Source of the DNA: Parafannyhessea umbonata
Lineage (GTDB): Bacteria > Actinomycetota > Coriobacteriia > Coriobacteriales > Atopobiaceae
Assembly (NCBI RefSeq): GCF_900111255.1
Contig: NZ_FOGP01000002.1
Span: 248,001 to 312,000 of the forward strand
Reading direction: 5' to 3'
DNA length: 64,000 nucleotides
Shown here: piece by piece, positions 1-64,000 of the stretch
Layout: every line of letters starts with the position of its first letter
Position numbering within the stretch: the stretch's first letter is position 1
Translations under genes and position numbers: made by a program
Notes under the pieces: generated by a model
Databases searched by the model: none
What the model was told of the DNA's origin: nothing
Seen by the model: the letters and a program-made list of their open reading frames with translations, nothing else

Positions 1-1185
1 GGGAATCTTCCTCTTGACGAGAGCCTCCTCTATCGCGCGGGTCACGTAGTGCGCACGATAGAGGATGGTGATGTCGCGATAGTCGACGGGGTTTCTTCCC
101 TCCTCGAGGCTTCCCGCGTGGAGCTCCGCTATCCGCTCGGCGATCCAGGCGGCCTCGTCGGCGGAGCTGTGGGCGTGGTGCCCCCTCACCGCAAGGCCGG
201 ACGGAGCAACGGCGCTCAGGGTCTTCCTGTAGCGGATGGTGTTCTTCGAGATGAGGTCGTTGGCCACCGAGACGATCTGCGGCGTCGATCGGTAGTTGCG
301 CTTCAGCTCGATGGTCTTGCAAGGAGAGAACCTGTCGGCAAACTCGAGCAGAAAGCGGATGTCTGCGCCGCGCCAGGTGTAGATGGTCTGGTCGGGGTCG
401 CCCACGACGAACAGGTTGCGGTGGTGTGCCTGGAGGACCTCCATCAGCTCGTACTGCAAGGGGTCGATGTCCTGGAACTCGTCGACCATGATGTACTCTA
501 GGCGGCCCTGCCACTTGCCGCGCACCTCCGCGTTGCTCGCGAACACGTGCAGAGTGAAGACGATGAGGTCGTTGTAGTCCAGCCCGAAGCACTTCTTCTG
601 CTGGTAGAGGTAGCCGTAGAACAGGATGTCCTCGACCTTGGTCGCCGAGAGGTAGCGCTCGTGGAGCTCGTCGGCGCTGGGTCCGACCATCAGTCTGAAG
701 TAGTCGCGCTCGCTCACGCACTTGCGCATCTCGAACATGTCGCGTGCGCGGGAGAAGGTCATGTCGCGCAGGCTGAGACCGCGCTCCTCGTAGATGATGC
801 GCAGCATGGCGTCGATGTCCGAGTTGTCGAGCACCAGAAAGTTCTTGGGGTAGCCAACGGCGTACGAGTCCTCCTGCAGGACGCTCACGCAGAAGCCGTG
901 GAAGGTGTTGACGTATCCGGTGTCGTCGTCGCCCGTGAGTCGATGTATGCGCTGGCGCATCTCGTTGGCGGCCTTGTTGGTGAAGGTGACGCACAGGATG
1001 TTGCCGGGAAAGATGCCAAGCTCGTTCACGAGGTAGGCGAAGCGGTGGCTCAGGGTTCGCGTCTTGCCCGTCCCGGCGCCAGCGATCACGCGCACGTAGC
1101 CCTCGGTGGTCGTGACCGCCTCGAGCTGCTCGGCGTTGAGCCCGCGAAGTGCGTCCTCGCCCATGGGCCCCAAGTCCTTCTCCAT
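1..1185 (-). CDS. UvrD/PcrA-type ATP-dependent DNA helicase (C-terminal part outside window)
   Basis: Superfamily 1A helicase that unwinds DNA in nucleotide excision repair, mismatch repair or replication restart. About 395 N-terminal residues are present. Visible motifs are the Walker A loop GAGTGKT near residue 37, FTNKAA, the DEFQD Walker B, GDPDQT (motif III) and YRST (motif IV). The ATG at 1185 follows a G-rich Shine-Dalgarno at 1192-1198. The gene is open at the left edge, so the 2B and C-terminal domains cannot be judged. UvrD, PcrA or a close paralogue (AdnB/Rep type) cannot be separated from this part. A GAAC-N4-GTTC box lies just upstream, so SOS control is likely. Confidence 0.95.
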   Translation of the reverse strand, partial: MEKDLGPMGEDALRGLNAEQLEAVTTTEGYVRVIAGAGTGKTRTLSHRFAYLVNELGIFPGNILCVTFTNKAANEMRQRIHRLTGDDDTGYVNTFHGFCVSVLQEDSYAVGYPKNFLVLDNSDIDAMLRIIYEERGLSLRDMTFSRARDMFEMRKCVSERDYFRLMVGPSADELHERYLSATKVEDILFYGYLYQQKKCFGLDYNDLIVFTLHVFASNAEVRGKWQGRLEYIMVDEFQDIDPLQYELMEVLQAHHRNLFVVGDPDQTIYTWRGADIRFLLEFADRFSPCKTIELKRNYRSTPQIVSVANDLISKNTIRYRKTLSAVAPSGLAVRGHHAHSSADEAAWIAERIAELHAGSLEEGRNPVDYRDITILYRAHYVTRAIEEALVKRKIP

Positions 1186-1192
1186 AGCAAAC

Positions 1193-1232
1193 CCCCCTGC
1201 AAACTAGAACACGCGTTCTATTTTGCAGGGGG
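1193..1232 (-). promoter_or_regulatory. LexA/SOS box within an 11-bp inverted repeat upstream of the helicase
   Basis: GAAC-ACGC-GTTC at 1207-1218 fits the Gram-positive SOS box (GAAC-N4-GTTC). It is flanked by a perfect 11-bp inverted repeat, CCCCCTGCAAA at 1193-1203 and TTTGCAGGGGG at 1222-1232. On the transcribed strand the near arm contains the G-rich ribosome binding site of the helicase. If both arms are transcribed, the hairpin would mask the start signal. Confidence 0.75.
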
Positions 1233-1302
1233 ATATCGATTTGGTCAAGTGCCCGACGGCGACGTTCGCCGGGGCCGCACTGGAAGGCATCGGGGAGAAG
1301 GG

Positions 1303-1980
1303 CTACAGCCTTCGCCCGTACAGGTAGATCGACCCCTTGTCGCTCTTGCGCGAGGGACCCTCCTTCTTCTGGATGAGGTCGAGGCCGCGGTGCTCGACGA
1401 AGTCAAAGTTGGGGACGTCGGAGATCATAGTGAAGAAGCCATGGGCGCCGTGCTCGCAGAAGTTCATGACGGCGGCCTCGAACAGCCTGCTTCCGATGCC
1501 CTTTCCCTGGTCGGCCGGGTTGACCACCAGAAGGTTGAGCTCGGCCTCGGCGTTGGAGTAGCCGCGAGAGATGAAGACGTCGGCCGTGGTGTACATGCGC
1601 AGGCGGCGGAAGAGCATCTCCTCCACGTCGGGCCCGCCCAGCTTCGCGCGCTTGCGTGCGGCCTCCATGAGCCTGGCATAGGTCTCGTCCATGCTGTGGT
1701 CGTGGATGATGGATCCGTCCTTGGCAAAGCCGCCCAGACAGGCACCCACGACGTGCAGGCCGCGGACCGCGACCATGGCGAACTGGGAGCGCTTGAGCGA
1801 GCCGGCGGTCATGACGCGGCCGAAGGTGATGCGGTCGAAGTAGCCCTCGACGTTGGGGACCCATATGCGTGCGCAGATCTTCGCCACGTCGTCGAAGTCC
1901 GCGTCCTGGTACGGACGAAACGTTATGGCGGGGTCGACCTCATACTCATTTGCAGCAATCTGCATAATCTGGTCCGTCAT
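1303..1980 (-). CDS. GNAT family N-acetyltransferase
   Basis: A 225-residue acetyl-CoA-dependent acyltransferase of unknown substrate. The acetyl-CoA pyrophosphate-binding motif is in VNPADQGKGIGSRLF at about residues 155-170, preceded by the usual beta-4 strand ELNLLVV. The ATG at 1980 has AGGGA upstream; a GTG two codons earlier (1986) is possible but worse placed. It is co-directional with the helicase downstream, which has its own SOS box. The N-terminal 60 residues are longer than in minimal GNAT proteins, and nothing in the context names a substrate. Confidence 0.85.
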   Translation of the reverse strand: MTDQIMQIAANEYEVDPAITFRPYQDADFDDVAKICARIWVPNVEGYFDRITFGRVMTAGSLKRSQFAMVAVRGLHVVGACLGGFAKDGSIIHDHSMDETYARLMEAARKRAKLGGPDVEEMLFRRLRMYTTADVFISRGYSNAEAELNLLVVNPADQGKGIGSRLFEAAVMNFCEHGAHGFFTMISDVPNFDFVEHRGLDLIQKKEGPSRKSDKGSIYLYGRRL

Positions 1981-2150
1981 TGTCACATCCCTGATTCGTT
2001 AACAATACTGGGACACTTTAACGCATAAAGTCACATAGCCACGGCAACAATTGGGCACGCAGCAGCATGTGGCCCCCTATGGTGCATCGAACGATCCAAG
2101 CACACCAAATCGCCACGTCCTCACGCGACCGCCGACGCTGGCCGACGGCC

Positions 2151-3551
2151 CTAGGCGATGTGCTCGGACGAGGGACCTCCGAGGCTGAACTCGCGCGCCC
2201 CCAGACGCTCGACGTCCAGGCGATCGTGCGTCGCGACCACGAGCGTGCGGCCGCGGCGGTGCTCGAGCAGGAACGAGACCGCGCACAGGTGGCTGGCCTC
2301 GTCGAGCGCGGAGAACGGCTCGTCCAGGAGGAGCGCGTCCCCCTCTGCCGCGACGGCACGCGCGAGCTCGACCCGGCGGCGCTCCCCTCCCGAGAGCCTG
2401 CGGACCGGGACGTCCAGGCACTTCTCGTCCAAAAGATCGCGGAGAAGGGCGCGCGCACGGGGTCGCAGGCGGGCACCTCCCATGACGAGCGCGACGTTGT
2501 CGACGGCACCCATGTCCTCTATGAGCCGAGCCTCCTGGAAGACCACGCAAGGCGCCTGCGCGGGAAGGACCTCGCCCGCAACAGGCGGCAAGAGGCCCGC
2601 GAGCGTGTGGAGGAGCGTCGTCTTTCCGGCGCCGGACTCATCGCAACACGCCAGGGCACGTCCATCGGCGAGCCCGAGCGAGAGGTGGGCGCGAACGACA
2701 GACCGGCCGTGGCCGAGGCTCACGTCCGAAAGGGCAAGGTGCGCGGGTCCCTTGGGAGCCGGGCGGGCGGACGCGAGGTGAGGCGCCAGGAGGGTTGTCC
2801 AGCGGCCGGAGCGCTCGAGCAGGAAGACGAAGGCGGCCCCGCAGGCCCAGGAGCACGCGACGATGACTGCCGTCCAGGCAAGGAGGTCGGCAGTCTCGAG
2901 CGTGACCTTCGCCTGGTAGATGCGCTCGCCGATCGATCCCACGGGACTTCCGATGAGCTCCGCCGCCACGGCAGCCTTCCAGGCCATGCCGCAGACGTTT
3001 CTGCTGACGCCCACCAGCGCGGGCAGCACCTCGGGCCACGTATGGGCCAGAAAGCGCGTCCTCCTTGGCACGTCAAACGAGCGAAGCATCTCCCCCACCT
3101 TGGCGTCAACACTGTCCAGGGCCTCGAGGTATGCGTGGTAGATGGCCGGAAACACGGCCAGAAACACGGCTATGCCGGAGACGCCCCGAGAGCCGACCCG
3201 CATCAGCAGCAGCACGATCACGCAGACGATCGGCACGCTCCGAAGCACCGAGACCGCGGGGCCAACGAGCGCGCGAGCGAGATCGCTCTCGTGGGCCAGG
3301 CAGGCGAGGCCTATGGCCAGTGCAAATCCGGCGACGAATCCGCAGGCGATGCGCGAGAGCGAGAACCAGACGACGCCAGGCGTGGCCGAGTCGGTCAGGA
3401 GCAATAAGAGGCGCGCGAGGGCCTCCGCAGGACCCGCCAGCAAAATGGCGTTTCCGACAGCTATGCTGGCAAGCTGCCACGCGGCTAGCCAGAAGAGCAC
3501 GGCGACCGCGCAGCGCAGGGCGGATGAAGCTCGCTCAGACAACCTACTCAC
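2151..3551 (-). CDS. fused ABC permease-ATPase (SsuC/TauC-SsuB-like), single polypeptide
   Basis: Residues ~1-250 form a BPD_transp_1 permease of the SsuC/TauC/ThiX type with about six membrane segments. From ~residue 273 an ABC ATPase follows in the same frame: Q-loop VVFQEA, signature LSGGERRR, Walker B ALLLDEP and the H-loop VVATHD. These two parts are normally separate proteins. The P-loop reads DESGAGKTT (about residues 300-308), so the first Gly of GxxGxGK(S/T) is Asp. The GTG at 3551 overlaps the stop of the binding-protein gene by 8 bp, which argues for translational coupling; TTG at 3542 is an alternative. Likely cargo is an organic sulfonate, thiamin precursor or similar small molecule, but this is unproven. 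Confidence 0.85.
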   Translation of the reverse strand: MSRLSERASSALRCAVAVLFWLAAWQLASIAVGNAILLAGPAEALARLLLLLTDSATPGVVWFSLSRIACGFVAGFALAIGLACLAHESDLARALVGPAVSVLRSVPIVCVIVLLLMRVGSRGVSGIAVFLAVFPAIYHAYLEALDSVDAKVGEMLRSFDVPRRTRFLAHTWPEVLPALVGVSRNVCGMAWKAAVAAELIGSPVGSIGERIYQAKVTLETADLLAWTAVIVACSWACGAAFVFLLERSGRWTTLLAPHLASARPAPKGPAHLALSDVSLGHGRSVVRAHLSLGLADGRALACCDESGAGKTTLLHTLAGLLPPVAGEVLPAQAPCVVFQEARLIEDMGAVDNVALVMGGARLRPRARALLRDLLDEKCLDVPVRRLSGGERRRVELARAVAAEGDALLLDEPFSALDEASHLCAVSFLLEHRRGRTLVVATHDRLDVERLGAREFSLGGPSSEHIA

Positions 3552-4608
3552 CCAGATAGTAGAAGTCGTCCGCGGGCATGTACCCGCCGACAGAAGTGGG
3601 GTCGGCATCGAACAGGACCTGCAGGTAGCCCTCGAGGGCGTCCTTCATCTGGGTTCCGGTCAGGCACACCACGTTGCAACCGGGAATGGCCTTCTTGGCA
3701 ATGGGCTCCTTCGCGACGATTCCCGCCTTCACCACGAGCTTCGCGGCGGCTTCGGGGTCGTCGTTCACGGCGTCGACCGAGGCGGCATGCCTCTGGAGGA
3801 AGTCTCTCACCACCTCGGGGTGGTCCTTCGCGAAGTCGGAACGCACGACCGTGACGCCCATGACGAACTGGCTCCCGTCGTCCACGTAGCGCTTCCAGAC
3901 GTCAGTCAGGCTCACGACGGACGAGACAACGGGATTCTTGGCGATGGTGGCCGTGGCGAAGGGCTCGGGCAGGATGCCGACAGCGTTGGCATCGTTCGCC
4001 AACACGGCCGCGACCTCCTCGTGCTCGCTCTTCCACTCGACGCTCACCTTGTCCGAGATGCCGGCCTTGCCCAAGAGGTAGTTCAGGGTGTACTCGGGAC
4101 TCGCGCCCTTGCCCGAGACGTACACGGTCTTGCCCGCAAGTGCCTCGAAGTCCGTGACGGAGGCGTCTCCCGTCACGACGGACAGCACGCCAAGAGTGTT
4201 GACGTCGATCGTCTGGACGCCGCCCTTCGTCTTGTTGTAGAGCACCGCGGCCGCGTTGGAGGGAACGAGTGCAATGTCGACCGATCCCGAGATGACCTGG
4301 GGCAGGACCTCGTCCGGAGAGGCCGAAATTGCGTACTGGTAGCTAACACCATCCCCTGCGGAGCTATCCGACTTCTCGTCGTCCTGCGAGGAGTCCGCCT
4401 CGGGAATGCCGGAGGTCTGGTCCATCATCGACACCAGCCCGATAGTCGTGGGCCCCTTGAGGGACGCGACACGCACGGTGACGTCCTCCGGCTCCGCCGA
4501 AGGTGCGGGGTCGCTCGAGGCGGGCGAGCAGGCGGCAAGTGCAAACGCCCCTCCCAACCCAAGGCCTGCGGCAAAAAGTTGACGGCGAGTGAGGTTCATC
4601 GTGCTCAT
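3544..4608 (-). CDS. ABC transporter substrate-binding lipoprotein (SsuA/TauA/NMT1-like)
   Basis: A 354-residue solute-binding protein. The N-terminus has twin arginines (LTRRQLF), a hydrophobic stretch and a lipobox LAAC near residue 27, so it is probably a Tat- or Sec-exported lipoprotein. The body matches the periplasmic-binding-protein type II fold of the NMT1/TauA group (a GSVDIALVPSNAA-like segment). The ATG at 4608 has GGAGGAC upstream; the longer upstream reading has no such site. It lies first in the operon with the fused permease-ATPase. An acidic Ser/Asp insertion at about residues 85-98 is unusual. The ligand is unknown. Confidence 0.88.
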   Translation of the reverse strand: MSTMNLTRRQLFAAGLGLGGAFALAACSPASSDPAPSAEPEDVTVRVASLKGPTTIGLVSMMDQTSGIPEADSSQDDEKSDSSAGDGVSYQYAISASPDEVLPQVISGSVDIALVPSNAAAVLYNKTKGGVQTIDVNTLGVLSVVTGDASVTDFEALAGKTVYVSGKGASPEYTLNYLLGKAGISDKVSVEWKSEHEEVAAVLANDANAVGILPEPFATATIAKNPVVSSVVSLTDVWKRYVDDGSQFVMGVTVVRSDFAKDHPEVVRDFLQRHAASVDAVNDDPEAAAKLVVKAGIVAKEPIAKKAIPGCNVVCLTGTQMKDALEGYLQVLFDADPTSVGGYMPADDFYYLGE

Positions 4609-4731
4609 GTGGTGCGTCCTCCCATTCGTGCTACGGCATTGCAATTCAAAAATTCAGTCAATGGTACCAGTGTCCGAGGCCTTCGTTCCGCACATCGGCC
4701 AACGTGCGGCAAACGGCCGTCCCCGCGGCAC

Positions 4732-4759
4732 AAAAAACGGGCGGCCCGAAGGCCGCCCG
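4732..4759 (-). terminator. intrinsic terminator of the ncRNA
   Basis: A perfect 9-bp GC stem, 4738-4746 with 4751-4759, has a UUCG tetraloop on the minus strand and is followed by six U (4737-4732). It cannot serve the ABC operon, which starts downstream of it, so it marks an independent transcript. Confidence 0.9.
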
Positions 4760-5079
4760 TGCCGGGTAACTCGTTATGTACCCTTTGGACTCTCCCCCTT
4801 AAGTCGGGTAGTCCTCGCGTGAGGTAGAACCCATCCTATAGATACGGAGAACGAAAACGGCGCCTTATCGATTGGCGCCCACGGTCCGCTGTGGCATGTC
4901 ACCGGTACTTCCATCTGTCTTCTCGGAGACTTGTACGGCGCTTGTGCCGCTTACCTGGCCTCTAGGTCTATGGCCTGCGGGAGTAGACGGGACTCGCGAT
5001 GCCTGCCACAGCGGACTTGGTAGCTGAATCTATGCGGTTCTAAAGGTTTGCCCTGAGAAGAACCAGTGCTTCTTCTGTT
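4732..5079 (-). ncRNA. candidate structured non-coding RNA, unidentified, with strong intrinsic terminator
   Basis: The 818 bases between 4609 and 5426 hold no credible protein gene but do hold a multi-helix RNA on the minus strand. Perfect pairings (plus-strand coordinates) are 5056-5062/5070-5076 (7 bp), 5036-5042/4825-4831 (7 bp), 5028-5033/4838-4843 (6 bp), 5004-5016/4884-4896 (13 bp), 4874-4879/4859-4864 (6 bp) and 4810-4814/4787-4791 (5 bp). They are nested consistently. The element ends in a UUCG-capped terminator with a U6 tract. I found none of the hallmarks of RNase P, tmRNA or SRP RNA, and the branching does not fit 6S RNA. A possible -10 (TAGGAT, minus strand) is at 5086-5091. Confidence 0.7.
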
Positions 5080-5426
5080 GACTCAATCCTACCCGATTGC
5101 GTCCGGCGATTGCACGCAAATGTACACGAGATAGTAGTCCTTTGAGTAAGCGGTATATATGTGAGCGCGAACGGCACAATTTGTTTTTAAACATTCGACA
5201 TTTCGATATCGTACTAGCCTCACATTTGAAACCAGACGGCGCGAGGGGGCGACGCGAGCGAGCCACACGCGAGCAGAGCACGGGCTCGAGCGCGAGGGAA
5301 CGCAGGTCAAGCCCCATGTCACTTCATAAAAGTCCCATGTGAATACCGCCAGAAGGCATTCCCAAAGCATTGCCGGCCAAGGTACCATCTGTACATATTT
5401 TGCAACCATCGTCAGCCGGAGGACCC

Positions 5427-6908
5427 ATGCAGATTGGCTTCGACAACGACAAGTACATCGAGATGCAGGCAAGGCACATCCGCGAGCGCATCGCGCAGTT
5501 CGGCGGAAAGCTCTACCTGGAGTTTGGCGGCAAGCTCTTCGACGACTACCACGCGAGCCGAGTCCTGCCCGGGTTCGCCCCCGACTCCAAGGCCCGCATG
5601 CTCGAGCAGCTGGCCTGCGACGCCGAGGTCGTCTTCGCCATCAACGCAAACGACATCGAGCAGGGCAAGCGCCGCTCGGACATCGGCATCACCTATGGCG
5701 AGGACGTCCTTCGCCTGATGGACGTCTTCCGCGGCATGGGCCTCGCCATCGGTGGCGTCGTCATCACCCGCTTTGCGGGCCAGCCCAAGGCGGTCGCGTA
5801 CGAGAGCCGCCTTTCCCAGATGGGCATCAGCGTCTACCGCCACTACCCCATCGCAGGCTATCCGACGGCCGTCGACCTGATCGTCTCGGACGAGGGATTC
5901 GGCAAGAACGACTACGTCAAGACCAAGAAGTCCCTTGTCGTCGTGACGGCACCGGGCCCCGGCTCGGGCAAGCTCGCCGTCTGCCTGTCGCAGCTCTTCA
6001 ACGAGCACAAGCACGGCGTCAAGGCGGGCTACGCCAAGTTCGAGACCTTCCCGGTGTGGAACCTCCCCCTCAAGCACCCAGTCAACGTCGCCTACGAGGC
6101 GGCGACCGCCGACCTGGACGACAACAACATCATCGACCCCTACCATCTGGAGGCCCACGGCGAAGTCACGGTCAACTACAACCGCGACGTCGAGACCTTC
6201 CCCGTCCTGAAGGCCATGATGGAGAGCATCCTGGGCGAGAGCCCCTACCAGTCCCCCACCGACATGGGCGTCAACATGGTCGGCAACTGCATCTGCGACG
6301 ACGAGGTCTGCCAGGAGGCCAGCAAGAACGAGATCATTCGCCGCTACTTTCAGGCCGCCGAGAAGATCGAGCGCGGCGGGCAGTGCGAGGGCGAGCTCGC
6401 GAAGATCGGCCTTCTCATGCGCGAGGTCGGAGTGGACGAGAACTACAACCCCGCGCATGCGGCCGCCCTCCTCAAGGAGGAGGCGTCCGGCCTGCCCGCC
6501 GGTGCCATGATGCTCCCGGACGGGTCGATCGTCACCGGCAAGACCACCGAGCTGCTCGGCGCGGCCTCGTCGCTCCTGCTCAACGCACTCAAGCGCGTGG
6601 CCGGCGTCGCGGACGAGACCTACGTCGTCTCCGACGAGGCCCTCTCGCCCATCGGCCACCTCAAGACCTCGTACCTGCGCAGCCGCAACCCACGCCTGCA
6701 CTCCGACGAGACCCTGCTGGCGCTCTCCATCAGCTCCGCCACCAACCCCCTGGCCCAGAGGGTCATCGCCGCCACCAAGGAGCTCAGGGGCTGCGACGCG
6801 TACTTCTCGGTCATCATCTCGCGCACCGACGAGGCCGTCTACAAGAAGCTCGGCATCAACGTGTGCTGCGAGCCCAAGTTCGAGCGCGGAAGCTTCTACC
6901 ACAGGTAG
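5427..6908 (+). CDS. DUF1846 family protein
   Basis: A 493-residue protein matching the DUF1846 family along its full length. The family has known structures but no settled enzymatic role; members are cytoplasmic and conserved in anaerobic Firmicutes and Actinobacteria. Recognisable segments are the N-terminal GFDNDKY start, GGKLFDDYHASRVLPGF, and a Gly-rich APGPGSGK loop near residue 180 that suggests nucleotide or phosphate binding. The ATG at 5427 is chosen because GGAGGA lies at 5418-5423; the longer upstream reading lacks a ribosome site. It is followed after 32 bases by ThpR in the same direction. Confidence 0.9.
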   Translation: MQIGFDNDKYIEMQARHIRERIAQFGGKLYLEFGGKLFDDYHASRVLPGFAPDSKARMLEQLACDAEVVFAINANDIEQGKRRSDIGITYGEDVLRLMDVFRGMGLAIGGVVITRFAGQPKAVAYESRLSQMGISVYRHYPIAGYPTAVDLIVSDEGFGKNDYVKTKKSLVVVTAPGPGSGKLAVCLSQLFNEHKHGVKAGYAKFETFPVWNLPLKHPVNVAYEAATADLDDNNIIDPYHLEAHGEVTVNYNRDVETFPVLKAMMESILGESPYQSPTDMGVNMVGNCICDDEVCQEASKNEIIRRYFQAAEKIERGGQCEGELAKIGLLMREVGVDENYNPAHAAALLKEEASGLPAGAMMLPDGSIVTGKTTELLGAASSLLLNALKRVAGVADETYVVSDEALSPIGHLKTSYLRSRNPRLHSDETLLALSISSATNPLAQRVIAATKELRGCDAYFSVIISRTDEAVYKKLGINVCCEPKFERGSFYHR

Positions 6909-6940
6909 GCCCCACGACACCCAGGCGGAATCGAGGTCCC

Positions 6941-7612
6941 ATGAGGGAGCCGAACCACCCAGAGACCGCGGAGTCCCTGCGCCGCAGGCTCTTCGTGGCG
7001 CTGACCCTTGACGGGTCGACGCGCGACGAGCTCGAACGCGTGCAGGGGCTCCTTTTGCCCGACCTTGCGCACCCCCACCTGACGTCGCGGCACAACCTGC
7101 ACCTGACGCTTGTCTTCCTGGGCGAGCAGACACTCCGGCAGGAGGCGGACGCGACGAGGGCAATGCGCGCGGCCACGCGGGCGTTCGCGGACGCCGGAGG
7201 GACGAGCTTCCGGCTGAGCCTGGGCGACCTGGGCTGCTTCGAGAGGCGCAGCCGCTCCGTGGTCTGGATGGGCCTCAGGCGCACGGGCAGCGCACGGGCG
7301 GGCTACGGAAGCCTCATGAAGCTTCAGGCTCTACTTGAGGCTGAGCTTGTCCTGACAGGACTCAAGACCGAAAGACGCCCGTTCAGACCCCACATCACGC
7401 TGGCACGAGGCTGTCGTGTGGCGCCGGGGACGGGCGAGAAGAGCATGGAGGACCTTCTCCTTAGGAGGAGCCGCGAGTTCGGCCTTGCCGCAGAGGTGGG
7501 CGCGGACGAGAAGTGCCCGTCGTTTGGCGTAGACGGGATCTCGCTCATGTGGAGCCACCATCCGGCGGGCGGCGCCCTCGCCTACTCCGAGCTGTCGCGC
7601 TGCTCGCTGTAG
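6941..7612 (+). CDS. thpR: RNA 2',3'-cyclic phosphodiesterase (LigT/ThpR, 2H phosphoesterase)
   Basis: A 223-residue protein of the 2H phosphoesterase family, which opens 2',3'-cyclic phosphates at RNA ends. Both catalytic HxTx motifs are present: HLTL (in HNLHLTLVFLG, about residue 49) and HITL (in FRPHITLARG, about residue 150). The N-terminus RRLFVALTL is typical of ThpR. The ATG at 6941 has a modest AGG upstream. The same frame is open far upstream through the DUF1846 gene, but that part is out-of-frame noise. The 3' end overlaps the convergent hypothetical gene by 31 bp. Confidence 0.9.
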   Translation: MREPNHPETAESLRRRLFVALTLDGSTRDELERVQGLLLPDLAHPHLTSRHNLHLTLVFLGEQTLRQEADATRAMRAATRAFADAGGTSFRLSLGDLGCFERRSRSVVWMGLRRTGSARAGYGSLMKLQALLEAELVLTGLKTERRPFRPHITLARGCRVAPGTGEKSMEDLLLRRSREFGLAAEVGADEKCPSFGVDGISLMWSHHPAGGALAYSELSRCSL

Positions 7613-8118
7613 CCGCCCAGCATGGTGTAGTCGGCGGACGCCGCAGCGAGCCGACCGACCGAATTCCAGAAGCGCTGCCCCTCTGGGGCATGTCCCTCGT
7701 CCCCCTCGACGGGAACGTGCAAGGCGGCCGTGGCGATGACGCGCTCGCGCCGCGCGGACTCGAGTTCGGGATCCGCTTGGCCGGCGATGCCCTGGAGGAC
7801 GCCCTCCTGGGCAAGAATGGCATGCGCCGCGAGGGAGAGCTCGTCTTGTGCGCGCAGGACGGATGCGGCCGCCTCCCGGGCGCTCTCGTGCTCACCGAGG
7901 GTCGAGCCCTCGGCGCGCTGGACCTTGGTCTCGCGGCGGCGGAGCTCGTCGGCGTTGGCCTCGACCGGCATTACGGGAGCACCGGTCGCCGCGGCTGCCA
8001 CCAGGGCGCCTGCGGCGACGGCACCGCCAAGGCGAAGCCCCGCCTCGCCGGCCGCCTGTGCCGGCGTTTCGGCGGGTGCCTTCGCCCGAGGTTCCTCTGT
8101 GCCGCTGCGCTCAGCCAT
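7582..8118 (-). CDS. hypothetical protein with one hydrophobic segment and helical C-terminal part
   Basis: I do not recognise this 178-residue protein. It has an acidic/Ala-rich N-terminus and one hydrophobic Ala/Gly-rich stretch (about residues 25-50), then a charged helical part with Glu/Arg/Ala repeats that could form a coiled coil. The ATG at 8118 is 50 bases below the DegV gene in the same direction, so co-transcription is plausible. The ribosome site is poor (AGGA almost touching the ATG), and the 3' end overlaps thpR by 31 bp, so both existence and start are less certain than for neighbours. Confidence 0.5.
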   Translation of the reverse strand: MAERSGTEEPRAKAPAETPAQAAGEAGLRLGGAVAAGALVAAAATGAPVMPVEANADELRRRETKVQRAEGSTLGEHESAREAAASVLRAQDELSLAAHAILAQEGVLQGIAGQADPELESARRERVIATAALHVPVEGDEGHAPEGQRFWNSVGRLAAASADYTMLGGYSEQRDSSE

Positions 8119-8168
8119 ATCCTGAGGATAGCAGGAACGGCAGGGGCCTCGCGACTTCTGGGTCCACC

Positions 8169-9014
8169 CTACTTGTGGAAATAGGCCAGCGCAATCGCGC
8201 CGGGGCCCACGTGTGTGCCGATGGCGGCACCCACGCTCACGCACAGGAGGGCGTCGGTGTAGTCCTCCCAGAGGTAGCGGCTGTCCTCGACGTACTTGTC
8301 GAGCAGCTTGGTCGACAGTCCGGTGTATCCCAGGGACAGGGGCATGTCGAAGTCGATGCCGCCGCTTTTCTCGACCGCTTGGTTGAGCAGGTTCTTGCCG
8401 TTCTTGGACCCGCGGGCCTTGCCCAGGATCGCGACGGCACCGTCGTCGATGGTGATGACGGGCTTGATGGAGAGCATTGCGCCCACGGCGCCGGCCGCCG
8501 ACGAGATGCGGCCGCCCTTGCGTAGGTACTCGAGCGTGTCGAGAAGCGCGACCAGGCAGATGTCGCCCTTGCGGCGATCGAGCTCCTCGGCGATCTGGGC
8601 GGCGGACTTGCCCTCGTCGACGAGGCGCAGGGCAAGCTCGACCAGGCAGCGCTCGCCGACCGTCGCGTTGAGGCTGTCGACCACGTGCACATTGCCCCTC
8701 GCGGCGTCTGCCGCCATGCAGGCGCTCTGGTAGGTTCCGGAGAGCTTGGACGAGATCGTGATGACGACAACCTCGTCGCCCGCACCCTGGGCTTCCTCGA
8801 TGGCCTGCGAGAACTCATAGGGCGTTGCCTGGCCCGTCGTGGGCAGGCCGTCGCTCTCGATGAGCATCTCGTAGAAGCGGTCGTGGTCGAGGTCCACGCC
8901 ATCGAGGTAGACCTTGCTTCCGAAGGTGATGGAAAGCGGCACGACCGTGAGGTTTGCGGGACACTCCTCGGGCGTGATGTCCGACGCGGAGTCGGTGATG
9001 ATGCGAACTGACAT
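8169..9014 (-). CDS. DegV family fatty-acid-binding protein
   Basis: A 281-residue DegV-fold protein. In Firmicutes these bind fatty acids and, as FakB, present them to the fatty-acid kinase FakA for phospholipid synthesis. Family features are the N-terminal IITDSASDI strand-loop, the GKVYLDGVDL-like segment, TSQPTP-like TTGQATP, and RKGGRIS (LxKGGRI motif). The ATG at 9014 is preceded by GAGGAGAAG. A MarR-type regulator gene lies directly upstream in the same direction, 69 bases away. Whether it acts as a FakB here depends on a fakA gene that is not in the window. Confidence 0.92.
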   Translation of the reverse strand: MSVRIITDSASDITPEECPANLTVVPLSITFGSKVYLDGVDLDHDRFYEMLIESDGLPTTGQATPYEFSQAIEEAQGAGDEVVVITISSKLSGTYQSACMAADAARGNVHVVDSLNATVGERCLVELALRLVDEGKSAAQIAEELDRRKGDICLVALLDTLEYLRKGGRISSAAGAVGAMLSIKPVITIDDGAVAILGKARGSKNGKNLLNQAVEKSGGIDFDMPLSLGYTGLSTKLLDKYVEDSRYLWEDYTDALLCVSVGAAIGTHVGPGAIALAYFHK

Positions 9015-9083
9015 GCTTGCTCTTCTCCTCTGGCTGATCGTTGGGGCCGCACGGCGAGCGATGGCCGCGGGCGGCATCGGAAT

Positions 9084-9515
9084 CTAGATGTGAGACAGGT
9101 TCTTGTTGATGATCGAAAGGGCAAAGTACATGGCGTCGCGCGTCTCGAAGTCGAGACCCTTGCCGGCGCTCTTGACGACGTTGCCCAGGAAGTCGTCGCA
9201 CTCTTGGATGACCTGGTCGCCCTTGTCGGTCAGCAGGATGGGCTTTCCGCCGCGCGCGCCGCCGACGGGATCGACGGTCACGAAGCCGCCCGAGCTGAGA
9301 CGCGAGATCGAGCGCGAGACGACCGCGCGGTCGACGCTCATCATGCGCGCGAGCTGGGCCGAGGTGACGCCCGCGGGCTCCTTCTGGAGGTAGTAGAGGG
9401 CGATGCCGTCGGTGCCGTGGAGGCCGTAGCGACGCATCTCGTCGGTCTTGATGCGGGTGACCTCCTTGTTGATGGCCGAGATCAGTCCCACGAAGTTCTC
9501 GAAGCGCTGGCTCAT
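9084..9515 (-). CDS. MarR family transcriptional regulator
   Basis: A 143-residue winged-helix regulator. The recognition helix lies in VTSAQLARMMSVDRAVVSRSISRL (about residues 50-73), followed by the wing with GGARGGKPILLT. It likely senses a small ligand and represses itself and possibly degV below, which would fit fatty-acid sensing (FabT/MarR-like), though that is inference. The ATG at 9515 has GGAG upstream; an in-frame TTG at 9530 is less likely. A 16-bp palindrome lies about 80 bp upstream and covers a TTGACA -35-like hexamer. Confidence 0.88.
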   Translation of the reverse strand: MSQRFENFVGLISAINKEVTRIKTDEMRRYGLHGTDGIALYYLQKEPAGVTSAQLARMMSVDRAVVSRSISRLSSGGFVTVDPVGGARGGKPILLTDKGDQVIQECDDFLGNVVKSAGKGLDFETRDAMYFALSIINKNLSHI

Positions 9516-9593
9516 ACGATGATTCTCCAAGGTGAGTCGGGCACGCGCGGATGCGTGCGGTCGCCAAGAAACGGGAATCAGTGTACGGCAATA

Positions 9594-9609
9594 TGTTGAC
9601 GTGTCAACA
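9594..9609. promoter_or_regulatory. palindromic operator upstream of the MarR gene
   Basis: TGTTGAC-GT-GTCAACA is a perfect 7-2-7 inverted repeat. On the minus strand it contains TTGACA, so a bound dimer would occlude a -35 element. A partial copy, TTGTCAA, lies at about 9635-9641. MarR proteins bind palindromes of this size, hence likely autoregulation. Confidence 0.7.
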
Positions 9610-9743
9610 CTGAGATGAAAAATACTGGCGATTTGTCAACTTGAATTCGAGCAACGGACGCGATTGCTTCGTGTGCGAGGGAAAACGGGCGTTTTTTCGG
9701 CGGCCCCGTATGCCGACGGGAGGGCGCCACGCGGGACCGCCCC

Positions 9744-10313
9744 CTACGCTCGGCTCCCCCACAGCCAGCGCGCGACCATGGGACACGCCGTGACGAACCA
9801 CGCTGTGTAGCGCCTGGGATGCAGGCGAAGGTCCTCGAGGACCTCGTCGAGCAAGACCCAGGCGACGGACTCGGCCTCGTGGGGGTCGGGCCTGACCGGG
9901 CCGTCGTAGCGCCCCACGAACACGTGGTCGTACTCGTACTCGACAAGGTGGTTGGGGAGAGCCGCCCGGTACACGAAGGAGCCGACCTCGGCGCACTCGG
10001 CCCCGCTGACGCCGAGCTCCTGCTGCAGGCGTCTGGCCACCGCTGCGCCGAGCTCTTCGCCTGCACGCGGGTGGGAGCACACCGAGTTGGTGAGAAGCCC
10101 GCCCGAGTGGTACTTCTCGCGCGCGCGGCGCTGAAGCAGGACCTCGACCCCGAGCTCCCCGCTCCGTACGAGGAACACCGAGAACGCGCGATGCAGGAGG
10201 CCCTCCTCGTGCACCGCAAGCTTGGGCATGGTGCCGACCTCGCGGTCGAGCATGTCGACGAGGACGAGCGAATCCTCCTCCTGATTTGACAGCAGCTCAG
10301 CGAGCGATGCCAT
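9744..10313 (-). CDS. idi: isopentenyl-diphosphate delta-isomerase type I
   Basis: Interconverts IPP and DMAPP for isoprenoid synthesis. This 189-residue Nudix-fold protein carries the type I signatures: TNSVCSHP with the catalytic Cys, the preceding KYHSGG metal-site His region, EEL in the Nudix helix and LVEYEYDHVF with the catalytic Glu. The ATG at 10313 (MASLAEL) is preferred over the slightly longer reading. Length matches bacterial IDI-1. A GC-specific Nudix hydrolase is the only realistic alternative, and the Cys and Glu motifs argue against it. Confidence 0.9.
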   Translation of the reverse strand: MASLAELLSNQEEDSLVLVDMLDREVGTMPKLAVHEEGLLHRAFSVFLVRSGELGVEVLLQRRAREKYHSGGLLTNSVCSHPRAGEELGAAVARRLQQELGVSGAECAEVGSFVYRAALPNHLVEYEYDHVFVGRYDGPVRPDPHEAESVAWVLLDEVLEDLRLHPRRYTAWFVTACPMVARWLWGSRA

Positions 10314-10373
10314 GGGGCCTCCCAACAGCCGATCAAACGACGCGGTCTCGATTGTACCTGGGAAGGGCCCGCG

Positions 10374-12749
10374 TCAGCCAAGGCCCAGCAGGACCCCGGC
10401 CACGTGGACGAGAAGGGCGACGACATACGCCACGACGCACTGGAACGCCACGATGCCCACCGCCCACCTGCCGCTGAGCTCGCGCCTGATGGCTGCGATG
10501 GCCGCGACGCAGGGCGTGTACAGGAGGCAGAAGACCATGAGCGTGAAGGCGCCCAGCGGGGTCAGGACGGCCAGCAGCTCTGCCGTGGTGCCGAAGAGCA
10601 CCGTGAGCATGGCGACCACGACCTCCTTGGCCATGAAGCCCGCGATGAGCGCCGTGGCGATGCGCCAGTCCCCAAAGCCAAGGGGCGAGAACAACGGGGC
10701 AAGCCCGGAGGCGACGAGGGCGAGGATCGAGTCGCCGGCGGAGTCGACCAGCTGGAGCGAGGGGCTGAAGCTCTTGAGGAACCAGACGGCCACGGCGGCC
10801 ACGAAGACCACGGTGAAGGCCCGGGTCAGGAAGTCCTTGGTCTTCTCCCACACGAGCATGAGGACGGACTTGGCGCTGGGCAGGCGATAGTTGGGAAGCT
10901 CCATCACGAAGGGCACGGCCTCGGACCTGTCGACGGACTTGTGGACGACGAGCGCGACCAGGACGCCCACGAGGATTCCCAGGAGGTAGAGGGCGCACAT
11001 GACGAGCCCGCCGCACCCCGGGAAGAAGGTCGCGACGAAGTAGCCGTAGATGGTGATCTTGGTCGAGCAGCTCATGAAGGGCGTGAGGGCGATGGTCAGC
11101 TTGCGGTCGCGCTCGGAGGGCAGGGTGCGCGCGCTCATGACCGCGGGAACGGTGCAGCCGAAGCCCACGAGCATGGGGACGATGGAGCGACCTGACAGGC
11201 CGATCTTGCGCAGGAGCTTGTCCATCACGAAAGCGACGCGCGCCATGTAGCCTGTGTCCTCCAAAAGCGACAGGAAGAAGAACATGGTGACGATGATCGG
11301 CGCGATGGGAAGCACCGTGCCGACGGCGTTGAGGACGCCGTCGACGATAAGGGAGTGTACCACGGGGTTGGCACCAACCGCCGTGAGCCCCTCGTCCGAC
11401 GCCACCGTGAAGAGGTCGACGCCGCTGGATACCAGGCCCTGGAGGAACGCGCCGATGACGTTGAAGGTCAGCAGGAACACGCCGAGCATGATGAGGGCGA
11501 ACGTCGGAATGGCCGTCCACTTGCCCGTGAGAACCCTGTCGACCGCGCGGCTGCGCTCGCGCTCGCGACTCTCGCGCGGCTTCACCACGGTAGCGGCGAC
11601 GATACGCTTGATGAACGAGAAACGCATGTCGGCGATGGCCGCTGAGCGGTCAAGGCCGCGCTCCTCCTCCATCTGGGAGACGATGTGCTCGACCATCTCG
11701 AGCTCGTTGGCGTCAAGCTCGAGGGCGGCCGAGACACGCTCGTCTCCCTCGATGAGCTTGGTCGCCGCAAAGCGCGTGGGGATGCCCGCGCGCTGGGCGT
11801 GGTCCTCGATCAGGTGCATGGTGGCGTGCAGGCAGCGGTGGACCGCCCCGCCGTTGTCGTCGGGAGCGCAGAAGTCCTGGCGAGCGGGAGCCTCGCGGTA
11901 ACGTGCGACGTGCATCGCGTGCTCGACGAGCTCGGCGACGCCCTCGTTCTGGACGGCCGAGATGGGAACGACCGGGATTCCCAGGATGTCCTCGAGGGCA
12001 TTGACGTCGATGGTCCCGCCGTTGCCCTGGACCTCGTCCATCATGTTGAGGGCGAGCACCATGGGAACGCCCAGCTCCATGAGTTGCATCGTCAGATAGA
12101 GGTTTCGCTCGATGTTGGTGGCGTCGACGATGTTGATGATGCCGTGGGGGTGCTCCTCCAGGATGAACTCGCGGCTCACAATCTCTTCGGGGCTGTAGGG
12201 AGACAGCGAGTAGATTCCCGGCAGGTCGGTCACGTCGGTGTCGGGATGGCCCTTGATGGGACCGCTCTTGCGGTCGACCGTGACGCCCGGGAAGTTGCCG
12301 ACGTGCTGGCTGGCGCCGGTAAGGTCGTTGAAGAGCGTGGTCTTTCCGCAGTTCTGGTTGCCGGCAAGCGCGAAGGTGAGCACTTCTCCCTTGGGAACGG
12401 GATTGGAGTGGTCGCTGGTGCGCGCGTCTGCGGCCGCCTGCGGCGAGTCCGTCTCGCCGAGGCCAGGGTGGTGGGTGACGCGCTGCGAGGGCGCGTCAGG
12501 ATAGGCGTGGCGACCGACCGCGGGCCTGGTGGCAATCTTCTGCGCGTCGGCGACGCGCAGGGTCAGCTGGTAACCATGCACGCGAAACTCCATGGGGTCA
12601 CCCATGGGCGCGTATTTCTCGAGCGTGATGTGGGCGCCGGGGATGACGCCCATGTCCAAGAAGTGCTGGCGAAGCGCGCCGTCGCCACCCACCCGGGCGA
12701 CCTCTACGGTCTCGCCGATCTCAGCCTGCGCAAGTGTCATGTCCGCCAT
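10374..12749 (-). CDS. feoB: ferrous iron transport protein FeoB with fused FeoA domain
   Basis: Membrane Fe2+ importer of 791 residues. Residues ~1-80 are a FeoA SH3-like domain (LAQAEIGETVEV ... FRVHGYQLTLR). After a ~45-residue linker comes the FeoB G domain with GNQNCGKTTL (G1, about residue 130), DLPG (G3) and NMMD (G4). Next are the helical GDI domain and a long membrane domain with the two Gate motifs around the conserved Cys residues (GCTVPAV, SCSTKIT). FeoA and FeoB are more often separate; the fusion is known in some anaerobes. No FeoC is seen. The ATG at 12749 or 12740 is the likely start. Confidence 0.95.
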   Translation of the reverse strand: MADMTLAQAEIGETVEVARVGGDGALRQHFLDMGVIPGAHITLEKYAPMGDPMEFRVHGYQLTLRVADAQKIATRPAVGRHAYPDAPSQRVTHHPGLGETDSPQAAADARTSDHSNPVPKGEVLTFALAGNQNCGKTTLFNDLTGASQHVGNFPGVTVDRKSGPIKGHPDTDVTDLPGIYSLSPYSPEEIVSREFILEEHPHGIINIVDATNIERNLYLTMQLMELGVPMVLALNMMDEVQGNGGTIDVNALEDILGIPVVPISAVQNEGVAELVEHAMHVARYREAPARQDFCAPDDNGGAVHRCLHATMHLIEDHAQRAGIPTRFAATKLIEGDERVSAALELDANELEMVEHIVSQMEEERGLDRSAAIADMRFSFIKRIVAATVVKPRESRERERSRAVDRVLTGKWTAIPTFALIMLGVFLLTFNVIGAFLQGLVSSGVDLFTVASDEGLTAVGANPVVHSLIVDGVLNAVGTVLPIAPIIVTMFFFLSLLEDTGYMARVAFVMDKLLRKIGLSGRSIVPMLVGFGCTVPAVMSARTLPSERDRKLTIALTPFMSCSTKITIYGYFVATFFPGCGGLVMCALYLLGILVGVLVALVVHKSVDRSEAVPFVMELPNYRLPSAKSVLMLVWEKTKDFLTRAFTVVFVAAVAVWFLKSFSPSLQLVDSAGDSILALVASGLAPLFSPLGFGDWRIATALIAGFMAKEVVVAMLTVLFGTTAELLAVLTPLGAFTLMVFCLLYTPCVAAIAAIRRELSGRWAVGIVAFQCVVAYVVALLVHVAGVLLGLG

Positions 12750-12882
12750 GCGATTCTCGGTTTCTCTAACGGGGTCTCGCCCCATGGCTAGTGTCGGGTC
12801 TCAATAATCGCGCCGAGAAGGGCTCGCCGTTGCGGGATGGCAGGAAAAAACCATCACCGCACATCGGGCGCGGGGCACGCCC

Positions 12883-14010
12883 TCAGGCGTCGTCCTCGCC
12901 GGTGTAGCACGAGGAGACGATGCGGCTCTTGCCGGCACCCTTTGCCTCGTACAGGCGTGCGTCGGCCGCGCGCAGGAAGTCGCGGAGGTCCTCCGCGGAC
13001 GAGCAGAGGCCATAGACGTAACCCATGCTGCATGTGACGCGTGCCCCCTCGCAGTCCCCGCTTTGGGCGCAGAACTCTTCCAGGACGCGGTGGGCGCGCT
13101 CGTCGAAGTCGCCCGAGTCGATCTTCGAGATGACGAGGAACTCGTCGCCGCCGTAGCGGTAGCAGCAGGAGTCACCAAAGTGCAGGCGCATGAGGTCGGC
13201 AAGCGCCACCAGGAGGTGGTCTCCCGACTCGTGTCCCGAGGTGTCGTTCACGCGCTTGAACTCGTCGATGTCGGCAAGCATCACGCAGATTTCGAAACCC
13301 TCGTAGCCCTCGAAGTCCCTGCGCAGCGAGTAGCGGTTCAAGAGGCCCGTGAGCGCGTCGCGCCTCGAGGTCATCTCGAGCTTGCGGTTAAGCATTCCGA
13401 GCTCGTCGTTGGCTATGCGAAGCTGCTTCTCGGTGCTGAAGAACTGCAGCGTGGTCATGTAGCGGATCATGGAGGCGATTGAGACGCAGGTGCCAAGAAT
13501 GGCCATGCTGCTGACGCGCACCTCGTCAAAGACCCCGGTTTCCGCGAAGTGAATGCAGCTCGAATAGATAAACGCAATGGAGGGGACCGCGAGGACGGGA
13601 GGGACGAGGAATATGCAGTAGGCCCAGACGGTCATTGCGATCAGCACCATGAAGTGATCGCCCTCGCCCGTCCTCACGATGGAGAAGAAGATGCCGTACA
13701 TGACGCTCGCGCTGATGTAGAGCGCAAGCGCGGCAGTGCAGAGACCCAGGCGCTTGCGCGTCTGGCGATAGTAGACGGACGCGACGATGAGGGCGATGCC
13801 CGTGACGGACGTCAGGAGGTAGATGGTATGCCCCTCGAGCGGAAAGAACAGGGCGCCGACAACCGAAGCCACCGTGGTAAAGATGGCCATGAGGGCGCCC
13901 ACGCCCAGGTTTTGCTCGGACATCCCGCGCGCGACGTACTCCTCGCGCCTTCCCAAGCCAAGGTACAACGCGATTTTTCGAGCCTGACTGGAATCCAATT
14001 CCCGACCCAT
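12883..14010 (-). CDS. membrane GGDEF-domain diguanylate cyclase
   Basis: A 375-residue protein. About six hydrophobic helices fill residues 30-185, then a short coiled linker (STEKQLRIANDELGMLNRKLE) leads into a GGDEF domain. The active-site loop reads YGGDEF (about residues 286-291), DxxFKxxND is present as DIDEFKRVND, and DALTGLLNR opens the domain, so cyclic-di-GMP synthesis is expected. The RxxD inhibitory site normally five residues before GGDEF is missing (HFGD instead), so product inhibition may be absent. The ligand for the membrane sensor is unknown. The start at 14010 has a weak ribosome site. Confidence 0.88.
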   Translation of the reverse strand: MGRELDSSQARKIALYLGLGRREEYVARGMSEQNLGVGALMAIFTTVASVVGALFFPLEGHTIYLLTSVTGIALIVASVYYRQTRKRLGLCTAALALYISASVMYGIFFSIVRTGEGDHFMVLIAMTVWAYCIFLVPPVLAVPSIAFIYSSCIHFAETGVFDEVRVSSMAILGTCVSIASMIRYMTTLQFFSTEKQLRIANDELGMLNRKLEMTSRRDALTGLLNRYSLRRDFEGYEGFEICVMLADIDEFKRVNDTSGHESGDHLLVALADLMRLHFGDSCCYRYGGDEFLVISKIDSGDFDERAHRVLEEFCAQSGDCEGARVTCSMGYVYGLCSSAEDLRDFLRAADARLYEAKGAGKSRIVSSCYTGEDDA

Positions 14011-14195
14011 CGAAAGTGACCGACAGTTTCATTAAGTATAAATGTTCTAAGGGACATTAATTCCATTCCGCTCCTCTGGTTAACGAATACGCAGCAAGAG
14101 CATGCCGTAGTGACACTTTGGATAATCTGTGATGTAGAATCTTGCCTTAGGCACAAAGCCACAGCGAGCAAACACCATGCACATCGGAGAAGACA

Positions 14196-15671
14196 TTGTC
14201 ACAAACGCAGCAGATGGACCGAATCGCCACCGCAGCCCTCACCCCCGAAACCGACAAGACCGGCGCGGGCAAGCCCGATCCCAGGGGTGACGCCCAGGCC
14301 ACGAAGCGCCCCAAGGGGAAGGCCCCGCGCATCTATCTGGCCGTCGCCGCGGCGCTCGTTGCCGTCTGGGGCATGGGATGCGCGTACTTCTCGTCGCACT
14401 TCGTGCCCGGAACGACCGTCAACGGGCGCGACGTCTCGAACATGTCGGTAGAGGACCTCGCGAAGGCCGTCGACGGGGACGCGACGACGTGGAAGGCCAG
14501 CGTCTCGGGGGACGGCATGAGCCTCGAGCTCAGTGCCACGGACATCGGCCTGAAGGCCGACGGCGACACGCTGGCGCAGGACGCCCTCGAGGCCACCGAC
14601 GCGCGCGCCTGGCCCATCAACCTGATAAGCCACCAGCAGATTCGCACGGAAAGCGGCATGAGCGTGGACGACGGGAAGCTGCTGGAAGCCATCGCGGCCG
14701 CGGTCGACGTGCACAACGCGGATGCGACCGGGCCAATTAACGCCACGGGTGCCTACAACGGAGACACCAGGCAGTTCGAGGTCGTGGAGCAGAAACTGGG
14801 AACCGCGGTGGACGCCGAGCGTACGGCGAGCAAGGTCGCGGCTGAGGCGAAGGCGCTCTCCCCCTCCGTCACGCTGGGAGACGACGAGCTGGTGCAACCG
14901 ACCGTAAGCGCAGACAGCCCGGAGCTCGCCAGCGCCATCGAGAAGGCAAACGCCATGCTTGCCGTCGAGATTCCGCTGACCAAGGACGGCACCGAGGTCG
15001 CGCGCGTCACGAGGGACAGCTCTAGCTCGTGGATCTGCATCGGCGAGGACCTCTCCGTCAGCGTCAGCCAGGAGTCCGTCGCACAGTGGGCCAACGACTC
15101 GCTCGCCGCCGAGGTGGCGAAGTCGGACGAGGTGAACGACTACGCGCTCGACGCCGCCGGCATCGCGCAGTCCGTTGCCGCAGGCATAAGGGACCTCAAG
15201 TCGGACTCCATCGAGATTCCCCTGGCCATCGTGAACTCGCGCCCTCCCGAGTCCGAGGGGCACGAGACGCGCGGACGCCACATCGACGTGAACCTCACCA
15301 CCCAGTACGCGCGCTTCTACGACAGCGACGGCACGGTCATCTGGCGCAGCTACCTGGTGTCAGGCAAGGTCAGCGAGGGCAGGTCAACGCCCACCGGAAC
15401 CTACCGGATCAACGCGAAGCGCCAGAACGAGACACTCGTCGGCGCAGACGAGGACGGGGACGGCGAGCCAGACTACCGCAGCCACGTCACGTACTGGATG
15501 CCCTTCATCGGCAACGCCGTGGGCCTCCACGACGCGAGCTGGCGCAGCAAGTTCGGCGGCACGATCTACGTCTACGGCGGAAGCCACGGCTGCGTCAACC
15601 TGCCGACGGACGCGGCCGCCCAGCTCTACTCGCTGGTCAAGGTCGGCGACACCGTGTACGTGCACAAGTAG
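14196..15671 (+). CDS. L,D-transpeptidase with putative peptidoglycan-binding domain
   Basis: A 491-residue envelope protein that would form 3-3 cross-links in peptidoglycan or anchor proteins to it. One N-terminal membrane anchor (about residues 45-65) leads into a PG_binding_4-like region, repeated twice (residues ~70-330). A C-terminal YkuD domain ends in HGCVNLP near residues 463-469, containing the catalytic His and Cys. The start is taken as TTG at 14196 because GGAG lies 7 bases upstream; the ATG at 14214 has no ribosome site. It is followed by a strong stem-loop shared with the convergent ACT gene. Confidence 0.9.
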   Translation: MSQTQQMDRIATAALTPETDKTGAGKPDPRGDAQATKRPKGKAPRIYLAVAAALVAVWGMGCAYFSSHFVPGTTVNGRDVSNMSVEDLAKAVDGDATTWKASVSGDGMSLELSATDIGLKADGDTLAQDALEATDARAWPINLISHQQIRTESGMSVDDGKLLEAIAAAVDVHNADATGPINATGAYNGDTRQFEVVEQKLGTAVDAERTASKVAAEAKALSPSVTLGDDELVQPTVSADSPELASAIEKANAMLAVEIPLTKDGTEVARVTRDSSSSWICIGEDLSVSVSQESVAQWANDSLAAEVAKSDEVNDYALDAAGIAQSVAAGIRDLKSDSIEIPLAIVNSRPPESEGHETRGRHIDVNLTTQYARFYDSDGTVIWRSYLVSGKVSEGRSTPTGTYRINAKRQNETLVGADEDGDGEPDYRSHVTYWMPFIGNAVGLHDASWRSKFGGTIYVYGGSHGCVNLPTDAAAQLYSLVKVGDTVYVHK

Positions 15672-15710
15672 GACGCGCCTCGCGCAAAGCGACAAGCGGT
15701 AACGACGAAG

Positions 15711-15752
15711 GCGGGGTCACCGGATGCGCCCAAGAGCGCCCGGTGGCCCCGC
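15711..15752. terminator. stem-loop between convergent genes, probable bidirectional terminator
   Basis: A 13-bp stem (15711-15723 with 15740-15752, one G-U-type mismatch) lies between the L,D-transpeptidase and the ACT-domain gene. On the plus strand it is followed by a short pyrimidine-rich tract (TCCTTTC). Confidence 0.65.
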
Positions 15753-15785
15753 GTCCTTTCGTTCGGGAACGCCCTGGAGAAGTGC

Positions 15786-16211
15786 CTACACCTCGGATTG
15801 CGCGAGCACCCTGAAGCCGGCCTCCTCGAGCTTCTGGACCGCCCTGTCGGCCTCGGAGGAGACCTTGACCTTGAGGATGTCCACGGCCCGATCGCCCTTG
15901 GTCGAGAAGCAGTAGCCGTACTCGACGGGAATGTCGAGGTCGTCGAGTACGCCCAGGAGGTCGGCGAGACCGCCGGGGCGGTTCGCCACCTCGATGGCAG
16001 CAACCTTCGTGACCATGGCGCGCCAGCCCTTCTCTTGCAGCTCGTCGCGCGCGCGGGCAGGGTCGTCGCAGATGATGCGCACCACGCCGTACTCTGCGGT
16101 GTCGGCGATGGTGAGCGCCTTCATGTTCACATCGGCATCGGCGAGCGCGCGGCACAGCTTTGCCAGGCGCCCCTCGGTGTTTTCCAGAAACACGGTCAGC
16201 TGGTCAATCAT
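15786..16211 (-). CDS. tandem ACT-domain amino-acid-binding protein
   Basis: A 141-residue protein made of two ACT domains (about 1-65 and 70-135), each with the beta-alpha-beta pattern, for example QLTVFLENTEGRLAKL and VANRPGGLADLLGVLDDL. Such proteins bind amino acids as regulators. They are commonly encoded beside phenylacetate-CoA ligase-like genes in anaerobes, as here, where the ligase gene ends four bases upstream. It probably modulates the ligase or senses an aromatic amino acid, but no direct evidence exists in the sequence. Confidence 0.88.
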   Translation of the reverse strand: MIDQLTVFLENTEGRLAKLCRALADADVNMKALTIADTAEYGVVRIICDDPARARDELQEKGWRAMVTKVAAIEVANRPGGLADLLGVLDDLDIPVEYGYCFSTKGDRAVDILKVKVSSEADRAVQKLEEAGFRVLAQSEV

Positions 16212-16215
16212 GTGG

Positions 16216-17514
16216 CTACCCCCTCAGATCGATGACGCGCTTCGCCTTGCCCTCGGAGCGCGAGATGCTCATGGGCTCGACAAGCCTCACGCGGACGCCC
16301 ACGGAGAGTGCCGTCTTGAGCCTGGCCTGGATGGACTTCTGAAGCTGGTCGATAGCGCCGGTTGAGTCGAAGTCGAACCTGGGGTCGACCTCGGCCTTGA
16401 GCGTTACGACGTCGAGCGAGTTGCTGGTGGTGAGCTCGATCTGGTACCAGCTGGACACCTGGTCGAACTCGCGCATGACGTTCTCGATCTGGCTCGGGAA
16501 CACGTTGACGCCGCGGATGATCAGCATGTCGTCGGTGCGGCCATGGAGCCGGTCGATGCGGCGGTGGGTCCTTCCGCAGGCGCAGGTGCCCGGAACAATG
16601 CGCGTGATGTCGCGCGTGCGGTAGCGCACGACCGGACTGGCCTCGCGGTCGAGCGTGGTGACCACGAGCTCGCCCCACTCCCCGTCGGGAAGGGGCTCTC
16701 CGGTCTCGGGGTCGACGATCTCGCAGTAGAAGTGGTCCTCGGCAATGTGGAGGCCATCCTGCTCGAGGCACTCGACCGCGACGCCAGGCCCCATGGTCTC
16801 CGTGAGGCCATAGACGTCGAGCACCTTGTAGCCGAACTTCTGCTCGAGCTGCGCCCTGAAGCCGTCCGAGAACGCCTCGGCGCCGTGAATGCCGACCTTG
16901 AGGTTGAAGTCCCGCACGGGGTCGAGCCCCATGGCGATGGCGGAGTCGGCGATGTGCATGGCATAGCTGGGCGTGCAGCACAGGATGGTGGAGCCCATCT
17001 CGCGCAGGACGCGTATCTGGCGCTCCGTGTTGCCCGCGCTGATGGGAATCGTGGTCGCCCCCGAGGCCAGCGATCCGTAGTGGGCGCCCAGGCCACCCGT
17101 GAAGAGGCCGTAGCCGTAGCAAATCTGGCAGACGTCGCCCCTGCCGCAGCCCGCGTAGCTGATGCCGCGCGCGAAGCAGTCTCCCCAGAAGTCGAGGTCG
17201 TGGTCAGTGTAGGCGCCCACCGTGGCCACGCCGGTGGTGCCGGAGGACATGTGGATCTCCCTCACGTCCTCCATCGGGACGGCGAGCATCCCATAGGGAT
17301 AGTTGTCCCTCAGGTCCTGCTTCGTGACGAAGGGAGCCTTCCTAAGGTCATCAAGCGACTTGACCCCATAGGGGTCGAAGCCGGCCTCATCAAAGCTCCT
17401 CTTGTAGAACGGAACGTTCTCGTAGCAGCAGATGACTGTCTTCTTGATGCCCTCGAGCTGAAGCGCCGCAATCTGGTCGCGCCCCATCGTAAGGACGTCG
17501 TCTTTCCTTGCCAT
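16216..17514 (-). CDS. phenylacetate--CoA ligase family protein (PaaK-like)
   Basis: A 432-residue AMP-forming acyl-CoA ligase. It has the adenylation motif SSGTTG (about residues 95-100), YGLTETMGPG, the RTRD hinge region and GRTDDMLIIRG typical of PaaK. PaaK activates phenylacetate or related aryl acids to CoA thioesters; in anaerobes close relatives sit beside indolepyruvate oxidoreductases, which are not in this window. The ATG at 17514 has AAGGGGTGG upstream. It forms a two-gene operon with the ACT protein. A CACG-type zinc motif (CACGRTHRR) is also visible. The exact acid is not determinable. Confidence 0.88.
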   Translation of the reverse strand: MARKDDVLTMGRDQIAALQLEGIKKTVICCYENVPFYKRSFDEAGFDPYGVKSLDDLRKAPFVTKQDLRDNYPYGMLAVPMEDVREIHMSSGTTGVATVGAYTDHDLDFWGDCFARGISYAGCGRGDVCQICYGYGLFTGGLGAHYGSLASGATTIPISAGNTERQIRVLREMGSTILCCTPSYAMHIADSAIAMGLDPVRDFNLKVGIHGAEAFSDGFRAQLEQKFGYKVLDVYGLTETMGPGVAVECLEQDGLHIAEDHFYCEIVDPETGEPLPDGEWGELVVTTLDREASPVVRYRTRDITRIVPGTCACGRTHRRIDRLHGRTDDMLIIRGVNVFPSQIENVMREFDQVSSWYQIELTTSNSLDVVTLKAEVDPRFDFDSTGAIDQLQKSIQARLKTALSVGVRVRLVEPMSISRSEGKAKRVIDLRG

Positions 17515-17632
17515 GGACCACCCCTTTCGCGAGGTCCGAGCCTCGCACGAATCGTGGGGCCATGGTAACAACCAAAGCGTTTCTACACAGTTACCGCCTC
17601 GAAGGCCGGCGGCGAACGGTCGGCACAAGAAA

Positions 17633-17657
17633 GGCCCCGCGGCATTGCCGCGGGGCC
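17633..17657 (-). terminator. intrinsic terminator after pit
   Basis: A perfect 11-bp stem (17633-17643 with 17647-17657) has a 3-base loop. On the minus strand it is followed by a U-rich tract (TTTCTTGT). It separates the DUF47-pit operon from the paaK start. Confidence 0.85.
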
Positions 17658-17707
17658 AGGGTCGCAAGGGAGCCGAACAGGGAGGACTTCTCGCCCTCGT
17701 CGCAAGA

Positions 17708-18709
17708 CTAGGCCATGCCCAGGATGCGACCGATGAAGAAGGCGCTCAGGCCACCCAGCAGGATGGTGATCGGCAGCGTGATGAACCAGGCCGCAATGAT
17801 CTTGCGCGCCGCGCCCCAGCGAACGGAGCTGCGACGGCGGGCAGAGCCTGCGCCCATGATAGAGGTAGTGACGACCTGCGTCGTCGAGACGGGAGCGCCG
17901 AGCGCGGTCATGAGCTCGATGGCGACGGTCGAGGAGGTCTGCGCGACGAAGCCGATGACCGGGGTCAGCTTGGTGACGCCGTCTCCGACGGTACGCATGA
18001 TGCGCTGGCCGCCGATAGAGGTTCCGATGGCCATGGTGACGGCGCAGGTGATCTTGACCCACAGGGGAACGCCGAGCGCTGGGTCAGCCAGGCCGGCCGA
18101 GACGAGCGCGAGCGTGATGATGCCCATGGTCTTCTGTGCGTCGTTGTTGCCATGGCTGTAAGCCATGAACGCGGACGAGACGATCTCGAGCTTGTGGAAG
18201 AGGCCGTTGGCCTTGTGGGGCGTCCAGTTGGCGAAGAGCTCGAACACGAGCTTCATGATCAGGAAGCCCAAGGCCATGCCGATGAGCGGCGAGGTGAACA
18301 GGGGGATGACGACCTTGCCCACGACGCCGTCCCAGATAACGTGCTGCGTGGTGCCGGTGTGCACGATCGTCGCGCCAATGAGGCTGCCGATGAGCGCGTG
18401 CGACGAGGAGCTGGGGATAGAGCGCCACCAGGTGAAGAAGTCCCAGACGATAGCGCCGATGAGAGCCGCCAGGATGACGTAGAGGTCAAGCTGGATGTCC
18501 ACGAGGCCCTTCGAGATGGTGAGGGCAACCTTCTCGCTGGTGAGCGCGCCGACGAAGTTCATGACGGCGGACATGGCGATTGCCGTCCTGACGGGAAGCG
18601 CCTTGGTGTAGACCGTCGTGGCGATGGCGTTTGCCGTGTCGTGGAAGCCGTTGATGAACTCGAAGACGAGGGCGGCGACCAGAACACAGACGAGAAGTGC
18701 GCTAACCAT
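17708..18709 (-). CDS. pit: inorganic phosphate transporter, PiT family
   Basis: A 333-residue membrane protein of the PHO-4/PiT family, a cation- or proton-coupled phosphate (metal-phosphate) symporter. The two inverted family signatures are visible: FINGFHDTANAIATTV near the N-terminus and AYSHGNNDAQKTMGI in the second half. About ten membrane helices are expected. Its start overlaps the end of the DUF47 gene by 8 bp, the standard arrangement in which the DUF47 (PhoU-like) protein controls the transporter. Confidence 0.95.
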   Translation of the reverse strand: MVSALLVCVLVAALVFEFINGFHDTANAIATTVYTKALPVRTAIAMSAVMNFVGALTSEKVALTISKGLVDIQLDLYVILAALIGAIVWDFFTWWRSIPSSSSHALIGSLIGATIVHTGTTQHVIWDGVVGKVVIPLFTSPLIGMALGFLIMKLVFELFANWTPHKANGLFHKLEIVSSAFMAYSHGNNDAQKTMGIITLALVSAGLADPALGVPLWVKITCAVTMAIGTSIGGQRIMRTVGDGVTKLTPVIGFVAQTSSTVAIELMTALGAPVSTTQVVTTSIMGAGSARRRSSVRWGAARKIIAAWFITLPITILLGGLSAFFIGRILGMA

Positions 18710-19325
18710 TTTTCACGATGACATTCCGGATGTCGTTGGCGACATCCTTGCAGGCGTCGAGGGTGTCCTCGATCTTGTCGAGAAGCGACTTCCACTTGAC
18801 GACCTCGATGGTGTCGCCGTGCTCACGAAAGAGCCTCGCGAGGGCGTCGCGGTAGACGATGTCGCCCTCGTCCTCGACGTCGTTGGCGGCCTTGGTGTGC
18901 TTCAGGATCGAGGCGTCCTTCTTGAAGTCAGGGAACTTCTCAAACGCGATGTCCAAGTGCTTGGTCGCGTTGACGATCAGACGGGCCATGTCGACCGCCT
19001 CGGGTCGGATGGCGTCGATGTCGTAGAGCTTGAAGCGGGCGGCAACGTTCTCGAGGCCATCGACGATCTCGTCCATCTGAAGTGCGAGCGCCGAGATGTC
19101 CTCTCGGTCGAACGGCGTGATGAAGGAAGAGTTGAGAGTGGTCATGATCTTCCCGACCTCTTCGTCCCCCTTGGTCTCGTACTCCTTGACCTCGGGAATC
19201 AGGTCGGCCTTTTCGGAGTAGTTCTCGACGATGTCGAGGAACAGCTCTGCGGCTGAAACGGTAAGCTCGCTGAACTCCTTGAACTGGGTGAAGAAGATGT
19301 CTTCCTTACGCTTTACTCGACTCAT
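18702..19325 (-). CDS. DUF47 family PhoU-like Pit accessory protein
   Basis: A 207-residue all-helical protein of the DUF47/TIGR00153 family, distantly related to PhoU. The family partners PiT transporters and is thought to regulate phosphate flux. The start MSRVKRKEDIFF at 19325 follows GGAAGGG. Acidic helix faces such as MDEIVDGLENVAARFKLY match the metal-binding E/DxxxD pattern of PhoU-like bundles. It is translationally coupled to pit. Confidence 0.92.
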   Translation of the reverse strand: MSRVKRKEDIFFTQFKEFSELTVSAAELFLDIVENYSEKADLIPEVKEYETKGDEEVGKIMTTLNSSFITPFDREDISALALQMDEIVDGLENVAARFKLYDIDAIRPEAVDMARLIVNATKHLDIAFEKFPDFKKDASILKHTKAANDVEDEGDIVYRDALARLFREHGDTIEVVKWKSLLDKIEDTLDACKDVANDIRNVIVKNG

Positions 19326-19478
19326 ATGCCATGCCCTTCCAAAGCATCTATGGCCATAGTTGAACAACAGAGGTCGGCAAAGGCCTGTTTAAGCTACGTT
19401 AAAGCCGCCACGCCCATGTTAGCAGTTTGTTAAGACGCAGCCACAAGCAGTTTTACCGTTCGCAGAATACCACGAATA

Positions 19479-19511
19479 AACGGGCGAGAAGTGCATTCCT
19501 TCTCGCCCGTT
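19479..19511 (-). terminator. intrinsic terminator after the CPBP gene
   Basis: A perfect 13-bp stem (19479-19491 with 19499-19511) is followed on the minus strand by TTTATTC. It lies about 105 bases below the CPBP protease stop and before the DUF47-pit promoter region. Confidence 0.85.
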
Positions 19512-19617
19512 CTCCTACTTTTATCTGCGATTCTTCGACGGTTTGAGCGTGCCGTCAACAACCTGCGCCCATCGGCTCCGCAAGGACTCCGTCGCGGGCG
19601 TGCGGCCGTCGAGAATC

Positions 19618-20907
19618 CTAGCGTGCCCACCCCAGAGGAGGCGTGGGGAGGCCGGAGCTTGCGGCGTCCGGATGCACCTGGGGCGGCACGGGCGGCTGCG
19701 GGCGCACGAACGCCACGGGCGCGGGTGCCTGCGTCGCGGCGACCCGAGTCGGATTGGGGACATACCCCTCCGGGGGAACGGGCATGACGCGCATGGGCTG
19801 GCCAGCAGGCGCGACAGGAGCCTGATGTGCCGGATGGGCAGACGAGACCTGCTGGGGCTGCGCCGGCCAGGCCTGCCGCGCCGCCGGAGCCTGCTGTGCA
19901 GCCCAAGCCTGCTGGCCCTGGTACGCCTCGAGGGACTTGTAGTAGGCGACCCACTGGTCAAAGAAGGACCTGGCCACCGCGCGGTCCGCAGAGCGCGCGT
20001 CGACGACGGCGCGATAGGCGACCTCGAGCTCCCTGGCGGGAAGGGCCCCCTCGCCGTAGAGGCCGCCCCTGCGGGGAAGCGGCATGATGATCAGCGCGCG
20101 CAGCGCCTTGATGAACGAGGGGAGGTAGAGCAGGACGAGCACGACGTACATGCCGATCATCAGCGCGCCGTCCTCGCCCGACGAGACATAGTTGGTGTCC
20201 TGCTCGACGCCGAACAGAACGTACGGGCCGAACATGACCAGGAAGTCGTCAAGCCCGTGGAAGAAGGCCGCGCCGGAAAGGCGGTTGCTCTCCAGGATGG
20301 CGGCGCTCAGACAGACGCTGTACATGCCCGTCTGGGTCATCTTCAGAAGCGCCTGCGCGAGCTGGGAGGCGCTCGAGAAGTCAAGGGCGCCCCACGAGAT
20401 GTGAAGCGAGCCGAAGAACACGGCGGTCGCGAGGACCGAGCCCATGAACCCCGCGCGCGTCCTGCCGAACGCGCTCAGGAGCCCGCCCAGGGCGATGCCG
20501 CGGCAGTAGGACTCCTCGTAGAAGCCGATGCCGAGGCACAGCATGGTATACAGCGCGAGCTTCGAGAGCCAGTAGGGCGAGACCTCCGTACCTGACGAGA
20601 CGTACTCGAAGATCGAGAGCGCGCCCAGGACCAGGGAGACGACCATGATGGGGCCGGTGTACTTCCACACGCGGGCGAAGTCGCCCCTCTCGTAGTCGAG
20701 CATGTGCGTCCCGCCCAGGAGACACAGGGCCCCGACCGACATGGAGGCGACAATGAGCTCTACCAGGAGGCTGAGCGAGTCGCTGTCGTTGGCGTAGTCG
20801 ACGAGCGGAAAGATCACGAGGCTCGGAAGGACGTAGAGGGCGGCCAGCGCTACTACGGCGCCCACGAGCTTGCCGACGCCCGAGCGTTCGGTGGTGCCAG
20901 AAACCAT
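19618..20907 (-). CDS. CPBP family intramembrane metalloprotease with Pro/Ala/Gln-rich tail
   Basis: A 429-residue polytopic membrane protein of the CAAX protease/bacteriocin-processing (Abi) family. Metal-site motifs are EESYCRG (EExxxR, about residues 127-133), FFGSLHI (FxxxH) and FFHGLDD. After the membrane domain, about 100 residues form a soluble, low-complexity tail rich in Pro, Ala, Gln and Val, ending PTPPLGWAR; such tails are unusual in the family. The ATG at 20907 has GGAGG upstream. Substrate unknown; possible roles are peptide maturation or self-immunity. Confidence 0.87.
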   Translation of the reverse strand: MVSGTTERSGVGKLVGAVVALAALYVLPSLVIFPLVDYANDSDSLSLLVELIVASMSVGALCLLGGTHMLDYERGDFARVWKYTGPIMVVSLVLGALSIFEYVSSGTEVSPYWLSKLALYTMLCLGIGFYEESYCRGIALGGLLSAFGRTRAGFMGSVLATAVFFGSLHISWGALDFSSASQLAQALLKMTQTGMYSVCLSAAILESNRLSGAAFFHGLDDFLVMFGPYVLFGVEQDTNYVSSGEDGALMIGMYVVLVLLYLPSFIKALRALIIMPLPRRGGLYGEGALPARELEVAYRAVVDARSADRAVARSFFDQWVAYYKSLEAYQGQQAWAAQQAPAARQAWPAQPQQVSSAHPAHQAPVAPAGQPMRVMPVPPEGYVPNPTRVAATQAPAPVAFVRPQPPVPPQVHPDAASSGLPTPPLGWAR

Positions 20908-21183
20908 GTAACTCCTCCATCGGACAGGGCCTCGCGGGCGAGGCGCCAACCATTTCCGGCCAATTGTAACAGCACATGACAGATTGACGTGGTCGCCAAA
21001 TGGCGCCTGGCAACCGACCGATAGCATCTACCTCGGCAGATTTCGATACACGCTCTTCTCCCCTGCCTAAACGTTGCGGCTATGTAAGGTGGGGGTAAAC
21101 AACGACAGGCAAGGGGCGAGCCACCGGCAAAGGTGGGATATGCTGCGCTTGTCCTGTAGTACCGACAGAAGAGGAGTGGGAAC

Positions 21184-22185
21184 ATGATCAGTATCCCCGA
21201 CGGGTACGTATCGCAGCTCGATACGTATGACACTCAGCGCGCCATCGAGCGCATCAAACACATCTTCCTTGCAAAGCTTTGCGCCGCACTGCACCTTGTG
21301 CGTGTGACGGCCCCGCTTGCAGTCGACCCCGCTACAGGAATCAATGACAATCTCAATGGCGTCGAGCGTCCCGTCGGCTTCGACGTCCCTGCGATTGGCA
21401 AGGATGCCGAAGTAGTTCACTCGCTCGCCAAGTGGAAGCGCCTCGCTCTCAAGCGCTACGACTTCAAGGTGGGCAAGGGCATCGTCACCGACATGAACGC
21501 AATCCGTCGTGACGAGGAGCTCGATAACCTGCACTCCATCTACGTGGACCAGTGGGACTGGGAGAAGGTCATCTCGCTGGAGGACCGCAAGATCGAGTAC
21601 CTGCAGGATACCGTCCGTCGCATCGTGACCGCCATCTGCGGCACCCTCGACGAGCTCAAGTGGACCTATCCGCAGCTCGACGTCGACCTTGACCGCGACG
21701 TGACCTTCATCACCACGCAGGAGCTCGAGGACCTCTATCCCGAGCTTGCCCCGAAGGAGCGCGAGAACCGCTTCGTCGCCGACCACCACACGACGTTCAT
21801 CATGGGCGTCGGCGCCCCGCTTGCCAGCGGCGAGCCCCACGACGGCCGTGCTCCCGACTATGACGATTGGGGCCTCAACGGCGACCTGCTGTTCTGGAAC
21901 GAGACCCTCGGCTGCGCCTTCGAGGTGAGCTCCATGGGCATCCGCGTCAGCCCCGAGTCGCTCGACAAGCAGCTCACCATGGCCGGCTGCGACGACCGTC
22001 GCGAGCTCCCCTTCCACAAGGCCCTGCTCGCCGGCGAGCTCCCCTACACCATCGGCGGCGGCATCGGCCAGAGCCGCATCTGCATGCTGCTGCTCGCAAA
22101 GGCCCACATCGGCGAGGTCCAGGCATCCCTCTGGGACGAGGAGACCACCGAGGCCTGCGAGAAGGCCGGCATCATGCTCCTCTAG
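21184..22185 (+). CDS. asnA: aspartate--ammonia ligase (asparagine synthetase A)
   Basis: Makes asparagine from aspartate, ammonia and ATP. The 333 residues match AsnA along the whole length: an N-terminal helix ending in HLVRVTAPL, GINDNLNGVERPV, FEVSSMGIRV, and the class II tRNA-synthetase-like motif 3 region GGGIGQSRICMLLL near the C-terminus. It is monocistronic, with a strong terminator 48 bases after the stop. The ATG at 21184 has GAGGAG upstream. Confidence 0.97.
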   Translation: MISIPDGYVSQLDTYDTQRAIERIKHIFLAKLCAALHLVRVTAPLAVDPATGINDNLNGVERPVGFDVPAIGKDAEVVHSLAKWKRLALKRYDFKVGKGIVTDMNAIRRDEELDNLHSIYVDQWDWEKVISLEDRKIEYLQDTVRRIVTAICGTLDELKWTYPQLDVDLDRDVTFITTQELEDLYPELAPKERENRFVADHHTTFIMGVGAPLASGEPHDGRAPDYDDWGLNGDLLFWNETLGCAFEVSSMGIRVSPESLDKQLTMAGCDDRRELPFHKALLAGELPYTIGGGIGQSRICMLLLAKAHIGEVQASLWDEETTEACEKAGIMLL

Positions 22186-22233
22186 TTCCCGACGGGAACG
22201 CGAGGCGGCAGGAACAAGCGCTCGCAAACATGA

Positions 22234-22266
22234 GGGGTGGTGCATCGTTGATGCACCACCCCTTTT
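22234..22266 (+). terminator. intrinsic terminator of asnA
   Basis: A perfect 13-bp stem (22234-22246 with 22250-22262), 3-base loop, then TTTTCTT. Classic Rho-independent terminator. Confidence 0.95.
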
Positions 22267-22326
22267 CTTGTGCGTCTAGGAGTCAGGCACCGGGCCCACC
22301 CTGTGGCGACGGGCCCACGCGGCCGC

Positions 22327-23652
22327 CTAGATCTGAGCAGACTCGAATCCGTCGATCAGCAGGTTGGTCGAGAAGAACGCAGCAAGCGCGTTGATGGCGT
22401 AGGCCGTGTCGAGCGCGCCCGCCGTCTCGAAGCTCGAGTGCATGGCGAGCTGAGCCAGCCCCATGTCCACGGCATGGACGCTCACCTGGGTGTTCGAGAG
22501 GTTGCCGAGCGTGGAGCCACCCGCGGAGTCGCTGCGGTTAGCGAAGGTCTGGACGGGGACGCCGGCATCGGTGCACACGGCCGAGAAGAGCGCGCGACTG
22601 AAGGCGTCGGTCGTGTACTTCTGGTTGGCGGCCTCCTTGATGACGACTCCCCCGTTGAGCACCGAGCAGTTGACGTCGTCGGTCTTCTCGCCATGGTTGG
22701 GGTGGACCGCATGGGCATTGTCACAGCTGACCAGGAACGAGCCCGCGACCGCGCGGTAGTAGTCCTGCACGTCCTTACCCAGGGATAGGTTCAGGCGCAC
22801 CAGCGCGTCATGCAGGAACGTGGACATGGCGCCCTGCTTGGTGTTCGAGCCGACCTCCTCGTTGTCGAAGCACGCGAAGACGTTGACAGCATGCTCGTTG
22901 CGGGCCGCGAGGAAGCCCTTGAGCGACGAGAACGCGCACTGGAGGTCGTCGAGCTTGGGGGCGGAAACGAACTCGTCCTCCCAGCCCCAGACGCGGCCCT
23001 CCTGGCGGTTGACCAGGAAGAGGTCCTTGGCAATGACCTGCTCGGGCTCGACGCCGAGCTCCTGGGCGACCATGGCGTCGAAGGCGCCGCGCTTGAGCCT
23101 CCCCGCCGAGAACAGCGGGCACAGGTCAACCTGGCGGTTGAGCTCGATGCCCTTGTTGACGTCGCGGTTCATGTGGATGGAGACGTTGGGGATGACGAGG
23201 ATGTCGCGGTCGATGTAGAGCAGGCGGCCCTGGATGCGCGAGCCCTCGCGCACCAGGACGCGGCCAGCCACGCTCAGCGGGCGGTCGAGCCAGGTGTTGT
23301 CAATCATGCCGCCGTAGCCCTCGACGTCCAGGCGAAGGTACTCGCCGGGTCCCTCGAGCTCGGGCACGCTCTTGACCTTGTACGTGGGAGAGTCCGAGTG
23401 CGACGCGGCAATCTGGAAGTGGTAGTCGTCGAGCTCGGTGCCGACGGTGAAGGCGACGATGCTCGAGCCGTTTCGCACGGTGTAGTACGAGCCGCCACGC
23501 TCGACGCTCCAGGGCTCGCCCTCGGGCAGGAAGGCGAAGCCCTTCTCGTCCAGGTACGCGCGAACGGTAGCAATCGTATGGAACATGCTGGGGCTCCTGC
23601 CGATGAAGTCGACAAGCTCCCGCGAGGCCTCAACGCCCACGGTTTCTGACAT
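22327..23652 (-). CDS. apeB: M18 family aminopeptidase
   Basis: A 441-residue zinc aminopeptidase of the M18 family (aspartyl/vacuolar aminopeptidase I type), active in the cytoplasm in peptide turnover. Metal and catalytic motifs are AASHSDSP, CFDNEEVGS, NAHAVHPNH and the C-terminal AMHSSFE. Length fits the family. It is monocistronic on the minus strand, with the HPr-like gene divergent on the other side of a 373-base gap. Confidence 0.93.
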   Translation of the reverse strand: MSETVGVEASRELVDFIGRSPSMFHTIATVRAYLDEKGFAFLPEGEPWSVERGGSYYTVRNGSSIVAFTVGTELDDYHFQIAASHSDSPTYKVKSVPELEGPGEYLRLDVEGYGGMIDNTWLDRPLSVAGRVLVREGSRIQGRLLYIDRDILVIPNVSIHMNRDVNKGIELNRQVDLCPLFSAGRLKRGAFDAMVAQELGVEPEQVIAKDLFLVNRQEGRVWGWEDEFVSAPKLDDLQCAFSSLKGFLAARNEHAVNVFACFDNEEVGSNTKQGAMSTFLHDALVRLNLSLGKDVQDYYRAVAGSFLVSCDNAHAVHPNHGEKTDDVNCSVLNGGVVIKEAANQKYTTDAFSRALFSAVCTDAGVPVQTFANRSDSAGGSTLGNLSNTQVSVHAVDMGLAQLAMHSSFETAGALDTAYAINALAAFFSTNLLIDGFESAQI

Positions 23653-24025
23653 GTGGTATCTCCCGACGTTCGGATTCCATTGGTGTGGCCGCCGCGACGC
23701 AGCGGCGCCCCCAAGAGTGTAGCGCCGGGGCGCGTCGGACCCCGCCCCATCAGCAAACGCACGCAGACCTCACCCTTTCCGCTTGGAGCGCAGGACCGGC
23801 GGCAGGTGCTCGCTCGGGCAAGCGCCCACGGGGAGAAGTGCGCGCCATGCGGCTCGCCGACGCGTCAGCGGGCGCGGTGCCACGTTGCTAAATAATCCTA
23901 AATGGATTTACTAGACCGGGTTCTCGCACGTATAACCAGTCGTCTGACGCGGCGTGTCGAAGATACTGTTAGGCAAGACACCAACCGGGGCGGAGCGTCC
24001 CGAAACATACGCGAGGGAGACAACG
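23653..24025. other. 373-base intergenic region holding operator copy A
   Basis: This gap separates the divergent apeB and HPr-like genes. Apart from the operator-like palindrome at 23904-23918 and the AT-rich sequence just before it (23886-23903), I see no gene or RNA in it. Confidence 0.6.
23904..23918. promoter_or_regulatory. glycoside-regulon operator, copy A (upstream of HPr paralogue)
   Basis: GGATTTACTAGACCG resembles the deduced palindrome GGATTTA(C/G)TAAATCC, one arm exact and the other degenerate. It lies about 110 bp before the HPr-like gene, in an AT-rich patch unlike the surrounding sequence. Confidence 0.55.
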
Positions 24026-24280
24026 ATGAAGACGATCACCCATGTGCTGAAAGACCCCAGCGGGCTTCACGCGCGCATCGCATCGACGATCACGGCCGAG
24101 GCCAACAGGTGGAAGAGCAACGTGACCATCGTCACGCGTGGCGTCCGCTCCAACGCGACGGACATGATGGGCCTCATGCTGCTCGACGTCCGCGAGGGCG
24201 AGAGGATCGAGATCGTGGTCGAGGGAGAGGACGAGGACCGGGCCGCCAAGGCGTTCGAGGGGCTCGTCATTGGGCTGTAG
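24026..24280 (+). CDS. HPr-family phosphocarrier paralogue with Asp46
   Basis: An 84-residue HPr-fold protein. In the PTS, HPr passes phosphate from enzyme I to EIIA through His15; here His15 is kept in SGLHARIAS with Arg17, but Pro18 is Ile. The regulatory Ser46 of Gram-positive HPr is Asp (NATDMMGLM, codon 24161-24163), so HPr kinase could not phosphorylate it and the charge may mimic P-Ser-HPr. The ATG at 24026 has GAGGGAG upstream; the longer reading is not supported. It precedes the glycoside-catabolic genes and shares their operator, so it may be a locus-specific HPr or a Crh-like signal. Confidence 0.85.
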   Translation: MKTITHVLKDPSGLHARIASTITAEANRWKSNVTIVTRGVRSNATDMMGLMLLDVREGERIEIVVEGEDEDRAAKAFEGLVIGL

Positions 24281-24312
24281 AGCAGGCCAAACCCAACGCC
24301 CATACGAGGTGG

Positions 24313-24342
24313 GCATTTACTAGACGAAGGTTTAGTAAATTT
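24313..24342. promoter_or_regulatory. glycoside-regulon operator, copies B1 and B2 (upstream of DUF1593 gene)
   Basis: ATTTACTA at 24315-24322 and TAGTAAAT at 24333-24340 are an exact inverted repeat, and each half is also the core of a separate TTTA(C/G)TAAA-type site. Placement is 65-90 bp before the DUF1593 gene. Confidence 0.65.
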
Positions 24343-24405
24343 CGAACTCGCAGCTAAACGCCCACGCCGGACCGACAATGGTGGAAAACGCGACGGCGAT
24401 TGGAT

Positions 24406-25845
24406 ATGCCCATGAACAGCAAGAAGGCACGCGCCATCTTCACCAACGATGGCGAATGCGACGACATGAACTCCTTTGTCCACCTGCTTCTCTACGCGAA
24501 CGACATCGACATCGAAGGGCTCGTCTCGTCGAGCTCGATCTTCCACTACGCAGGCGACCCCAAGCAGGGTATCGCCCCCAAGCGCTGGGCCAACCCCCAG
24601 TGGATGCTCGACGACATCGACGCCTACGGGAAGGTCTACCCCAACCTCGTGGCGCACGACCCCAGCTACCCCACGCCGGAATACCTCCGGAGCGTGACCG
24701 CGGTCGGCAACGTCAAGACGATCGGCGAGATGTCGGAGGACACCAAGGGCTCCGAGCTCATCAGGAAGGCACTCCTGACCAGCGACCCCAGACCCCTGTG
24801 GCTCCTGGCCGGAGGCGGCACGAACACCATCGCCCGCGCCCTCAAGCACATCGAACTTGACTTCCGCGGAACCGACCAGTGGGACAGTGTCTATCGCCAG
24901 GTCTGTCAAAAGGGCATCATCTTCATGATCGTCACGCAGGACGACACCTACCGCGACTACATCTGCCGCACCTGGCCTGACCTGCGCATGCTGCACTGCA
25001 CGTCGATCCAGGGCATTGCCTTCATGTTCGACGAGACCGTGATCCCGCCCGCCGACCTGAGGATGTTCCGGGGCAGCTGGATCAAGCCCAACCTGCTGGA
25101 GAAGGGGCCGCTGCTCGCGCGCTACCACACCTGGGGCGACGGCCACGTCTACCCCGGCGAGGAGGACCGCTCGCAGTTCGGCTCGAACGCCGAGCTCATG
25201 GGCGGCAACTGGTGGGGCAAGCAGCCGCGCAACCGCTACGACATGATCTCGGAGGGCGACTCGCCGTCGTTCTTGTACCTGATCGACAAGGGCCTGCGCA
25301 GCCTGGAGGACCCGACCTTCGGCGGCTGGGGCGGACGCTTCGTCCGCAACGCCGAAAACGAGTTCAACCCCGATGCCGACTACTGGCAAAACGCCACCGA
25401 CGCGGCGCAGGGCCCCACCAAGGGAGACGCCCTGCAGCTCACGCGCTGGATCGGCGACTGGATGAACGACTTCGCCTCGCGCGCGACCTGGTGCACGACG
25501 CCGGACGAGAAGAGCGTGAACCACGCCCCCGAGGTCAGCGTGGAGGAGGGCGTCGACGTGGTCGCAGCCCCCGGTCAGGAGGTCACGCTGCACGCTCTCG
25601 CGACCGACCCCGACGGCGACGAGGTGTGCGTCACCTGGACGCGCTACGCCGATGCCGACGGATACGAGGGAGAGCTCGTCCTCGACGTCGAACGACGGGA
25701 GGACGGCGCGTGCGTCAGCCTCACCGTCCCCGCAGACGCCAAGCCCGGCGACACCATCCACCTCGTCGCCCGCGCGTCCGACGAGCCGAGCAGGACTCCC
25801 TACATGGTCAACTACCGCCGCGTCATCATCACCGTGGGCGCATAG
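24406..25845 (+). CDS. DUF1593 (Sde0182-like) nucleoside-hydrolase-fold protein
   Basis: A ~479-residue protein. Residues ~10-330 match DUF1593, which has a nucleoside-hydrolase-like fold; the N-terminal FTNDGECDDMNSF corresponds to the Asp-rich calcium/ribose motif of those hydrolases. A C-terminal beta-sandwich (about 375-480, NHAPEVSVEEG ... RRVIITVG) follows, as in Saccharophagus Sde0182. No signal peptide is present, unlike many homologues, so it is probably cytoplasmic. No enzymatic role is established for the family; because nucleoside hydrolases cleave pentofuranosides, action on a furanosidic sugar such as apiose is a testable guess. Start choice among TTG 24400, ATG 24406 and ATG 24412 is open. 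Confidence 0.8.
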   Translation: MPMNSKKARAIFTNDGECDDMNSFVHLLLYANDIDIEGLVSSSSIFHYAGDPKQGIAPKRWANPQWMLDDIDAYGKVYPNLVAHDPSYPTPEYLRSVTAVGNVKTIGEMSEDTKGSELIRKALLTSDPRPLWLLAGGGTNTIARALKHIELDFRGTDQWDSVYRQVCQKGIIFMIVTQDDTYRDYICRTWPDLRMLHCTSIQGIAFMFDETVIPPADLRMFRGSWIKPNLLEKGPLLARYHTWGDGHVYPGEEDRSQFGSNAELMGGNWWGKQPRNRYDMISEGDSPSFLYLIDKGLRSLEDPTFGGWGGRFVRNAENEFNPDADYWQNATDAAQGPTKGDALQLTRWIGDWMNDFASRATWCTTPDEKSVNHAPEVSVEEGVDVVAAPGQEVTLHALATDPDGDEVCVTWTRYADADGYEGELVLDVERREDGACVSLTVPADAKPGDTIHLVARASDEPSRTPYMVNYRRVIITVGA

Positions 25846-25861
25846 GACAACCAAGCGACAA

Positions 25862-25884
25862 GCGCCCCGCCACGTGCGGGGCGC
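25862..25884 (+). terminator. intercistronic GC stem-loop between DUF1593 gene and rhamnosidase
   Basis: A perfect 9-bp stem (25862-25870 with 25876-25884) and 5-base loop, followed by ACTCTT. The weak U tract suggests partial termination or RNA stabilisation within the operon rather than a full stop. Confidence 0.5.
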
Positions 25885-25906
25885 ACTCTTGAGAGGCAGA
25901 CATCGC

Positions 25907-28744
25907 ATGAGGATTCGCACCTGCAGGGTCAACCACATGACAGAGTCCCTGGGCTTCGACCTGGGATCGCCGACCTTCTCGTGGGTAGTCGACGACGTGG
26001 GCGAGGCCGCACGGGGCCGCATCGAGTCGCGCCTCGTCGTGCGATCCGGGGCGGGCGTCGCCTGCGACACCGGCTGGGCCGAGCTTGACTGCGCCGCCAC
26101 GAGGCCGGGGGTCGCCCTTCTCCCCCGCACGCGTTACACCTGGCAGGTCAGCGTGCGCGACGAGGCGGGCCATGTTGCCGAGGGCGTGGAGCACTCCTTC
26201 GAGACCGGCAAGATGGGCGAGCCGTGGCAGGCCGCGTGGATCGGCTGCGACGAGGCCGACGGGCGCCACCCCACCCTCTCGCGGACCATCACGACGCGGC
26301 CGGGCGCGCCCCTCGCGGCGGCGCGCGCCTACGTGTGCGGCCTTGGCCTCTACGAGGTCGAGGTCGACGGGCGACTCGCCTCGACCGAGCACCTCGCGCC
26401 CGGCACCTGCGCCTACGACAAGTGGCTCCAGGTAGCGACGATCGACCTGACCGGCGCGCTTGCGGCGCCCGGCGAGCACGACCTCCGCGTCACGCTGGGC
26501 GACGGCTGGTACAAGGGGCGCTTCGGGTTCATTCCCACCAGGGGCGGCTACTACGGCGACGACTGGTCGCTCATCGCGGAGGTCCACCTGACCTACGCTG
26601 ACGGCTCGCACGAGGTCGTCGCGACCGACGAGTCGTGGCAGGTCGGCCGCTCCAACGTCACGTTCTCGAACATCTACGACGGCGAGCACGTCGACGCGAC
26701 CCTGCCTGCCGTCGAGCCTATGCCTGCGCGGCTGCTCGATCCCGAGGAGGCCGCGGCGCGCACCGCGAGACTCCGCGACCGGCTCTCCCCCGCCGTCTCA
26801 GACCATGAGCTCTTCTCGCCCACGCTGGTCGAGACGCCGGCAGGCGAGAAGGTCCTCGACCTCGGGCAGAACATCGCCGGCGGCTTCAGGATGCGCGTGC
26901 ACGAGCCGGCCGGCGCGACCGTGCGCCTGCAGTTCGGCGAGGTGCTGCAGGACGGCAACTTCTATCGCGACAACCTGCGGAGCGCACAGGCCGCCTACAC
27001 CTTCGTGAGCGACGGGGAGCCGCACGTGCTGCGGCCGCGCTTCACCTACTACGGCTACCGCTACGTCAAGGTGGAGGGCGTGGCCGACCTCAGGCCCTCC
27101 GACTTCGAGGGCGTGGCCTGGTACAGCGACGTGGAGACCACCGCGGGGCAGATTCGCACCGCCAACCCGCTCGTCAACCGGCTCGTGGAAAACGCGCGCT
27201 GGGGCATGCGCGACAACTTCGTGGACACGCCGACCGACTGCCCACAGCGCGACGAGCGCATGGGCTGGACCGGCGACGCGCAGATCTTCAGCCCAACGGC
27301 CTGCTACCTGGGCAAGCCCTACGCGTTCTATCGCAAGTACCTGCACGACATGGCCCTCGAGCAGGAGGGCCTCGGCGGTGCCATGCCCATGGTGGTCCCG
27401 AGCTTCGGGCTCGTGGGCGCGGGCTCGGTCTGGGGCGACGCGACCGTGGTGATCCCCTGGAACCTCTACCTGTTCTCGGGAGACGACGCGGTGCTGCGCG
27501 AGCACTGGGGCGCCATGCGAGCGTGGATGGACCACGTGGCCGCGCTCGACGGCGACGACCACAGCTGGCCCAGCGCCGCCGCGCACCTGGGCGACTGGCT
27601 CGCGCTCGACTCGCGGCCCGGTAAGGACGAGCGCTTCGGCGCCACCGACGAGGGCTTCGTCGCCTACGTCGCCTACTTGCAGAGCGCCCGCATCATGGCG
27701 CGGGCGGCCGCGGTGCTCGGCGAGGGTGCTGACAAGGCGCGGTTCGAGGCGCTGGCCGAGGCTCTTCTCAGCTGGATCCGCAGCGAGTACTTCTCGCCCA
27801 ACGGCCGCTGCTGCATCGATACGCAGACGGCCCACGCCCTCACGATCGTGCACGGCCTTGCCGACGCGCGCCGCGCCGGGCGCGCCCTCCACGACCTCGT
27901 TCAGGCCATGGGAGGCCAGCTCACCTGCGGGTTCGTGGGAACACCCGTCATCTGCGAGGCCCTCTGCCGCACCGGCTACGAGCGCGACGCCTACCAACTG
28001 CTGCTGCGCGAGCGCCAGCCCGGCTGGCTCAACCCCGTCATCCAGGGCGCCACGACCATCTGGGAGCGCTGGGACTCCCTCGACGAGGACGGCCGCATCA
28101 CCGGCACGAGCATGAACAGCCTCAACCACTACGCCTACGGCTCGATCTGCGCCTGGCTCTTCGGCTGGACCGCCGGCCTGCGCCCCGACGCCGCAGCCCC
28201 CGGCTTCGCGCGCGCCACCGTCGCGCCTCACGTGGACTGGCGTCTGGGCAAGCTCGAGGCTACCTTCGACTCGCCCCGCGGCACCTGGCGCGTCGCCTGG
28301 TCCGTCTCGGGCGAGAGGAGCGTGCGCCTGGAGCTCACGGTCCCCCTTGGCTGCACCGCGCGCGTGACGCTGCCGCACGCCCCGAAGAGCGCCTGGCTCG
28401 CCTTGGCCGGCGACGCGAGTGACGACCGAGGCGCTCGGGGCTACGTCGAGCTGGAAGGCGGCACCTACGCCGTCGCCTACGAGGCCACGGTCGCGCTGCG
28501 CCGCACGCTCTCCCTGGACACGCGTCTCTCCGACGTGCTCGCCGACAGCGCCGCCGTCGCCGCGATCGAGGGCATCGTTCCCCACCTCCACCTGGCCATG
28601 ACGCCGACGGAACTCCACGCCACGCCCCTGCGCGAACTGCCATGGCAGGACCTCTGCCACCGTCCGCTCTCGGCCGAGCAGCAAAGGGCGATCGAGGCGG
28701 CGCTCGAGGGCCTCTCCGACAGGCGCTACGGCGAAGAGGACTAG
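25907..28744 (+). CDS. alpha-L-rhamnosidase, GH78
   Basis: A 945-residue enzyme removing terminal alpha-L-rhamnose from plant glycosides such as rutinosides and neohesperidosides. N-terminal beta-sandwich domains (to ~residue 330) include the Bac_rhamnosid_N segment PGTCAYDKWLQ. The (alpha/alpha)6 catalytic domain carries DCPQRDERMGWTGDAQ near residue 445 (general acid Glu region) and TTIWERWDS near residue 719 (general base Glu). A C-terminal beta-domain follows, then about 80 helical residues. There is no signal peptide, so it acts in the cytoplasm. GAGAGG precedes the ATG at 25907. No L-rhamnose catabolic genes are in the window, so rhamnose is either used elsewhere or released. Confidence 0.93.
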   Translation: MRIRTCRVNHMTESLGFDLGSPTFSWVVDDVGEAARGRIESRLVVRSGAGVACDTGWAELDCAATRPGVALLPRTRYTWQVSVRDEAGHVAEGVEHSFETGKMGEPWQAAWIGCDEADGRHPTLSRTITTRPGAPLAAARAYVCGLGLYEVEVDGRLASTEHLAPGTCAYDKWLQVATIDLTGALAAPGEHDLRVTLGDGWYKGRFGFIPTRGGYYGDDWSLIAEVHLTYADGSHEVVATDESWQVGRSNVTFSNIYDGEHVDATLPAVEPMPARLLDPEEAAARTARLRDRLSPAVSDHELFSPTLVETPAGEKVLDLGQNIAGGFRMRVHEPAGATVRLQFGEVLQDGNFYRDNLRSAQAAYTFVSDGEPHVLRPRFTYYGYRYVKVEGVADLRPSDFEGVAWYSDVETTAGQIRTANPLVNRLVENARWGMRDNFVDTPTDCPQRDERMGWTGDAQIFSPTACYLGKPYAFYRKYLHDMALEQEGLGGAMPMVVPSFGLVGAGSVWGDATVVIPWNLYLFSGDDAVLREHWGAMRAWMDHVAALDGDDHSWPSAAAHLGDWLALDSRPGKDERFGATDEGFVAYVAYLQSARIMARAAAVLGEGADKARFEALAEALLSWIRSEYFSPNGRCCIDTQTAHALTIVHGLADARRAGRALHDLVQAMGGQLTCGFVGTPVICEALCRTGYERDAYQLLLRERQPGWLNPVIQGATTIWERWDSLDEDGRITGTSMNSLNHYAYGSICAWLFGWTAGLRPDAAAPGFARATVAPHVDWRLGKLEATFDSPRGTWRVAWSVSGERSVRLELTVPLGCTARVTLPHAPKSAWLALAGDASDDRGARGYVELEGGTYAVAYEATVALRRTLSLDTRLSDVLADSAAVAAIEGIVPHLHLAMTPTELHATPLRELPWQDLCHRPLSAEQQRAIEAALEGLSDRRYGEED

Positions 28745-28807
28745 GGCCGTCGCAGGCGAATCCTCGCAATAATCGACCTGAGAGCGAATAGATCGGTTTC
28801 CTTGCAA

Positions 28808-28820
28808 TACATGAGATGTA
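28808..28820. promoter_or_regulatory. small palindrome upstream of DinJ/RelB-like antitoxin
   Basis: TACAT-GAG-ATGTA lies between TTGCAA (28803-28808) and the ribosome site of the antitoxin gene. Antitoxins of this ribbon-helix-helix family usually autoregulate through such repeats. Confidence 0.5.
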
Positions 28821-28843
28821 CTCTGCATTACAAGGAGGTTGTC

Positions 28844-29116
28844 ATGGGCACCATTACCACAAGCATCAGGACGGACGCAGCACTCAAGCGCGAGGCAGAT
28901 CGGCTTTTTGCCGACCTCGGCATGAACTTCTCTACCGCCGTCAACACGTTTCTCCGCCAGGCCGTACGCGAGCAGGGCCTTCCCTTCAAGCCCTCTCGCA
29001 ATGTCCCCAATGCGGATACGCGTGCGGCGATGATCGAAGCAGACCACATTGCCACAGACCCCAACGCCCACGGCTATCACAGCGCCGACGAGCTCTTTGA
29101 AGACCTGGACGCATAG
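28844..29116 (+). CDS. RelB/DinJ-family antitoxin without adjacent toxin
   Basis: A 90-residue protein with the RelB/DinJ ribbon-helix-helix N-terminus (TTSIRTDAALKREADRLFADLGMNFSTAVNTFLRQ in order) and an acidic C-terminal tail that would wrap a YafQ/RelE toxin. AAGGAGG precedes the ATG at 28844. Only 43 bases separate it from the end of the convergent apiosidase gene, so no toxin gene follows. It is therefore an orphan antitoxin, a remnant, or a regulator. Its GC content is lower than its neighbours'. Confidence 0.88.
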   Translation: MGTITTSIRTDAALKREADRLFADLGMNFSTAVNTFLRQAVREQGLPFKPSRNVPNADTRAAMIEADHIATDPNAHGYHSADELFEDLDA

Positions 29117-29159
29117 CGACCTGTTTGACGAGTAGGCGCCCGGGGCCCACCCGCTAGCC

Positions 29160-30767
29160 CTATCCCCTCGCGCGGGCCACGAGCGCCCAGTCCTCCATGT
29201 CGGGCCTCTCGGGCAGCTCGAGCACGCCGTCGACCGCCTCGAGCGAGAAGGGCTCGCCGTAGCGCCCCTCGCGCGGGTCGAACCAGCGTGCCTCCCAGGC
29301 CCCCGGCTCGACGCCCTCCACAGACAGACGCTTGCGCACGTTCGACGCATAGTAGGCCACCACCTCTCGGCCGTCGGGGGCGACCGTCACCAGGGGACGG
29401 TGCCTGCCCAGAAGCGCCGACCCACCGGAGCCGTAGGGCCGCATCCGCCACCAGCCCACGTCCTCGCACAGGCGCCGCAGATGACCCATCTGCTCGGCGC
29501 CCGGCGCGTCGATCGCCTCGTCCCAGGTCACGCCAAAGCGATTGAAGACCTGCGCCACCATGCGGGCCATGGGGTCGGCGGGCAGGCCCTTCTCCCAGGC
29601 GTTGTCCCAGATGCCCTGCGCCCCGTAGGTGTAGCCGGCGCAGCCGCACTGGATCGCCATGTAGGCCACGCGGCGCACCATGGCCGCGTCGATCTTGCGC
29701 GGCCCCATCTCCTCGAGCGACGAGCACAGCTCGTAGAGGGCCTCCCCCTCCACCAGCGGCTTGCCCGCATGGCACGCGAGCCACGCGCGGTAGTCGCCCT
29801 CGGCCACCACATAGTCGCCGTGTCCCGCCTGGTTGAGCGCGAAGTCGAACCACGGCTCGTCGAAGTAGTAGTCGGCAAAGGGGCGCTCGTTGGTATAGTG
29901 CACGGTGGCGAGCTGCCCGTAGCCGTCGCGTCGCTCGACCTCGCGGGCGACCTCGCGCCACCCCGCGATCAGCTCGTCGCGCGCGGCGTCGTCGTAGCCG
30001 GCCACCTCGCCGGCGAGCGTCCACACCACGGGGAGCGCCCCGTAGCGCGCAACCACGTAGCGCGCCAGCTCGCGCATGTTGTCCACGGTCGTGAGGCCGC
30101 GCCCCAGGTTGAACCCCCACGCGATGCCGAGCGCGTTCACGAGGCCGGCGTCGGCCACGTAGGCCATGCGCCGGTCGAGCTCGTCCGCAAAGAACTCCAC
30201 GTTGGGCACCGGGCCGCGCGCCCCGTCGAGCTCCCGCCAGAAGCGCGACTCGCCGGCCAGGTCCGCGCGCAGGTTGGTCTGGTACACGGTGAAGCCCTGC
30301 GCCACGCGCCGGTCCACCATGCCGCGAAACTGGCTCGCCATGCCCGGATGGCTCGACTCGTCCCAGCGCTCGCCCCACGCGAACTCCCAATGGGTGTCGC
30401 CCAGCCAGAAGAACGGCGTCCCGTCCGCGTGCTCGAAGTGGCGACCGCCGGCGCCCACGCGCAGGAACCCATGGCGAAAGACGCCCAGCTCACCCTCGTA
30501 CGCCGCCGAGAAGAGCCTGCCCTCGCGCCCACGCAGGCCCGAGTCCGCGGGCGCCTCGACCTCCCAGCGCCAGATGCCGTCGGCGGTGGGCGCGAAGCTC
30601 ACGCGATAGGTTGCCCCGCCGTCCCAGTAGGCCTCTCGCACGACGCGCGCGCCGCCCTCGTGCTCGAAGGTCACGCTGATGAGGCAGTCCCTCACGGGGT
30701 CGGGGTAGGCGTGCGCGGCCTCGAGGTCGATGGTCGTCGCGCGCCAGGTCACGGCTCTCTGGCACAT
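29160..30767 (-). CDS. GH140-like apiosidase (DUF5060-DUF4038 glycosidase)
   Basis: A 535-residue glycosidase. Residues ~1-100 form a DUF5060-type beta-sandwich (VREAYWDGGATYRVSFAP). Residues ~105-430 form a DUF4038 (apiosidase-like) TIM barrel with FFWLGDTHWE, WTLAGEVAGYD and GEALYE, which supply likely catalytic acids, and a beta-sandwich C-terminus follows. DUF4038 is the catalytic domain of GH140 apiosidases that release D-apiose from rhamnogalacturonan II; family members can also act on other glycosides. No signal peptide, so cytoplasmic. GAGGAG precedes the ATG at 30767. It lies downstream of the PTS gene in the same operon. The link to apiose is strengthened by the isomerase-transketolase-kinase operon nearby. 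Confidence 0.85.
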   Translation of the reverse strand: MCQRAVTWRATTIDLEAAHAYPDPVRDCLISVTFEHEGGARVVREAYWDGGATYRVSFAPTADGIWRWEVEAPADSGLRGREGRLFSAAYEGELGVFRHGFLRVGAGGRHFEHADGTPFFWLGDTHWEFAWGERWDESSHPGMASQFRGMVDRRVAQGFTVYQTNLRADLAGESRFWRELDGARGPVPNVEFFADELDRRMAYVADAGLVNALGIAWGFNLGRGLTTVDNMRELARYVVARYGALPVVWTLAGEVAGYDDAARDELIAGWREVAREVERRDGYGQLATVHYTNERPFADYYFDEPWFDFALNQAGHGDYVVAEGDYRAWLACHAGKPLVEGEALYELCSSLEEMGPRKIDAAMVRRVAYMAIQCGCAGYTYGAQGIWDNAWEKGLPADPMARMVAQVFNRFGVTWDEAIDAPGAEQMGHLRRLCEDVGWWRMRPYGSGGSALLGRHRPLVTVAPDGREVVAYYASNVRKRLSVEGVEPGAWEARWFDPREGRYGEPFSLEAVDGVLELPERPDMEDWALVARARG

Positions 30768-30883
30768 GGGTGGCTCCTCTCGTCGATGTGATAGAGAAAA
30801 AGGGGCGGTCGAGGTCTCCCCCGGCCGCCCATGCAGTGTAGGCACTGCTGGATGCATGTCCAAGCCGCTTGACGTGGCAGGAA

Positions 30884-32311
30884 CTACTTGTTGTCGAGCT
30901 CGGCGAGCTCCTCCTTGCTGAAGCCGAAGAGGAAGGTGACGATCGTCGAGACGATCATGGCCACGACCATGCCGATGATGGCGTTGATGGTGTTGCCCAT
31001 GCCGCCCTGCATGTAGCCGAGGAAGATCAGGAAGTTGGTCGCCATGGCGCCCGGGTAGAGGGTGACGCCGAGGACGTAGGAGACCAGCGCGCCGGCGGCG
31101 CCGCCGCAGATCATGCCGAGCATGGTGCGACGGAAGCGGAGCACGGTGCCGAAGAGCGCGGGCTCGGTGACGCCGCCCACCAGGGCGGAGACGACGTAGC
31201 CGGCAGCCATGCCCTTCTCCTGCTTGTTGCGGATGCGCAGGAAGGCGCCGAGCGCGCAGCCCCAGACGGCGGTCATGGCGCAGTTGGTGGAGACGAAGAG
31301 GAACGGGTCGTAGCCGACCTGGAGGATCTGGACCTGGGCGAGCATGATGACGGGCATGTGCATGCCGGCCACAACGAACAGCTGCCAGAAGGCGCCGAGG
31401 AGGGCCATGGCGATGCCGGTGCCGAAGAGGCCGAGGCTCTGAAGGCCGAAGAGGAGCTGCGCGATGCCCTGGCCGAGGAGGTTACCGAGCGGCGCGAGCA
31501 CGACGAGCATGATGGGGACGACGATGATCATCGTGAAGAACGGCGCGAAGAGCGTGGAGAGGACGTCGGGGACGTGCTTCCTCATAAACATCTCGACCAC
31601 GGCGAGCACCGGGATCGTGAGGATGATCGGCAGGACGCTCTGCGAGTAGTTGGCCGCGGCGATCTGGATGCCATAGACGCTGATCTGGGCACCGTCGGCG
31701 GCTGCAGACACGATCGAGGGCGCCACGAGGATGCCGCCGCAGAGCATGCCGAGAAGCGGGCTGCACTTGAGCTTCTTGGCGGCGCAGTAGCCGAGGTAGA
31801 TCGGCAGGAAGTAGAAGCCGGCCTCGTAGAGCGTCGTATTGAAGAACGTGTAGGTGGGGTCGGTGTCGGAGACGAGGTGGAAGACCTCCGGCCCGAGCAG
31901 GACGGCGAAGGTGCGGAAGAGGCCCGCGGCCATGACGACCGGGATCAGCTGCACCATGGAGCCCGATAGGTAGTCGAGGATCGCGTTGCCGACCTTGGCG
32001 GGCGTCAGCTTCTCCTTGGGCAGGTCCTCGTCGAGGTTCTCGTCGATAGAGCCCGCGCCCGAGACGCCCAGGGCGACGATCGCGTCGTAGACCTTGGGCA
32101 CGTTCTGGCCGATGATGACCTGAAGCTGCTCGCCGGCCCAGTTGATGCCCAGGACGCCGGTGATCTTCTTGATCGAGTCGCCGTCGACCTTCTCCTTGTC
32201 GGAGATCGTGAGGCGCAGTCGAGTCATACAGTGGGTCGCAGACGCGATGTTCTGGTCGCCACCGACGAACTCGAGCACCTCCTTGGCGATCTTCTCGTTA
32301 TCCACTGCCAT
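30884..32311 (-). CDS. PTS beta-glucoside-type EIIBC component
   Basis: A 475-residue sugar permease of the glucose/glucoside PTS superfamily. The EIIB domain (about 1-85) carries the phosphorylated Cys28 in THCMTRLRL. The EIIC domain (about 105-460) has ten or so helices and the sugar-binding motif GGVTEPALFG. Bgl-type permeases usually end in an EIIA domain; here that domain is absent and a separate EIIA gene lies at 38572. AAGGAGG precedes the ATG at 32311. It imports and phosphorylates a beta-glucoside-like substrate, probably a plant glycoside, and is first in an operon with the apiosidase. Confidence 0.93.
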   Translation of the reverse strand: MAVDNEKIAKEVLEFVGGDQNIASATHCMTRLRLTISDKEKVDGDSIKKITGVLGINWAGEQLQVIIGQNVPKVYDAIVALGVSGAGSIDENLDEDLPKEKLTPAKVGNAILDYLSGSMVQLIPVVMAAGLFRTFAVLLGPEVFHLVSDTDPTYTFFNTTLYEAGFYFLPIYLGYCAAKKLKCSPLLGMLCGGILVAPSIVSAAADGAQISVYGIQIAAANYSQSVLPIILTIPVLAVVEMFMRKHVPDVLSTLFAPFFTMIIVVPIMLVVLAPLGNLLGQGIAQLLFGLQSLGLFGTGIAMALLGAFWQLFVVAGMHMPVIMLAQVQILQVGYDPFLFVSTNCAMTAVWGCALGAFLRIRNKQEKGMAAGYVVSALVGGVTEPALFGTVLRFRRTMLGMICGGAAGALVSYVLGVTLYPGAMATNFLIFLGYMQGGMGNTINAIIGMVVAMIVSTIVTFLFGFSKEELAELDNK

Positions 32312-32441
32312 GCCTTCCTCCTTGTTGTCCAGAACACTTATATACGAATCTGTCTTGTGGTGCCTCTCAAGGCGTCATGCCCGGTGCCTTGTCTTGCTGA
32401 GAAGAGAATAGAATCGTCACATTTGGAAAACCGTGCGATGG

Positions 32442-32456
32442 GGGTTTAATAAATCC
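32442..32456. promoter_or_regulatory. glycoside-regulon operator, copy C (upstream of PTS EIIBC)
   Basis: GGGTTTAATAAATCC matches the palindrome GGATTTANTAAATCC at 13 of 14 non-central positions. It is 130 bp before the EIIBC start in an AT-rich patch within GC-rich sequence. Confidence 0.7.
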
Positions 32457-32583
32457 TTAAGTCCCGTCTAGTTTCGAGTCCTTCTCCGGATGCCGGAACA
32501 CCGCTCACGAGCAGGCATTCCGACATGTTCGCGTACACGCGGGCGCCCGCGCGGCGGTTTAGTCGCGTAAAGCGTGGCCATCG

Positions 32584-34089
32584 CTAGGCGCGAGACGACC
32601 GAACCCTCGAGAGCGCGTCGTGCCAGCCGTCCAGGCGCCGGGAGCGCTCCGCGTCGCCCATCTCGCGCGAGTAGGACCCATGCGAGACGCGCTCGTAGAT
32701 CGCGTTGCCCTCGTACAGGCCGCACGAGAGGCCTGCCACGTAGGCGGCGCCTGCCGCGGAGAGCTCCTCCAGGCTCGACGTGACGACCGTAAGGTCCGCG
32801 GCGTCCGCCTGCAGCTGCATGAGGTAGCGGTTCCTGGTGACGCCGCCGTCGGCCCGAAGCTCCCCTATCGCAAGCCCCGAGTCCTCACGCAGTGCCTCGA
32901 TGACGTCGGCGGTCTGGTACGGGATGCACTCGGCGCAGGCCTTGACCATCTCGGCGCGACCCGTGGTGCGCGTGACGCCCGTGAGCATGCCGGTGGCGTC
33001 CGCGTCCCACCAGGGTGCGCCGAGGCCCGTGAACGCCGGCACGAAGTACGCGCGGTCGTCCGGGTTGGCGCGCGCGATGACGCCCTCGACCTCGCCCGGG
33101 TCCGAGATGAGCCCCATGTCGTCCTTCAGCCAGCTGATCACGGCGCCCGTGTAGTTGAGGTTGCCCTCGAGCACGTAGGAGCGCCTGCCGCCGATCTCCC
33201 AGGCGATCGAGGAGACCAGCCCGTGCGAGCTCTCGCGCGGGCTCTCCCCCACCTGCATCATGACCGACGAGCCGGTGCCGTAGGTCGCCTTGAGGTCGCC
33301 GGGCGCAAGGCAGTTCTGCGCCGCGAGCGCGGCCTGCGAGTCGCCCAAGATGCCGCAGACGGGCACCGCCTGGGAGAAGAGCCCGCCCATGGTCGTGTGG
33401 CCGAACACGGAATCCGAGGGCCAGACCTCGGGCAGGCAGTCGATGGGCACGCCGAACAGGTCGCAGAGCTCCTGGCTCCAACGGGCGTCCCTCAGGTCGA
33501 GCAGCTGCGTGCGGCAGGCGTTCGAGGGCTCCGTCGCGAAGGCGTGCTCCTCGGTGAGCTTGAACGTGAGCCACGAGTCGATCGTGCCCAGGCAGAGCGT
33601 GCCGCGCTCGAGTGACGCGGCGACCTTGGGCTCGTTTTCAAGGAGCCAGGCGAGCTTGGGTGCCGAGAAGTACGGCGAGAGCGCGAGCCCGGAGAGCTCC
33701 CTCACGCGCTCGGCCATGCCGGCGTGCCGTGCGGCGAGCTCCTCCAAAAGGCCCTTGGCGCGGCCGCACTGCCAGACGACTGCGTCGGCAAGAGGCTCGC
33801 GCGTCTCGCGGTCCCAGGCGAGGCAGGTCTCGCGCTGGTTGGAGATGCCCACGGCGACGACCTCGCCCGAGACCACCCCGGCACGCTTGCACGCGTCGCG
33901 GGCGACCGCGAGCACGTTGGTCATGATCTCCTCGCCGTCATGGCTGACCCAGCCCTGCTCGTTCACAATCTGGGTGTGTGGACGTGCGCACTTCTCGACC
34001 GCGTTTCCCTCGGCGTCGAAGAGGACGGCCTTAGTGCCCTGCGTGGACTGGTCGATCGCGAGGACGAGGGAGCGCTTGGCGGCGCCCAT
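32584..34089 (-). CDS. FGGY-family carbohydrate kinase, probable apulose kinase
   Basis: A 501-residue kinase of the FGGY family, closest in pattern to glycerol kinases: LAIDQSTQGTKAVLFD (phosphate 1), SNQRETCLAWD, GTIDSWLTFKLT, ATYGTGSSVMM and ADGGVTRNRYLMQ. Its gene starts one base after the stop of the transketolase C-terminal subunit gene, in one operon with an isomerase. That arrangement matches the described D-apiose pathway, in which apulose is phosphorylated to apulose 4-phosphate (kinase named AplK, from memory). True glycerol kinase is the alternative, but no glycerol genes are near. Biochemical specificity is inferred from context only. Confidence 0.85.
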   Translation of the reverse strand: MGAAKRSLVLAIDQSTQGTKAVLFDAEGNAVEKCARPHTQIVNEQGWVSHDGEEIMTNVLAVARDACKRAGVVSGEVVAVGISNQRETCLAWDRETREPLADAVVWQCGRAKGLLEELAARHAGMAERVRELSGLALSPYFSAPKLAWLLENEPKVAASLERGTLCLGTIDSWLTFKLTEEHAFATEPSNACRTQLLDLRDARWSQELCDLFGVPIDCLPEVWPSDSVFGHTTMGGLFSQAVPVCGILGDSQAALAAQNCLAPGDLKATYGTGSSVMMQVGESPRESSHGLVSSIAWEIGGRRSYVLEGNLNYTGAVISWLKDDMGLISDPGEVEGVIARANPDDRAYFVPAFTGLGAPWWDADATGMLTGVTRTTGRAEMVKACAECIPYQTADVIEALREDSGLAIGELRADGGVTRNRYLMQLQADAADLTVVTSSLEELSAAGAAYVAGLSCGLYEGNAIYERVSHGSYSREMGDAERSRRLDGWHDALSRVRSSRA

Positions 34090-34090
34090 G

Positions 34091-35038
34091 CTAGTCGACC
34101 GCCTTCTGGAGCAGCTCGAGCGCGGAGGCGGCGATGCCGTCGGCGTCGAGGCCGTAGTGTGCGAAGACCTCCTTGGAGGTGCCCGTCACGACCGGGGCGT
34201 CCGGGAGCGCGAGATTCCTCACGAGGCGGGGGCAGGACTCGCCCACGATCTGGGCGACCTGGGAGCCGAGGCCGCCGAAGGGGCTGTGCTCCTCGACCGT
34301 GAGGACGACCTTGCAGCGGGCGGCCGCGTCGCGCACGGCGTCCGCGTCGATAGGCTTGACGCAGTACATGTCGAGCACCGTGGCGGAGACGCCCTTGTCC
34401 TCGAGGGACTTGGCGGCCGCGAGCGCCGGGGCGACCATCTCGCCGCAGGCGATGATGGCGACGTCGTCGCCCTCGGCGAGGGTGGTCGCCTTGCCCATCT
34501 CGAAGGGGCAGCCGTCGGCCGCGTAGACATCCTCGACGGGGTTGCGGCCCACGCGGACGTAGGCGGGCTTCTCGTCGGCAAGGAGTGCGTCGATGAGGCA
34601 CGCGGTCTGGAAGCGGTCGCTCGGCAGGTAGACGCGCATGTTGGGGATCGCGCTCATGGCGGCGATGTCCTGCGCGGAGTGGTGGCTCATGCCGAGGGCG
34701 CCGTAGGAGACGCCGCCGGAGATGCCGATGAGGGTGACGTTGGTGTCGGAGTAGGCGCAGTCGACCTTGGCCTGCTCGTAGGAGCGGGTGGTGACGAAGG
34801 AGGCGGGGCTGGCCGCGAAAACCTTCTTGCCGCACGAGGCGAGGCCGGCGGCGATGCCCACGAGGTCCTGCTCGGCGATGCCGACCTCGACGGACTGCTC
34901 GGGGAAGGTCTCGAAGAAGGGCGTGAGCGACGCCGAGCCGCGCGAGTCGGAGCAGAGGACGACGATGTCGCGGTCGGACTGTGCCCTCTCGAGCAGGACG
35001 TCGCAGATCGCCTTGCGGTTTGCGATGGTGTTAGGCAT
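34091..35038 (-). CDS. transketolase-like C-terminal subunit, probable apulose-4-phosphate transketolase subunit
   Basis: A 315-residue protein holding the pyrimidine-binding (residues ~1-180) and C-terminal (about 190-310) domains of a transketolase. GIAEQDLVGIAAGLA contains the conserved Glu that activates thiamin diphosphate. Together with the N-terminal subunit, whose gene overlaps by 8 bp, it forms one complete enzyme. Split transketolases of this type beside an isomerase and FGGY kinase convert apulose 4-phosphate plus glyceraldehyde 3-phosphate to dihydroxyacetone phosphate and xylulose 5-phosphate in the published apiose pathway. A general split transketolase is the alternative. Confidence 0.88.
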   Translation of the reverse strand: MPNTIANRKAICDVLLERAQSDRDIVVLCSDSRGSASLTPFFETFPEQSVEVGIAEQDLVGIAAGLASCGKKVFAASPASFVTTRSYEQAKVDCAYSDTNVTLIGISGGVSYGALGMSHHSAQDIAAMSAIPNMRVYLPSDRFQTACLIDALLADEKPAYVRVGRNPVEDVYAADGCPFEMGKATTLAEGDDVAIIACGEMVAPALAAAKSLEDKGVSATVLDMYCVKPIDADAVRDAAARCKVVLTVEEHSPFGGLGSQVAQIVGESCPRLVRNLALPDAPVVTGTSKEVFAHYGLDADGIAASALELLQKAVD

Positions 35039-35870
35039 TGCGCTCAGCCTCCTTGTGGGCCGCGAAGTCGGCCGAGATCTGCTTGTACTCCTCGTCGTTG
35101 GGGAGGTGGTGGTGCCAGGACGCCTTGTTCTCCATGAGGGAGGAGCCGAGGCCCTTGGTGGTGTTGAGGATGATGACCGTGGGCTTGCCCGAGGTCTGCT
35201 CGGCGAGGGTCAGCGCGGAGTCGATGGCGCGGACGTCGTTGCCGGGGATGGAGATGACGTTCCAGCCGAAGGCGGCCCAGCGCTCCTCCTGCGAGTCCTG
35301 CGCCATGACGTCCTCGGTGCCGCCGGAGATCTGCAGGCGGTTGCGGTCGACGAGGGCGCAGAGGTTGTCGAGCTTGTAGTTGGCCGCGCTCATCGCGCCC
35401 TCCCAAACGGAGCCCTCGGCGAGCTCGCCGTCGCCCATGATGGCGTAGGTGCGGTAGCTCCTGGAGTCCATGCGGGCGGCGAGCGCCATGCCCACCGCGA
35501 CGGGGAGGCCGTGGCCGAGCGAGCCGGAGTTCATCTCGATGCCGGCGAGCTTGTTGTTGGGGTGGCCGATGTAGGGGCTGCCGAACTTGGAGAAGCGGTC
35601 GCGCACGTCCTCGTAGTCGAGGAAGCCCTGCTCGCAGAGGACCGCGTAGTAGGCCTCCATGGCGTGGCCCTTCGACAGCACAAAGCGGTCGCGGTCGGGG
35701 TCGTCGACCTTCTCGGGGGACACGTTGAGGTGGTTCTTGTACAGGACCATCAGCGCGTCGATGACGGACATGTCGCCTCCGATGTGGCCGCCGCCACCCG
35801 CCATGATGATGTCGACGCAGCGCTGGCGAAGGTCCCAGCGCAGGGACTCGAGCTCCTCAATGCTAGTCAT
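35031..35870 (-). CDS. transketolase-like N-terminal subunit, probable apulose-4-phosphate transketolase subunit
   Basis: A 279-residue thiamin-diphosphate-binding subunit. Visible motifs are GGGGHIGGDMS near residue 27, GSLGHGLPVAVGMA, and the metal/diphosphate motif GDGELAEGSVWEGAMSAANYKLDN. The start at 35870 lies three bases after the isomerase stop. It pairs with the C-terminal subunit encoded immediately after it. Pentose-phosphate transketolases are normally one ~650-residue chain; the split form in a sugar-specific operon suggests a dedicated substrate. Confidence 0.88.
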   Translation of the reverse strand: MTSIEELESLRWDLRQRCVDIIMAGGGGHIGGDMSVIDALMVLYKNHLNVSPEKVDDPDRDRFVLSKGHAMEAYYAVLCEQGFLDYEDVRDRFSKFGSPYIGHPNNKLAGIEMNSGSLGHGLPVAVGMALAARMDSRSYRTYAIMGDGELAEGSVWEGAMSAANYKLDNLCALVDRNRLQISGGTEDVMAQDSQEERWAAFGWNVISIPGNDVRAIDSALTLAEQTSGKPTVIILNTTKGLGSSLMENKASWHHHLPNDEEYKQISADFAAHKEAERNA

Positions 35871-35873
35871 TCT

Positions 35874-37289
35874 CTACTCTCCCCTCAGGTATGCCTTGAC
35901 GTCTTCCTCGATCGGGTCGTAGAGGTCGGGCTGAATGCCCAGGTACTTGCAGGCCTCGTACAGCACGGGGACGACGCTAGCGTGGATTGCCGCGCAGTGG
36001 TGGATGTAGGGCCCCTCGACGACCTTGGCCTCGAGGCGCTTGATGTTGTCGACCTTGATCCAGAGGTAGGTGCCCATTCCCTTGGGGCCCTCGATGCCCT
36101 CGGCGTTGCCGAGCAGGAGCGAGTAGTCGCCGTTGTCGCCGTCGAAGCGGGCGATGGTGACGTCGCCGTGCTTGGCCTCGGCCGTGACCGCGCCATTGTG
36201 GTCGAAGGCCAGGGGCACGCAAATCTTGGGACGCTGGCAGGCAACGCTGCAGGGCCACGGCCCGCAGTGCTGGAGCAGCTCGCCGTTGGGCTCGTCGGGG
36301 TGGCGGATGGTCCAGTCGGCGAACATGGCGCGCTTCTCGCCCATCGTCGCGGCCTCAACCATGAGGGTCGTGATGGCGCCGTGGACGTCGGTCTCGCAGA
36401 TGATCGGCGTGCCCTCCTCGTTGAGGATGGAGTTGGCGGCGCAGGGCATGATGCCGAGCTCGCTCTGGAGCTCGTTCCAGCACTGGATGACGCCGGCGGT
36501 GCAGTGGTACTTCTTGAGCATGCGGCGGATGGAGACGGCCATGGCGGCGACGGTCTTGACCTGCTCGCGGGTGCAGTCGATGTCGTAGCGCTCCTCGATC
36601 CAGGCGAGCTGGCGCTCGACGTCGGAGGTGCCCTCACCGGTGGCCTCGGCCTTCGCGTCGGCGACGCCGCGCGTCAGCTCGGGCAGCGGCACGGGGACGC
36701 ACTCGATGTTGAAGCGCTCGAGCAGCTCGCCCTCGTTGAACATGGTGGAGTAGAACTCGTAGGGCCTGGGGCCGATCTGCAGGATGCGGGCTGCGCGTAA
36801 GGTCTTGACGACGTTGCAGACCGCGATGAAGTCGCGCAGGCCGCGCTCGAAGACGGGGTCGTCGACGCGGCAGTTGGTCATGTAGGTGAAGGGCACCTGG
36901 AAGCGGCGCAGGACCTTGCCGGTCGCGAACAGGCCGCACTGGGTGTCGCGCAGGCGGGTGCCGTCGGGCTCGGGGCGCTCGTCGAGCGGGCCCCAGAGCA
37001 GGACCGGCTTGCCGAGGTCCTTGGCGAGGCGTGCGCAGATGAACTCGGTGCCGAAGTTGCAGTGCGGCAGGAAGAGGCCGTCGACGCCCGCGGCGCGGAA
37101 CTTCTCGAGCGCCTTGACGCGGTCGTCCTCGTCGAAGAGGAGGCCCTCCTCGTTGATGTCGTCGATGTCGACGAACTCGATGCCGAGCTCGACGAGCTTG
37201 TCGGCGATGATCTTGCGGTACTTGCGCGCGTCGGGCGCCGAGAAGATGCTGCGGCGCGTGGGCGCATAGCCGATCTTGATGGTGTCCAT
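35874..37289 (-). CDS. L-fucose/L-arabinose isomerase-family protein, probable apiose isomerase
   Basis: A 471-residue aldose-ketose isomerase of the FucI/AraA structural family. The N-terminal Rossmann-like region runs to ~residue 170 and carries LFLPHCNFGTE. The middle part has VIQCWNELQSELGIMPCAANS and the conserved acidic metal ligands (Glu, ICETDVHGA Asp). A C-terminal domain with GPYIHHCAAIH supplies the His ligand. It is first gene of the isomerase / split transketolase / kinase operon. As no fuculose or ribulose aldolase/epimerase is present, fucose or arabinose use is unlikely; conversion of D-apiose to apulose fits the neighbours. The start at 37289 is divergent from the LacI gene. 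Confidence 0.85.
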   Translation of the reverse strand: MDTIKIGYAPTRRSIFSAPDARKYRKIIADKLVELGIEFVDIDDINEEGLLFDEDDRVKALEKFRAAGVDGLFLPHCNFGTEFICARLAKDLGKPVLLWGPLDERPEPDGTRLRDTQCGLFATGKVLRRFQVPFTYMTNCRVDDPVFERGLRDFIAVCNVVKTLRAARILQIGPRPYEFYSTMFNEGELLERFNIECVPVPLPELTRGVADAKAEATGEGTSDVERQLAWIEERYDIDCTREQVKTVAAMAVSIRRMLKKYHCTAGVIQCWNELQSELGIMPCAANSILNEEGTPIICETDVHGAITTLMVEAATMGEKRAMFADWTIRHPDEPNGELLQHCGPWPCSVACQRPKICVPLAFDHNGAVTAEAKHGDVTIARFDGDNGDYSLLLGNAEGIEGPKGMGTYLWIKVDNIKRLEAKVVEGPYIHHCAAIHASVVPVLYEACKYLGIQPDLYDPIEEDVKAYLRGE

Positions 37290-37418
37290 CCCTCTCTCCT
37301 AACTAAACTTTCCGACCTGCGATTCCGTTCGTTTAACGGCTGTTCGCAGACTTTGTTTTGCCTGTCTACGTTGCGTTTCCGATAATAGGAAGAGAGCAGG
37401 GCCCGACCGTCGCCAATC

Positions 37419-37433
37419 GGATTTACTAAATCT
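37419..37433. promoter_or_regulatory. glycoside-regulon operator, copy D (isomerase/LacI divergent region)
   Basis: GGATTTACTAAATCT fits the palindrome GGATTTACTAAATCC at all but the last position. It lies 63 bp before the LacI start and 130 bp before the isomerase start, so it could control both divergent operons. Confidence 0.75.
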
Positions 37434-37495
37434 TTCGAACTAAATCGAACGGCGTTTTACAATCGGGCTAGAACACGAGGGAAAGGATTGGGCTC

Positions 37496-38521
37496 ATGAA
37501 GGTGACGGCACGCGACGTGGCACGCGAGGCAGGGGTCTCCCCCGCCACCGTCTCGCTCGTCTTCAGGAACAAGCCCGGCGTCGGGCGCGAGACCCGCAAC
37601 CGAGTCATGAAGTGCGCACAGCGCCTTGGGTTCGAGTACGACGCACCCGACCAGATGCGCTCGACGAGCACGATTCTCTTGATCGTTTACAAGCGCCACG
37701 GCGAGGTCGTCGGCGACACGCCGTTCTTCGAGACGCTCATCAAGGGCGTCTCAGACGCGACCTACAAGCACGGCTACCACCGCCTCTCGGTCTCGTACTT
37801 CTACGCGCACGAGAACGAGCGGGAGCAGATCAAGGCGCTGCGTTCGGTCAAGTGCGCGGGCATCATCCTACTCGCCACCGAGGCCCTGGCGCCCGACATC
37901 TCCCAGTTCGAGCGTCTGGGGGTGCCCGTCGTCCTTCTCGACAGCTGGTTCCCGACCAAGCGCCTCGACTCCGTCGTCATCGACAACACGCGCGCGGCCT
38001 GGGAGGCCGTCCGCTACCTCTCCGCCCGCGGCCACCGCTCGATCGGCTACCTGCACGCAGGCGTCTCGATCCGCAACTTCCTCGAGCGCCAGGAGGGCTT
38101 CTACTCCGCCGTGCGCTCGATGGAGGTCGAGGACAACGCGCCCATGCACGTGGTACGCGTCGGCGCGAGCACCGAGAGCGCCTACGACGGCATGAACGCC
38201 TACCTCGACACCAACCCCGAGCTCTGCACGGCCTACTTCGCCGACAACGACATCATCGCGGTCGGCTGCATGCGCGCCCTGCAGGAGCACGGCATCCGCA
38301 TCCCCGAGGACGTCTCGATCATCGGCTTCGACGACACCATCCACTGCACCATGGTCACCCCGCACCTCTCGACCATGGGCGTGTCGAAGGAGGCCATGGG
38401 CGAGCTCGCCGTGAAGCGCCTGGTTGACCGCATCAAGGGCAACATGCTGGGCGAGGTCATCCGCGTCGCGGTGCTGCCGACCATCGTCGAGCGCGAGAGC
38501 GTCTGCACCCTAGCCGAGTAA
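37496..38521 (+). CDS. LacI-family transcriptional regulator of the glycoside locus
   Basis: A 341-residue repressor. The N-terminal helix-turn-helix TARDVAREAGVSPATVSLVFRN is followed by a periplasmic-binding-protein-like sensor domain (about 60-335) ending in the usual DVSIIGFDD and LSTMGV blocks. The hinge, which in LacI proteins normally reads like NxxARxL, here reads EYDAPDQMRST, so the minor-groove-inserting Leu is missing. It heads an operon with EIIA and the GH1 enzyme, divergent from the apiose operon, and is the best candidate to bind the recurrent TTTANTAAA operator. Confidence 0.92.
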   Translation: MKVTARDVAREAGVSPATVSLVFRNKPGVGRETRNRVMKCAQRLGFEYDAPDQMRSTSTILLIVYKRHGEVVGDTPFFETLIKGVSDATYKHGYHRLSVSYFYAHENEREQIKALRSVKCAGIILLATEALAPDISQFERLGVPVVLLDSWFPTKRLDSVVIDNTRAAWEAVRYLSARGHRSIGYLHAGVSIRNFLERQEGFYSAVRSMEVEDNAPMHVVRVGASTESAYDGMNAYLDTNPELCTAYFADNDIIAVGCMRALQEHGIRIPEDVSIIGFDDTIHCTMVTPHLSTMGVSKEAMGELAVKRLVDRIKGNMLGEVIRVAVLPTIVERESVCTLAE

Positions 38522-38571
38522 CCACCGGGGCCGCGCCCGGCGAAGCATACGAGAGAAGGAGACAGGAGAAC

Positions 38572-40549
<1,978 letters not shown>

Positions 40550-40881
40550 CGTCGCCGAGAAGAGCGCGCGCCCATGCTGGGGGCCGGCCCGTGGGTCGGC
40601 CCCCTATCTCATGCGTCAAGCGCATTAGACCGTGACGTGTGCAAATAAGCTCGAGTTATTTGGCAATTCAGCCCTTGCTTCTCAAATGAAACAAATGCAT
40701 TACTGATATCATCAAAGATGACACGATTCGCTGAGACAAAGCAGTGATGGAGGCTCCAGAATCAGCAATAATGCTCACATCCACAGACTGAAATGGTCAA
40801 GCTGATCGACCAATGAGATGTAACGATTTCTTCTGAGGCTATTCTTAGCTCTCAATCTCATGGATAGATGAAAGGCTCAAC
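40550..40881. other. 332-base AT-rich intergenic region after GH1
   Basis: The first 60 bases carry the GH1 stem-loop. From about 40620 the sequence turns AT-rich, in sharp contrast to the sequence before it. I see no gene or clear RNA here; it marks the left edge of the AT-rich insertion that carries the two following genes. Confidence 0.6.
40579..40604 (+). terminator. stem-loop after the GH1 gene
   Basis: A GC-rich stem (40579-40590 with 40593-40604) that can fold tightly, followed by a short pyrimidine-rich stretch (TATCTC). Likely operon terminator despite the weak U tract. Confidence 0.6.
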
Positions 40882-41736
40882 ATGTGTTCTCTGGATAAGT
40901 CTTACATGGGCAATCGAATCTATCCGAAGCAACTCATTAAGCTTGATGAATTGCAGGGCAACGAGAATGCATTCTGCACCAAGCTCTTTGAGACACTAAA
41001 GAATGACGTTGATGTAAGCGATATCGCAATTGAACAGCGATGTGCTGACTATCGCACCGTTGTCTATGGGGACTGGAACAACGATTTCTTACGATATCAC
41101 TTCGGAGATGACGGCTTTTGGATCTCCGTGAGGATGTATCCCGGCATTATTGCTGACTACGAATTCAGTCCGCTGTTCCGAGCCCAGGCAAATAAGCGCC
41201 AATTACACTGGAGAGCGTCGATCGAGCCAAATGAAATCGGCAAGCTCCATGATGCGCTGGTTAGATCCTGTAAAGCATTCTTTGGTGGGCCCGATTGTAA
41301 AAAGCAAAAGTCATCAACCGATGCGGAACTGCCGAAGCGCAGGATGACCATGCGAATTAAAGAACTTGCCGAGACGTCAAGCGATCTCACTGAGGTTCTT
41401 AAAGATCGATATACCCTGCTTTCGCAACGAGATGTCATACTAGCTGGCTCAAATTACCATCCTGCTTCGGAAAAGCTACGGGATGGCAGCGTGCTGACAT
41501 GCGTGCATGAGAAAGACAATCCATATGACGCAGATGCTGTCGCTTTATTCGATATGAATCAGGAAATAGTTGGCTATCTACCCAAAAACAATAAGTCAAA
41601 GAATGCGGTATTGAAGGCCGTTGACAGTGGCATGCCAGTGAAAGCAGTAGTCATTAATAATGGAACCGATGGAGGCACGAGACGAAAGCGCAAACGAATA
41701 CATCTGGCTTTAGTTTGCCGCGAGCCCAACAAATAG
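40882..41736 (+). CDS. HIRAN-domain protein on AT-rich insertion
   Basis: A 284-residue protein. The C-terminal ~95 residues match a HIRAN domain: VILAGSNYHPASEKLRDGS, HEKDNPYDADAVALFD and VGYLPKNNKSKNAVLK. HIRAN domains bind DNA ends or act in stress-related proteins and can occur alone in bacteria. The N-terminal ~150 residues are not recognised. Base composition is far more AT-rich than neighbouring genes, pointing to recent transfer. GAAAGG precedes the ATG at 40882. Role unknown; defence or mobile-element function is possible but unsupported. Confidence 0.8.
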   Translation: MCSLDKSYMGNRIYPKQLIKLDELQGNENAFCTKLFETLKNDVDVSDIAIEQRCADYRTVVYGDWNNDFLRYHFGDDGFWISVRMYPGIIADYEFSPLFRAQANKRQLHWRASIEPNEIGKLHDALVRSCKAFFGGPDCKKQKSSTDAELPKRRMTMRIKELAETSSDLTEVLKDRYTLLSQRDVILAGSNYHPASEKLRDGSVLTCVHEKDNPYDADAVALFDMNQEIVGYLPKNNKSKNAVLKAVDSGMPVKAVVINNGTDGGTRRKRKRIHLALVCREPNK

Positions 41737-41773
41737 AGTGTGACAATAGCACCACGGAAAAAAGGAGCGAATT

Positions 41774-42160
41774 ATGGGAACGTGTGAAGACTGCATCTTT
41801 TGGAAGAAACACCACACCATCGAGATAACGTCTAACGGCTGTTGCATTTGGCACTTTATCCAGAATGAAAATAGTGTCCCTGAAGGCTACGAATTTGGCT
41901 CCAAGGGCAACAGTTGCAGTCACTATGTATTCGATGACGGAAGTCACGCCCACTCTCCGCGGTGCTTTGACTGCACAAACTGGGAAGGAGACAGGTCAAC
42001 GATCCTGGTCGATTGTGGTTGCGGCTGTTGGAGTAGCGTCGAAGCGTTGCTAGAGCGAATCGATTCTTTGGACAAACTGCTGCAGCACCATACATTTAGC
42101 GGCAACAGTCTTGCCAACGAAGAAAACGAAGTATGCCCACTGTTCAAATATGCAGACTAA
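41774..42160 (+). CDS. Cys-rich small protein, function unknown
   Basis: A 128-residue acidic protein with about 13 Cys residues, including CEDCIFW, GCCIW, CFDCTNW and CGCGCW. The repeated CxxC...W pattern suggests two similar halves and metal (zinc or Fe-S) binding. I do not recognise the family. AAAGGAGC precedes the ATG at 41774, 37 bases after the HIRAN gene, so they are probably co-transcribed. It is AT-rich like its neighbour and lies on the same insertion. Confidence 0.75.
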   Translation: MGTCEDCIFWKKHHTIEITSNGCCIWHFIQNENSVPEGYEFGSKGNSCSHYVFDDGSHAHSPRCFDCTNWEGDRSTILVDCGCGCWSSVEALLERIDSLDKLLQHHTFSGNSLANEENEVCPLFKYAD

Positions 42161-42201
42161 TCACTGAGAGAAAGCTCGCATAACGCCTTCCTAAAAGAGG
42201 A

Positions 42202-42235
42202 CGGCGGCGCCACCGGGAGGAAGGTGGCGCCGCCG
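42202..42235 (-). terminator. intrinsic terminator of the esterase gene
   Basis: A perfect 13-bp stem (42202-42214 with 42223-42235) is followed on the minus strand by TCCTCTTTTAG. It lies 50 bases below the esterase stop and may also stop the convergent HIRAN operon. Confidence 0.85.
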
Positions 42236-42285
42236 AGAGGTGGAGGGCGATATTGTGAGCGCGGTCGTGCCAGACGCTATGGTCG

Positions 42286-43611
42286 CTACTGCGACCTGCG
42301 CTGGAGGCCGCACCACTGCCAGACGGTGACGGGGCGACCGTCGACCATGACGCGCGAGCCGTCGAGTTCGGTCTTGGGATAGTCGTCGTAGAGCGGAACC
42401 CAGACCATGTGCCCCATATGGCGCAGGTGGCAGCCGTCGTCGTCGGTGTAGCGGCCGGAGAGGTCCTCGACGTGGTCGTAGTAGGTGAGGTGGACGTCAG
42501 TCGCGCCGGCGGCCTTGAGGCGGTGGTAGATGGGAAGGGCCGTCTGCGTGGGATCGACGATCTCGTCGTCGTCGCTGTGGACGAACCAGATGTGCTGGCC
42601 CTTGAGGCGGTCGAGGTACTCGTCGGTGACGTTGCGGCTGTAGAACGGCGAGCACGCGGGCACGGCCGCGGCGTAGAAGTCCGGGTAGTCGATGATCTGG
42701 CGCATGGTCATGAAGCCGCCGTTGGAGTCGCCGCCGACGTAGATGCGGTCGGGGTCGATGTCGTGCGAGGCCACCACCGCGTCGACGCAGGCCTTGACCG
42801 CCTTGGTGTAGATGGAAACGTTCGTCTGGGCGATGGGCGTCACGCCGTCGTCCATCCAGTACGTGGGACAGGTCGGCGCCAGCACGTAGGCGGCCCCGCC
42901 CATGACGTCCTGCACGTGCTCGGACGAGAGGCCCGTGACCTTGTTGCCGCAGATGGTGACGAACGGGTCGTCGCCACCCTCCCCCGCGCCGTGAAGCCAC
43001 ACGATGAGCGGGAGCTTCTGGGGAAGCGGCTCCTTGGCGCCGAAGGGCGAGGCCGTGCGACGCGCGTTGACCTTCTGCACGTCGGGCGAGAAGAGCGCGT
43101 AGTGCATGTCGATGCCGTCGAAGGTGCCGAAGCCGGTGGTATCCCAGCCTTCGAGCTCGGGGAAGATGTCGCCCGCGCACTCGTCGAACACGAGACCGAC
43201 GACCTTCTCGCCGGGCTCGCTTCCCGGCAGGGCCTTGAGCTGCGTGATGCGGTAGTTGGCAATCCTGCGCTTGGTGCCCATCACGTTGCCGTCGAAGCGC
43301 TTGGAGAGGCGCTCCTCGATCAGGTCGAAGGCCACGTGCGAACCCCTGTCCGCGGGCCTTCCCGCCTCGTCGCACACGTAGGCGGCCTCGACGGTGGGAT
43401 ATCCCTTGGAGGGTCGGGCCACCGGGTCGCCGTGATGCTCCCTCGAGAGGGCGACCTCGCCGGTCTCGGGGTCGATGCGCTCCACGTAGACCCCGAAGCT
43501 CGCGTCGTCGACGTCGTTCGCGCCGACCTCGACGGGCAGGTCGACGATGACCTTCCTGATCCACGCACCCATGTCTCCCGCAACGCTCAGCGTCTTGTAT
43601 GTCGCGCCCAT
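42286..43611 (-). CDS. alpha/beta-hydrolase, putative carbohydrate esterase
   Basis: A 441-residue cytoplasmic serine hydrolase. Residues ~1-170 form a beta-rich N-terminal domain, and ~190-430 form an alpha/beta-hydrolase with oxyanion motif LHGAGEGG, nucleophile elbow GGDSNGGFM, an acid in HSDDDEIVDP and a C-terminal His in CHLRHMGHM. This layout is like Est1/esterase PHB-depolymerase-type enzymes found in plant-polysaccharide loci, which remove acetyl, feruloyl or other acyl groups. A copy of the TTTANTAAA core lies 129 bp upstream, linking it to the glycoside regulon. A role in deacylating acylated glycosides is inference. Confidence 0.8.
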   Translation of the reverse strand: MGATYKTLSVAGDMGAWIRKVIVDLPVEVGANDVDDASFGVYVERIDPETGEVALSREHHGDPVARPSKGYPTVEAAYVCDEAGRPADRGSHVAFDLIEERLSKRFDGNVMGTKRRIANYRITQLKALPGSEPGEKVVGLVFDECAGDIFPELEGWDTTGFGTFDGIDMHYALFSPDVQKVNARRTASPFGAKEPLPQKLPLIVWLHGAGEGGDDPFVTICGNKVTGLSSEHVQDVMGGAAYVLAPTCPTYWMDDGVTPIAQTNVSIYTKAVKACVDAVVASHDIDPDRIYVGGDSNGGFMTMRQIIDYPDFYAAAVPACSPFYSRNVTDEYLDRLKGQHIWFVHSDDDEIVDPTQTALPIYHRLKAAGATDVHLTYYDHVEDLSGRYTDDDGCHLRHMGHMVWVPLYDDYPKTELDGSRVMVDGRPVTVWQWCGLQRRSQ

Positions 43612-43736
43612 GCATGCCTCCGTATCCGCGCGCCTTGGCGGCGCCCGCTCGATGTGACCCTTTAGGAACAGCCCCTACACTACGGGAAGGAAAGCCCTTC
43701 TCAAGCGTCTGCTTAAGTTAAGACTGCATTTTAGTA

Positions 43737-43751
43737 AACGTCGTAGTGACA
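43737..43751. promoter_or_regulatory. glycoside-regulon operator, copy E (upstream of esterase), weak
   Basis: The core TTTAGTAAA at 43740-43748 is exact, but the outer arms do not match the consensus. Position, 126-140 bp before the esterase start, resembles the other copies. It could also concern the divergent exonuclease gene. Confidence 0.4.
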
Positions 43752-43865
43752 CGTGCGGGATGTTCGGCGCAGTATCGCGTGCGCGGGGTGCGAGCCACCG
43801 GAAGTGCCCTAAACTGTTGTCCCTAAGACAACACCGGCCTTACGGCCGCACACGATAGGACCAGC

Positions 43866-44831
43866 ATGAACCTCGCACAGGCACTCGAACACGCAAACGC
43901 CCTCGCCTTCCCCGGCTTCCTCATGGATGACGGCGCGCTCACCGACGAGCGCAGGAAGAACGAAGAGGCCATCACCGCGCTTCTGGACGCCTGGTGGAGC
44001 GCGCCAGCGGGACAGGAGCCCTTCTCGTTCGACATCGTCCAGAACCTCGCAGACCAGAACCGCATCATCTGCGACAAGTACGGCGCCAGCCGCCTGCGTG
44101 ACACCAACGGCTCGAACCTCGCCCGCAAGCTCTCCGACGAGGACCTCATCCGCTCCGTGGCGACCATGCAGCACCGCAGCATGGATGAGGTCGCCGCGAC
44201 CGCCGGCCCCATGGTGCAGGACCTCGGCATCGCCTACACCGAGGCGCCCGTCTCGGGAACCATCATGGGCATCGACATCGAGACCACCGACCGCTACCCC
44301 GACCGCGGCTACATCATCAACCTGGGCATGGAGTTCATGGACCTCACCCCCAAGGCAAAGCCGCACGACGGCCACACGGCCTACTTCGGCATTCCCGCCC
44401 AGTACGAGCAGGAGGGCGTGCCCCTGTCCGACATCCACCAGATCACCTGGTCGGACCTCAAGGGCAAGCGGCCCTTCCGCGAAGCCAAGCGCGAGCAGGA
44501 GGCGCTTCTCACCGCGTTCAAGGCGTTCCCCATCATGGCGCACAACGCCGCGTTCGAGGACTCCTGGCTCTGCATGCACCTCAACGGCTACGCAGAGGCG
44601 CGCAAGTCCGGCCAGATCGTGATCATCGACTCACGTGACATCTGCCGCCGCTGCGACCCCGAGTACAAGACCCTGCCTCACGACTCCCGACCGGCGGCGC
44701 TCGAGAGCTGGGCCAAGAGGCGCGGCGTCCTGGGAGCCGACGAGGCCGAGCGCCACTTGGGCCTTGACGACGTCGACCTCATGTTCAAGACGGTACAGGC
44801 CGAGTTCAAGGAGAGGAACATGTTCCTCTAG
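43866..44831 (+). CDS. DEDD-type 3'-5' exonuclease domain protein
   Basis: A 321-residue protein. Residues ~130-315 carry a DnaQ-like exonuclease fold: GIDIETTD (ExoI, Asp and Glu), AHNAAFEDSWL (ExoII) and a final HLGLDDVD with a His-x4-Asp spacing (ExoIII, DEDDh-like). The N-terminal ~120 helical residues are not recognised. The stop is three bases from that of the convergent NagZ-like gene. It may be a stand-alone repair or RNA-trimming exonuclease. Confidence 0.82.
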   Translation: MNLAQALEHANALAFPGFLMDDGALTDERRKNEEAITALLDAWWSAPAGQEPFSFDIVQNLADQNRIICDKYGASRLRDTNGSNLARKLSDEDLIRSVATMQHRSMDEVAATAGPMVQDLGIAYTEAPVSGTIMGIDIETTDRYPDRGYIINLGMEFMDLTPKAKPHDGHTAYFGIPAQYEQEGVPLSDIHQITWSDLKGKRPFREAKREQEALLTAFKAFPIMAHNAAFEDSWLCMHLNGYAEARKSGQIVIIDSRDICRRCDPEYKTLPHDSRPAALESWAKRRGVLGADEAERHLGLDDVDLMFKTVQAEFKERNMFL

Positions 44832-44833
44832 GG

Positions 44834-46066
44834 TCAGGCATCCTCCGATACCAGAGAGAACCGCAGCTTGAGGGCGATTATGCGGCGCACGGACTCGTCC
44901 AGGCGCTCCTGCGAGAGCTCGCCCGAGTCAAGAGCGTCGAGCACGCCCCGGTAGGCCTCGTCGAAGTCGACAGGGGTCAGGATGAGGTCACATCCCGCCG
45001 CCAGCGCGGCTACGCCCTGGCAGTCCTTCCTGACCCACGTCGCAACGGCACCCATGTCGAGCGAGTCGGTAATGACGACGCCCTCGTATCCCATCTGGGA
45101 CCTCAGGAGGCCCTGCACCATGACCGAAGAGAGCGATGCGGGCGTCTTGTCCCCCACGACCGCGGGACAGCTGAGGTGGCCCACCATCACCATGGGGACG
45201 TCGCTCTCGATGGCGGCGGCGAACGGCCTCAGCTCGAGCGCCTTGAGCTCGTCGAGGTCCTTGTCCAAGGAGATCATCTGCTCGTGGGAGTCGCCCTGGG
45301 CGTTGCCGATGCCGGGAAAGTGCTTGGCGCAGCAGCAGATGCCACCCTCGCAGAAGGCCTCGATCTGCGCCGAGGCCATCGCCGACACCACGTCCGGGTC
45401 CGACCCGAAGGAGCGCAGCGCCATGCTCGAGTTCGCCGGGTCACTCACCACGTCACACACCGGGGCGAAGTCGACCCCGAAGCCGTAGCCGCCCAGGTAG
45501 GCGGCGATCGTGGCCGCCGCGTCGCGCGCGCGGGCGGGATCTCCCGTCTGCCCGACGTCGCTCATGTTGCCGACGTTGGCGATGTCGAAGGCCGGGTTCG
45601 AGGCAACGCGTGAGACCGTGCCTCCCTCCTCGTCCACGGCGACGAGCGGCACCAGACCGGCGGCAGCCTCGCGCCCCAGGGACTTGAGGCGCGCGACCAA
45701 CTCCTCGGTCTGTGCGGGATCGACAAGGTTCGAGGCCGAGAGAATCAGGCCTCCCACGGGATGGGCGCCCAGTGCCTCGCGCGTCGCGTCGCCGGCGGAG
45801 GTCTGCGTGCCCACGCCCGTGAGCGCCTCGGGATGGACCACGAACAGCTGCGCGACCTTCTGCTCGCGCGAGAGAGAAGAGAGGAGCCGCCCGACCTTCT
45901 GGTCGAGAGGCTCCCCCACCTCGCCGCCCTCACGGGCGTCCTCGGCGTCATTCGCATTCTGTCCGCAGGCGCTCAGACCGCAGGTCGCAGCCGTGGACGC
46001 AGCAAGCGCGGATGCCGCCACGAAGCTCCTGCGGGATAGTGACCATGACGTGGCGCTGTACTGCAT
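44834..46066 (-). CDS. NagZ-like beta-N-acetylhexosaminidase lipoprotein, GH3
   Basis: A 410-residue GH3 enzyme that probably removes GlcNAc from muropeptides. The N-terminus has the twin-arginine motif SRRSFVA and a lipobox ending LSAC near residue 33, so it is likely exported and lipid-anchored, as NagZ is in some Gram-positives. Catalytic features are KHFPGIG with a DSH motif nine residues later (the His general acid loop of NagZ) and nucleophile Asp in ITDSLDMGA. AGGAGG precedes the ATG at 46066; the longer reading is not supported. Confidence 0.9.
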   Translation of the reverse strand: MQYSATSWSLSRRSFVAASALAASTAATCGLSACGQNANDAEDAREGGEVGEPLDQKVGRLLSSLSREQKVAQLFVVHPEALTGVGTQTSAGDATREALGAHPVGGLILSASNLVDPAQTEELVARLKSLGREAAAGLVPLVAVDEEGGTVSRVASNPAFDIANVGNMSDVGQTGDPARARDAAATIAAYLGGYGFGVDFAPVCDVVSDPANSSMALRSFGSDPDVVSAMASAQIEAFCEGGICCCAKHFPGIGNAQGDSHEQMISLDKDLDELKALELRPFAAAIESDVPMVMVGHLSCPAVVGDKTPASLSSVMVQGLLRSQMGYEGVVITDSLDMGAVATWVRKDCQGVAALAAGCDLILTPVDFDEAYRGVLDALDSGELSQERLDESVRRIIALKLRFSLVSEDA

Positions 46067-46137
46067 GACCTGCCTCCTGACGGACGCGGCGGCCCGTCCG
46101 GCCGCCACGACCACCAGTCTAGCAAACGATCTTCGCC

Positions 46138-48117
46138 CTACATGAGCTCGCTGACCTCGCGCGCGAACTCGACGGGGTCGTCAATCGGCATGCCCTCGAC
46201 CAGCAGCGCCTGGTTGTAGAGGATGTCGCCGTAGAGCTTGAGGCGGTTCTCGTCGCCCGCGTCCTTGGCGGCGACGAGCTTGCCGAAGACGGGGTGAGCG
46301 GCGTTGAGCTCGAGCACGCGCTGGGCCTTGGGAGCCTTGCCGGCATCGGGACCCTGCTCGAGGACGCGCTCCATCTCGAGCGAGACGGGGCCCTCGGACG
46401 AGATGCGGGCGGGCGCGTCGCCCAGCTGGGCGGCAACCTTGACGCTGGAGACCTTGTCCCCCAGGTCCTTGGCCATCTGCTCGAAGAGGTCCTTGTTCTT
46501 CTCGCTGGCCTCCTCGGCCTCCTTCTTCTCCTCGTCGGTCGCGAGGTCGAGGTCCGCGGCGCTCACGTTGGCGAACTCGACGTCACGGGCGTCGGTGCCC
46601 TTGTTCTCGGAGTCGCCGGCGACGGCGTCCACGTGGTAGCTGCGCATGAACTGGAACATGAACTCGTCCACGTCCTGTGTGCACAGCAGGACGTCGTAGC
46701 CGTGGTCGAGCGCGGTCTTGACGATGGGCATCTTCGAGAGGCGCTCGCGGTCGTCGCCGGCGGCGTAGTAGACCTTGTCCTGGCCGTCTGCCATGGCGGC
46801 GGCGTACTCCTTGAGCGTCACCATCTTCTGCTTGCGCGCGGACCAGAAGAGAAGCAGGTCGGCAAGGTCAGACGCCTTCGAGCCGTAGCTGCTGTAGATG
46901 CCGAACTTGAGGCCGCGACCGAAGTTGTCAAAGAACTTCTCGTATGCCTCGCGGTCGTTGTCGCGCATGGACTCGAGCTCGGAGTGGATCTTCTTCTCGA
47001 CGCGACGGGCGATGGCACGCAGCTGGGAGTTCTGCTGCAGGGTCTCGCGGCTGATGTTGAGGGTCACGTCGGGGCTGTCAACGATGCCGCGGACGAAGTT
47101 GTAGTAGTCGGGCAGGAGGTCTGCGCACCTCTCCTGGATCAGGACGTTGGAGGTGTAGAGCGCCAGGCCCTTCTCGTAGTCCTTGCTGTAGAGGTCGAAC
47201 GGGGCCTCGGACGGGATGAAGAGCAGCGCGTCATAGCTCAGCGCGCCCTCGGCGTGGAACGAGACCGTGCGCGCGGGGTCGCTCCACTCGTGGAAGGTCG
47301 ACTTGTAGAACTCGTTGTAGTCCTTCTGCTCGACGTCGGAGGAGCGCTTCTTCCAGATCGGGGTCATCGAGTTGATGGTCTCGAGTTCCTCGTAGCTCTC
47401 GTACTGGGGCTTGTAGTCGTCGCCGGCATCCTCGGGCTTGGGCAGCTCGCGGGACTTCTGGACCATCATCTGGACCGGGTAGCGCACGTAGTTGGAGTAC
47501 TGCTTGACCAGCTCGCGGAGCTTCCACTCGCTCAGGTACTGGTCGGTGTCGTCCTCGTCGGTCGACAGACGCAGATACAGGGTGATGACGGTGCCGTGGG
47601 CACCCTCGCCGGAGAGGTCCTCGGGCAGCTGGTCGGCAGCAACCTCCTCGATGGTGTAGCCCTTCACGCCGTCAGACTCCCAAGCGTGGGCGACGTCCTC
47701 GCCATAGGCGCGGCTGACGACGCGCACCTTGTCGGCGACCATGAAGCTGGAGTAGAAGCCGACGCCGAACTGGCCGATGATGTCGACGTCCTCGCCCTGG
47801 TGGTCGGAGTTCTCCTCCTTGAACTGCTCAGATCCGGAGTGCGCGATGGTGCCCAGGTTCTTGTCGAGCTCGGCCTCGGTCATGCCGATGCCGTTGTCGC
47901 TCACGCTGATGGTGCGGGCGTCCTTGTCAAACGCCAGGCGCACGGCCAGCTCACCCTCGACGTTGACGTCCTTCTGGGTGAGGCTCTCGAACGAGAGCTT
48001 GTCCAGCGCGTCGGACGCGTTGGAGATGAGCTCCCTCAGGAAGATCTCCTTGTTGGTGTAGATCGAGTTGATCATGAGGTCGAGGAGCTTCTTGCTCTCG
48101 GTCTTGAACTGCTTCAT
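46138..48117 (-). CDS. htpG: molecular chaperone HtpG (Hsp90)
   Basis: A 659-residue cytoplasmic Hsp90. The N-terminal GHKL ATPase domain has ELISNASDALDKL, DNGIGMT and GQFGVGFYSSFMVAD. The middle domain (about 240-530) and a C-terminal dimerisation domain follow. A Glu/Lys-rich linker-like stretch (EEKKEAEEASEKNKD) near residue 535 is notable. Length is normal. It is monocistronic, with an AT-rich upstream region (48118-48311) that probably holds the promoter. Confidence 0.97.
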   Translation of the reverse strand: MKQFKTESKKLLDLMINSIYTNKEIFLRELISNASDALDKLSFESLTQKDVNVEGELAVRLAFDKDARTISVSDNGIGMTEAELDKNLGTIAHSGSEQFKEENSDHQGEDVDIIGQFGVGFYSSFMVADKVRVVSRAYGEDVAHAWESDGVKGYTIEEVAADQLPEDLSGEGAHGTVITLYLRLSTDEDDTDQYLSEWKLRELVKQYSNYVRYPVQMMVQKSRELPKPEDAGDDYKPQYESYEELETINSMTPIWKKRSSDVEQKDYNEFYKSTFHEWSDPARTVSFHAEGALSYDALLFIPSEAPFDLYSKDYEKGLALYTSNVLIQERCADLLPDYYNFVRGIVDSPDVTLNISRETLQQNSQLRAIARRVEKKIHSELESMRDNDREAYEKFFDNFGRGLKFGIYSSYGSKASDLADLLLFWSARKQKMVTLKEYAAAMADGQDKVYYAAGDDRERLSKMPIVKTALDHGYDVLLCTQDVDEFMFQFMRSYHVDAVAGDSENKGTDARDVEFANVSAADLDLATDEEKKEAEEASEKNKDLFEQMAKDLGDKVSSVKVAAQLGDAPARISSEGPVSLEMERVLEQGPDAGKAPKAQRVLELNAAHPVFGKLVAAKDAGDENRLKLYGDILYNQALLVEGMPIDDPVEFAREVSELM

Positions 48118-48311
48118 GCCGCACTACTTCCCTTCAACAGCGATTCCAAGTACGCGCAGCCCCTGGCATGGGCGGCGCGAGGCGTATACGCAATGACAAA
48201 TACCCCACTTGGAAAATCGTATACAGAGGAGAAGATAAAATCTATGTCACTTGCACTTAGGTCTGCAACGCGCGAGCGTCGGGCACGCGGTCGCGAGGCG
48301 CGGGCTGCGAC

Positions 48312-49184
48312 CTAGCGCGGCAGGACGGGAGGACGACGCAGATCCTCGGGGGCAAGCCCGATCATCTTGAGGAAGGCCGCGCCGCTGACGATGGCGGTGC
48401 CGTACTGGCGCGCCTTGCGGACCTTCGCGCTCTCGCGGCCCTCGAGGTCAACCAGGAGGGTCACGCGCTTGGTCACGCCGTTGTGCAGCTTGCCGCCGTG
48501 CTCGAGGGCCAATATCTCGCAGTCGCGCTTGGGAAACTCGAAGGTGTTGCCCGTGAAGCAGAGCAGCTGCCCGTCGAGCTCGTGGGCTATGGGCTCGGCC
48601 GAGAGGTCGCGCGCGTCGACGGAGCGCGAGGCCGCGTCGCGGATGATTGCCTGGTAGCAGTCGCTGGTGGCGCGGGCGTCGGCCCACGCGCGGTGCGCCT
48701 CCTCGTTCTGGATGCCGTAGTACGCGCAGATGGCGTTGAGGTTTGAGGGCCGTCCCACGAGCCTTCGGTAGAGCACCATGGTGTCATGCGAGCCGTTCTG
48801 GGTCACGCGCGGCATGCCCAGGCGCTCGGCCGCGCGGTCCATGAACGGGTTGTCGAACGAGACGATGTTCTGCCCCACGAGAGGAAGCTCGCCCACGAAG
48901 TCCAGAAACGCCGCGTACACCTCGGCTTCCGTCGGGGCGCCCACGAGCATCTGGTCCGAGATGTGGTTGACGGCGTAGGCGCCCGGGGATACGCACATGC
49001 CCTCGGGCAGCGCCACGAAGCTCGAGAAGACCTCGTCCTCGTAGCCGTCGATCACGCGGACCGCGCCGACCTCGATGATGCGGCAGTCCGAGCCGAGTCC
49101 CGTGGTCTCGAGGTCATAGCAGACGTACGAGCGCGGAAGCGAGCGCGCGTTGACGGTCTCGTACCGTCGGATGCTGTAGGGCAT
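48312..49184 (-). CDS. DnaQ-like 3'-5' exonuclease with C-terminal BRCT-like domain
   Basis: A 290-residue protein. Residues ~15-185 form a DEDDh exonuclease: YDLETTGLG (ExoI), NIVSFDNPFMDR (ExoII) and AHRAWADARAT (ExoIII His and Asp). Residues ~205-285 resemble a BRCT domain of the ligase/DnaQ type (GQLLCFTGNTFEFPKRDCEILALEHGG). This domain pair occurs in DNA polymerase III epsilon-like proteins of Gram-positives and probably acts in repair. AGGAGG precedes the ATG at 49184. Confidence 0.9.
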   Translation of the reverse strand: MPYSIRRYETVNARSLPRSYVCYDLETTGLGSDCRIIEVGAVRVIDGYEDEVFSSFVALPEGMCVSPGAYAVNHISDQMLVGAPTEAEVYAAFLDFVGELPLVGQNIVSFDNPFMDRAAERLGMPRVTQNGSHDTMVLYRRLVGRPSNLNAICAYYGIQNEEAHRAWADARATSDCYQAIIRDAASRSVDARDLSAEPIAHELDGQLLCFTGNTFEFPKRDCEILALEHGGKLHNGVTKRVTLLVDLEGRESAKVRKARQYGTAIVSGAAFLKMIGLAPEDLRRPPVLPR

Positions 49185-49356
49185 GGGACTCCTCCTGTCG
49201 TCTTCTGGGCACATTCTGCCACAAGGGGCCGACATAAAAGGAGTGCGCCCGTGCGGGGTGTTGGCACGGGCGCAAGCGATGCTAGTTTACGGCGCGCTTC
49301 AACGACGGAATCGGACAATTCCTTTAGGCGGCAGAACATGCCCCTTACGCGGCAAC

Positions 49357-49386
49357 GTGACGCGGCGAGTGGCAGGCCCCTATAAT
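49357..49386 (+). promoter_or_regulatory. sigma-70-type promoter for the PNPOx-like gene
   Basis: TATAAT at 49381-49386 is an exact -10 hexamer. GTGACG at 49357-49362 gives a moderate -35 with 18-base spacing. The gene starts at 49420. Confidence 0.65.
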
Positions 49387-49419
49387 GCAACAGGAACCAC
49401 GACCCGAAAGGACATTAAT

Positions 49420-49827
49420 ATGGCAACCATCGAAGACGTATACGACTTCCTCAGGAACGAGTCCCCCACCTACTTCCTGGCAACCGCCGACGGCTCGCAG
49501 CCGCGCGTGCGTCCCTTTGGCACGGTCGACCTGTTTGAGGGGCACCTGTACATCCAGACCGGCAAGTCCAAGGACGTCTACAAGCAGATCCTCGCGAACC
49601 CCAAGGTCGAGCTCTGCGCCTGGAAGGGCCCCAAGTGGCTGCGCGTCTCGGGCGAGCTCGTGCCCGACGACCGCGTAGCGGCCAAGCGCCACATGCTCGA
49701 CGCCTACCCCAGCCTGCGCGACATGTACGACGAGAACGACGAGAACACCATCGTCCTGTACTTCAAGGACGCGTGTGCGACTTTCAGCACGTTCGGCCCC
49801 GAGCCGAACGAGGTCGCAAGGTTCTAG
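49420..49827 (+). CDS. pyridoxamine 5'-phosphate oxidase-like flavin-binding protein
   Basis: A 135-residue single-domain split-barrel protein of the PNPOx-like superfamily (FMN or F420 binding). Family features are the N-terminal YFLATADGSQPRVRPFGTV and the LYIQTGKSKDVYKQILANPKVELCAW stretch. Short stand-alone members in gut anaerobes are usually annotated as NimC/NimA-like or general flavin reductases; true PNPOx activity is unlikely. GAAAGGAC precedes the ATG at 49420. A stem-loop follows at 49855-49889. Confidence 0.88.
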   Translation: MATIEDVYDFLRNESPTYFLATADGSQPRVRPFGTVDLFEGHLYIQTGKSKDVYKQILANPKVELCAWKGPKWLRVSGELVPDDRVAAKRHMLDAYPSLRDMYDENDENTIVLYFKDACATFSTFGPEPNEVARF

Positions 49828-49854
49828 CCTCGCGATCCACGGACGCGAACGGAC

Positions 49855-49889
49855 GACGGGGGCGGCTCTCGCAAGGAGCCGTCCCCGTC
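49855..49889 (+). terminator. intrinsic terminator of the PNPOx-like gene
   Basis: A 14-bp stem (49855-49868 with 49876-49889, one G-U pair) and 7-base loop, followed by TTGCTTG. It also sits before the convergent methyltransferase stop. Confidence 0.75.
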
Positions 49890-49950
49890 TTGCTTGCACG
49901 GGGCATGCGAGGGGATGCTTCCCCAAGAGGCGCGACCGTCCTGGCCCGCG

Positions 49951-50664
49951 CTAGGCGACGCCCTCCACGCAGATCCAGTCGGTCCCGGGCCTCACGTGTA
50001 CAGTGACGTCGGAGAACCCGGCGGCCACGAACAGGTCGCGATACTCCTGAGGCGTCAGCACGGTAAGGTGGTACTTCTCGATGTTGTCGAGCACCTGGCG
50101 GGACAGGCCCTCCTTGCGGTAGACGTCCGCGACCAGCATGAAGCTTCCCTCCCGCTTGAGCACGCGGCGCACCTCGCGGAGGCTCTCGAGGGGGTCAGGC
50201 CAGAAATAGAAGCTCTCGACGGTCGTGATGAGGTCGAAGCTCGCGTCGTCGAATGGCAGGTCCTCGACGGAGGCCTGGACCACGCGCATGCTGCCCGCCT
50301 CGATCATGTCCGCGTTGAGGCGGCGGGACTCCTCGCAGGAGACCTCGCTGTAGTCGACGCCCACGACGACCCCGCTGCCCGGCCCCATCCTGTCGAGGAT
50401 GCGGCGCATGGTGGCGCCACCGCCGCAGCCGATGTCCAGGGCGGTCGCGCTCGAGTCGAAGTCGAGGTAGTCAAGGGCCCAGTTGGTCACGTCCGCATGG
50501 CTCCTGTTCATGCGCTGGAGCATCATCGAGCCGCTCTCCCCCGTGGGGCGGGCGGGGTTGCCCTCGTCGGTAACGCGACGTTCCTCGGCGGTGCGAAGCG
50601 CGTCGAGCTCGGCGGATCCCGCCCGCTTGCGGGCCTCGGGTTCCTGTGAAGTCATCTGGGTCAT
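49951..50664 (-). CDS. class I SAM-dependent methyltransferase
   Basis: A 237-residue Methyltransf_11/25-type enzyme. Motif I is LDIGCGGGATM near residue 76, the acidic loop is GVDYSEVSC, and motif post-I is ASVEDLPFDDASFDLI. It resembles UbiE/arsenite-type methyltransferases, but substrate cannot be told; no quinone genes adjoin. AAGGAG precedes the ATG at 50664. The N-terminal 45 residues are charged and probably disordered. Confidence 0.88.
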   Translation of the reverse strand: MTQMTSQEPEARKRAGSAELDALRTAEERRVTDEGNPARPTGESGSMMLQRMNRSHADVTNWALDYLDFDSSATALDIGCGGGATMRRILDRMGPGSGVVVGVDYSEVSCEESRRLNADMIEAGSMRVVQASVEDLPFDDASFDLITTVESFYFWPDPLESLREVRRVLKREGSFMLVADVYRKEGLSRQVLDNIEKYHLTVLTPQEYRDLFVAAGFSDVTVHVRPGTDWICVEGVA

Positions 50665-50890
50665 GCCACTCCTTTCAGGGTAGACAACGTGATTCTATAC
50701 GACGCGCCATCCCAAGTCGCCAGCATTCGCAGGGAAGGCGCGAAGCCGCCGAGGTCCACGACGGAACCCGCGTCGCCTTGCAGGCAGCCCTCCGCGACGG
50801 CCTCGCGCCAGACTGGCGCCCCAGTTTTGAGAGCAACCCACAAGGTCACCGTGCAAGAATCACCTCTCCGCAACGACGAAGGGAGCAGAG

Positions 50891-51577
50891 ATGATTCTGT
50901 ACAAGAGCGAGCAGCGAGTGCTGGGCAGGAGCGACTGCCTGCAAATTCTTTCGCAAGCCGAGAAGGACCATCCCGACGCCTTCGAGCGTGCTCGTGACCA
51001 CTTCGTGGCCTTCGTCGACCCCGCGGCGTACTACAAGCCCTACCCCACCGTCGCGGAGATAAACGCCGTGAACTCCGCCTTCACCGAATGGGTTCTGTTC
51101 GACTTCGACTTCGCGCAGGCCACAGCCGCTGAGCGCGCGGGCGAGCCTCTCCCGGAGGCGCCCCAGACGCTCGTCGAGGCGTACGCGCAGGGCGACGCCA
51201 CGGTGGAGGAGCTGGCCAGGACGCAGTTCTTCTCGACGTTCTGGGTCATCGCCCAAGACCCCAAGCGCAAGCTGAGCGTCATGAGGGAGACGCGGACCTG
51301 CCGCGACTTCGAGGTCTCGTGCGACCTGATCTCGACGAGGCGCAACTGGACCTCGGGGACGGTCAACGCCCGCATCGCCAGCGTGGGAGGGCGCTGGGTC
51401 TCGTGCGGGCGCTGCCTCTCGCACGACAGCGCCCCCTCCGAGCCGCAGCCGGCGTGCATGACGCAGACCGATCCCGAGCGCGAAAGCTCGCGCTTCATCG
51501 AGCTCGTGCGGGAGCTCGAGGGCGTGAACGGCCGATTCGTGGCAACGGCGCGCGCAGAGTCCTTCTGGCCCGCTTAA
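50891..51577 (+). CDS. hypothetical protein
   Basis: A 228-residue protein that I do not assign to a family. It is soluble, with no signal peptide, and has alternating acidic helical and mixed regions: YKPYPTVAEINAVNSAFTEWVLFDFDF near residues 50-76, and CSRD-like Cys residues later (CRDFEVSC, CGRC). GAAGGGAGC precedes the ATG at 50891. It lies alone between the divergent methyltransferase and the convergent SPFH gene. Confidence 0.75.
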   Translation: MILYKSEQRVLGRSDCLQILSQAEKDHPDAFERARDHFVAFVDPAAYYKPYPTVAEINAVNSAFTEWVLFDFDFAQATAAERAGEPLPEAPQTLVEAYAQGDATVEELARTQFFSTFWVIAQDPKRKLSVMRETRTCRDFEVSCDLISTRRNWTSGTVNARIASVGGRWVSCGRCLSHDSAPSEPQPACMTQTDPERESSRFIELVRELEGVNGRFVATARAESFWPA

Positions 51578-51592
51578 CGCGCGGCACGAAAG

Positions 51593-51627
51593 GGCCCGGC
51601 GGCCGCCGCGGGGCGTACCGTCGGGCC
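51593..51627. terminator. stem-loop between convergent genes
   Basis: A 10-bp stem (51593-51602 with 51618-51627, one G-U pair) lies between the hypothetical gene and the SPFH gene. On the minus strand it is followed by CTTTCGTG. Probably a shared terminator. Confidence 0.6.
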
Positions 51628-51668
51628 TGGGACCCTGCCTATGTCAGCGTGTCCGCCTGGGGACGCCC

Positions 51669-52574
51669 CTACAGGTTGCCCGCGTTCACCACGGGCTGAG
51701 CCTCGGACTCGCCGCAGAGGACGACCATGAGGTTGGTCACGAACTGCGCCCTGCGCTCGTTGTCGAGCTCGACGACGCTCTCCTCAGACAGCCTCTCGAT
51801 GGCCATGTCGACCATGGAGACGGCGCCCTCGACAATCTTCTTGCGCGCGGCGATGACGGCCTCGGCCTGCTGGCGGCGCAGCATGGCCTGGGCGATCTCG
51901 GGCGCGTAGGCAAGGTGCGTCAGGCGGGCGTCGTCGACGGCGACGCCCGCGGGGGCGAAGCGGATGCTCAGCTCCTCCTTGAGTGCGGCGGAGACCTCCT
52001 CGATGTTGCTCCTCAGCGTGATGGAGTCGGCGTTCTCGTCGTCGTCCTCCATGTGGTCGTAGGCGTACACGCTGGCGACGTGGCGAAGGGCCGTCTCGGT
52101 CTGCATCGCAACGAAGCTCTCGTAGTCGTCGACGTCGAACAGGGCCTTGGCAGTGTCCTGGACGCGCCAGACCACGACGGTCGCGATCTCGATGGGGTTG
52201 CCCATCTTGTCGTTTACCTTGAGGGGCTCGCCGTTGAGCGTGCGGGCGCGCGTCGAGACCTTGGAGCTCCCGTTTGCGCCCAGGCTCTTGGCGTAGAACG
52301 GGTTGGCCCAGCGCAAGCCCTCGTCACGCACGGTGCCCACGTACTCGCCAAACAGGACGCAGGCGCGCGCCTGGCCAGGCTGCAGCGTGAAGAAGCCGTT
52401 CGACACCAGGAAGGACGCAACGAGGAACGCCAGGAATAACAGGAGGTAGAGGAAGTCGTCCCCGTCCGAGGCGATGAACCTGAGGAAGCTCACCACCGTC
52501 GCGAGGAACAGGACGACGTTCGCGAAGAGCATGAGCCATCCGCTCTCGCTGTCGAGGTGCCTTTCATTACTCAT
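51669..52574 (-). CDS. SPFH/band 7 domain membrane protein
   Basis: A 301-residue protein with two N-terminal membrane helices (about 12-35 and 40-62) followed by a band 7/SPFH domain ([23 protein letters not shown] onward) and a helical coiled segment with [21 protein letters not shown]. Such proteins form large membrane scaffolds (flotillin/stomatin-like) and may guard membrane proteases or organise microdomains. No NfeD partner is adjacent. The start at 52574 has AAAGGAG upstream. Confidence 0.9.
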
Positions 52575-52732
52575 GTCAAATCACTCCTTTTGGCCGGCTC
52601 CCGAACCGCCTCGTGCGGAGGGGCGACCGGCTTAGGTCAGACAAGGATTCTAGCGAAGCGGCAATCCGCGCGCCATATGACTTTTGTCACAGAAGCCTTC
52701 CGGGCTCCCGCACGCCCACCGGCTCGCCCGTG

Positions 52733-53707
52733 TTAGTCGGCGGGAAAGACGATACCGGCCGACTGGCGCGCCCTGGTCTGCACCCTGCTGACCGCAAGCG
52801 AGAGCTCAAGAGCCTCGCGCGAGCGAGAAAGGCCCGCATTCCCGGCCGCGTAGTCTTCCGCGAATTCGAGGAACTCCGACTCCCACTGGATCTGGGGGTT
52901 GCGGTCGACGGTCTCCTCGCGGCCGTCGTTGAGGCGCAGCGTCACGGGGCCCACCTGGCTGGGAGGCGTCCGGAGGCTCAGGTAGCCGTCGTCGCCCTGG
53001 ATGGTCTGGACGAGCGGGGCGGCGCTGTCCTTCGCGCAGGCGCAGACCGCCTTGAAATCACCGTAGTCGAGCAGCGCAACGCCCGAGGTGTCTATCCCCC
53101 GCTGGACGTTGGCTTCGTAGCAAACGCCAGATGGCTCGCCGAACAGCCCTACGGCAAACGCGAGGCAGTACAGTCCCAGGTCCATCAGCGCACCGCCGGA
53201 CTTCTTCGGGTCGAAGACGGGAAGCACTTCTCCCCTGCGGAAGGCGTCGTAGCGGCTGGAGTACTGGCTGTAGTTCAGGAGGGCCAGGCGCACGCTGCCG
53301 ATGCGTGGGAGCAGCTCGCGCAGCGCCTTGAAGTTGGGCTGGTGGTAGACGGTGGTCGCCTCCCACAGGAAGAGCCCGCGCTCGCGGGCCTCGCGGGCGA
53401 GGTCCTCGGCCTCCCGGGCGTTGGACGCGAGAGGCTTCTCGACGATGACGCTCTTGCCAGCGCGCAGGCAGCGAAGGACGTGCTCGTGGTGAAGGTGGTT
53501 GGGCGTGGCCACGTAGACGACCTCGGCGCAGGTCAGCGCGAGCATCCGTCCGAGGTCGACGTGCGGCTCTCCCCCGAGCTCCTGGGTGACCGCCTGCGCC
53601 TTTTGGAGGGACGTGCCCGCGACGTCGGACACCTCCCATCCCCACGAGGCCAGGTGCGGCCCGACCATGCGGACGATCATTCCCGTTCCTACGACGGCGA
53701 CCTTCAT
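52733..53707 (-). CDS. Gfo/Idh/MocA family oxidoreductase
   Basis: A 324-residue NAD(P)-dependent oxidoreductase. The Rossmann motif VVGTGMI is at the N-terminus, the family motif EKPL is near residue 95, and a C-terminal alpha/beta domain has SGGALMDLGLYCL. Members act on sugars, inositols or dihydrodiols; the substrate is not indicated by neighbours. Adjacent genes are unrelated (SPFH protein below, MalK end above). Length is normal. Confidence 0.9.
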   Translation of the reverse strand: MKVAVVGTGMIVRMVGPHLASWGWEVSDVAGTSLQKAQAVTQELGGEPHVDLGRMLALTCAEVVYVATPNHLHHEHVLRCLRAGKSVIVEKPLASNAREAEDLAREARERGLFLWEATTVYHQPNFKALRELLPRIGSVRLALLNYSQYSSRYDAFRRGEVLPVFDPKKSGGALMDLGLYCLAFAVGLFGEPSGVCYEANVQRGIDTSGVALLDYGDFKAVCACAKDSAAPLVQTIQGDDGYLSLRTPPSQVGPVTLRLNDGREETVDRNPQIQWESEFLEFAEDYAAGNAGLSRSREALELSLAVSRVQTRARQSAGIVFPAD

Positions 53708-53796
53708 GGGGACTCCTCTCGACTGAGCTGCGTGGTGATCATGCGACGATTATCCCATGGCCGGCGGCGCGACAAAGCAAGAAGGACACGGAAGAG

Positions 53797-53837
53797 CGGC
53801 CCCGGCGGCAACTGGAATGAATTCGCCGCCGGGGCCG
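53797..53837 (-). terminator. stem-loop at the end of the maltodextrin operon
   Basis: A perfect 13-bp GC stem (53797-53809 with 53825-53837), 53 bases below the MalK stop, followed on the minus strand by a pyrimidine-rich tract (CTCTTCC). Confidence 0.7.
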
Positions 53838-53889
53838 TGGATGCCTCGCGCCGAGCTGCGGCACGAGGCGAAGAAAGAGGGGGCTCTCT

Positions 53890-55077
<1,188 letters not shown>

Positions 55078-55079
55078 GG

Positions 55080-56567
55080 CTAGCTCGCGCTCCTTCCATA
55101 CATGCGAGTCATCGAGGCAATGCGCTCGCTGAGCTCTGACGTTATCTGACCCGGCAGCAGTCTCCACTGCCAGTTTCCCCCAAGCGTGCCGGGGGTGTTG
55201 GTTCTGGCCTCGGTGCCAAGACCGAGGTAGTCCTGCATCTGCGCGACGAAGAGCGTGGCGACGCTCGACATGCCGCCCCTCACGAAGCCCCAGACAAAGC
55301 CCTCTTCGGCGTTGAGCCCCAGATACCTCTGGGCACGCTCGACGTCGGCGGGGTCGGCCTCCTCCCTCCAGCCCATGAGCGTCTGGTTGTCGTGCGTGCC
55401 GACATAGCAGGTGCTGTTGCGCTCGTAGCTGTGGGGAAGAAAGAGGCTCTGGTCGCGCGAGTCGAAGGCGAACTCGAGCACCTTCATGCCGGGGAAGCCG
55501 GAGTCCTCCAGAAGTCGCTCGACCTCGGGCGTGTGGTAACCCAGGTCCTCGGCGATGAACTCGACCTTGGGAAACGCCCTCTTGAGCGTCCCGACCAGGC
55601 CCATTCCGGGCCCCTTCACCCAACGGCCCCCGCGCGCCGTCTTCTGGCCGTAGGGCACGGCGTAGTACGACTCGAAGCCGCGGAAGTGGTCGATGCGGAT
55701 CACGTCGTAGAGCCTGGAGGCACCTTCGATGCGACGCTTCCACCAGCCGTAGCCGTCGGCCTCCATCGCGTCGTAGTCGTACAGCGGGTTGCCCCAGAGT
55801 TGCCCGTCGGCGCTGAAGCTGTCGGGCGGCACGCCCGCGACCTCCACGGGGATGTTCTTCCGGTCGAGCTGGAACCACTGGGGCTCGGCCCAGACGTCGG
55901 AGGAGTCAAGCGCCACGTAGATGGGAAGGTCGCCGATGATGCCGACGCCCTTCTCGCCCGCGTAGGAGCGCAGCGCCTCCCACTGGCGGAAAAACAGGTA
56001 CTGGACGTACACGTTGAAGTCCACCTGGTCGGCGAGCTTCGCGCGGTAGCCCGCGACGGCCTCGGGCTCGCGCATGCGGATGGCCTCGTCGGGCCACTCG
56101 AGCCACGAGACCATGCCGAAGTGGCGCTTGATGGCCATGAACAGGGCGTAGTCCTCGAGCCACGACACGTTCTTCGAGCGGAAGCGCGTCACGTCCCCCC
56201 GGTCACGCTCGAAGCCGCGCTCGAAGGCAAGCCTCAGGACGGAGGCGCGGCTCTTGTAGAGAAGGGCGTAGTCGACGCTGCTGGGGTCGTCTCCCCAGTC
56301 GGGGGCGTCTGCCTCCTGCCGGGTCAGCAGGCCGTCCTCCACGAGCATGTCAAGGTCGATGAGGTAGGGGTTTCCCGCGAAGGCCGAGGGGCTCTGGTAG
56401 GGGGAGTCGCCGAAGCTCGTGGGGCCAACCGGAAGCAGCTGCCACCAGGCCTGGTGTGCGTCGGACAGGAAGTCCACGAAGTCGTAGGCGGCCCGACCCA
56501 GGGTGCCGATGCCGTGGGGAGACGGCAGGGCGTAGATTGGCAGGATGATTGCGCTGGATCTTCTCAT
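55080..56567 (-). CDS. malQ: 4-alpha-glucanotransferase (amylomaltase)
   Basis: A 495-residue GH77 enzyme that disproportionates maltodextrins. Recognisable blocks are LPSPHGIGTLG near the N-terminus, SPYQSPSAFAGNPYLIDL, IGDLPIYVALDSSDVWAEP, IRIDHFRGF (nucleophile Asp region), FIAEDLGYHTPEV (general acid Glu) and YVGTHDNQTLMGW. It sits between the permease genes and malK, almost without gaps (stop of the upstream permease gene two bases away), so transport and processing are co-expressed. Confidence 0.95.
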   Translation of the reverse strand: MRRSSAIILPIYALPSPHGIGTLGRAAYDFVDFLSDAHQAWWQLLPVGPTSFGDSPYQSPSAFAGNPYLIDLDMLVEDGLLTRQEADAPDWGDDPSSVDYALLYKSRASVLRLAFERGFERDRGDVTRFRSKNVSWLEDYALFMAIKRHFGMVSWLEWPDEAIRMREPEAVAGYRAKLADQVDFNVYVQYLFFRQWEALRSYAGEKGVGIIGDLPIYVALDSSDVWAEPQWFQLDRKNIPVEVAGVPPDSFSADGQLWGNPLYDYDAMEADGYGWWKRRIEGASRLYDVIRIDHFRGFESYYAVPYGQKTARGGRWVKGPGMGLVGTLKRAFPKVEFIAEDLGYHTPEVERLLEDSGFPGMKVLEFAFDSRDQSLFLPHSYERNSTCYVGTHDNQTLMGWREEADPADVERAQRYLGLNAEEGFVWGFVRGGMSSVATLFVAQMQDYLGLGTEARTNTPGTLGGNWQWRLLPGQITSELSERIASMTRMYGRSAS

Positions 56568-56569
56568 CT

Positions 56570-57433
56570 CTACCCCTTAACTGCGCCGGCGGCGACACCC
56601 TTGATGATGTGCTTTTGGCAGGCCAGATAGAAGATGATGACAGGGATGATGCTCATCAGGATGAGCGCCATGGTCGCCCCGAGGTCGACGGTGCCGTACG
56701 AGCCCTTGAGGTACTGGATGTGGATGGGGATGGTGCGGTACTCGTTGATGTCGAGCACGAGGTACGGCAGGAGGTAGTCATTCCAGACCCACATGATCTC
56801 GAGGATGCCGACGGAGATGAGCGTGGGCTTGAGCATAGGAAGCACGACGCAGAAGAAGGTGCGGACGGGCCCGCAGCCGTCGATTGCGGCAGCCTCCTCT
56901 ATCTCGAGGGGGATGGACTTCACGAAGCCCACGAACATGAAGATTGCGAGCCCGGCGCCGAATCCAAGGTACACGATGGGAATCGTCCACGGGGTGTTGA
57001 GGTCGAGCGTGTCGGCGGTCTTCGAGAGCGTGAACATGACCATCTGGAAGGGCACAACCATCGAGAACACGCAGAGGAAGTAGACGACCTTGCAGAACTT
57101 GGAGTTCACGCGGGCGATGTACCACGCCGCCATGGAGCAGCACAGCAGAATCAGGAAGGTCGAGGAGACCGTGATGATGACGCTGTAGAGGGCGGACTTC
57201 CAGAACGGGTAGTTGCCGAAGGTCATGCCGTTGACAAAGTTGTCCCAGCCGGCGAAGCTCTCGCTCGTGGGGAGCGCGAAAGTGTCGGTCTTGACGAAGG
57301 TGTTCAGCTTGAACGAGTTGATGACGACCGCGACGACCGGCAGGACGTAGATGACGCAGATGACGGCCAGCACGACGGACATGATGGTCTTGCGACGCTT
57401 CTCGGAGGCGAGCGTCTCTTCCTTGGTTGCCAT
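56570..57433 (-). CDS. sugar ABC transporter permease (MalG-like)
   Basis: A 287-residue inner-membrane permease with about six helices. The EAA loop reads EEAAAIDGCGPVRTFFCVVLPMLKP, the contact site for MalK. The N-terminal VINSFK and the internal MVVPFQMVMF are typical of MalG/CUT1 permeases. The start overlaps the stop of the upstream permease gene by one base. Confidence 0.93.
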   Translation of the reverse strand: MATKEETLASEKRRKTIMSVVLAVICVIYVLPVVAVVINSFKLNTFVKTDTFALPTSESFAGWDNFVNGMTFGNYPFWKSALYSVIITVSSTFLILLCCSMAAWYIARVNSKFCKVVYFLCVFSMVVPFQMVMFTLSKTADTLDLNTPWTIPIVYLGFGAGLAIFMFVGFVKSIPLEIEEAAAIDGCGPVRTFFCVVLPMLKPTLISVGILEIMWVWNDYLLPYLVLDINEYRTIPIHIQYLKGSYGTVDLGATMALILMSIIPVIIFYLACQKHIIKGVAAGAVKG

Positions 57434-58335
57434 TACTGCTGCACCTCCCTCTTGCGGGTGTAGGCGAGCTGCGCAAGGCCGAGACCGGCGACGAGGATGA
57501 AGAACAGGACCGCCTTGGCCTGGGCGACGCCGCGCACGGCCGCACCCGTGGTGTAGAACGTGTTGTAGATGTTGAGGGCGAGCATCTCGGTCGTGTTGAT
57601 GGTGCTGCCGTTGGGCTGGATGATGTAGGGCAGGCCTCCCGTAAGCGCCAGGTTCTGGTCAAACAGCTTGAAGCCGTTGGTGAGCGAGAGGAACGTGCAG
57701 ATGGTAATCGAGGGCATGACGTTCGGGATGATCACCTTGAACAGGACCTGCCACTTGTTCGCGCCGTCGATCTTGGCGGCCTCGATCATGTCCTCGGGCA
57801 CGGCCTGGAGGCCGGCGATGTAGATGATCATCATGTAGCCGATCTGCTGCCAGCACATAAGGATGATCAGGCCCCAGAAGCCGAGCGTGGTGTCAAGCAG
57901 AATCGAGGTGCTGTAGGCCTGGAGGATGCCGTCAAAGATCATCGACCAGATGTATCCCAGGACGATGCCGCCGATGAGGTTCGGCATGAAGAACACGGTG
58001 CGGAAGATATGCGAGCCCTTGATGTTCTGGGTGAGGACGTAGGCGACGGAGAACGCGATCACGTTGATAAGGACCAGGCTGACGATCGTGGTGGCCGCCG
58101 TGTACCAGAACGAGTGGGCGAAGCTTGCATCTGAGAGGGCCGCGACGTAGTTGTCGAGCCCGACGAACGTGGCCTTGGAGACCAGCTTGAAGTTGCAGAA
58201 CGAGAGATAGATTCCCTGGATGAAGGGCCAGACGAAGCCGATGCAGAACGCCACGAAGACCGGGCAGATGAACAGGCCCGCCCATCTGCGGATGGAGTTC
58301 TGCCGGATGCTGCCTCCCTTTGCTTTCTTACTCAT
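57433..58335 (-). CDS. sugar ABC transporter permease (MalF-like)
   Basis: A 300-residue CUT1 permease with about six helices. The N-terminus RRWAGLFICPVFVAFCIGFVWPF is typical, and the EAA loop reads IEAAKIDGANKWQVLFKVIIPNVMP. The ATG at 58335 has TTAGGGG upstream; the longer reading crosses an intercistronic hairpin and is not supported. Unlike E. coli MalF it lacks the large periplasmic insertion. Confidence 0.93.
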   Translation of the reverse strand: MSKKAKGGSIRQNSIRRWAGLFICPVFVAFCIGFVWPFIQGIYLSFCNFKLVSKATFVGLDNYVAALSDASFAHSFWYTAATTIVSLVLINVIAFSVAYVLTQNIKGSHIFRTVFFMPNLIGGIVLGYIWSMIFDGILQAYSTSILLDTTLGFWGLIILMCWQQIGYMMIIYIAGLQAVPEDMIEAAKIDGANKWQVLFKVIIPNVMPSITICTFLSLTNGFKLFDQNLALTGGLPYIIQPNGSTINTTEMLALNIYNTFYTTGAAVRGVAQAKAVLFFILVAGLGLAQLAYTRKREVQQ

Positions 58336-58363
58336 GGTTGCCCCTAACGAGCCTTTTGAAAGG

Positions 58364-58393
58364 AGGCCGGGAGGGCGGACGCCCACCCGGCCT
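58364..58393 (-). terminator. intercistronic stem-loop between binding-protein and permease genes
   Basis: An outer 8-bp stem (58364-58371 with 58386-58393) and an inner 5-bp stem (58373-58377 with 58380-58384), followed on the minus strand by CTCCTTTC. Such hairpins commonly let binding protein be made in excess over the permease. Confidence 0.7.
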
Positions 58394-58461
58394 CTCCTGC
58401 GTGCGAAGGTACTGCAAAAGTGCGAGGTAGTACGAATGGTTTGAAAGGAAGCCGGCGCGCG

Positions 58462-59778
58462 CTACTCGCTGGACTTGCCGTAGTTCTGGGCCCAGCCGTC
58501 GACAAAGGCCGTCTTGAAGGCATCCCAGTTCGCGTCAGAGGGATCGGCGGTGTAGGAGTTGAGGGCGGAGACCAGGGCGGCGCGGTAGGTGTTGACGTTG
58601 GGCTGGTAGTTGGTGGCCCAATCCATCGTGTAGCAGCCGTTCTTCTCGTACTCCGCGGCGTCGTTCAGGTACGGGTTCGAGCCCTCGGGTGCGTCGTTGA
58701 AGGGAAGGATGCCGAGCTCGTCGACCATGGTCTTGGAGGCCTCGGGGTCGGTGACGAGCCAGAGCGCGAAGTCCAGGGTCGCCTGCTTGTCCTCGTCGGA
58801 GGCATTGTCGTTGACGGCCCAGCAGTTCTCGGTGCCGCAGTTGAGGCCGGCCTTCTCCTCGCCGTCGACGCCGCAGTAGTACGGGATGCAGGAGGTCTTG
58901 GAGACGCCGTCCTTCACGTCGGCGTAGCCGAAGGAGCCCGAGAAGATGAACGCGGCCTTGCCGGTGGAGAACTCAGTGACGGGGTCGTGGCCGCCGGTCG
59001 CGAGCGTGTTGGGAGCGACGGTGCTGTTGTTGATAGCGAGGTCGAGCAGGTTCTTGTACTGCGGCAGGAACTCGCCGGTGATGGTCTTGGGGCACTCGTC
59101 CCAGGCGCTGCCGGACTTCTTCTCCTCATAGAAGTACTCAAGGTTGGCAAGGTGGCCGGTGACGCGCCAGGAGGAAGCGTCGTCGAGGTCGGTCGCGACG
59201 AAGGCGTCGAAGCCGAGCTCGGAGGCGCGGCTGTGGATGTCCTCGACAACGGACTTGAGGGACGCGAAGTCCTTGATGTCGTCCTTGCTGTGGCCGGCCT
59301 TCTCGAGCAGCTCGTCGTTCACGCAGATGCCATAGCACTCGTAGCAGTAGCCTGCCGCGACGACCTTGTCTCCGTCCTTCAGGTTGTACTCGTCGGTGCT
59401 CTGGGCCTTGACGAGGTCTGTGTCCTTGAGGTCCATGGCGTAGCTGCCCCACTCCTTCACGGCAGCCTTGTTGCCGATGACGAACAGCGTCGGGGCGGCG
59501 TCCTTGTCCATCTCGGAGGTGAGCGTCTGCTCGTAGGTGCCCGAGGCGGCGGTGACGACCTTCACCTTGACGTCGGGGTACTTCTCGGTGTACTTCTTGC
59601 CGAGCTCCTGGGCGGCCTCGTCCAGCTCAGGCTTGAAGTTGAGCCAGTAAACGCTGCCCTTGCGAGAGTCGCCAGAAGAAGCCTGGCTGCCAGAGCCGCC
59701 GCTGCATGCGGTGAGACCGGCAATGGCGGCCGCAGAGGCGGCGCCACCGAGGAAAGACCTACGCGTAATTGCCTTCAT
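58462..59778 (-). CDS. sugar ABC transporter substrate-binding lipoprotein (MalE-like)
   Basis: A 438-residue extracellular solute-binding protein family 1 lipoprotein. The N-terminus has a Tat-like ITRRSFLGG and a lipobox LTAC near residue 25. The body shows the CUT1 pattern (PTLFVIGN, GICVNDELLEKAG, TDPEASKTMVDELGILPFND). Neighbouring MalQ, GH13 and phosphorylase genes point to maltose/maltodextrin or similar alpha-glucans. The ATG at 59778 has AGAGG upstream; the TTG two codons earlier is not preferred. Confidence 0.92.
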   Translation of the reverse strand: MKAITRRSFLGGAASAAAIAGLTACSGGSGSQASSGDSRKGSVYWLNFKPELDEAAQELGKKYTEKYPDVKVKVVTAASGTYEQTLTSEMDKDAAPTLFVIGNKAAVKEWGSYAMDLKDTDLVKAQSTDEYNLKDGDKVVAAGYCYECYGICVNDELLEKAGHSKDDIKDFASLKSVVEDIHSRASELGFDAFVATDLDDASSWRVTGHLANLEYFYEEKKSGSAWDECPKTITGEFLPQYKNLLDLAINNSTVAPNTLATGGHDPVTEFSTGKAAFIFSGSFGYADVKDGVSKTSCIPYYCGVDGEEKAGLNCGTENCWAVNDNASDEDKQATLDFALWLVTDPEASKTMVDELGILPFNDAPEGSNPYLNDAAEYEKNGCYTMDWATNYQPNVNTYRAALVSALNSYTADPSDANWDAFKTAFVDGWAQNYGKSSE

Positions 59779-59822
59779 AATCAAAACCTCTTCTCTTTCT
59801 TCGCTTACCTTCAGCGAAACCG

Positions 59823-60833
59823 CTACCTACTCCCTACGGTCCCTCCGACACGCAGGGTAGTTTCCAACCTGAGGTGCTCGTTTTGGGCACCGTCGTTCAA
59901 GACGCCCATCAGCACCTGAACCGCAGTCTTTCCGAAGGTCTGCTGCGGCTGGCAGAGCGTGGTGAGCGTTGGAACCGTGTAGAGAGAAGACTCGATGCCG
60001 TCGATGGCGATGACCGAGACGTCCTCGGGCACGCGGCGGCCAAGGTCAGAGATGGCCTTCATCGCGGCGACGGCCATGGAGTCGGAGATCGAGAAGATCG
60101 CGCTCACGTCCGGACGCCTGCCCAGGAGCGCGAGGGTCTCGTCGTAGGCGGAGGACATGGAGAACCCGCCCGTCTGGACCACAAGGTCGCAGTCGACGGG
60201 GACGCCCGCATCCTTGAGGGCGGCGCAGTAGCCGCTGTAGCGCAGCGCGCCGACGGAGTTGGAGTCGACGGAGTCCAGCAGGATGGCAATCTTGCGGTGC
60301 CCGTGCTCCAAAAGGAACTCGGTTGCCTTGAGGGCCTCCGCCGCATCGTCGATGGAAACCGACGAGAAGGACGACTCGTCCAGGTCGCCGAACTGGTTGT
60401 CGAAGGTGCAGCAGACGAAGGGGACGCCGATGCTGGCGACCTCGTCTTGTGTGTAGTCGAAGCGACCGCCCAGGAAGATGATGCCCTTGAGGCGCTTGGA
60501 GCGCACGAACTCCGCCGCGGCCGATATCTCGTTGTCGCGGTCGGAGATGAGCTCGGAGATCAGGGTGCAGTCGTGCTTGTCAGCCTCCTCGTCCATCGCG
60601 TTGATGATGGGGGTGAAGAAGGGGTTGCCGCTGCCGCGGATGACGACGCCGATGGCGTTCATGGGGGCGGCGACGAGGTCGCGGGCGCTCTTGTTGGGAA
60701 CGTAGTGCAGGGTCGCGATGGCCTCCTGGACCCTGGCGCGAACCTCCTTGCTCACGTCCGGGTGGTTGTTGAGGACGCGGGAGACCGTGCTGACGGAAAC
60801 GCCACAGTAGCGAGCGACATCCTTGATGGTCAT
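59823..60833 (-). CDS. LacI-family repressor of the maltodextrin genes (MalR-like)
   Basis: A 336-residue LacI regulator with a canonical helix-turn-helix (IKDVARYCGVSVSTVSRVLNNHPDVS) and hinge (YVPNKSARDLVA), then the ligand-binding domain with DVSVIAIDGIESSLYTVPTLTT. It starts 30 bp from the stop-side of an array of GGAAACGTTTCC-type operators, which have the central CG expected for this family. It lies 45 bp upstream of the binding-protein gene in the same direction and divergent from the GH13 gene, so it probably controls both. Confidence 0.93.
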   Translation of the reverse strand: MTIKDVARYCGVSVSTVSRVLNNHPDVSKEVRARVQEAIATLHYVPNKSARDLVAAPMNAIGVVIRGSGNPFFTPIINAMDEEADKHDCTLISELISDRDNEISAAAEFVRSKRLKGIIFLGGRFDYTQDEVASIGVPFVCCTFDNQFGDLDESSFSSVSIDDAAEALKATEFLLEHGHRKIAILLDSVDSNSVGALRYSGYCAALKDAGVPVDCDLVVQTGGFSMSSAYDETLALLGRRPDVSAIFSISDSMAVAAMKAISDLGRRVPEDVSVIAIDGIESSLYTVPTLTTLCQPQQTFGKTAVQVLMGVLNDGAQNEHLRLETTLRVGGTVGSR

Positions 60834-60872
60834 CCCGTCTCCCCTTTCGTTATTGAAATTGGCTATAGCGGC

Positions 60873-60908
60873 GAAAACGATTCTGGAAACGTTACTGGAA
60901 ACGTTTCC
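60873..60908. promoter_or_regulatory. three contiguous 12-bp LacI-type operator units
   Basis: Three 12-bp units abut without spacer: 60873-60884 (GAAAACGATTCT), 60885-60896 (GGAAACGTTACT) and 60897-60908 (GGAAACGTTTCC, a perfect palindrome). Match to the palindrome rises from left to right. They lie 40-75 bp above the LacI start. Confidence 0.75.
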
Positions 60909-60950
60909 GGCTTCCCGCTGACATCGTTATAGCCCGCCTCGGAATCGTCT

Positions 60951-60962
60951 GGAAACGTTTCC
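60951..60962. promoter_or_regulatory. second perfect LacI-type operator in the LacI/GH13 intergenic region
   Basis: GGAAACGTTTCC again, an exact copy of the unit at 60897-60908, with centres 54 bp apart. That spacing would allow a repression loop or control of the two divergent promoters. Confidence 0.8.
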
Positions 60963-61110
60963 GAGACTTTTTGCCGTGAGCGAAGCGAATTTGGCCGCGA
61001 GCGGTATCTCGCCGACGGGATGCGTTGCCAAGGTGCTCGGCTATGCGATAAAACCGCCGCGGACACCACCCCGCACGCCGGGGCACGCCAACCGTCAAGA
61101 AAGGACTGTC

Positions 61111-62400
61111 ATGCCGCATACCTGCAGAGATACAATATCGAGCCAGGTCATCTACTCTGTCTTCGTGCGAAACCACACGCAGGAGGGAACCTTCCGCGCA
61201 CTCGAGGGCGACCTTGGGCGCATACGCTCGCTCGGCGCCGACTGGGTCTGGCTCATGCCGATCCACCCCATCGGAGAGGTGAGCCGGAAGGGGACGCTTG
61301 GCAGCCCGTACGCCATTCGCGACTACCGCGCCGTCAACCCCGAGTACGGCGACCTCGACGACCTCAGGCACCTCGTGAACGCGATTCATCAGGCTGGAAT
61401 GCGCTGCATGATAGACGTTGTCTATAACCACACCAGCCCCGATTCTGTCCTCTTCGAGGAGCACCCGGGCTTCTTCTGGCACACCGCCACGGGCAAGCCG
61501 GGCAACCACGTGGGCGACTGGACCGACATAATCGACCTCGACTACAACGTCGGTGCCCTGTGGGACTACCAAGTCGAGACGCTCTGCTCGTGGGCCCGCA
61601 TCGTCGACGGCTTCCGCTGCGACGTCGCCTCGTTCGTGCCCGTCGACTTCTGGAGGCGCGCCCGCACGGAGGTTGAGCGCGTCCACCCCGGCTTCGTCTG
61701 GCTGGCCGAAACCGTGCATCGCTCGTTCGCCCAGGCCGCGCGTGCCCGGGGCATGTACTGCGCGCGCGACAGCGAGATGTTCGACGCCTTCGACATCGAG
61801 TACTCCTACGACGTTCAGGAGGCCTTCGACGACTACCTGGACGGCAAGGCGACCCTCGCGCACTTTCTTGACCTCTTGGACTACCAGGACTTCGTCTTCC
61901 CCGAGGGCGCGAGCAAGATGCGCTACCTCGAGAACCACGACCTGCCGCGCATCGCCTCGCGCCTTGGCGGCCACTCGCTGGGCAACCTGACGGCGCTCGC
62001 CTTCGTGCTGAAGGGCACGACCCTGCTCTACGCCGGACAAGAGCTCTGCGCGACCCACCAGCCCAGCCTCTTCGACAAGGACCCGATCGACTGGGAAGCG
62101 AAAGACGACATCTCAGGCCTGCTCGCGCTTCTCGCCCGCATAAAGCACGAGACGCTCGCGGGCCTCGAGACGCAGACGCTTTCGGCCGAGAAGGACGTGG
62201 CCGTCGTGGGTCGCGGCCGCGTCGGGGACCAGCATCCCTCGGTGGTGGCGGTCCTCTCGCTCACGGGCGAGGCGGCGGAGGTCAAGGTCAGCCTTCCCGA
62301 CGGACGCTACCGCGACCTGGTCTCGGGAGGGCGAGCCGAGGTAAGTGACGGCGTCGTGCGCAGCGCGGGCGAGCCGCTCATCCTCCAGGCGCAGCCTTAG
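61111..62400 (+). CDS. cytoplasmic alpha-amylase-family glycosidase, GH13
   Basis: A 429-residue GH13 enzyme. Conserved regions are DVVYNHTS (region I), GFRCDVAS with nucleophile Asp about residue 170 (II), VWLAETV with the acid Glu about residue 199 (III), and YLENHD (IV). It is shorter than most amylases, with a small C-terminal domain and no signal peptide, so it probably cuts imported maltodextrins. AAAGGAC precedes the ATG at 61111; a longer in-frame reading from 60976 would run through operator-adjacent DNA and is not favoured. Its 3' end overlaps the convergent AraC gene by 23 bp. Confidence 0.92.
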   Translation: MPHTCRDTISSQVIYSVFVRNHTQEGTFRALEGDLGRIRSLGADWVWLMPIHPIGEVSRKGTLGSPYAIRDYRAVNPEYGDLDDLRHLVNAIHQAGMRCMIDVVYNHTSPDSVLFEEHPGFFWHTATGKPGNHVGDWTDIIDLDYNVGALWDYQVETLCSWARIVDGFRCDVASFVPVDFWRRARTEVERVHPGFVWLAETVHRSFAQAARARGMYCARDSEMFDAFDIEYSYDVQEAFDDYLDGKATLAHFLDLLDYQDFVFPEGASKMRYLENHDLPRIASRLGGHSLGNLTALAFVLKGTTLLYAGQELCATHQPSLFDKDPIDWEAKDDISGLLALLARIKHETLAGLETQTLSAEKDVAVVGRGRVGDQHPSVVAVLSLTGEAAEVKVSLPDGRYRDLVSGGRAEVSDGVVRSAGEPLILQAQP

Positions 62401-63346
62401 GCGCGGGTTCGGCCGCGGCTGCCGCCCACCTCTTGCGGTAGGCGAGCGGCGCGCAGCCGTAGGCGGCCCTGAAGCTGCGGGTGAAGTACGGCACGCTGTC
62501 GAACCCGCAGCCCTCGGCCACCGCCGAGATCGGCTCGGAGGTGCGGCGCAACATGGCCTCGGCCTCCGACAGGCGGTATGCCCTGAGGTAGCTCACGAAG
62601 GTCTGGCCCGTCTCGCGACGGAAGACCCGCATGAAGTGCGCGGCGCTGTAGCCGGCGAGCCCCGCCGCTTCGCGCACGCTGATGGGCTTGTCAAAATGGA
62701 GCTTGACCTCGCGCAGCACCGGCTTCAGGCGCTCGGCCACCGCGTTGGGCGCAACAGCGGCGCCACGCTCCGCGTGCGCGTAGAGCGCACGAAAGAACAG
62801 GTAGACGCTCCCCTTGACCGCAAGGGTGTAGCCCGGCCCGCGCTCGGCGGATGCGGCATCGGCCGCGTCCAGGGCACGGGCCGCCTCGTCGTGCAGGGCG
62901 CCGCCGGGCCTGAGCACGCAGTCGAACGAGAGCGTCCCCTCGCGCAGGGGCACCAGGACGTTGTCGCGGCACCAGTCGTCCTCCATGCGCGAGTCGAAGG
63001 CCTCCAGCGAGAAGATGATGTTCTCGTACTCCATGCGCTCGCCGGGGACGCCCTCGATCGCGTGGACGCGCCCGGGGCACACCACCACGATGGTCCCGGC
63101 CCCCACCTCATGGCGCTCGAAGTCCAGCGAGACCACGCCGCGGCCCGCCTTGACGTAGATGACCTCCATCTGGTCGTGCCAGTGCTCGGGCACGCGGTCG
63201 AAGTCGAGGGGGATGGTGCAGAGGTAGGTGACGTAGGCGAAGCCGGGGCGCTCGTGCAGCTTGCGTTCGCGAAAGCGCTCGTAGTCGGTCCCGGCGGCAA
63301 GCCTGGCGGACCTCGCGGGACCCTCGATCGCGGCGGATTCGGCCAC
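62378..63346 (-). CDS. AraC-family transcriptional regulator with cupin domain
   Basis: A 322-residue regulator. The N-terminal AraC-type cupin (about 30-150, PEHWHDQMEVIYVKAGRG) is a sugar-sensing fold. The C-terminal two helix-turn-helix units (about 215-310) include ISVREAAGLAGYSAAHFMRVFRRETGQTF and ISAVAEGCGFDSVPYFTRSFR. The start is GTG at 63346, with GGGAGG upstream. Divergent from the phosphorylase gene, it probably controls that gene. The intergenic 63347-63521 is AT-richer than its surroundings. Confidence 0.9.
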   Translation of the reverse strand: MAESAAIEGPARSARLAAGTDYERFRERKLHERPGFAYVTYLCTIPLDFDRVPEHWHDQMEVIYVKAGRGVVSLDFERHEVGAGTIVVVCPGRVHAIEGVPGERMEYENIIFSLEAFDSRMEDDWCRDNVLVPLREGTLSFDCVLRPGGALHDEAARALDAADAASAERGPGYTLAVKGSVYLFFRALYAHAERGAAVAPNAVAERLKPVLREVKLHFDKPISVREAAGLAGYSAAHFMRVFRRETGQTFVSYLRAYRLSEAEAMLRRTSEPISAVAEGCGFDSVPYFTRSFRAAYGCAPLAYRKRWAAAAAEPAPKAAPGG

Positions 63347-63521
63347 GTGCGGCCTCCCCTTCCGGGCGAGCGGACGGCGCGAACGCCGCGCACTTCTCCC
63401 CTTTTTCTGCTTGTAGCTGCGAAATGATAGCTTAGTGCAAATTCTTGCTGCTATCTGGCAGCATAATAGCGCTTCGACGCAACTATAGTGCCATTAGTTC
63501 CGACGAGCGAAAGGAAGAACC

Positions 63522-64000
63522 ATGGCAGATGCAGTAACCCAGACGCGGGACGCCGGCACGGGCATCGCGCGCTACGCGGGCAAGCCCATCGCGAACTGCA
63601 CGAACCTCGAGCTGTTCAACGCGCTGCTGCGCATGGTGCGCGACGCTGCCCAGGCGCGAGGAACGAACCAGGGCAAGAAGCGCCTGTACTACGTCTCGGC
63701 GGAGTTCCTCATTGGCAAGCTGCTCAGCAACAACCTTATCAACCTGGGCCTCTACGAGCAGGTTCGCGCAGAGCTCGCGGCGGCGGGGCGCAGCCTGGCG
63801 GAGCTCGAGGAGCTCGAGAGCGAGCCCTCCCTGGGCAACGGTGGCCTGGGCCGTCTGGCCGCATGCTTCCTGGACTCGTGCGCAACGCTCGGCCTTCCCG
63901 CCGACGGGATCGGCCTTGCCTACCACTGCGGCCTGTTCAGGCAGAGCTTCCTGGGCAACAAGCAGTGCGAGACGCCCGATGGCTGGCTTACCTGGGGTCA
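63522..64000 (+). CDS. glgP: glycogen/maltodextrin phosphorylase (3' part outside window)
   Basis: The first ~159 residues of a GT35 phosphorylase, which releases glucose 1-phosphate from alpha-1,4-glucans. Diagnostic segments are [23 protein letters not shown] and [19 protein letters not shown]. The PLP-binding and catalytic C-terminal half lies beyond the window. GAAAGGAAG precedes the ATG at 63522. With malQ and GH13 it completes an intracellular maltodextrin pathway. Confidence 0.94.

Follow-up and report, generated by a model that had tools for sequence, protein, structure and literature searches.

A structured RNA family of the Atopobiaceae with putative LytTR-type promoter repeats and a short open reading frame that has been lost in Parafannyhessea umbonata

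We identified an intergenic, structured RNA of ~340 nt on the minus strand of the window, the 64,000-nucleotide stretch of Parafannyhessea umbonata DNA analysed here. Comparison of sequences places it solidly in what appears to be a new structured RNA family that occurs only in the Atopobiaceae, which are gut and oral bacteria. Large structured bacterial RNAs of unknown role are few, and they have often been a source of new biology. Our best explanation, which we consider probable, is that this is a trans-acting RNA of carbon or growth signalling that is controlled by a LytTR regulator and was ancestrally dual-function. A search of a collection of papers for small RNAs in the Atopobiaceae returned nothing on the subject. 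The coordinates of the features are given in Table 1.

Table 1. Features of the RNA locus in window coordinates, with the evidence for each.
Feature	Position	Strand	Evidence
Tandem LytTR-type site, GCCGTTCGC-12 bp-ACCGCTTAC, upstream of promoter (putative)	5146..5175	-	Exact match, G000:C4:253146-253175; homologues; layout as in PMC6193735
TGTACATTTG element near -35, in several homologues part of an inverted repeat	5117..5126	-	Promoters of homologues
Predicted -10, TAGGAT (TATAGT or TATNAT in many homologues)	5086..5091	-	Consensus resemblance only
Predicted transcript of the structured RNA, ~349 nt	4731..5079	-	Start inferred 7 nt past the -10, end at terminator U-run; homologues in 51 family genomes
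5' hairpin P0 (AGAAGAA/UUCUUCU)	5056..5076	-	Covarying hairpin at the same place in homologues
Site of the Shine-Dalgarno and start codon in homologues, degenerate in the window (CAGGGCAAACCUUUAG)	5040..5055	-	Comparison of homologues
Conserved core, junction P1-P5 and hairpin P6	4858..5016	-	R1/R2 match, 170.6/144.8 bits; covariation
P1 5' arm, 13 bp with 4884-4896	5004..5016	-	Fold and covariation
P2 5' arm, CCGUCU, partner 4911-4916	4985..4990	-	Alignment and covariation
Hairpin P3 (GGCC/GGCC)	4957..4975	-	98.9% of cells paired; 4/4 pairs covary
Hairpin P4 (GCGGC/GCCGU)	4935..4950	-	Covariation analysis
Hairpin P5 (GUCU/AGAC)	4917..4930	-	Weakest helix, 73.5% of cells paired
P2 3' arm, AGAUGG	4911..4916	-	Alignment and covariation
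P1 3' arm	4884..4896	-	Fold and covariation
Hairpin P6 (GGCGCC/GGCGCC), loop related to AACCGAUGA	4859..4879	-	95.7% of cells paired; 5/6 pairs covary
3' conserved box, GGGGGAGAGUCCAAAGGG	4781..4798	-	Recurrence among homologues
Intrinsic terminator, UUCG loop followed by U-run	4737..4760	-	Terminator scan

An earlier note, made from the letters of the window, had described a structured RNA of about 350 nt with a UUCG-capped terminator at this place, and our analysis bears this out on the minus strand. The minus strand of 4732-5079 (348 nt) folds at -137.0 kcal/mol with a z-score of -3.83, only 1 of 100 shuffles being equally good, compared with a z-score of -2.56 for the plus strand. An RNA on the plus strand was rejected given this weaker z-score and the absence of a plus-strand terminator. 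The predicted start near 5079, 7 nt after the TAGGAT at 5091-5086, agrees with the boundary given in the earlier note. At the other end, the terminator comprises a perfect 10-bp stem, ACGGGCGGCC-UUCG-GGCCGCCCGU, and a U-run (window 4760-4737, minus strand), and a perfect 10-bp stem is also seen at the end of homologues. It was the only terminator-like site that the scan returned between 4500 and 5500, a count that is by itself not significant, with shuffles averaging 1.0 site.

The long-range pair of 13 bp that had been proposed is a perfect helix between 5016-5004 and 4896-4884 (GUCCGCUGUGGCA/UGCCACAGCGGAC), and it is maintained in homologues via compensatory change. The proposed "outer helix" survives in part: its 7-bp helix exists (5076-5070/5062-5056), but it is the local hairpin P0 and not an outer helix, because relatives have a covarying local hairpin there, with arms such as CCGC/GCGG, CUCG/CGAG and CUGC/GUAG. 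The accompanying 6-bp pairing, GGUUCU/AGAACC, is found in the minimum-energy fold only, and the alignment gives it no support. Downstream of the core, a 3' box, GAGUCCAAAGGGCU, is present in ~29 of 41 loci when up to 3 mismatches are allowed.

By BLAST, both congeners matched the RNA at 73% identity and a third genome matched in part. Weak BLAST matches in four genomes (G004, G006, G010 and G038) were short and were discarded as evidence; G010 has a true copy elsewhere. A covariance model, R1, was built from a seed alignment (A4) of four sequences, in which one N was added by hand in two rows, keeping P1 in register, and a further model, R2, was built from 46 matches. With R1, the RNA was found in 51 of 140 Atopobiaceae genomes and 12 of 35 genera, four of the genomes (G065, G082, G092 and G094) having two copies each. 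R2 recovered the same 51 genomes among 397 of the order and, among 296 genomes of the phylum, only the window's own. The RNA is thus lineage-specific, as had been suggested, being absent elsewhere in the order and phylum samples. We take the family to be that of the Atopobiaceae because a pattern scan of named genomes returned Olsenella profusa F0195 together with metagenome genomes assigned to Atopobiaceae or Coriobacteriales. The pattern was absent from viral contigs, and BLAST against plasmids and phages gave no match to the RNA; a mobile-element reading was rejected on these grounds.

Covariation in relatives, one of the checks that the earlier note had proposed, is extensive. Over 44 distinct sequences, 27 of the 39 core pairs have changed on both sides with pairing kept. 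In this alignment 90.6% of cells are paired, against 26-44% in slid controls. Its covariation score of 0.329 exceeds the 0.158 of shuffles and the maximum of 0.079 reached by slid controls. These figures are biased towards the model since the alignment was fitted to it. When four sequences were simply aligned with MAFFT and folded with no structure imposed, 10 of 38 pairs still had two-sided changes.

No known RNA class accounts for the locus. In the covariance-model check, likewise proposed before, Rfam 15 gave no match in the window at gathering scores and no credible match to the RNA region at E of 10. Among 20 homologous loci there was nothing in Rfam at gathering scores save two neighbouring tRNAs, and 12 homologous loci had no match at E of 1; these scans of the window and its homologues covered the 6S and SRP RNA models. 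RNase P RNA (RF00010) was rejected, with no Rfam match at the window RNA and the genome's own RNase P RNA at C3:540084 (284.2 bits), as was tmRNA (RF00023), of which ARAGORN found none in the window, the genome's copy being at C10:38498. The claim that no known housekeeping RNA is involved therefore stands. The suggestion that the RNA might belong to the raiA class (RF03072) fails: the window RNA has no raiA match at E of 10, and the genome's true raiA RNA lies elsewhere (G000:C3:106190, 169.6 bits). Like the new RNA, the raiA motif RNA, or ModT, is free-standing, highly structured and found in Actinomycetota among others, and in C. difficile it has been associated with growth transition (PMC11706538). 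In contrast, the new family has a much more restricted distribution, lacks similarity to raiA and sits at a different locus of the genome. The extended Shine-Dalgarno-like string of the new family also occurs, as GGAGGUGAUCUCCUCC, in the genome's raiA RNA (L009, ~1520-1540), where a partial complement of the string comes after it.

LytTR-type repeats and a short open reading frame (ORF), neither of which the earlier note had described, were found at the family's loci, and the window's copy has lost the ORF. In most loci, two RCCGYTCRC repeats 20-21 bp apart lie ~157-162 nt before P1, and in one clade the tandem pair is reversed in orientation. The 21-bp spacing was seen in 27 of the 41 upstream regions, whereas shuffles lead one to expect ~2 for any one spacing. 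Published LytTR sites consist of 9-bp repeats with a 12-bp spacer, for example ACCACTTAC or ACCGCTTGT, and the RNA promoter repeats share this 9-12-9 layout (PMC6193735); they are also similar to the AlgR core, CCGTTCGTC (PMC4064291). Judging from predicted start sites, their centre would be near -70, and AgrA repeats are centred near -60 (PMC4227749). A promoter under LytTR control is expected to have a pair of 9-bp direct repeats, ~12 bp apart, ahead of it. This arrangement was found here, and the tandem repeats are a putative binding site for a LytTR regulator.

The window's genome encodes a pair of LytS-type kinase and LytTR regulator; co-occurrence with the RNA is uninformative, since LytTR proteins are found in 139 of the 140 family genomes and the RNA in 51. 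Exact tandem sites were found upstream of genes for PTS EIIBC in the window's genome and in G062, PTS IIB (G022) and PTS EIIA (G075), and also upstream of gapA in the window's genome and of a LytTR regulator gene in G062 (gapA and the G062 EIIBC were identified from their sequence, without a Pfam run). When one mismatch was allowed, the tandem pattern was genome-wide no commoner than the control, so the LytTR regulon is a lead and not proof, and the weight lies only with the position-specific conservation and the exact matches of the tandem site. The occurrence of exact tandem repeats before sugar PTS genes in four genera (L181, L157, L160 and L163) suggests that a conserved LytTR sugar regulon may exist in Atopobiaceae. 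In several clades (L084, L085, L082, L103 and others) an inverted repeat with covarying half-sites adjoins the -35, with half-sites CAAATGTATA..TATACATTTG, TTGTACAT..ATGTACAA or ATGACCA..TGGTCAT, which suggests a second regulator.

The ORF is preceded by an extended Shine-Dalgarno, GGRGGUGRUGCC, that 40 of the 41 loci retain with no more than a single change, and 38 of these 40 have A/G/U-UG at the usual start spacing. It runs for ~21 codons, passing through the core (20-22 codons in most loci), and its length has a standard deviation of 2.8 codons, while the two alternative frames give 17.6 and 33.6; the stop lies 37-40 nt after the start of P1 in most loci. Loci of one genus are not independent, and these ORF counts overstate the number of events. 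The family ORF is probably translated. Its predicted product has a conserved N-terminal xSE, and 29 of 40 ORFs are in a frame that gives mostly G[IV]A[SCR]PV. The frame relative to the core deviates in the other 11, so the C-terminal peptide is not conserved though the ORF length is. Because homologues use three different frames for the C-terminal half, it is doubtful that the peptide has a conserved function. In the window both the Shine-Dalgarno and the start codon are gone; among the congeners, the ORF of G001 ends after 6 codons and that of G002 has been kept. Two further roles for the Shine-Dalgarno are not claimed. Its GAUGCC is complementary to a core GGCAUC, but GGC has changed to GAC without compensation in several homologues, and its sequestration in predicted full-length folds, where it is mostly paired, is barely above that of the average base.

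The genes around the RNA bear on whether it acts in cis. Gene calls made by a simple codon-usage script around 42 RNA copies showed divergent or upstream neighbours that vary by genus (DUF1846, a UvrD-type helicase, an ABC-F-like ATPase, a RelA/SpoT synthetase domain, alanine dehydrogenase and AIM24) and downstream neighbours that are frequently convergent and belong to no common family. In the window, the downstream ABC-transporter genes are co-directional with the RNA and its terminator stands ~130 nt before the substrate-binding protein gene on the same strand. On this account the RNA might act in cis, as a riboswitch or attenuator leader of the ABC-transporter operon whose regulated terminator would be the UUCG hairpin, and the homologues do have a leader-peptide-like ORF ahead of the terminator. 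However, in both congeners, G001 and G002, a convergent GGDEF gene lies beyond the terminator, which argues against a leader, and across genera and homologues neither a recurring downstream gene family nor a conserved association with a co-directional downstream gene was found. We regard a cis-leader as very improbable, and synteny largely refutes it. Ribosome-mediated attenuator leaders resemble the new family in having a Shine-Dalgarno, a short ORF threaded through helices and an intrinsic terminator, whereas the family has no conserved downstream gene to regulate. Its own terminator, genus-dependent neighbours and often-convergent downstream gene mark the RNA as free-standing, as the earlier note had held, and the promoter and terminator read from the sequence form the kind of self-contained unit expected of a dual-function small RNA. 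In the window, a single ORF at 2151-3503 (minus strand) fuses ABC permease (BPD_transp_1) and ABC ATPase domains, and it adjoins an NMT1/VitK2-type binding protein.

Two other readings keep the RNA free-standing and differ over the ORF. A purely structural or catalytic non-coding RNA, ornate in the way of raiA or OLE, might carry the Shine-Dalgarno-like box for docking on the 30S subunit without translation. We expect the GGRGGUGRU box to pair with the usual 3' tail of 16S rRNA, with U opposite both of the variable positions, which would permit A or G only; docking would also agree with a structure under tighter constraint than the peptide and with the persistence of the window copy without an ORF. 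We nevertheless think it unlikely, as the length and stop of the ORF are far steadier than in other frames, a docking box would not need a start limited to A/G/U-UG, as it is in 38 of 40 loci, and the box too is missing from the window copy. Less likely again would be a LytTR-controlled gene whose product is a small secreted or signalling peptide, the structure serving to stabilise its mRNA. Such a gene would suit the LytTR-type promoter, the conserved N-terminus and the frame shared by most ORFs, but the C-terminal frame shifts between close relatives, no leader or export motif was seen by eye, the ORF is broken in 2 of 3 congeners while the core persists, and covariation so extensive is unusual in an mRNA.

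According to the preferred explanation, that of a dual-function RNA under LytTR control, a LytTR-type response regulator on the upstream tandem repeats would control, and most likely activate, transcription. The ~340-nt RNA would then fold into the 5' hairpin, the P1-P5 junction, the P6 hairpin and the 3' box, its own terminator ending the transcript. Ancestrally, a ribosome on the extended Shine-Dalgarno would have read the ~21-codon ORF, crossing the P1 and P2 5' arms. The RNA would act in trans, most likely providing a post-transcriptional branch of sugar or growth signalling, and would be a dual-function RNA comparable to SgrS, VcdRP or RNAIII. Only the structured part would remain in the genome of the window, its ORF having decayed. 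The geometry, with the ORF covering the 5' arms of P1 and P2, tentatively allows a doubtful but conceivable extension in which the RNA is gated by its own translation, the ribosome unzipping these arms and halting at the P2-P3 junction. If so, translation and the active fold would be mutually exclusive, a stand-alone RNA would borrow the logic of an attenuator to signal translational state to targets in trans, and selection would act on the position of the stop and not on the peptide.

RNAIII of Staphylococcus (agr) likewise combines a free-standing structured RNA, a short peptide and a LytTR-type direct-repeat promoter (PMC4227749); unlike it, the new family has no covariance-model match, no conserved adjacent agr-like operon and no conserved peptide. 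SgrS of enterobacteria and VcdRP of Vibrio cholerae are dual-function RNAs with a short ORF, and their connection with sugar uptake has a counterpart in the PTS-linked operator of the new family (PMC4021124, PMC8672173). The new family differs in having no Rfam match and an ORF that runs through the folded core, and its base-pairing targets are only presumed. With Olsenella profusa F0195 as a named host, a covariance model in place, and a predicted regulator class and a possible sugar-transporter regulon, the function of the RNA is directly testable. In addition, an ORF of conserved length within a conserved fold, together with the natural ORF-less version in the window, makes a ready-made experiment on translation and RNA folding.

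One genome with two RNA copies, G065, has a third copy of the promoter between them (L150, G065:C1:2031099 region, 1243-1448). After it come 11 perfect copies of an 18-bp repeat that is similar to the 5' region of the RNA, apparently a decayed RNA copy that has expanded into a repeat array.
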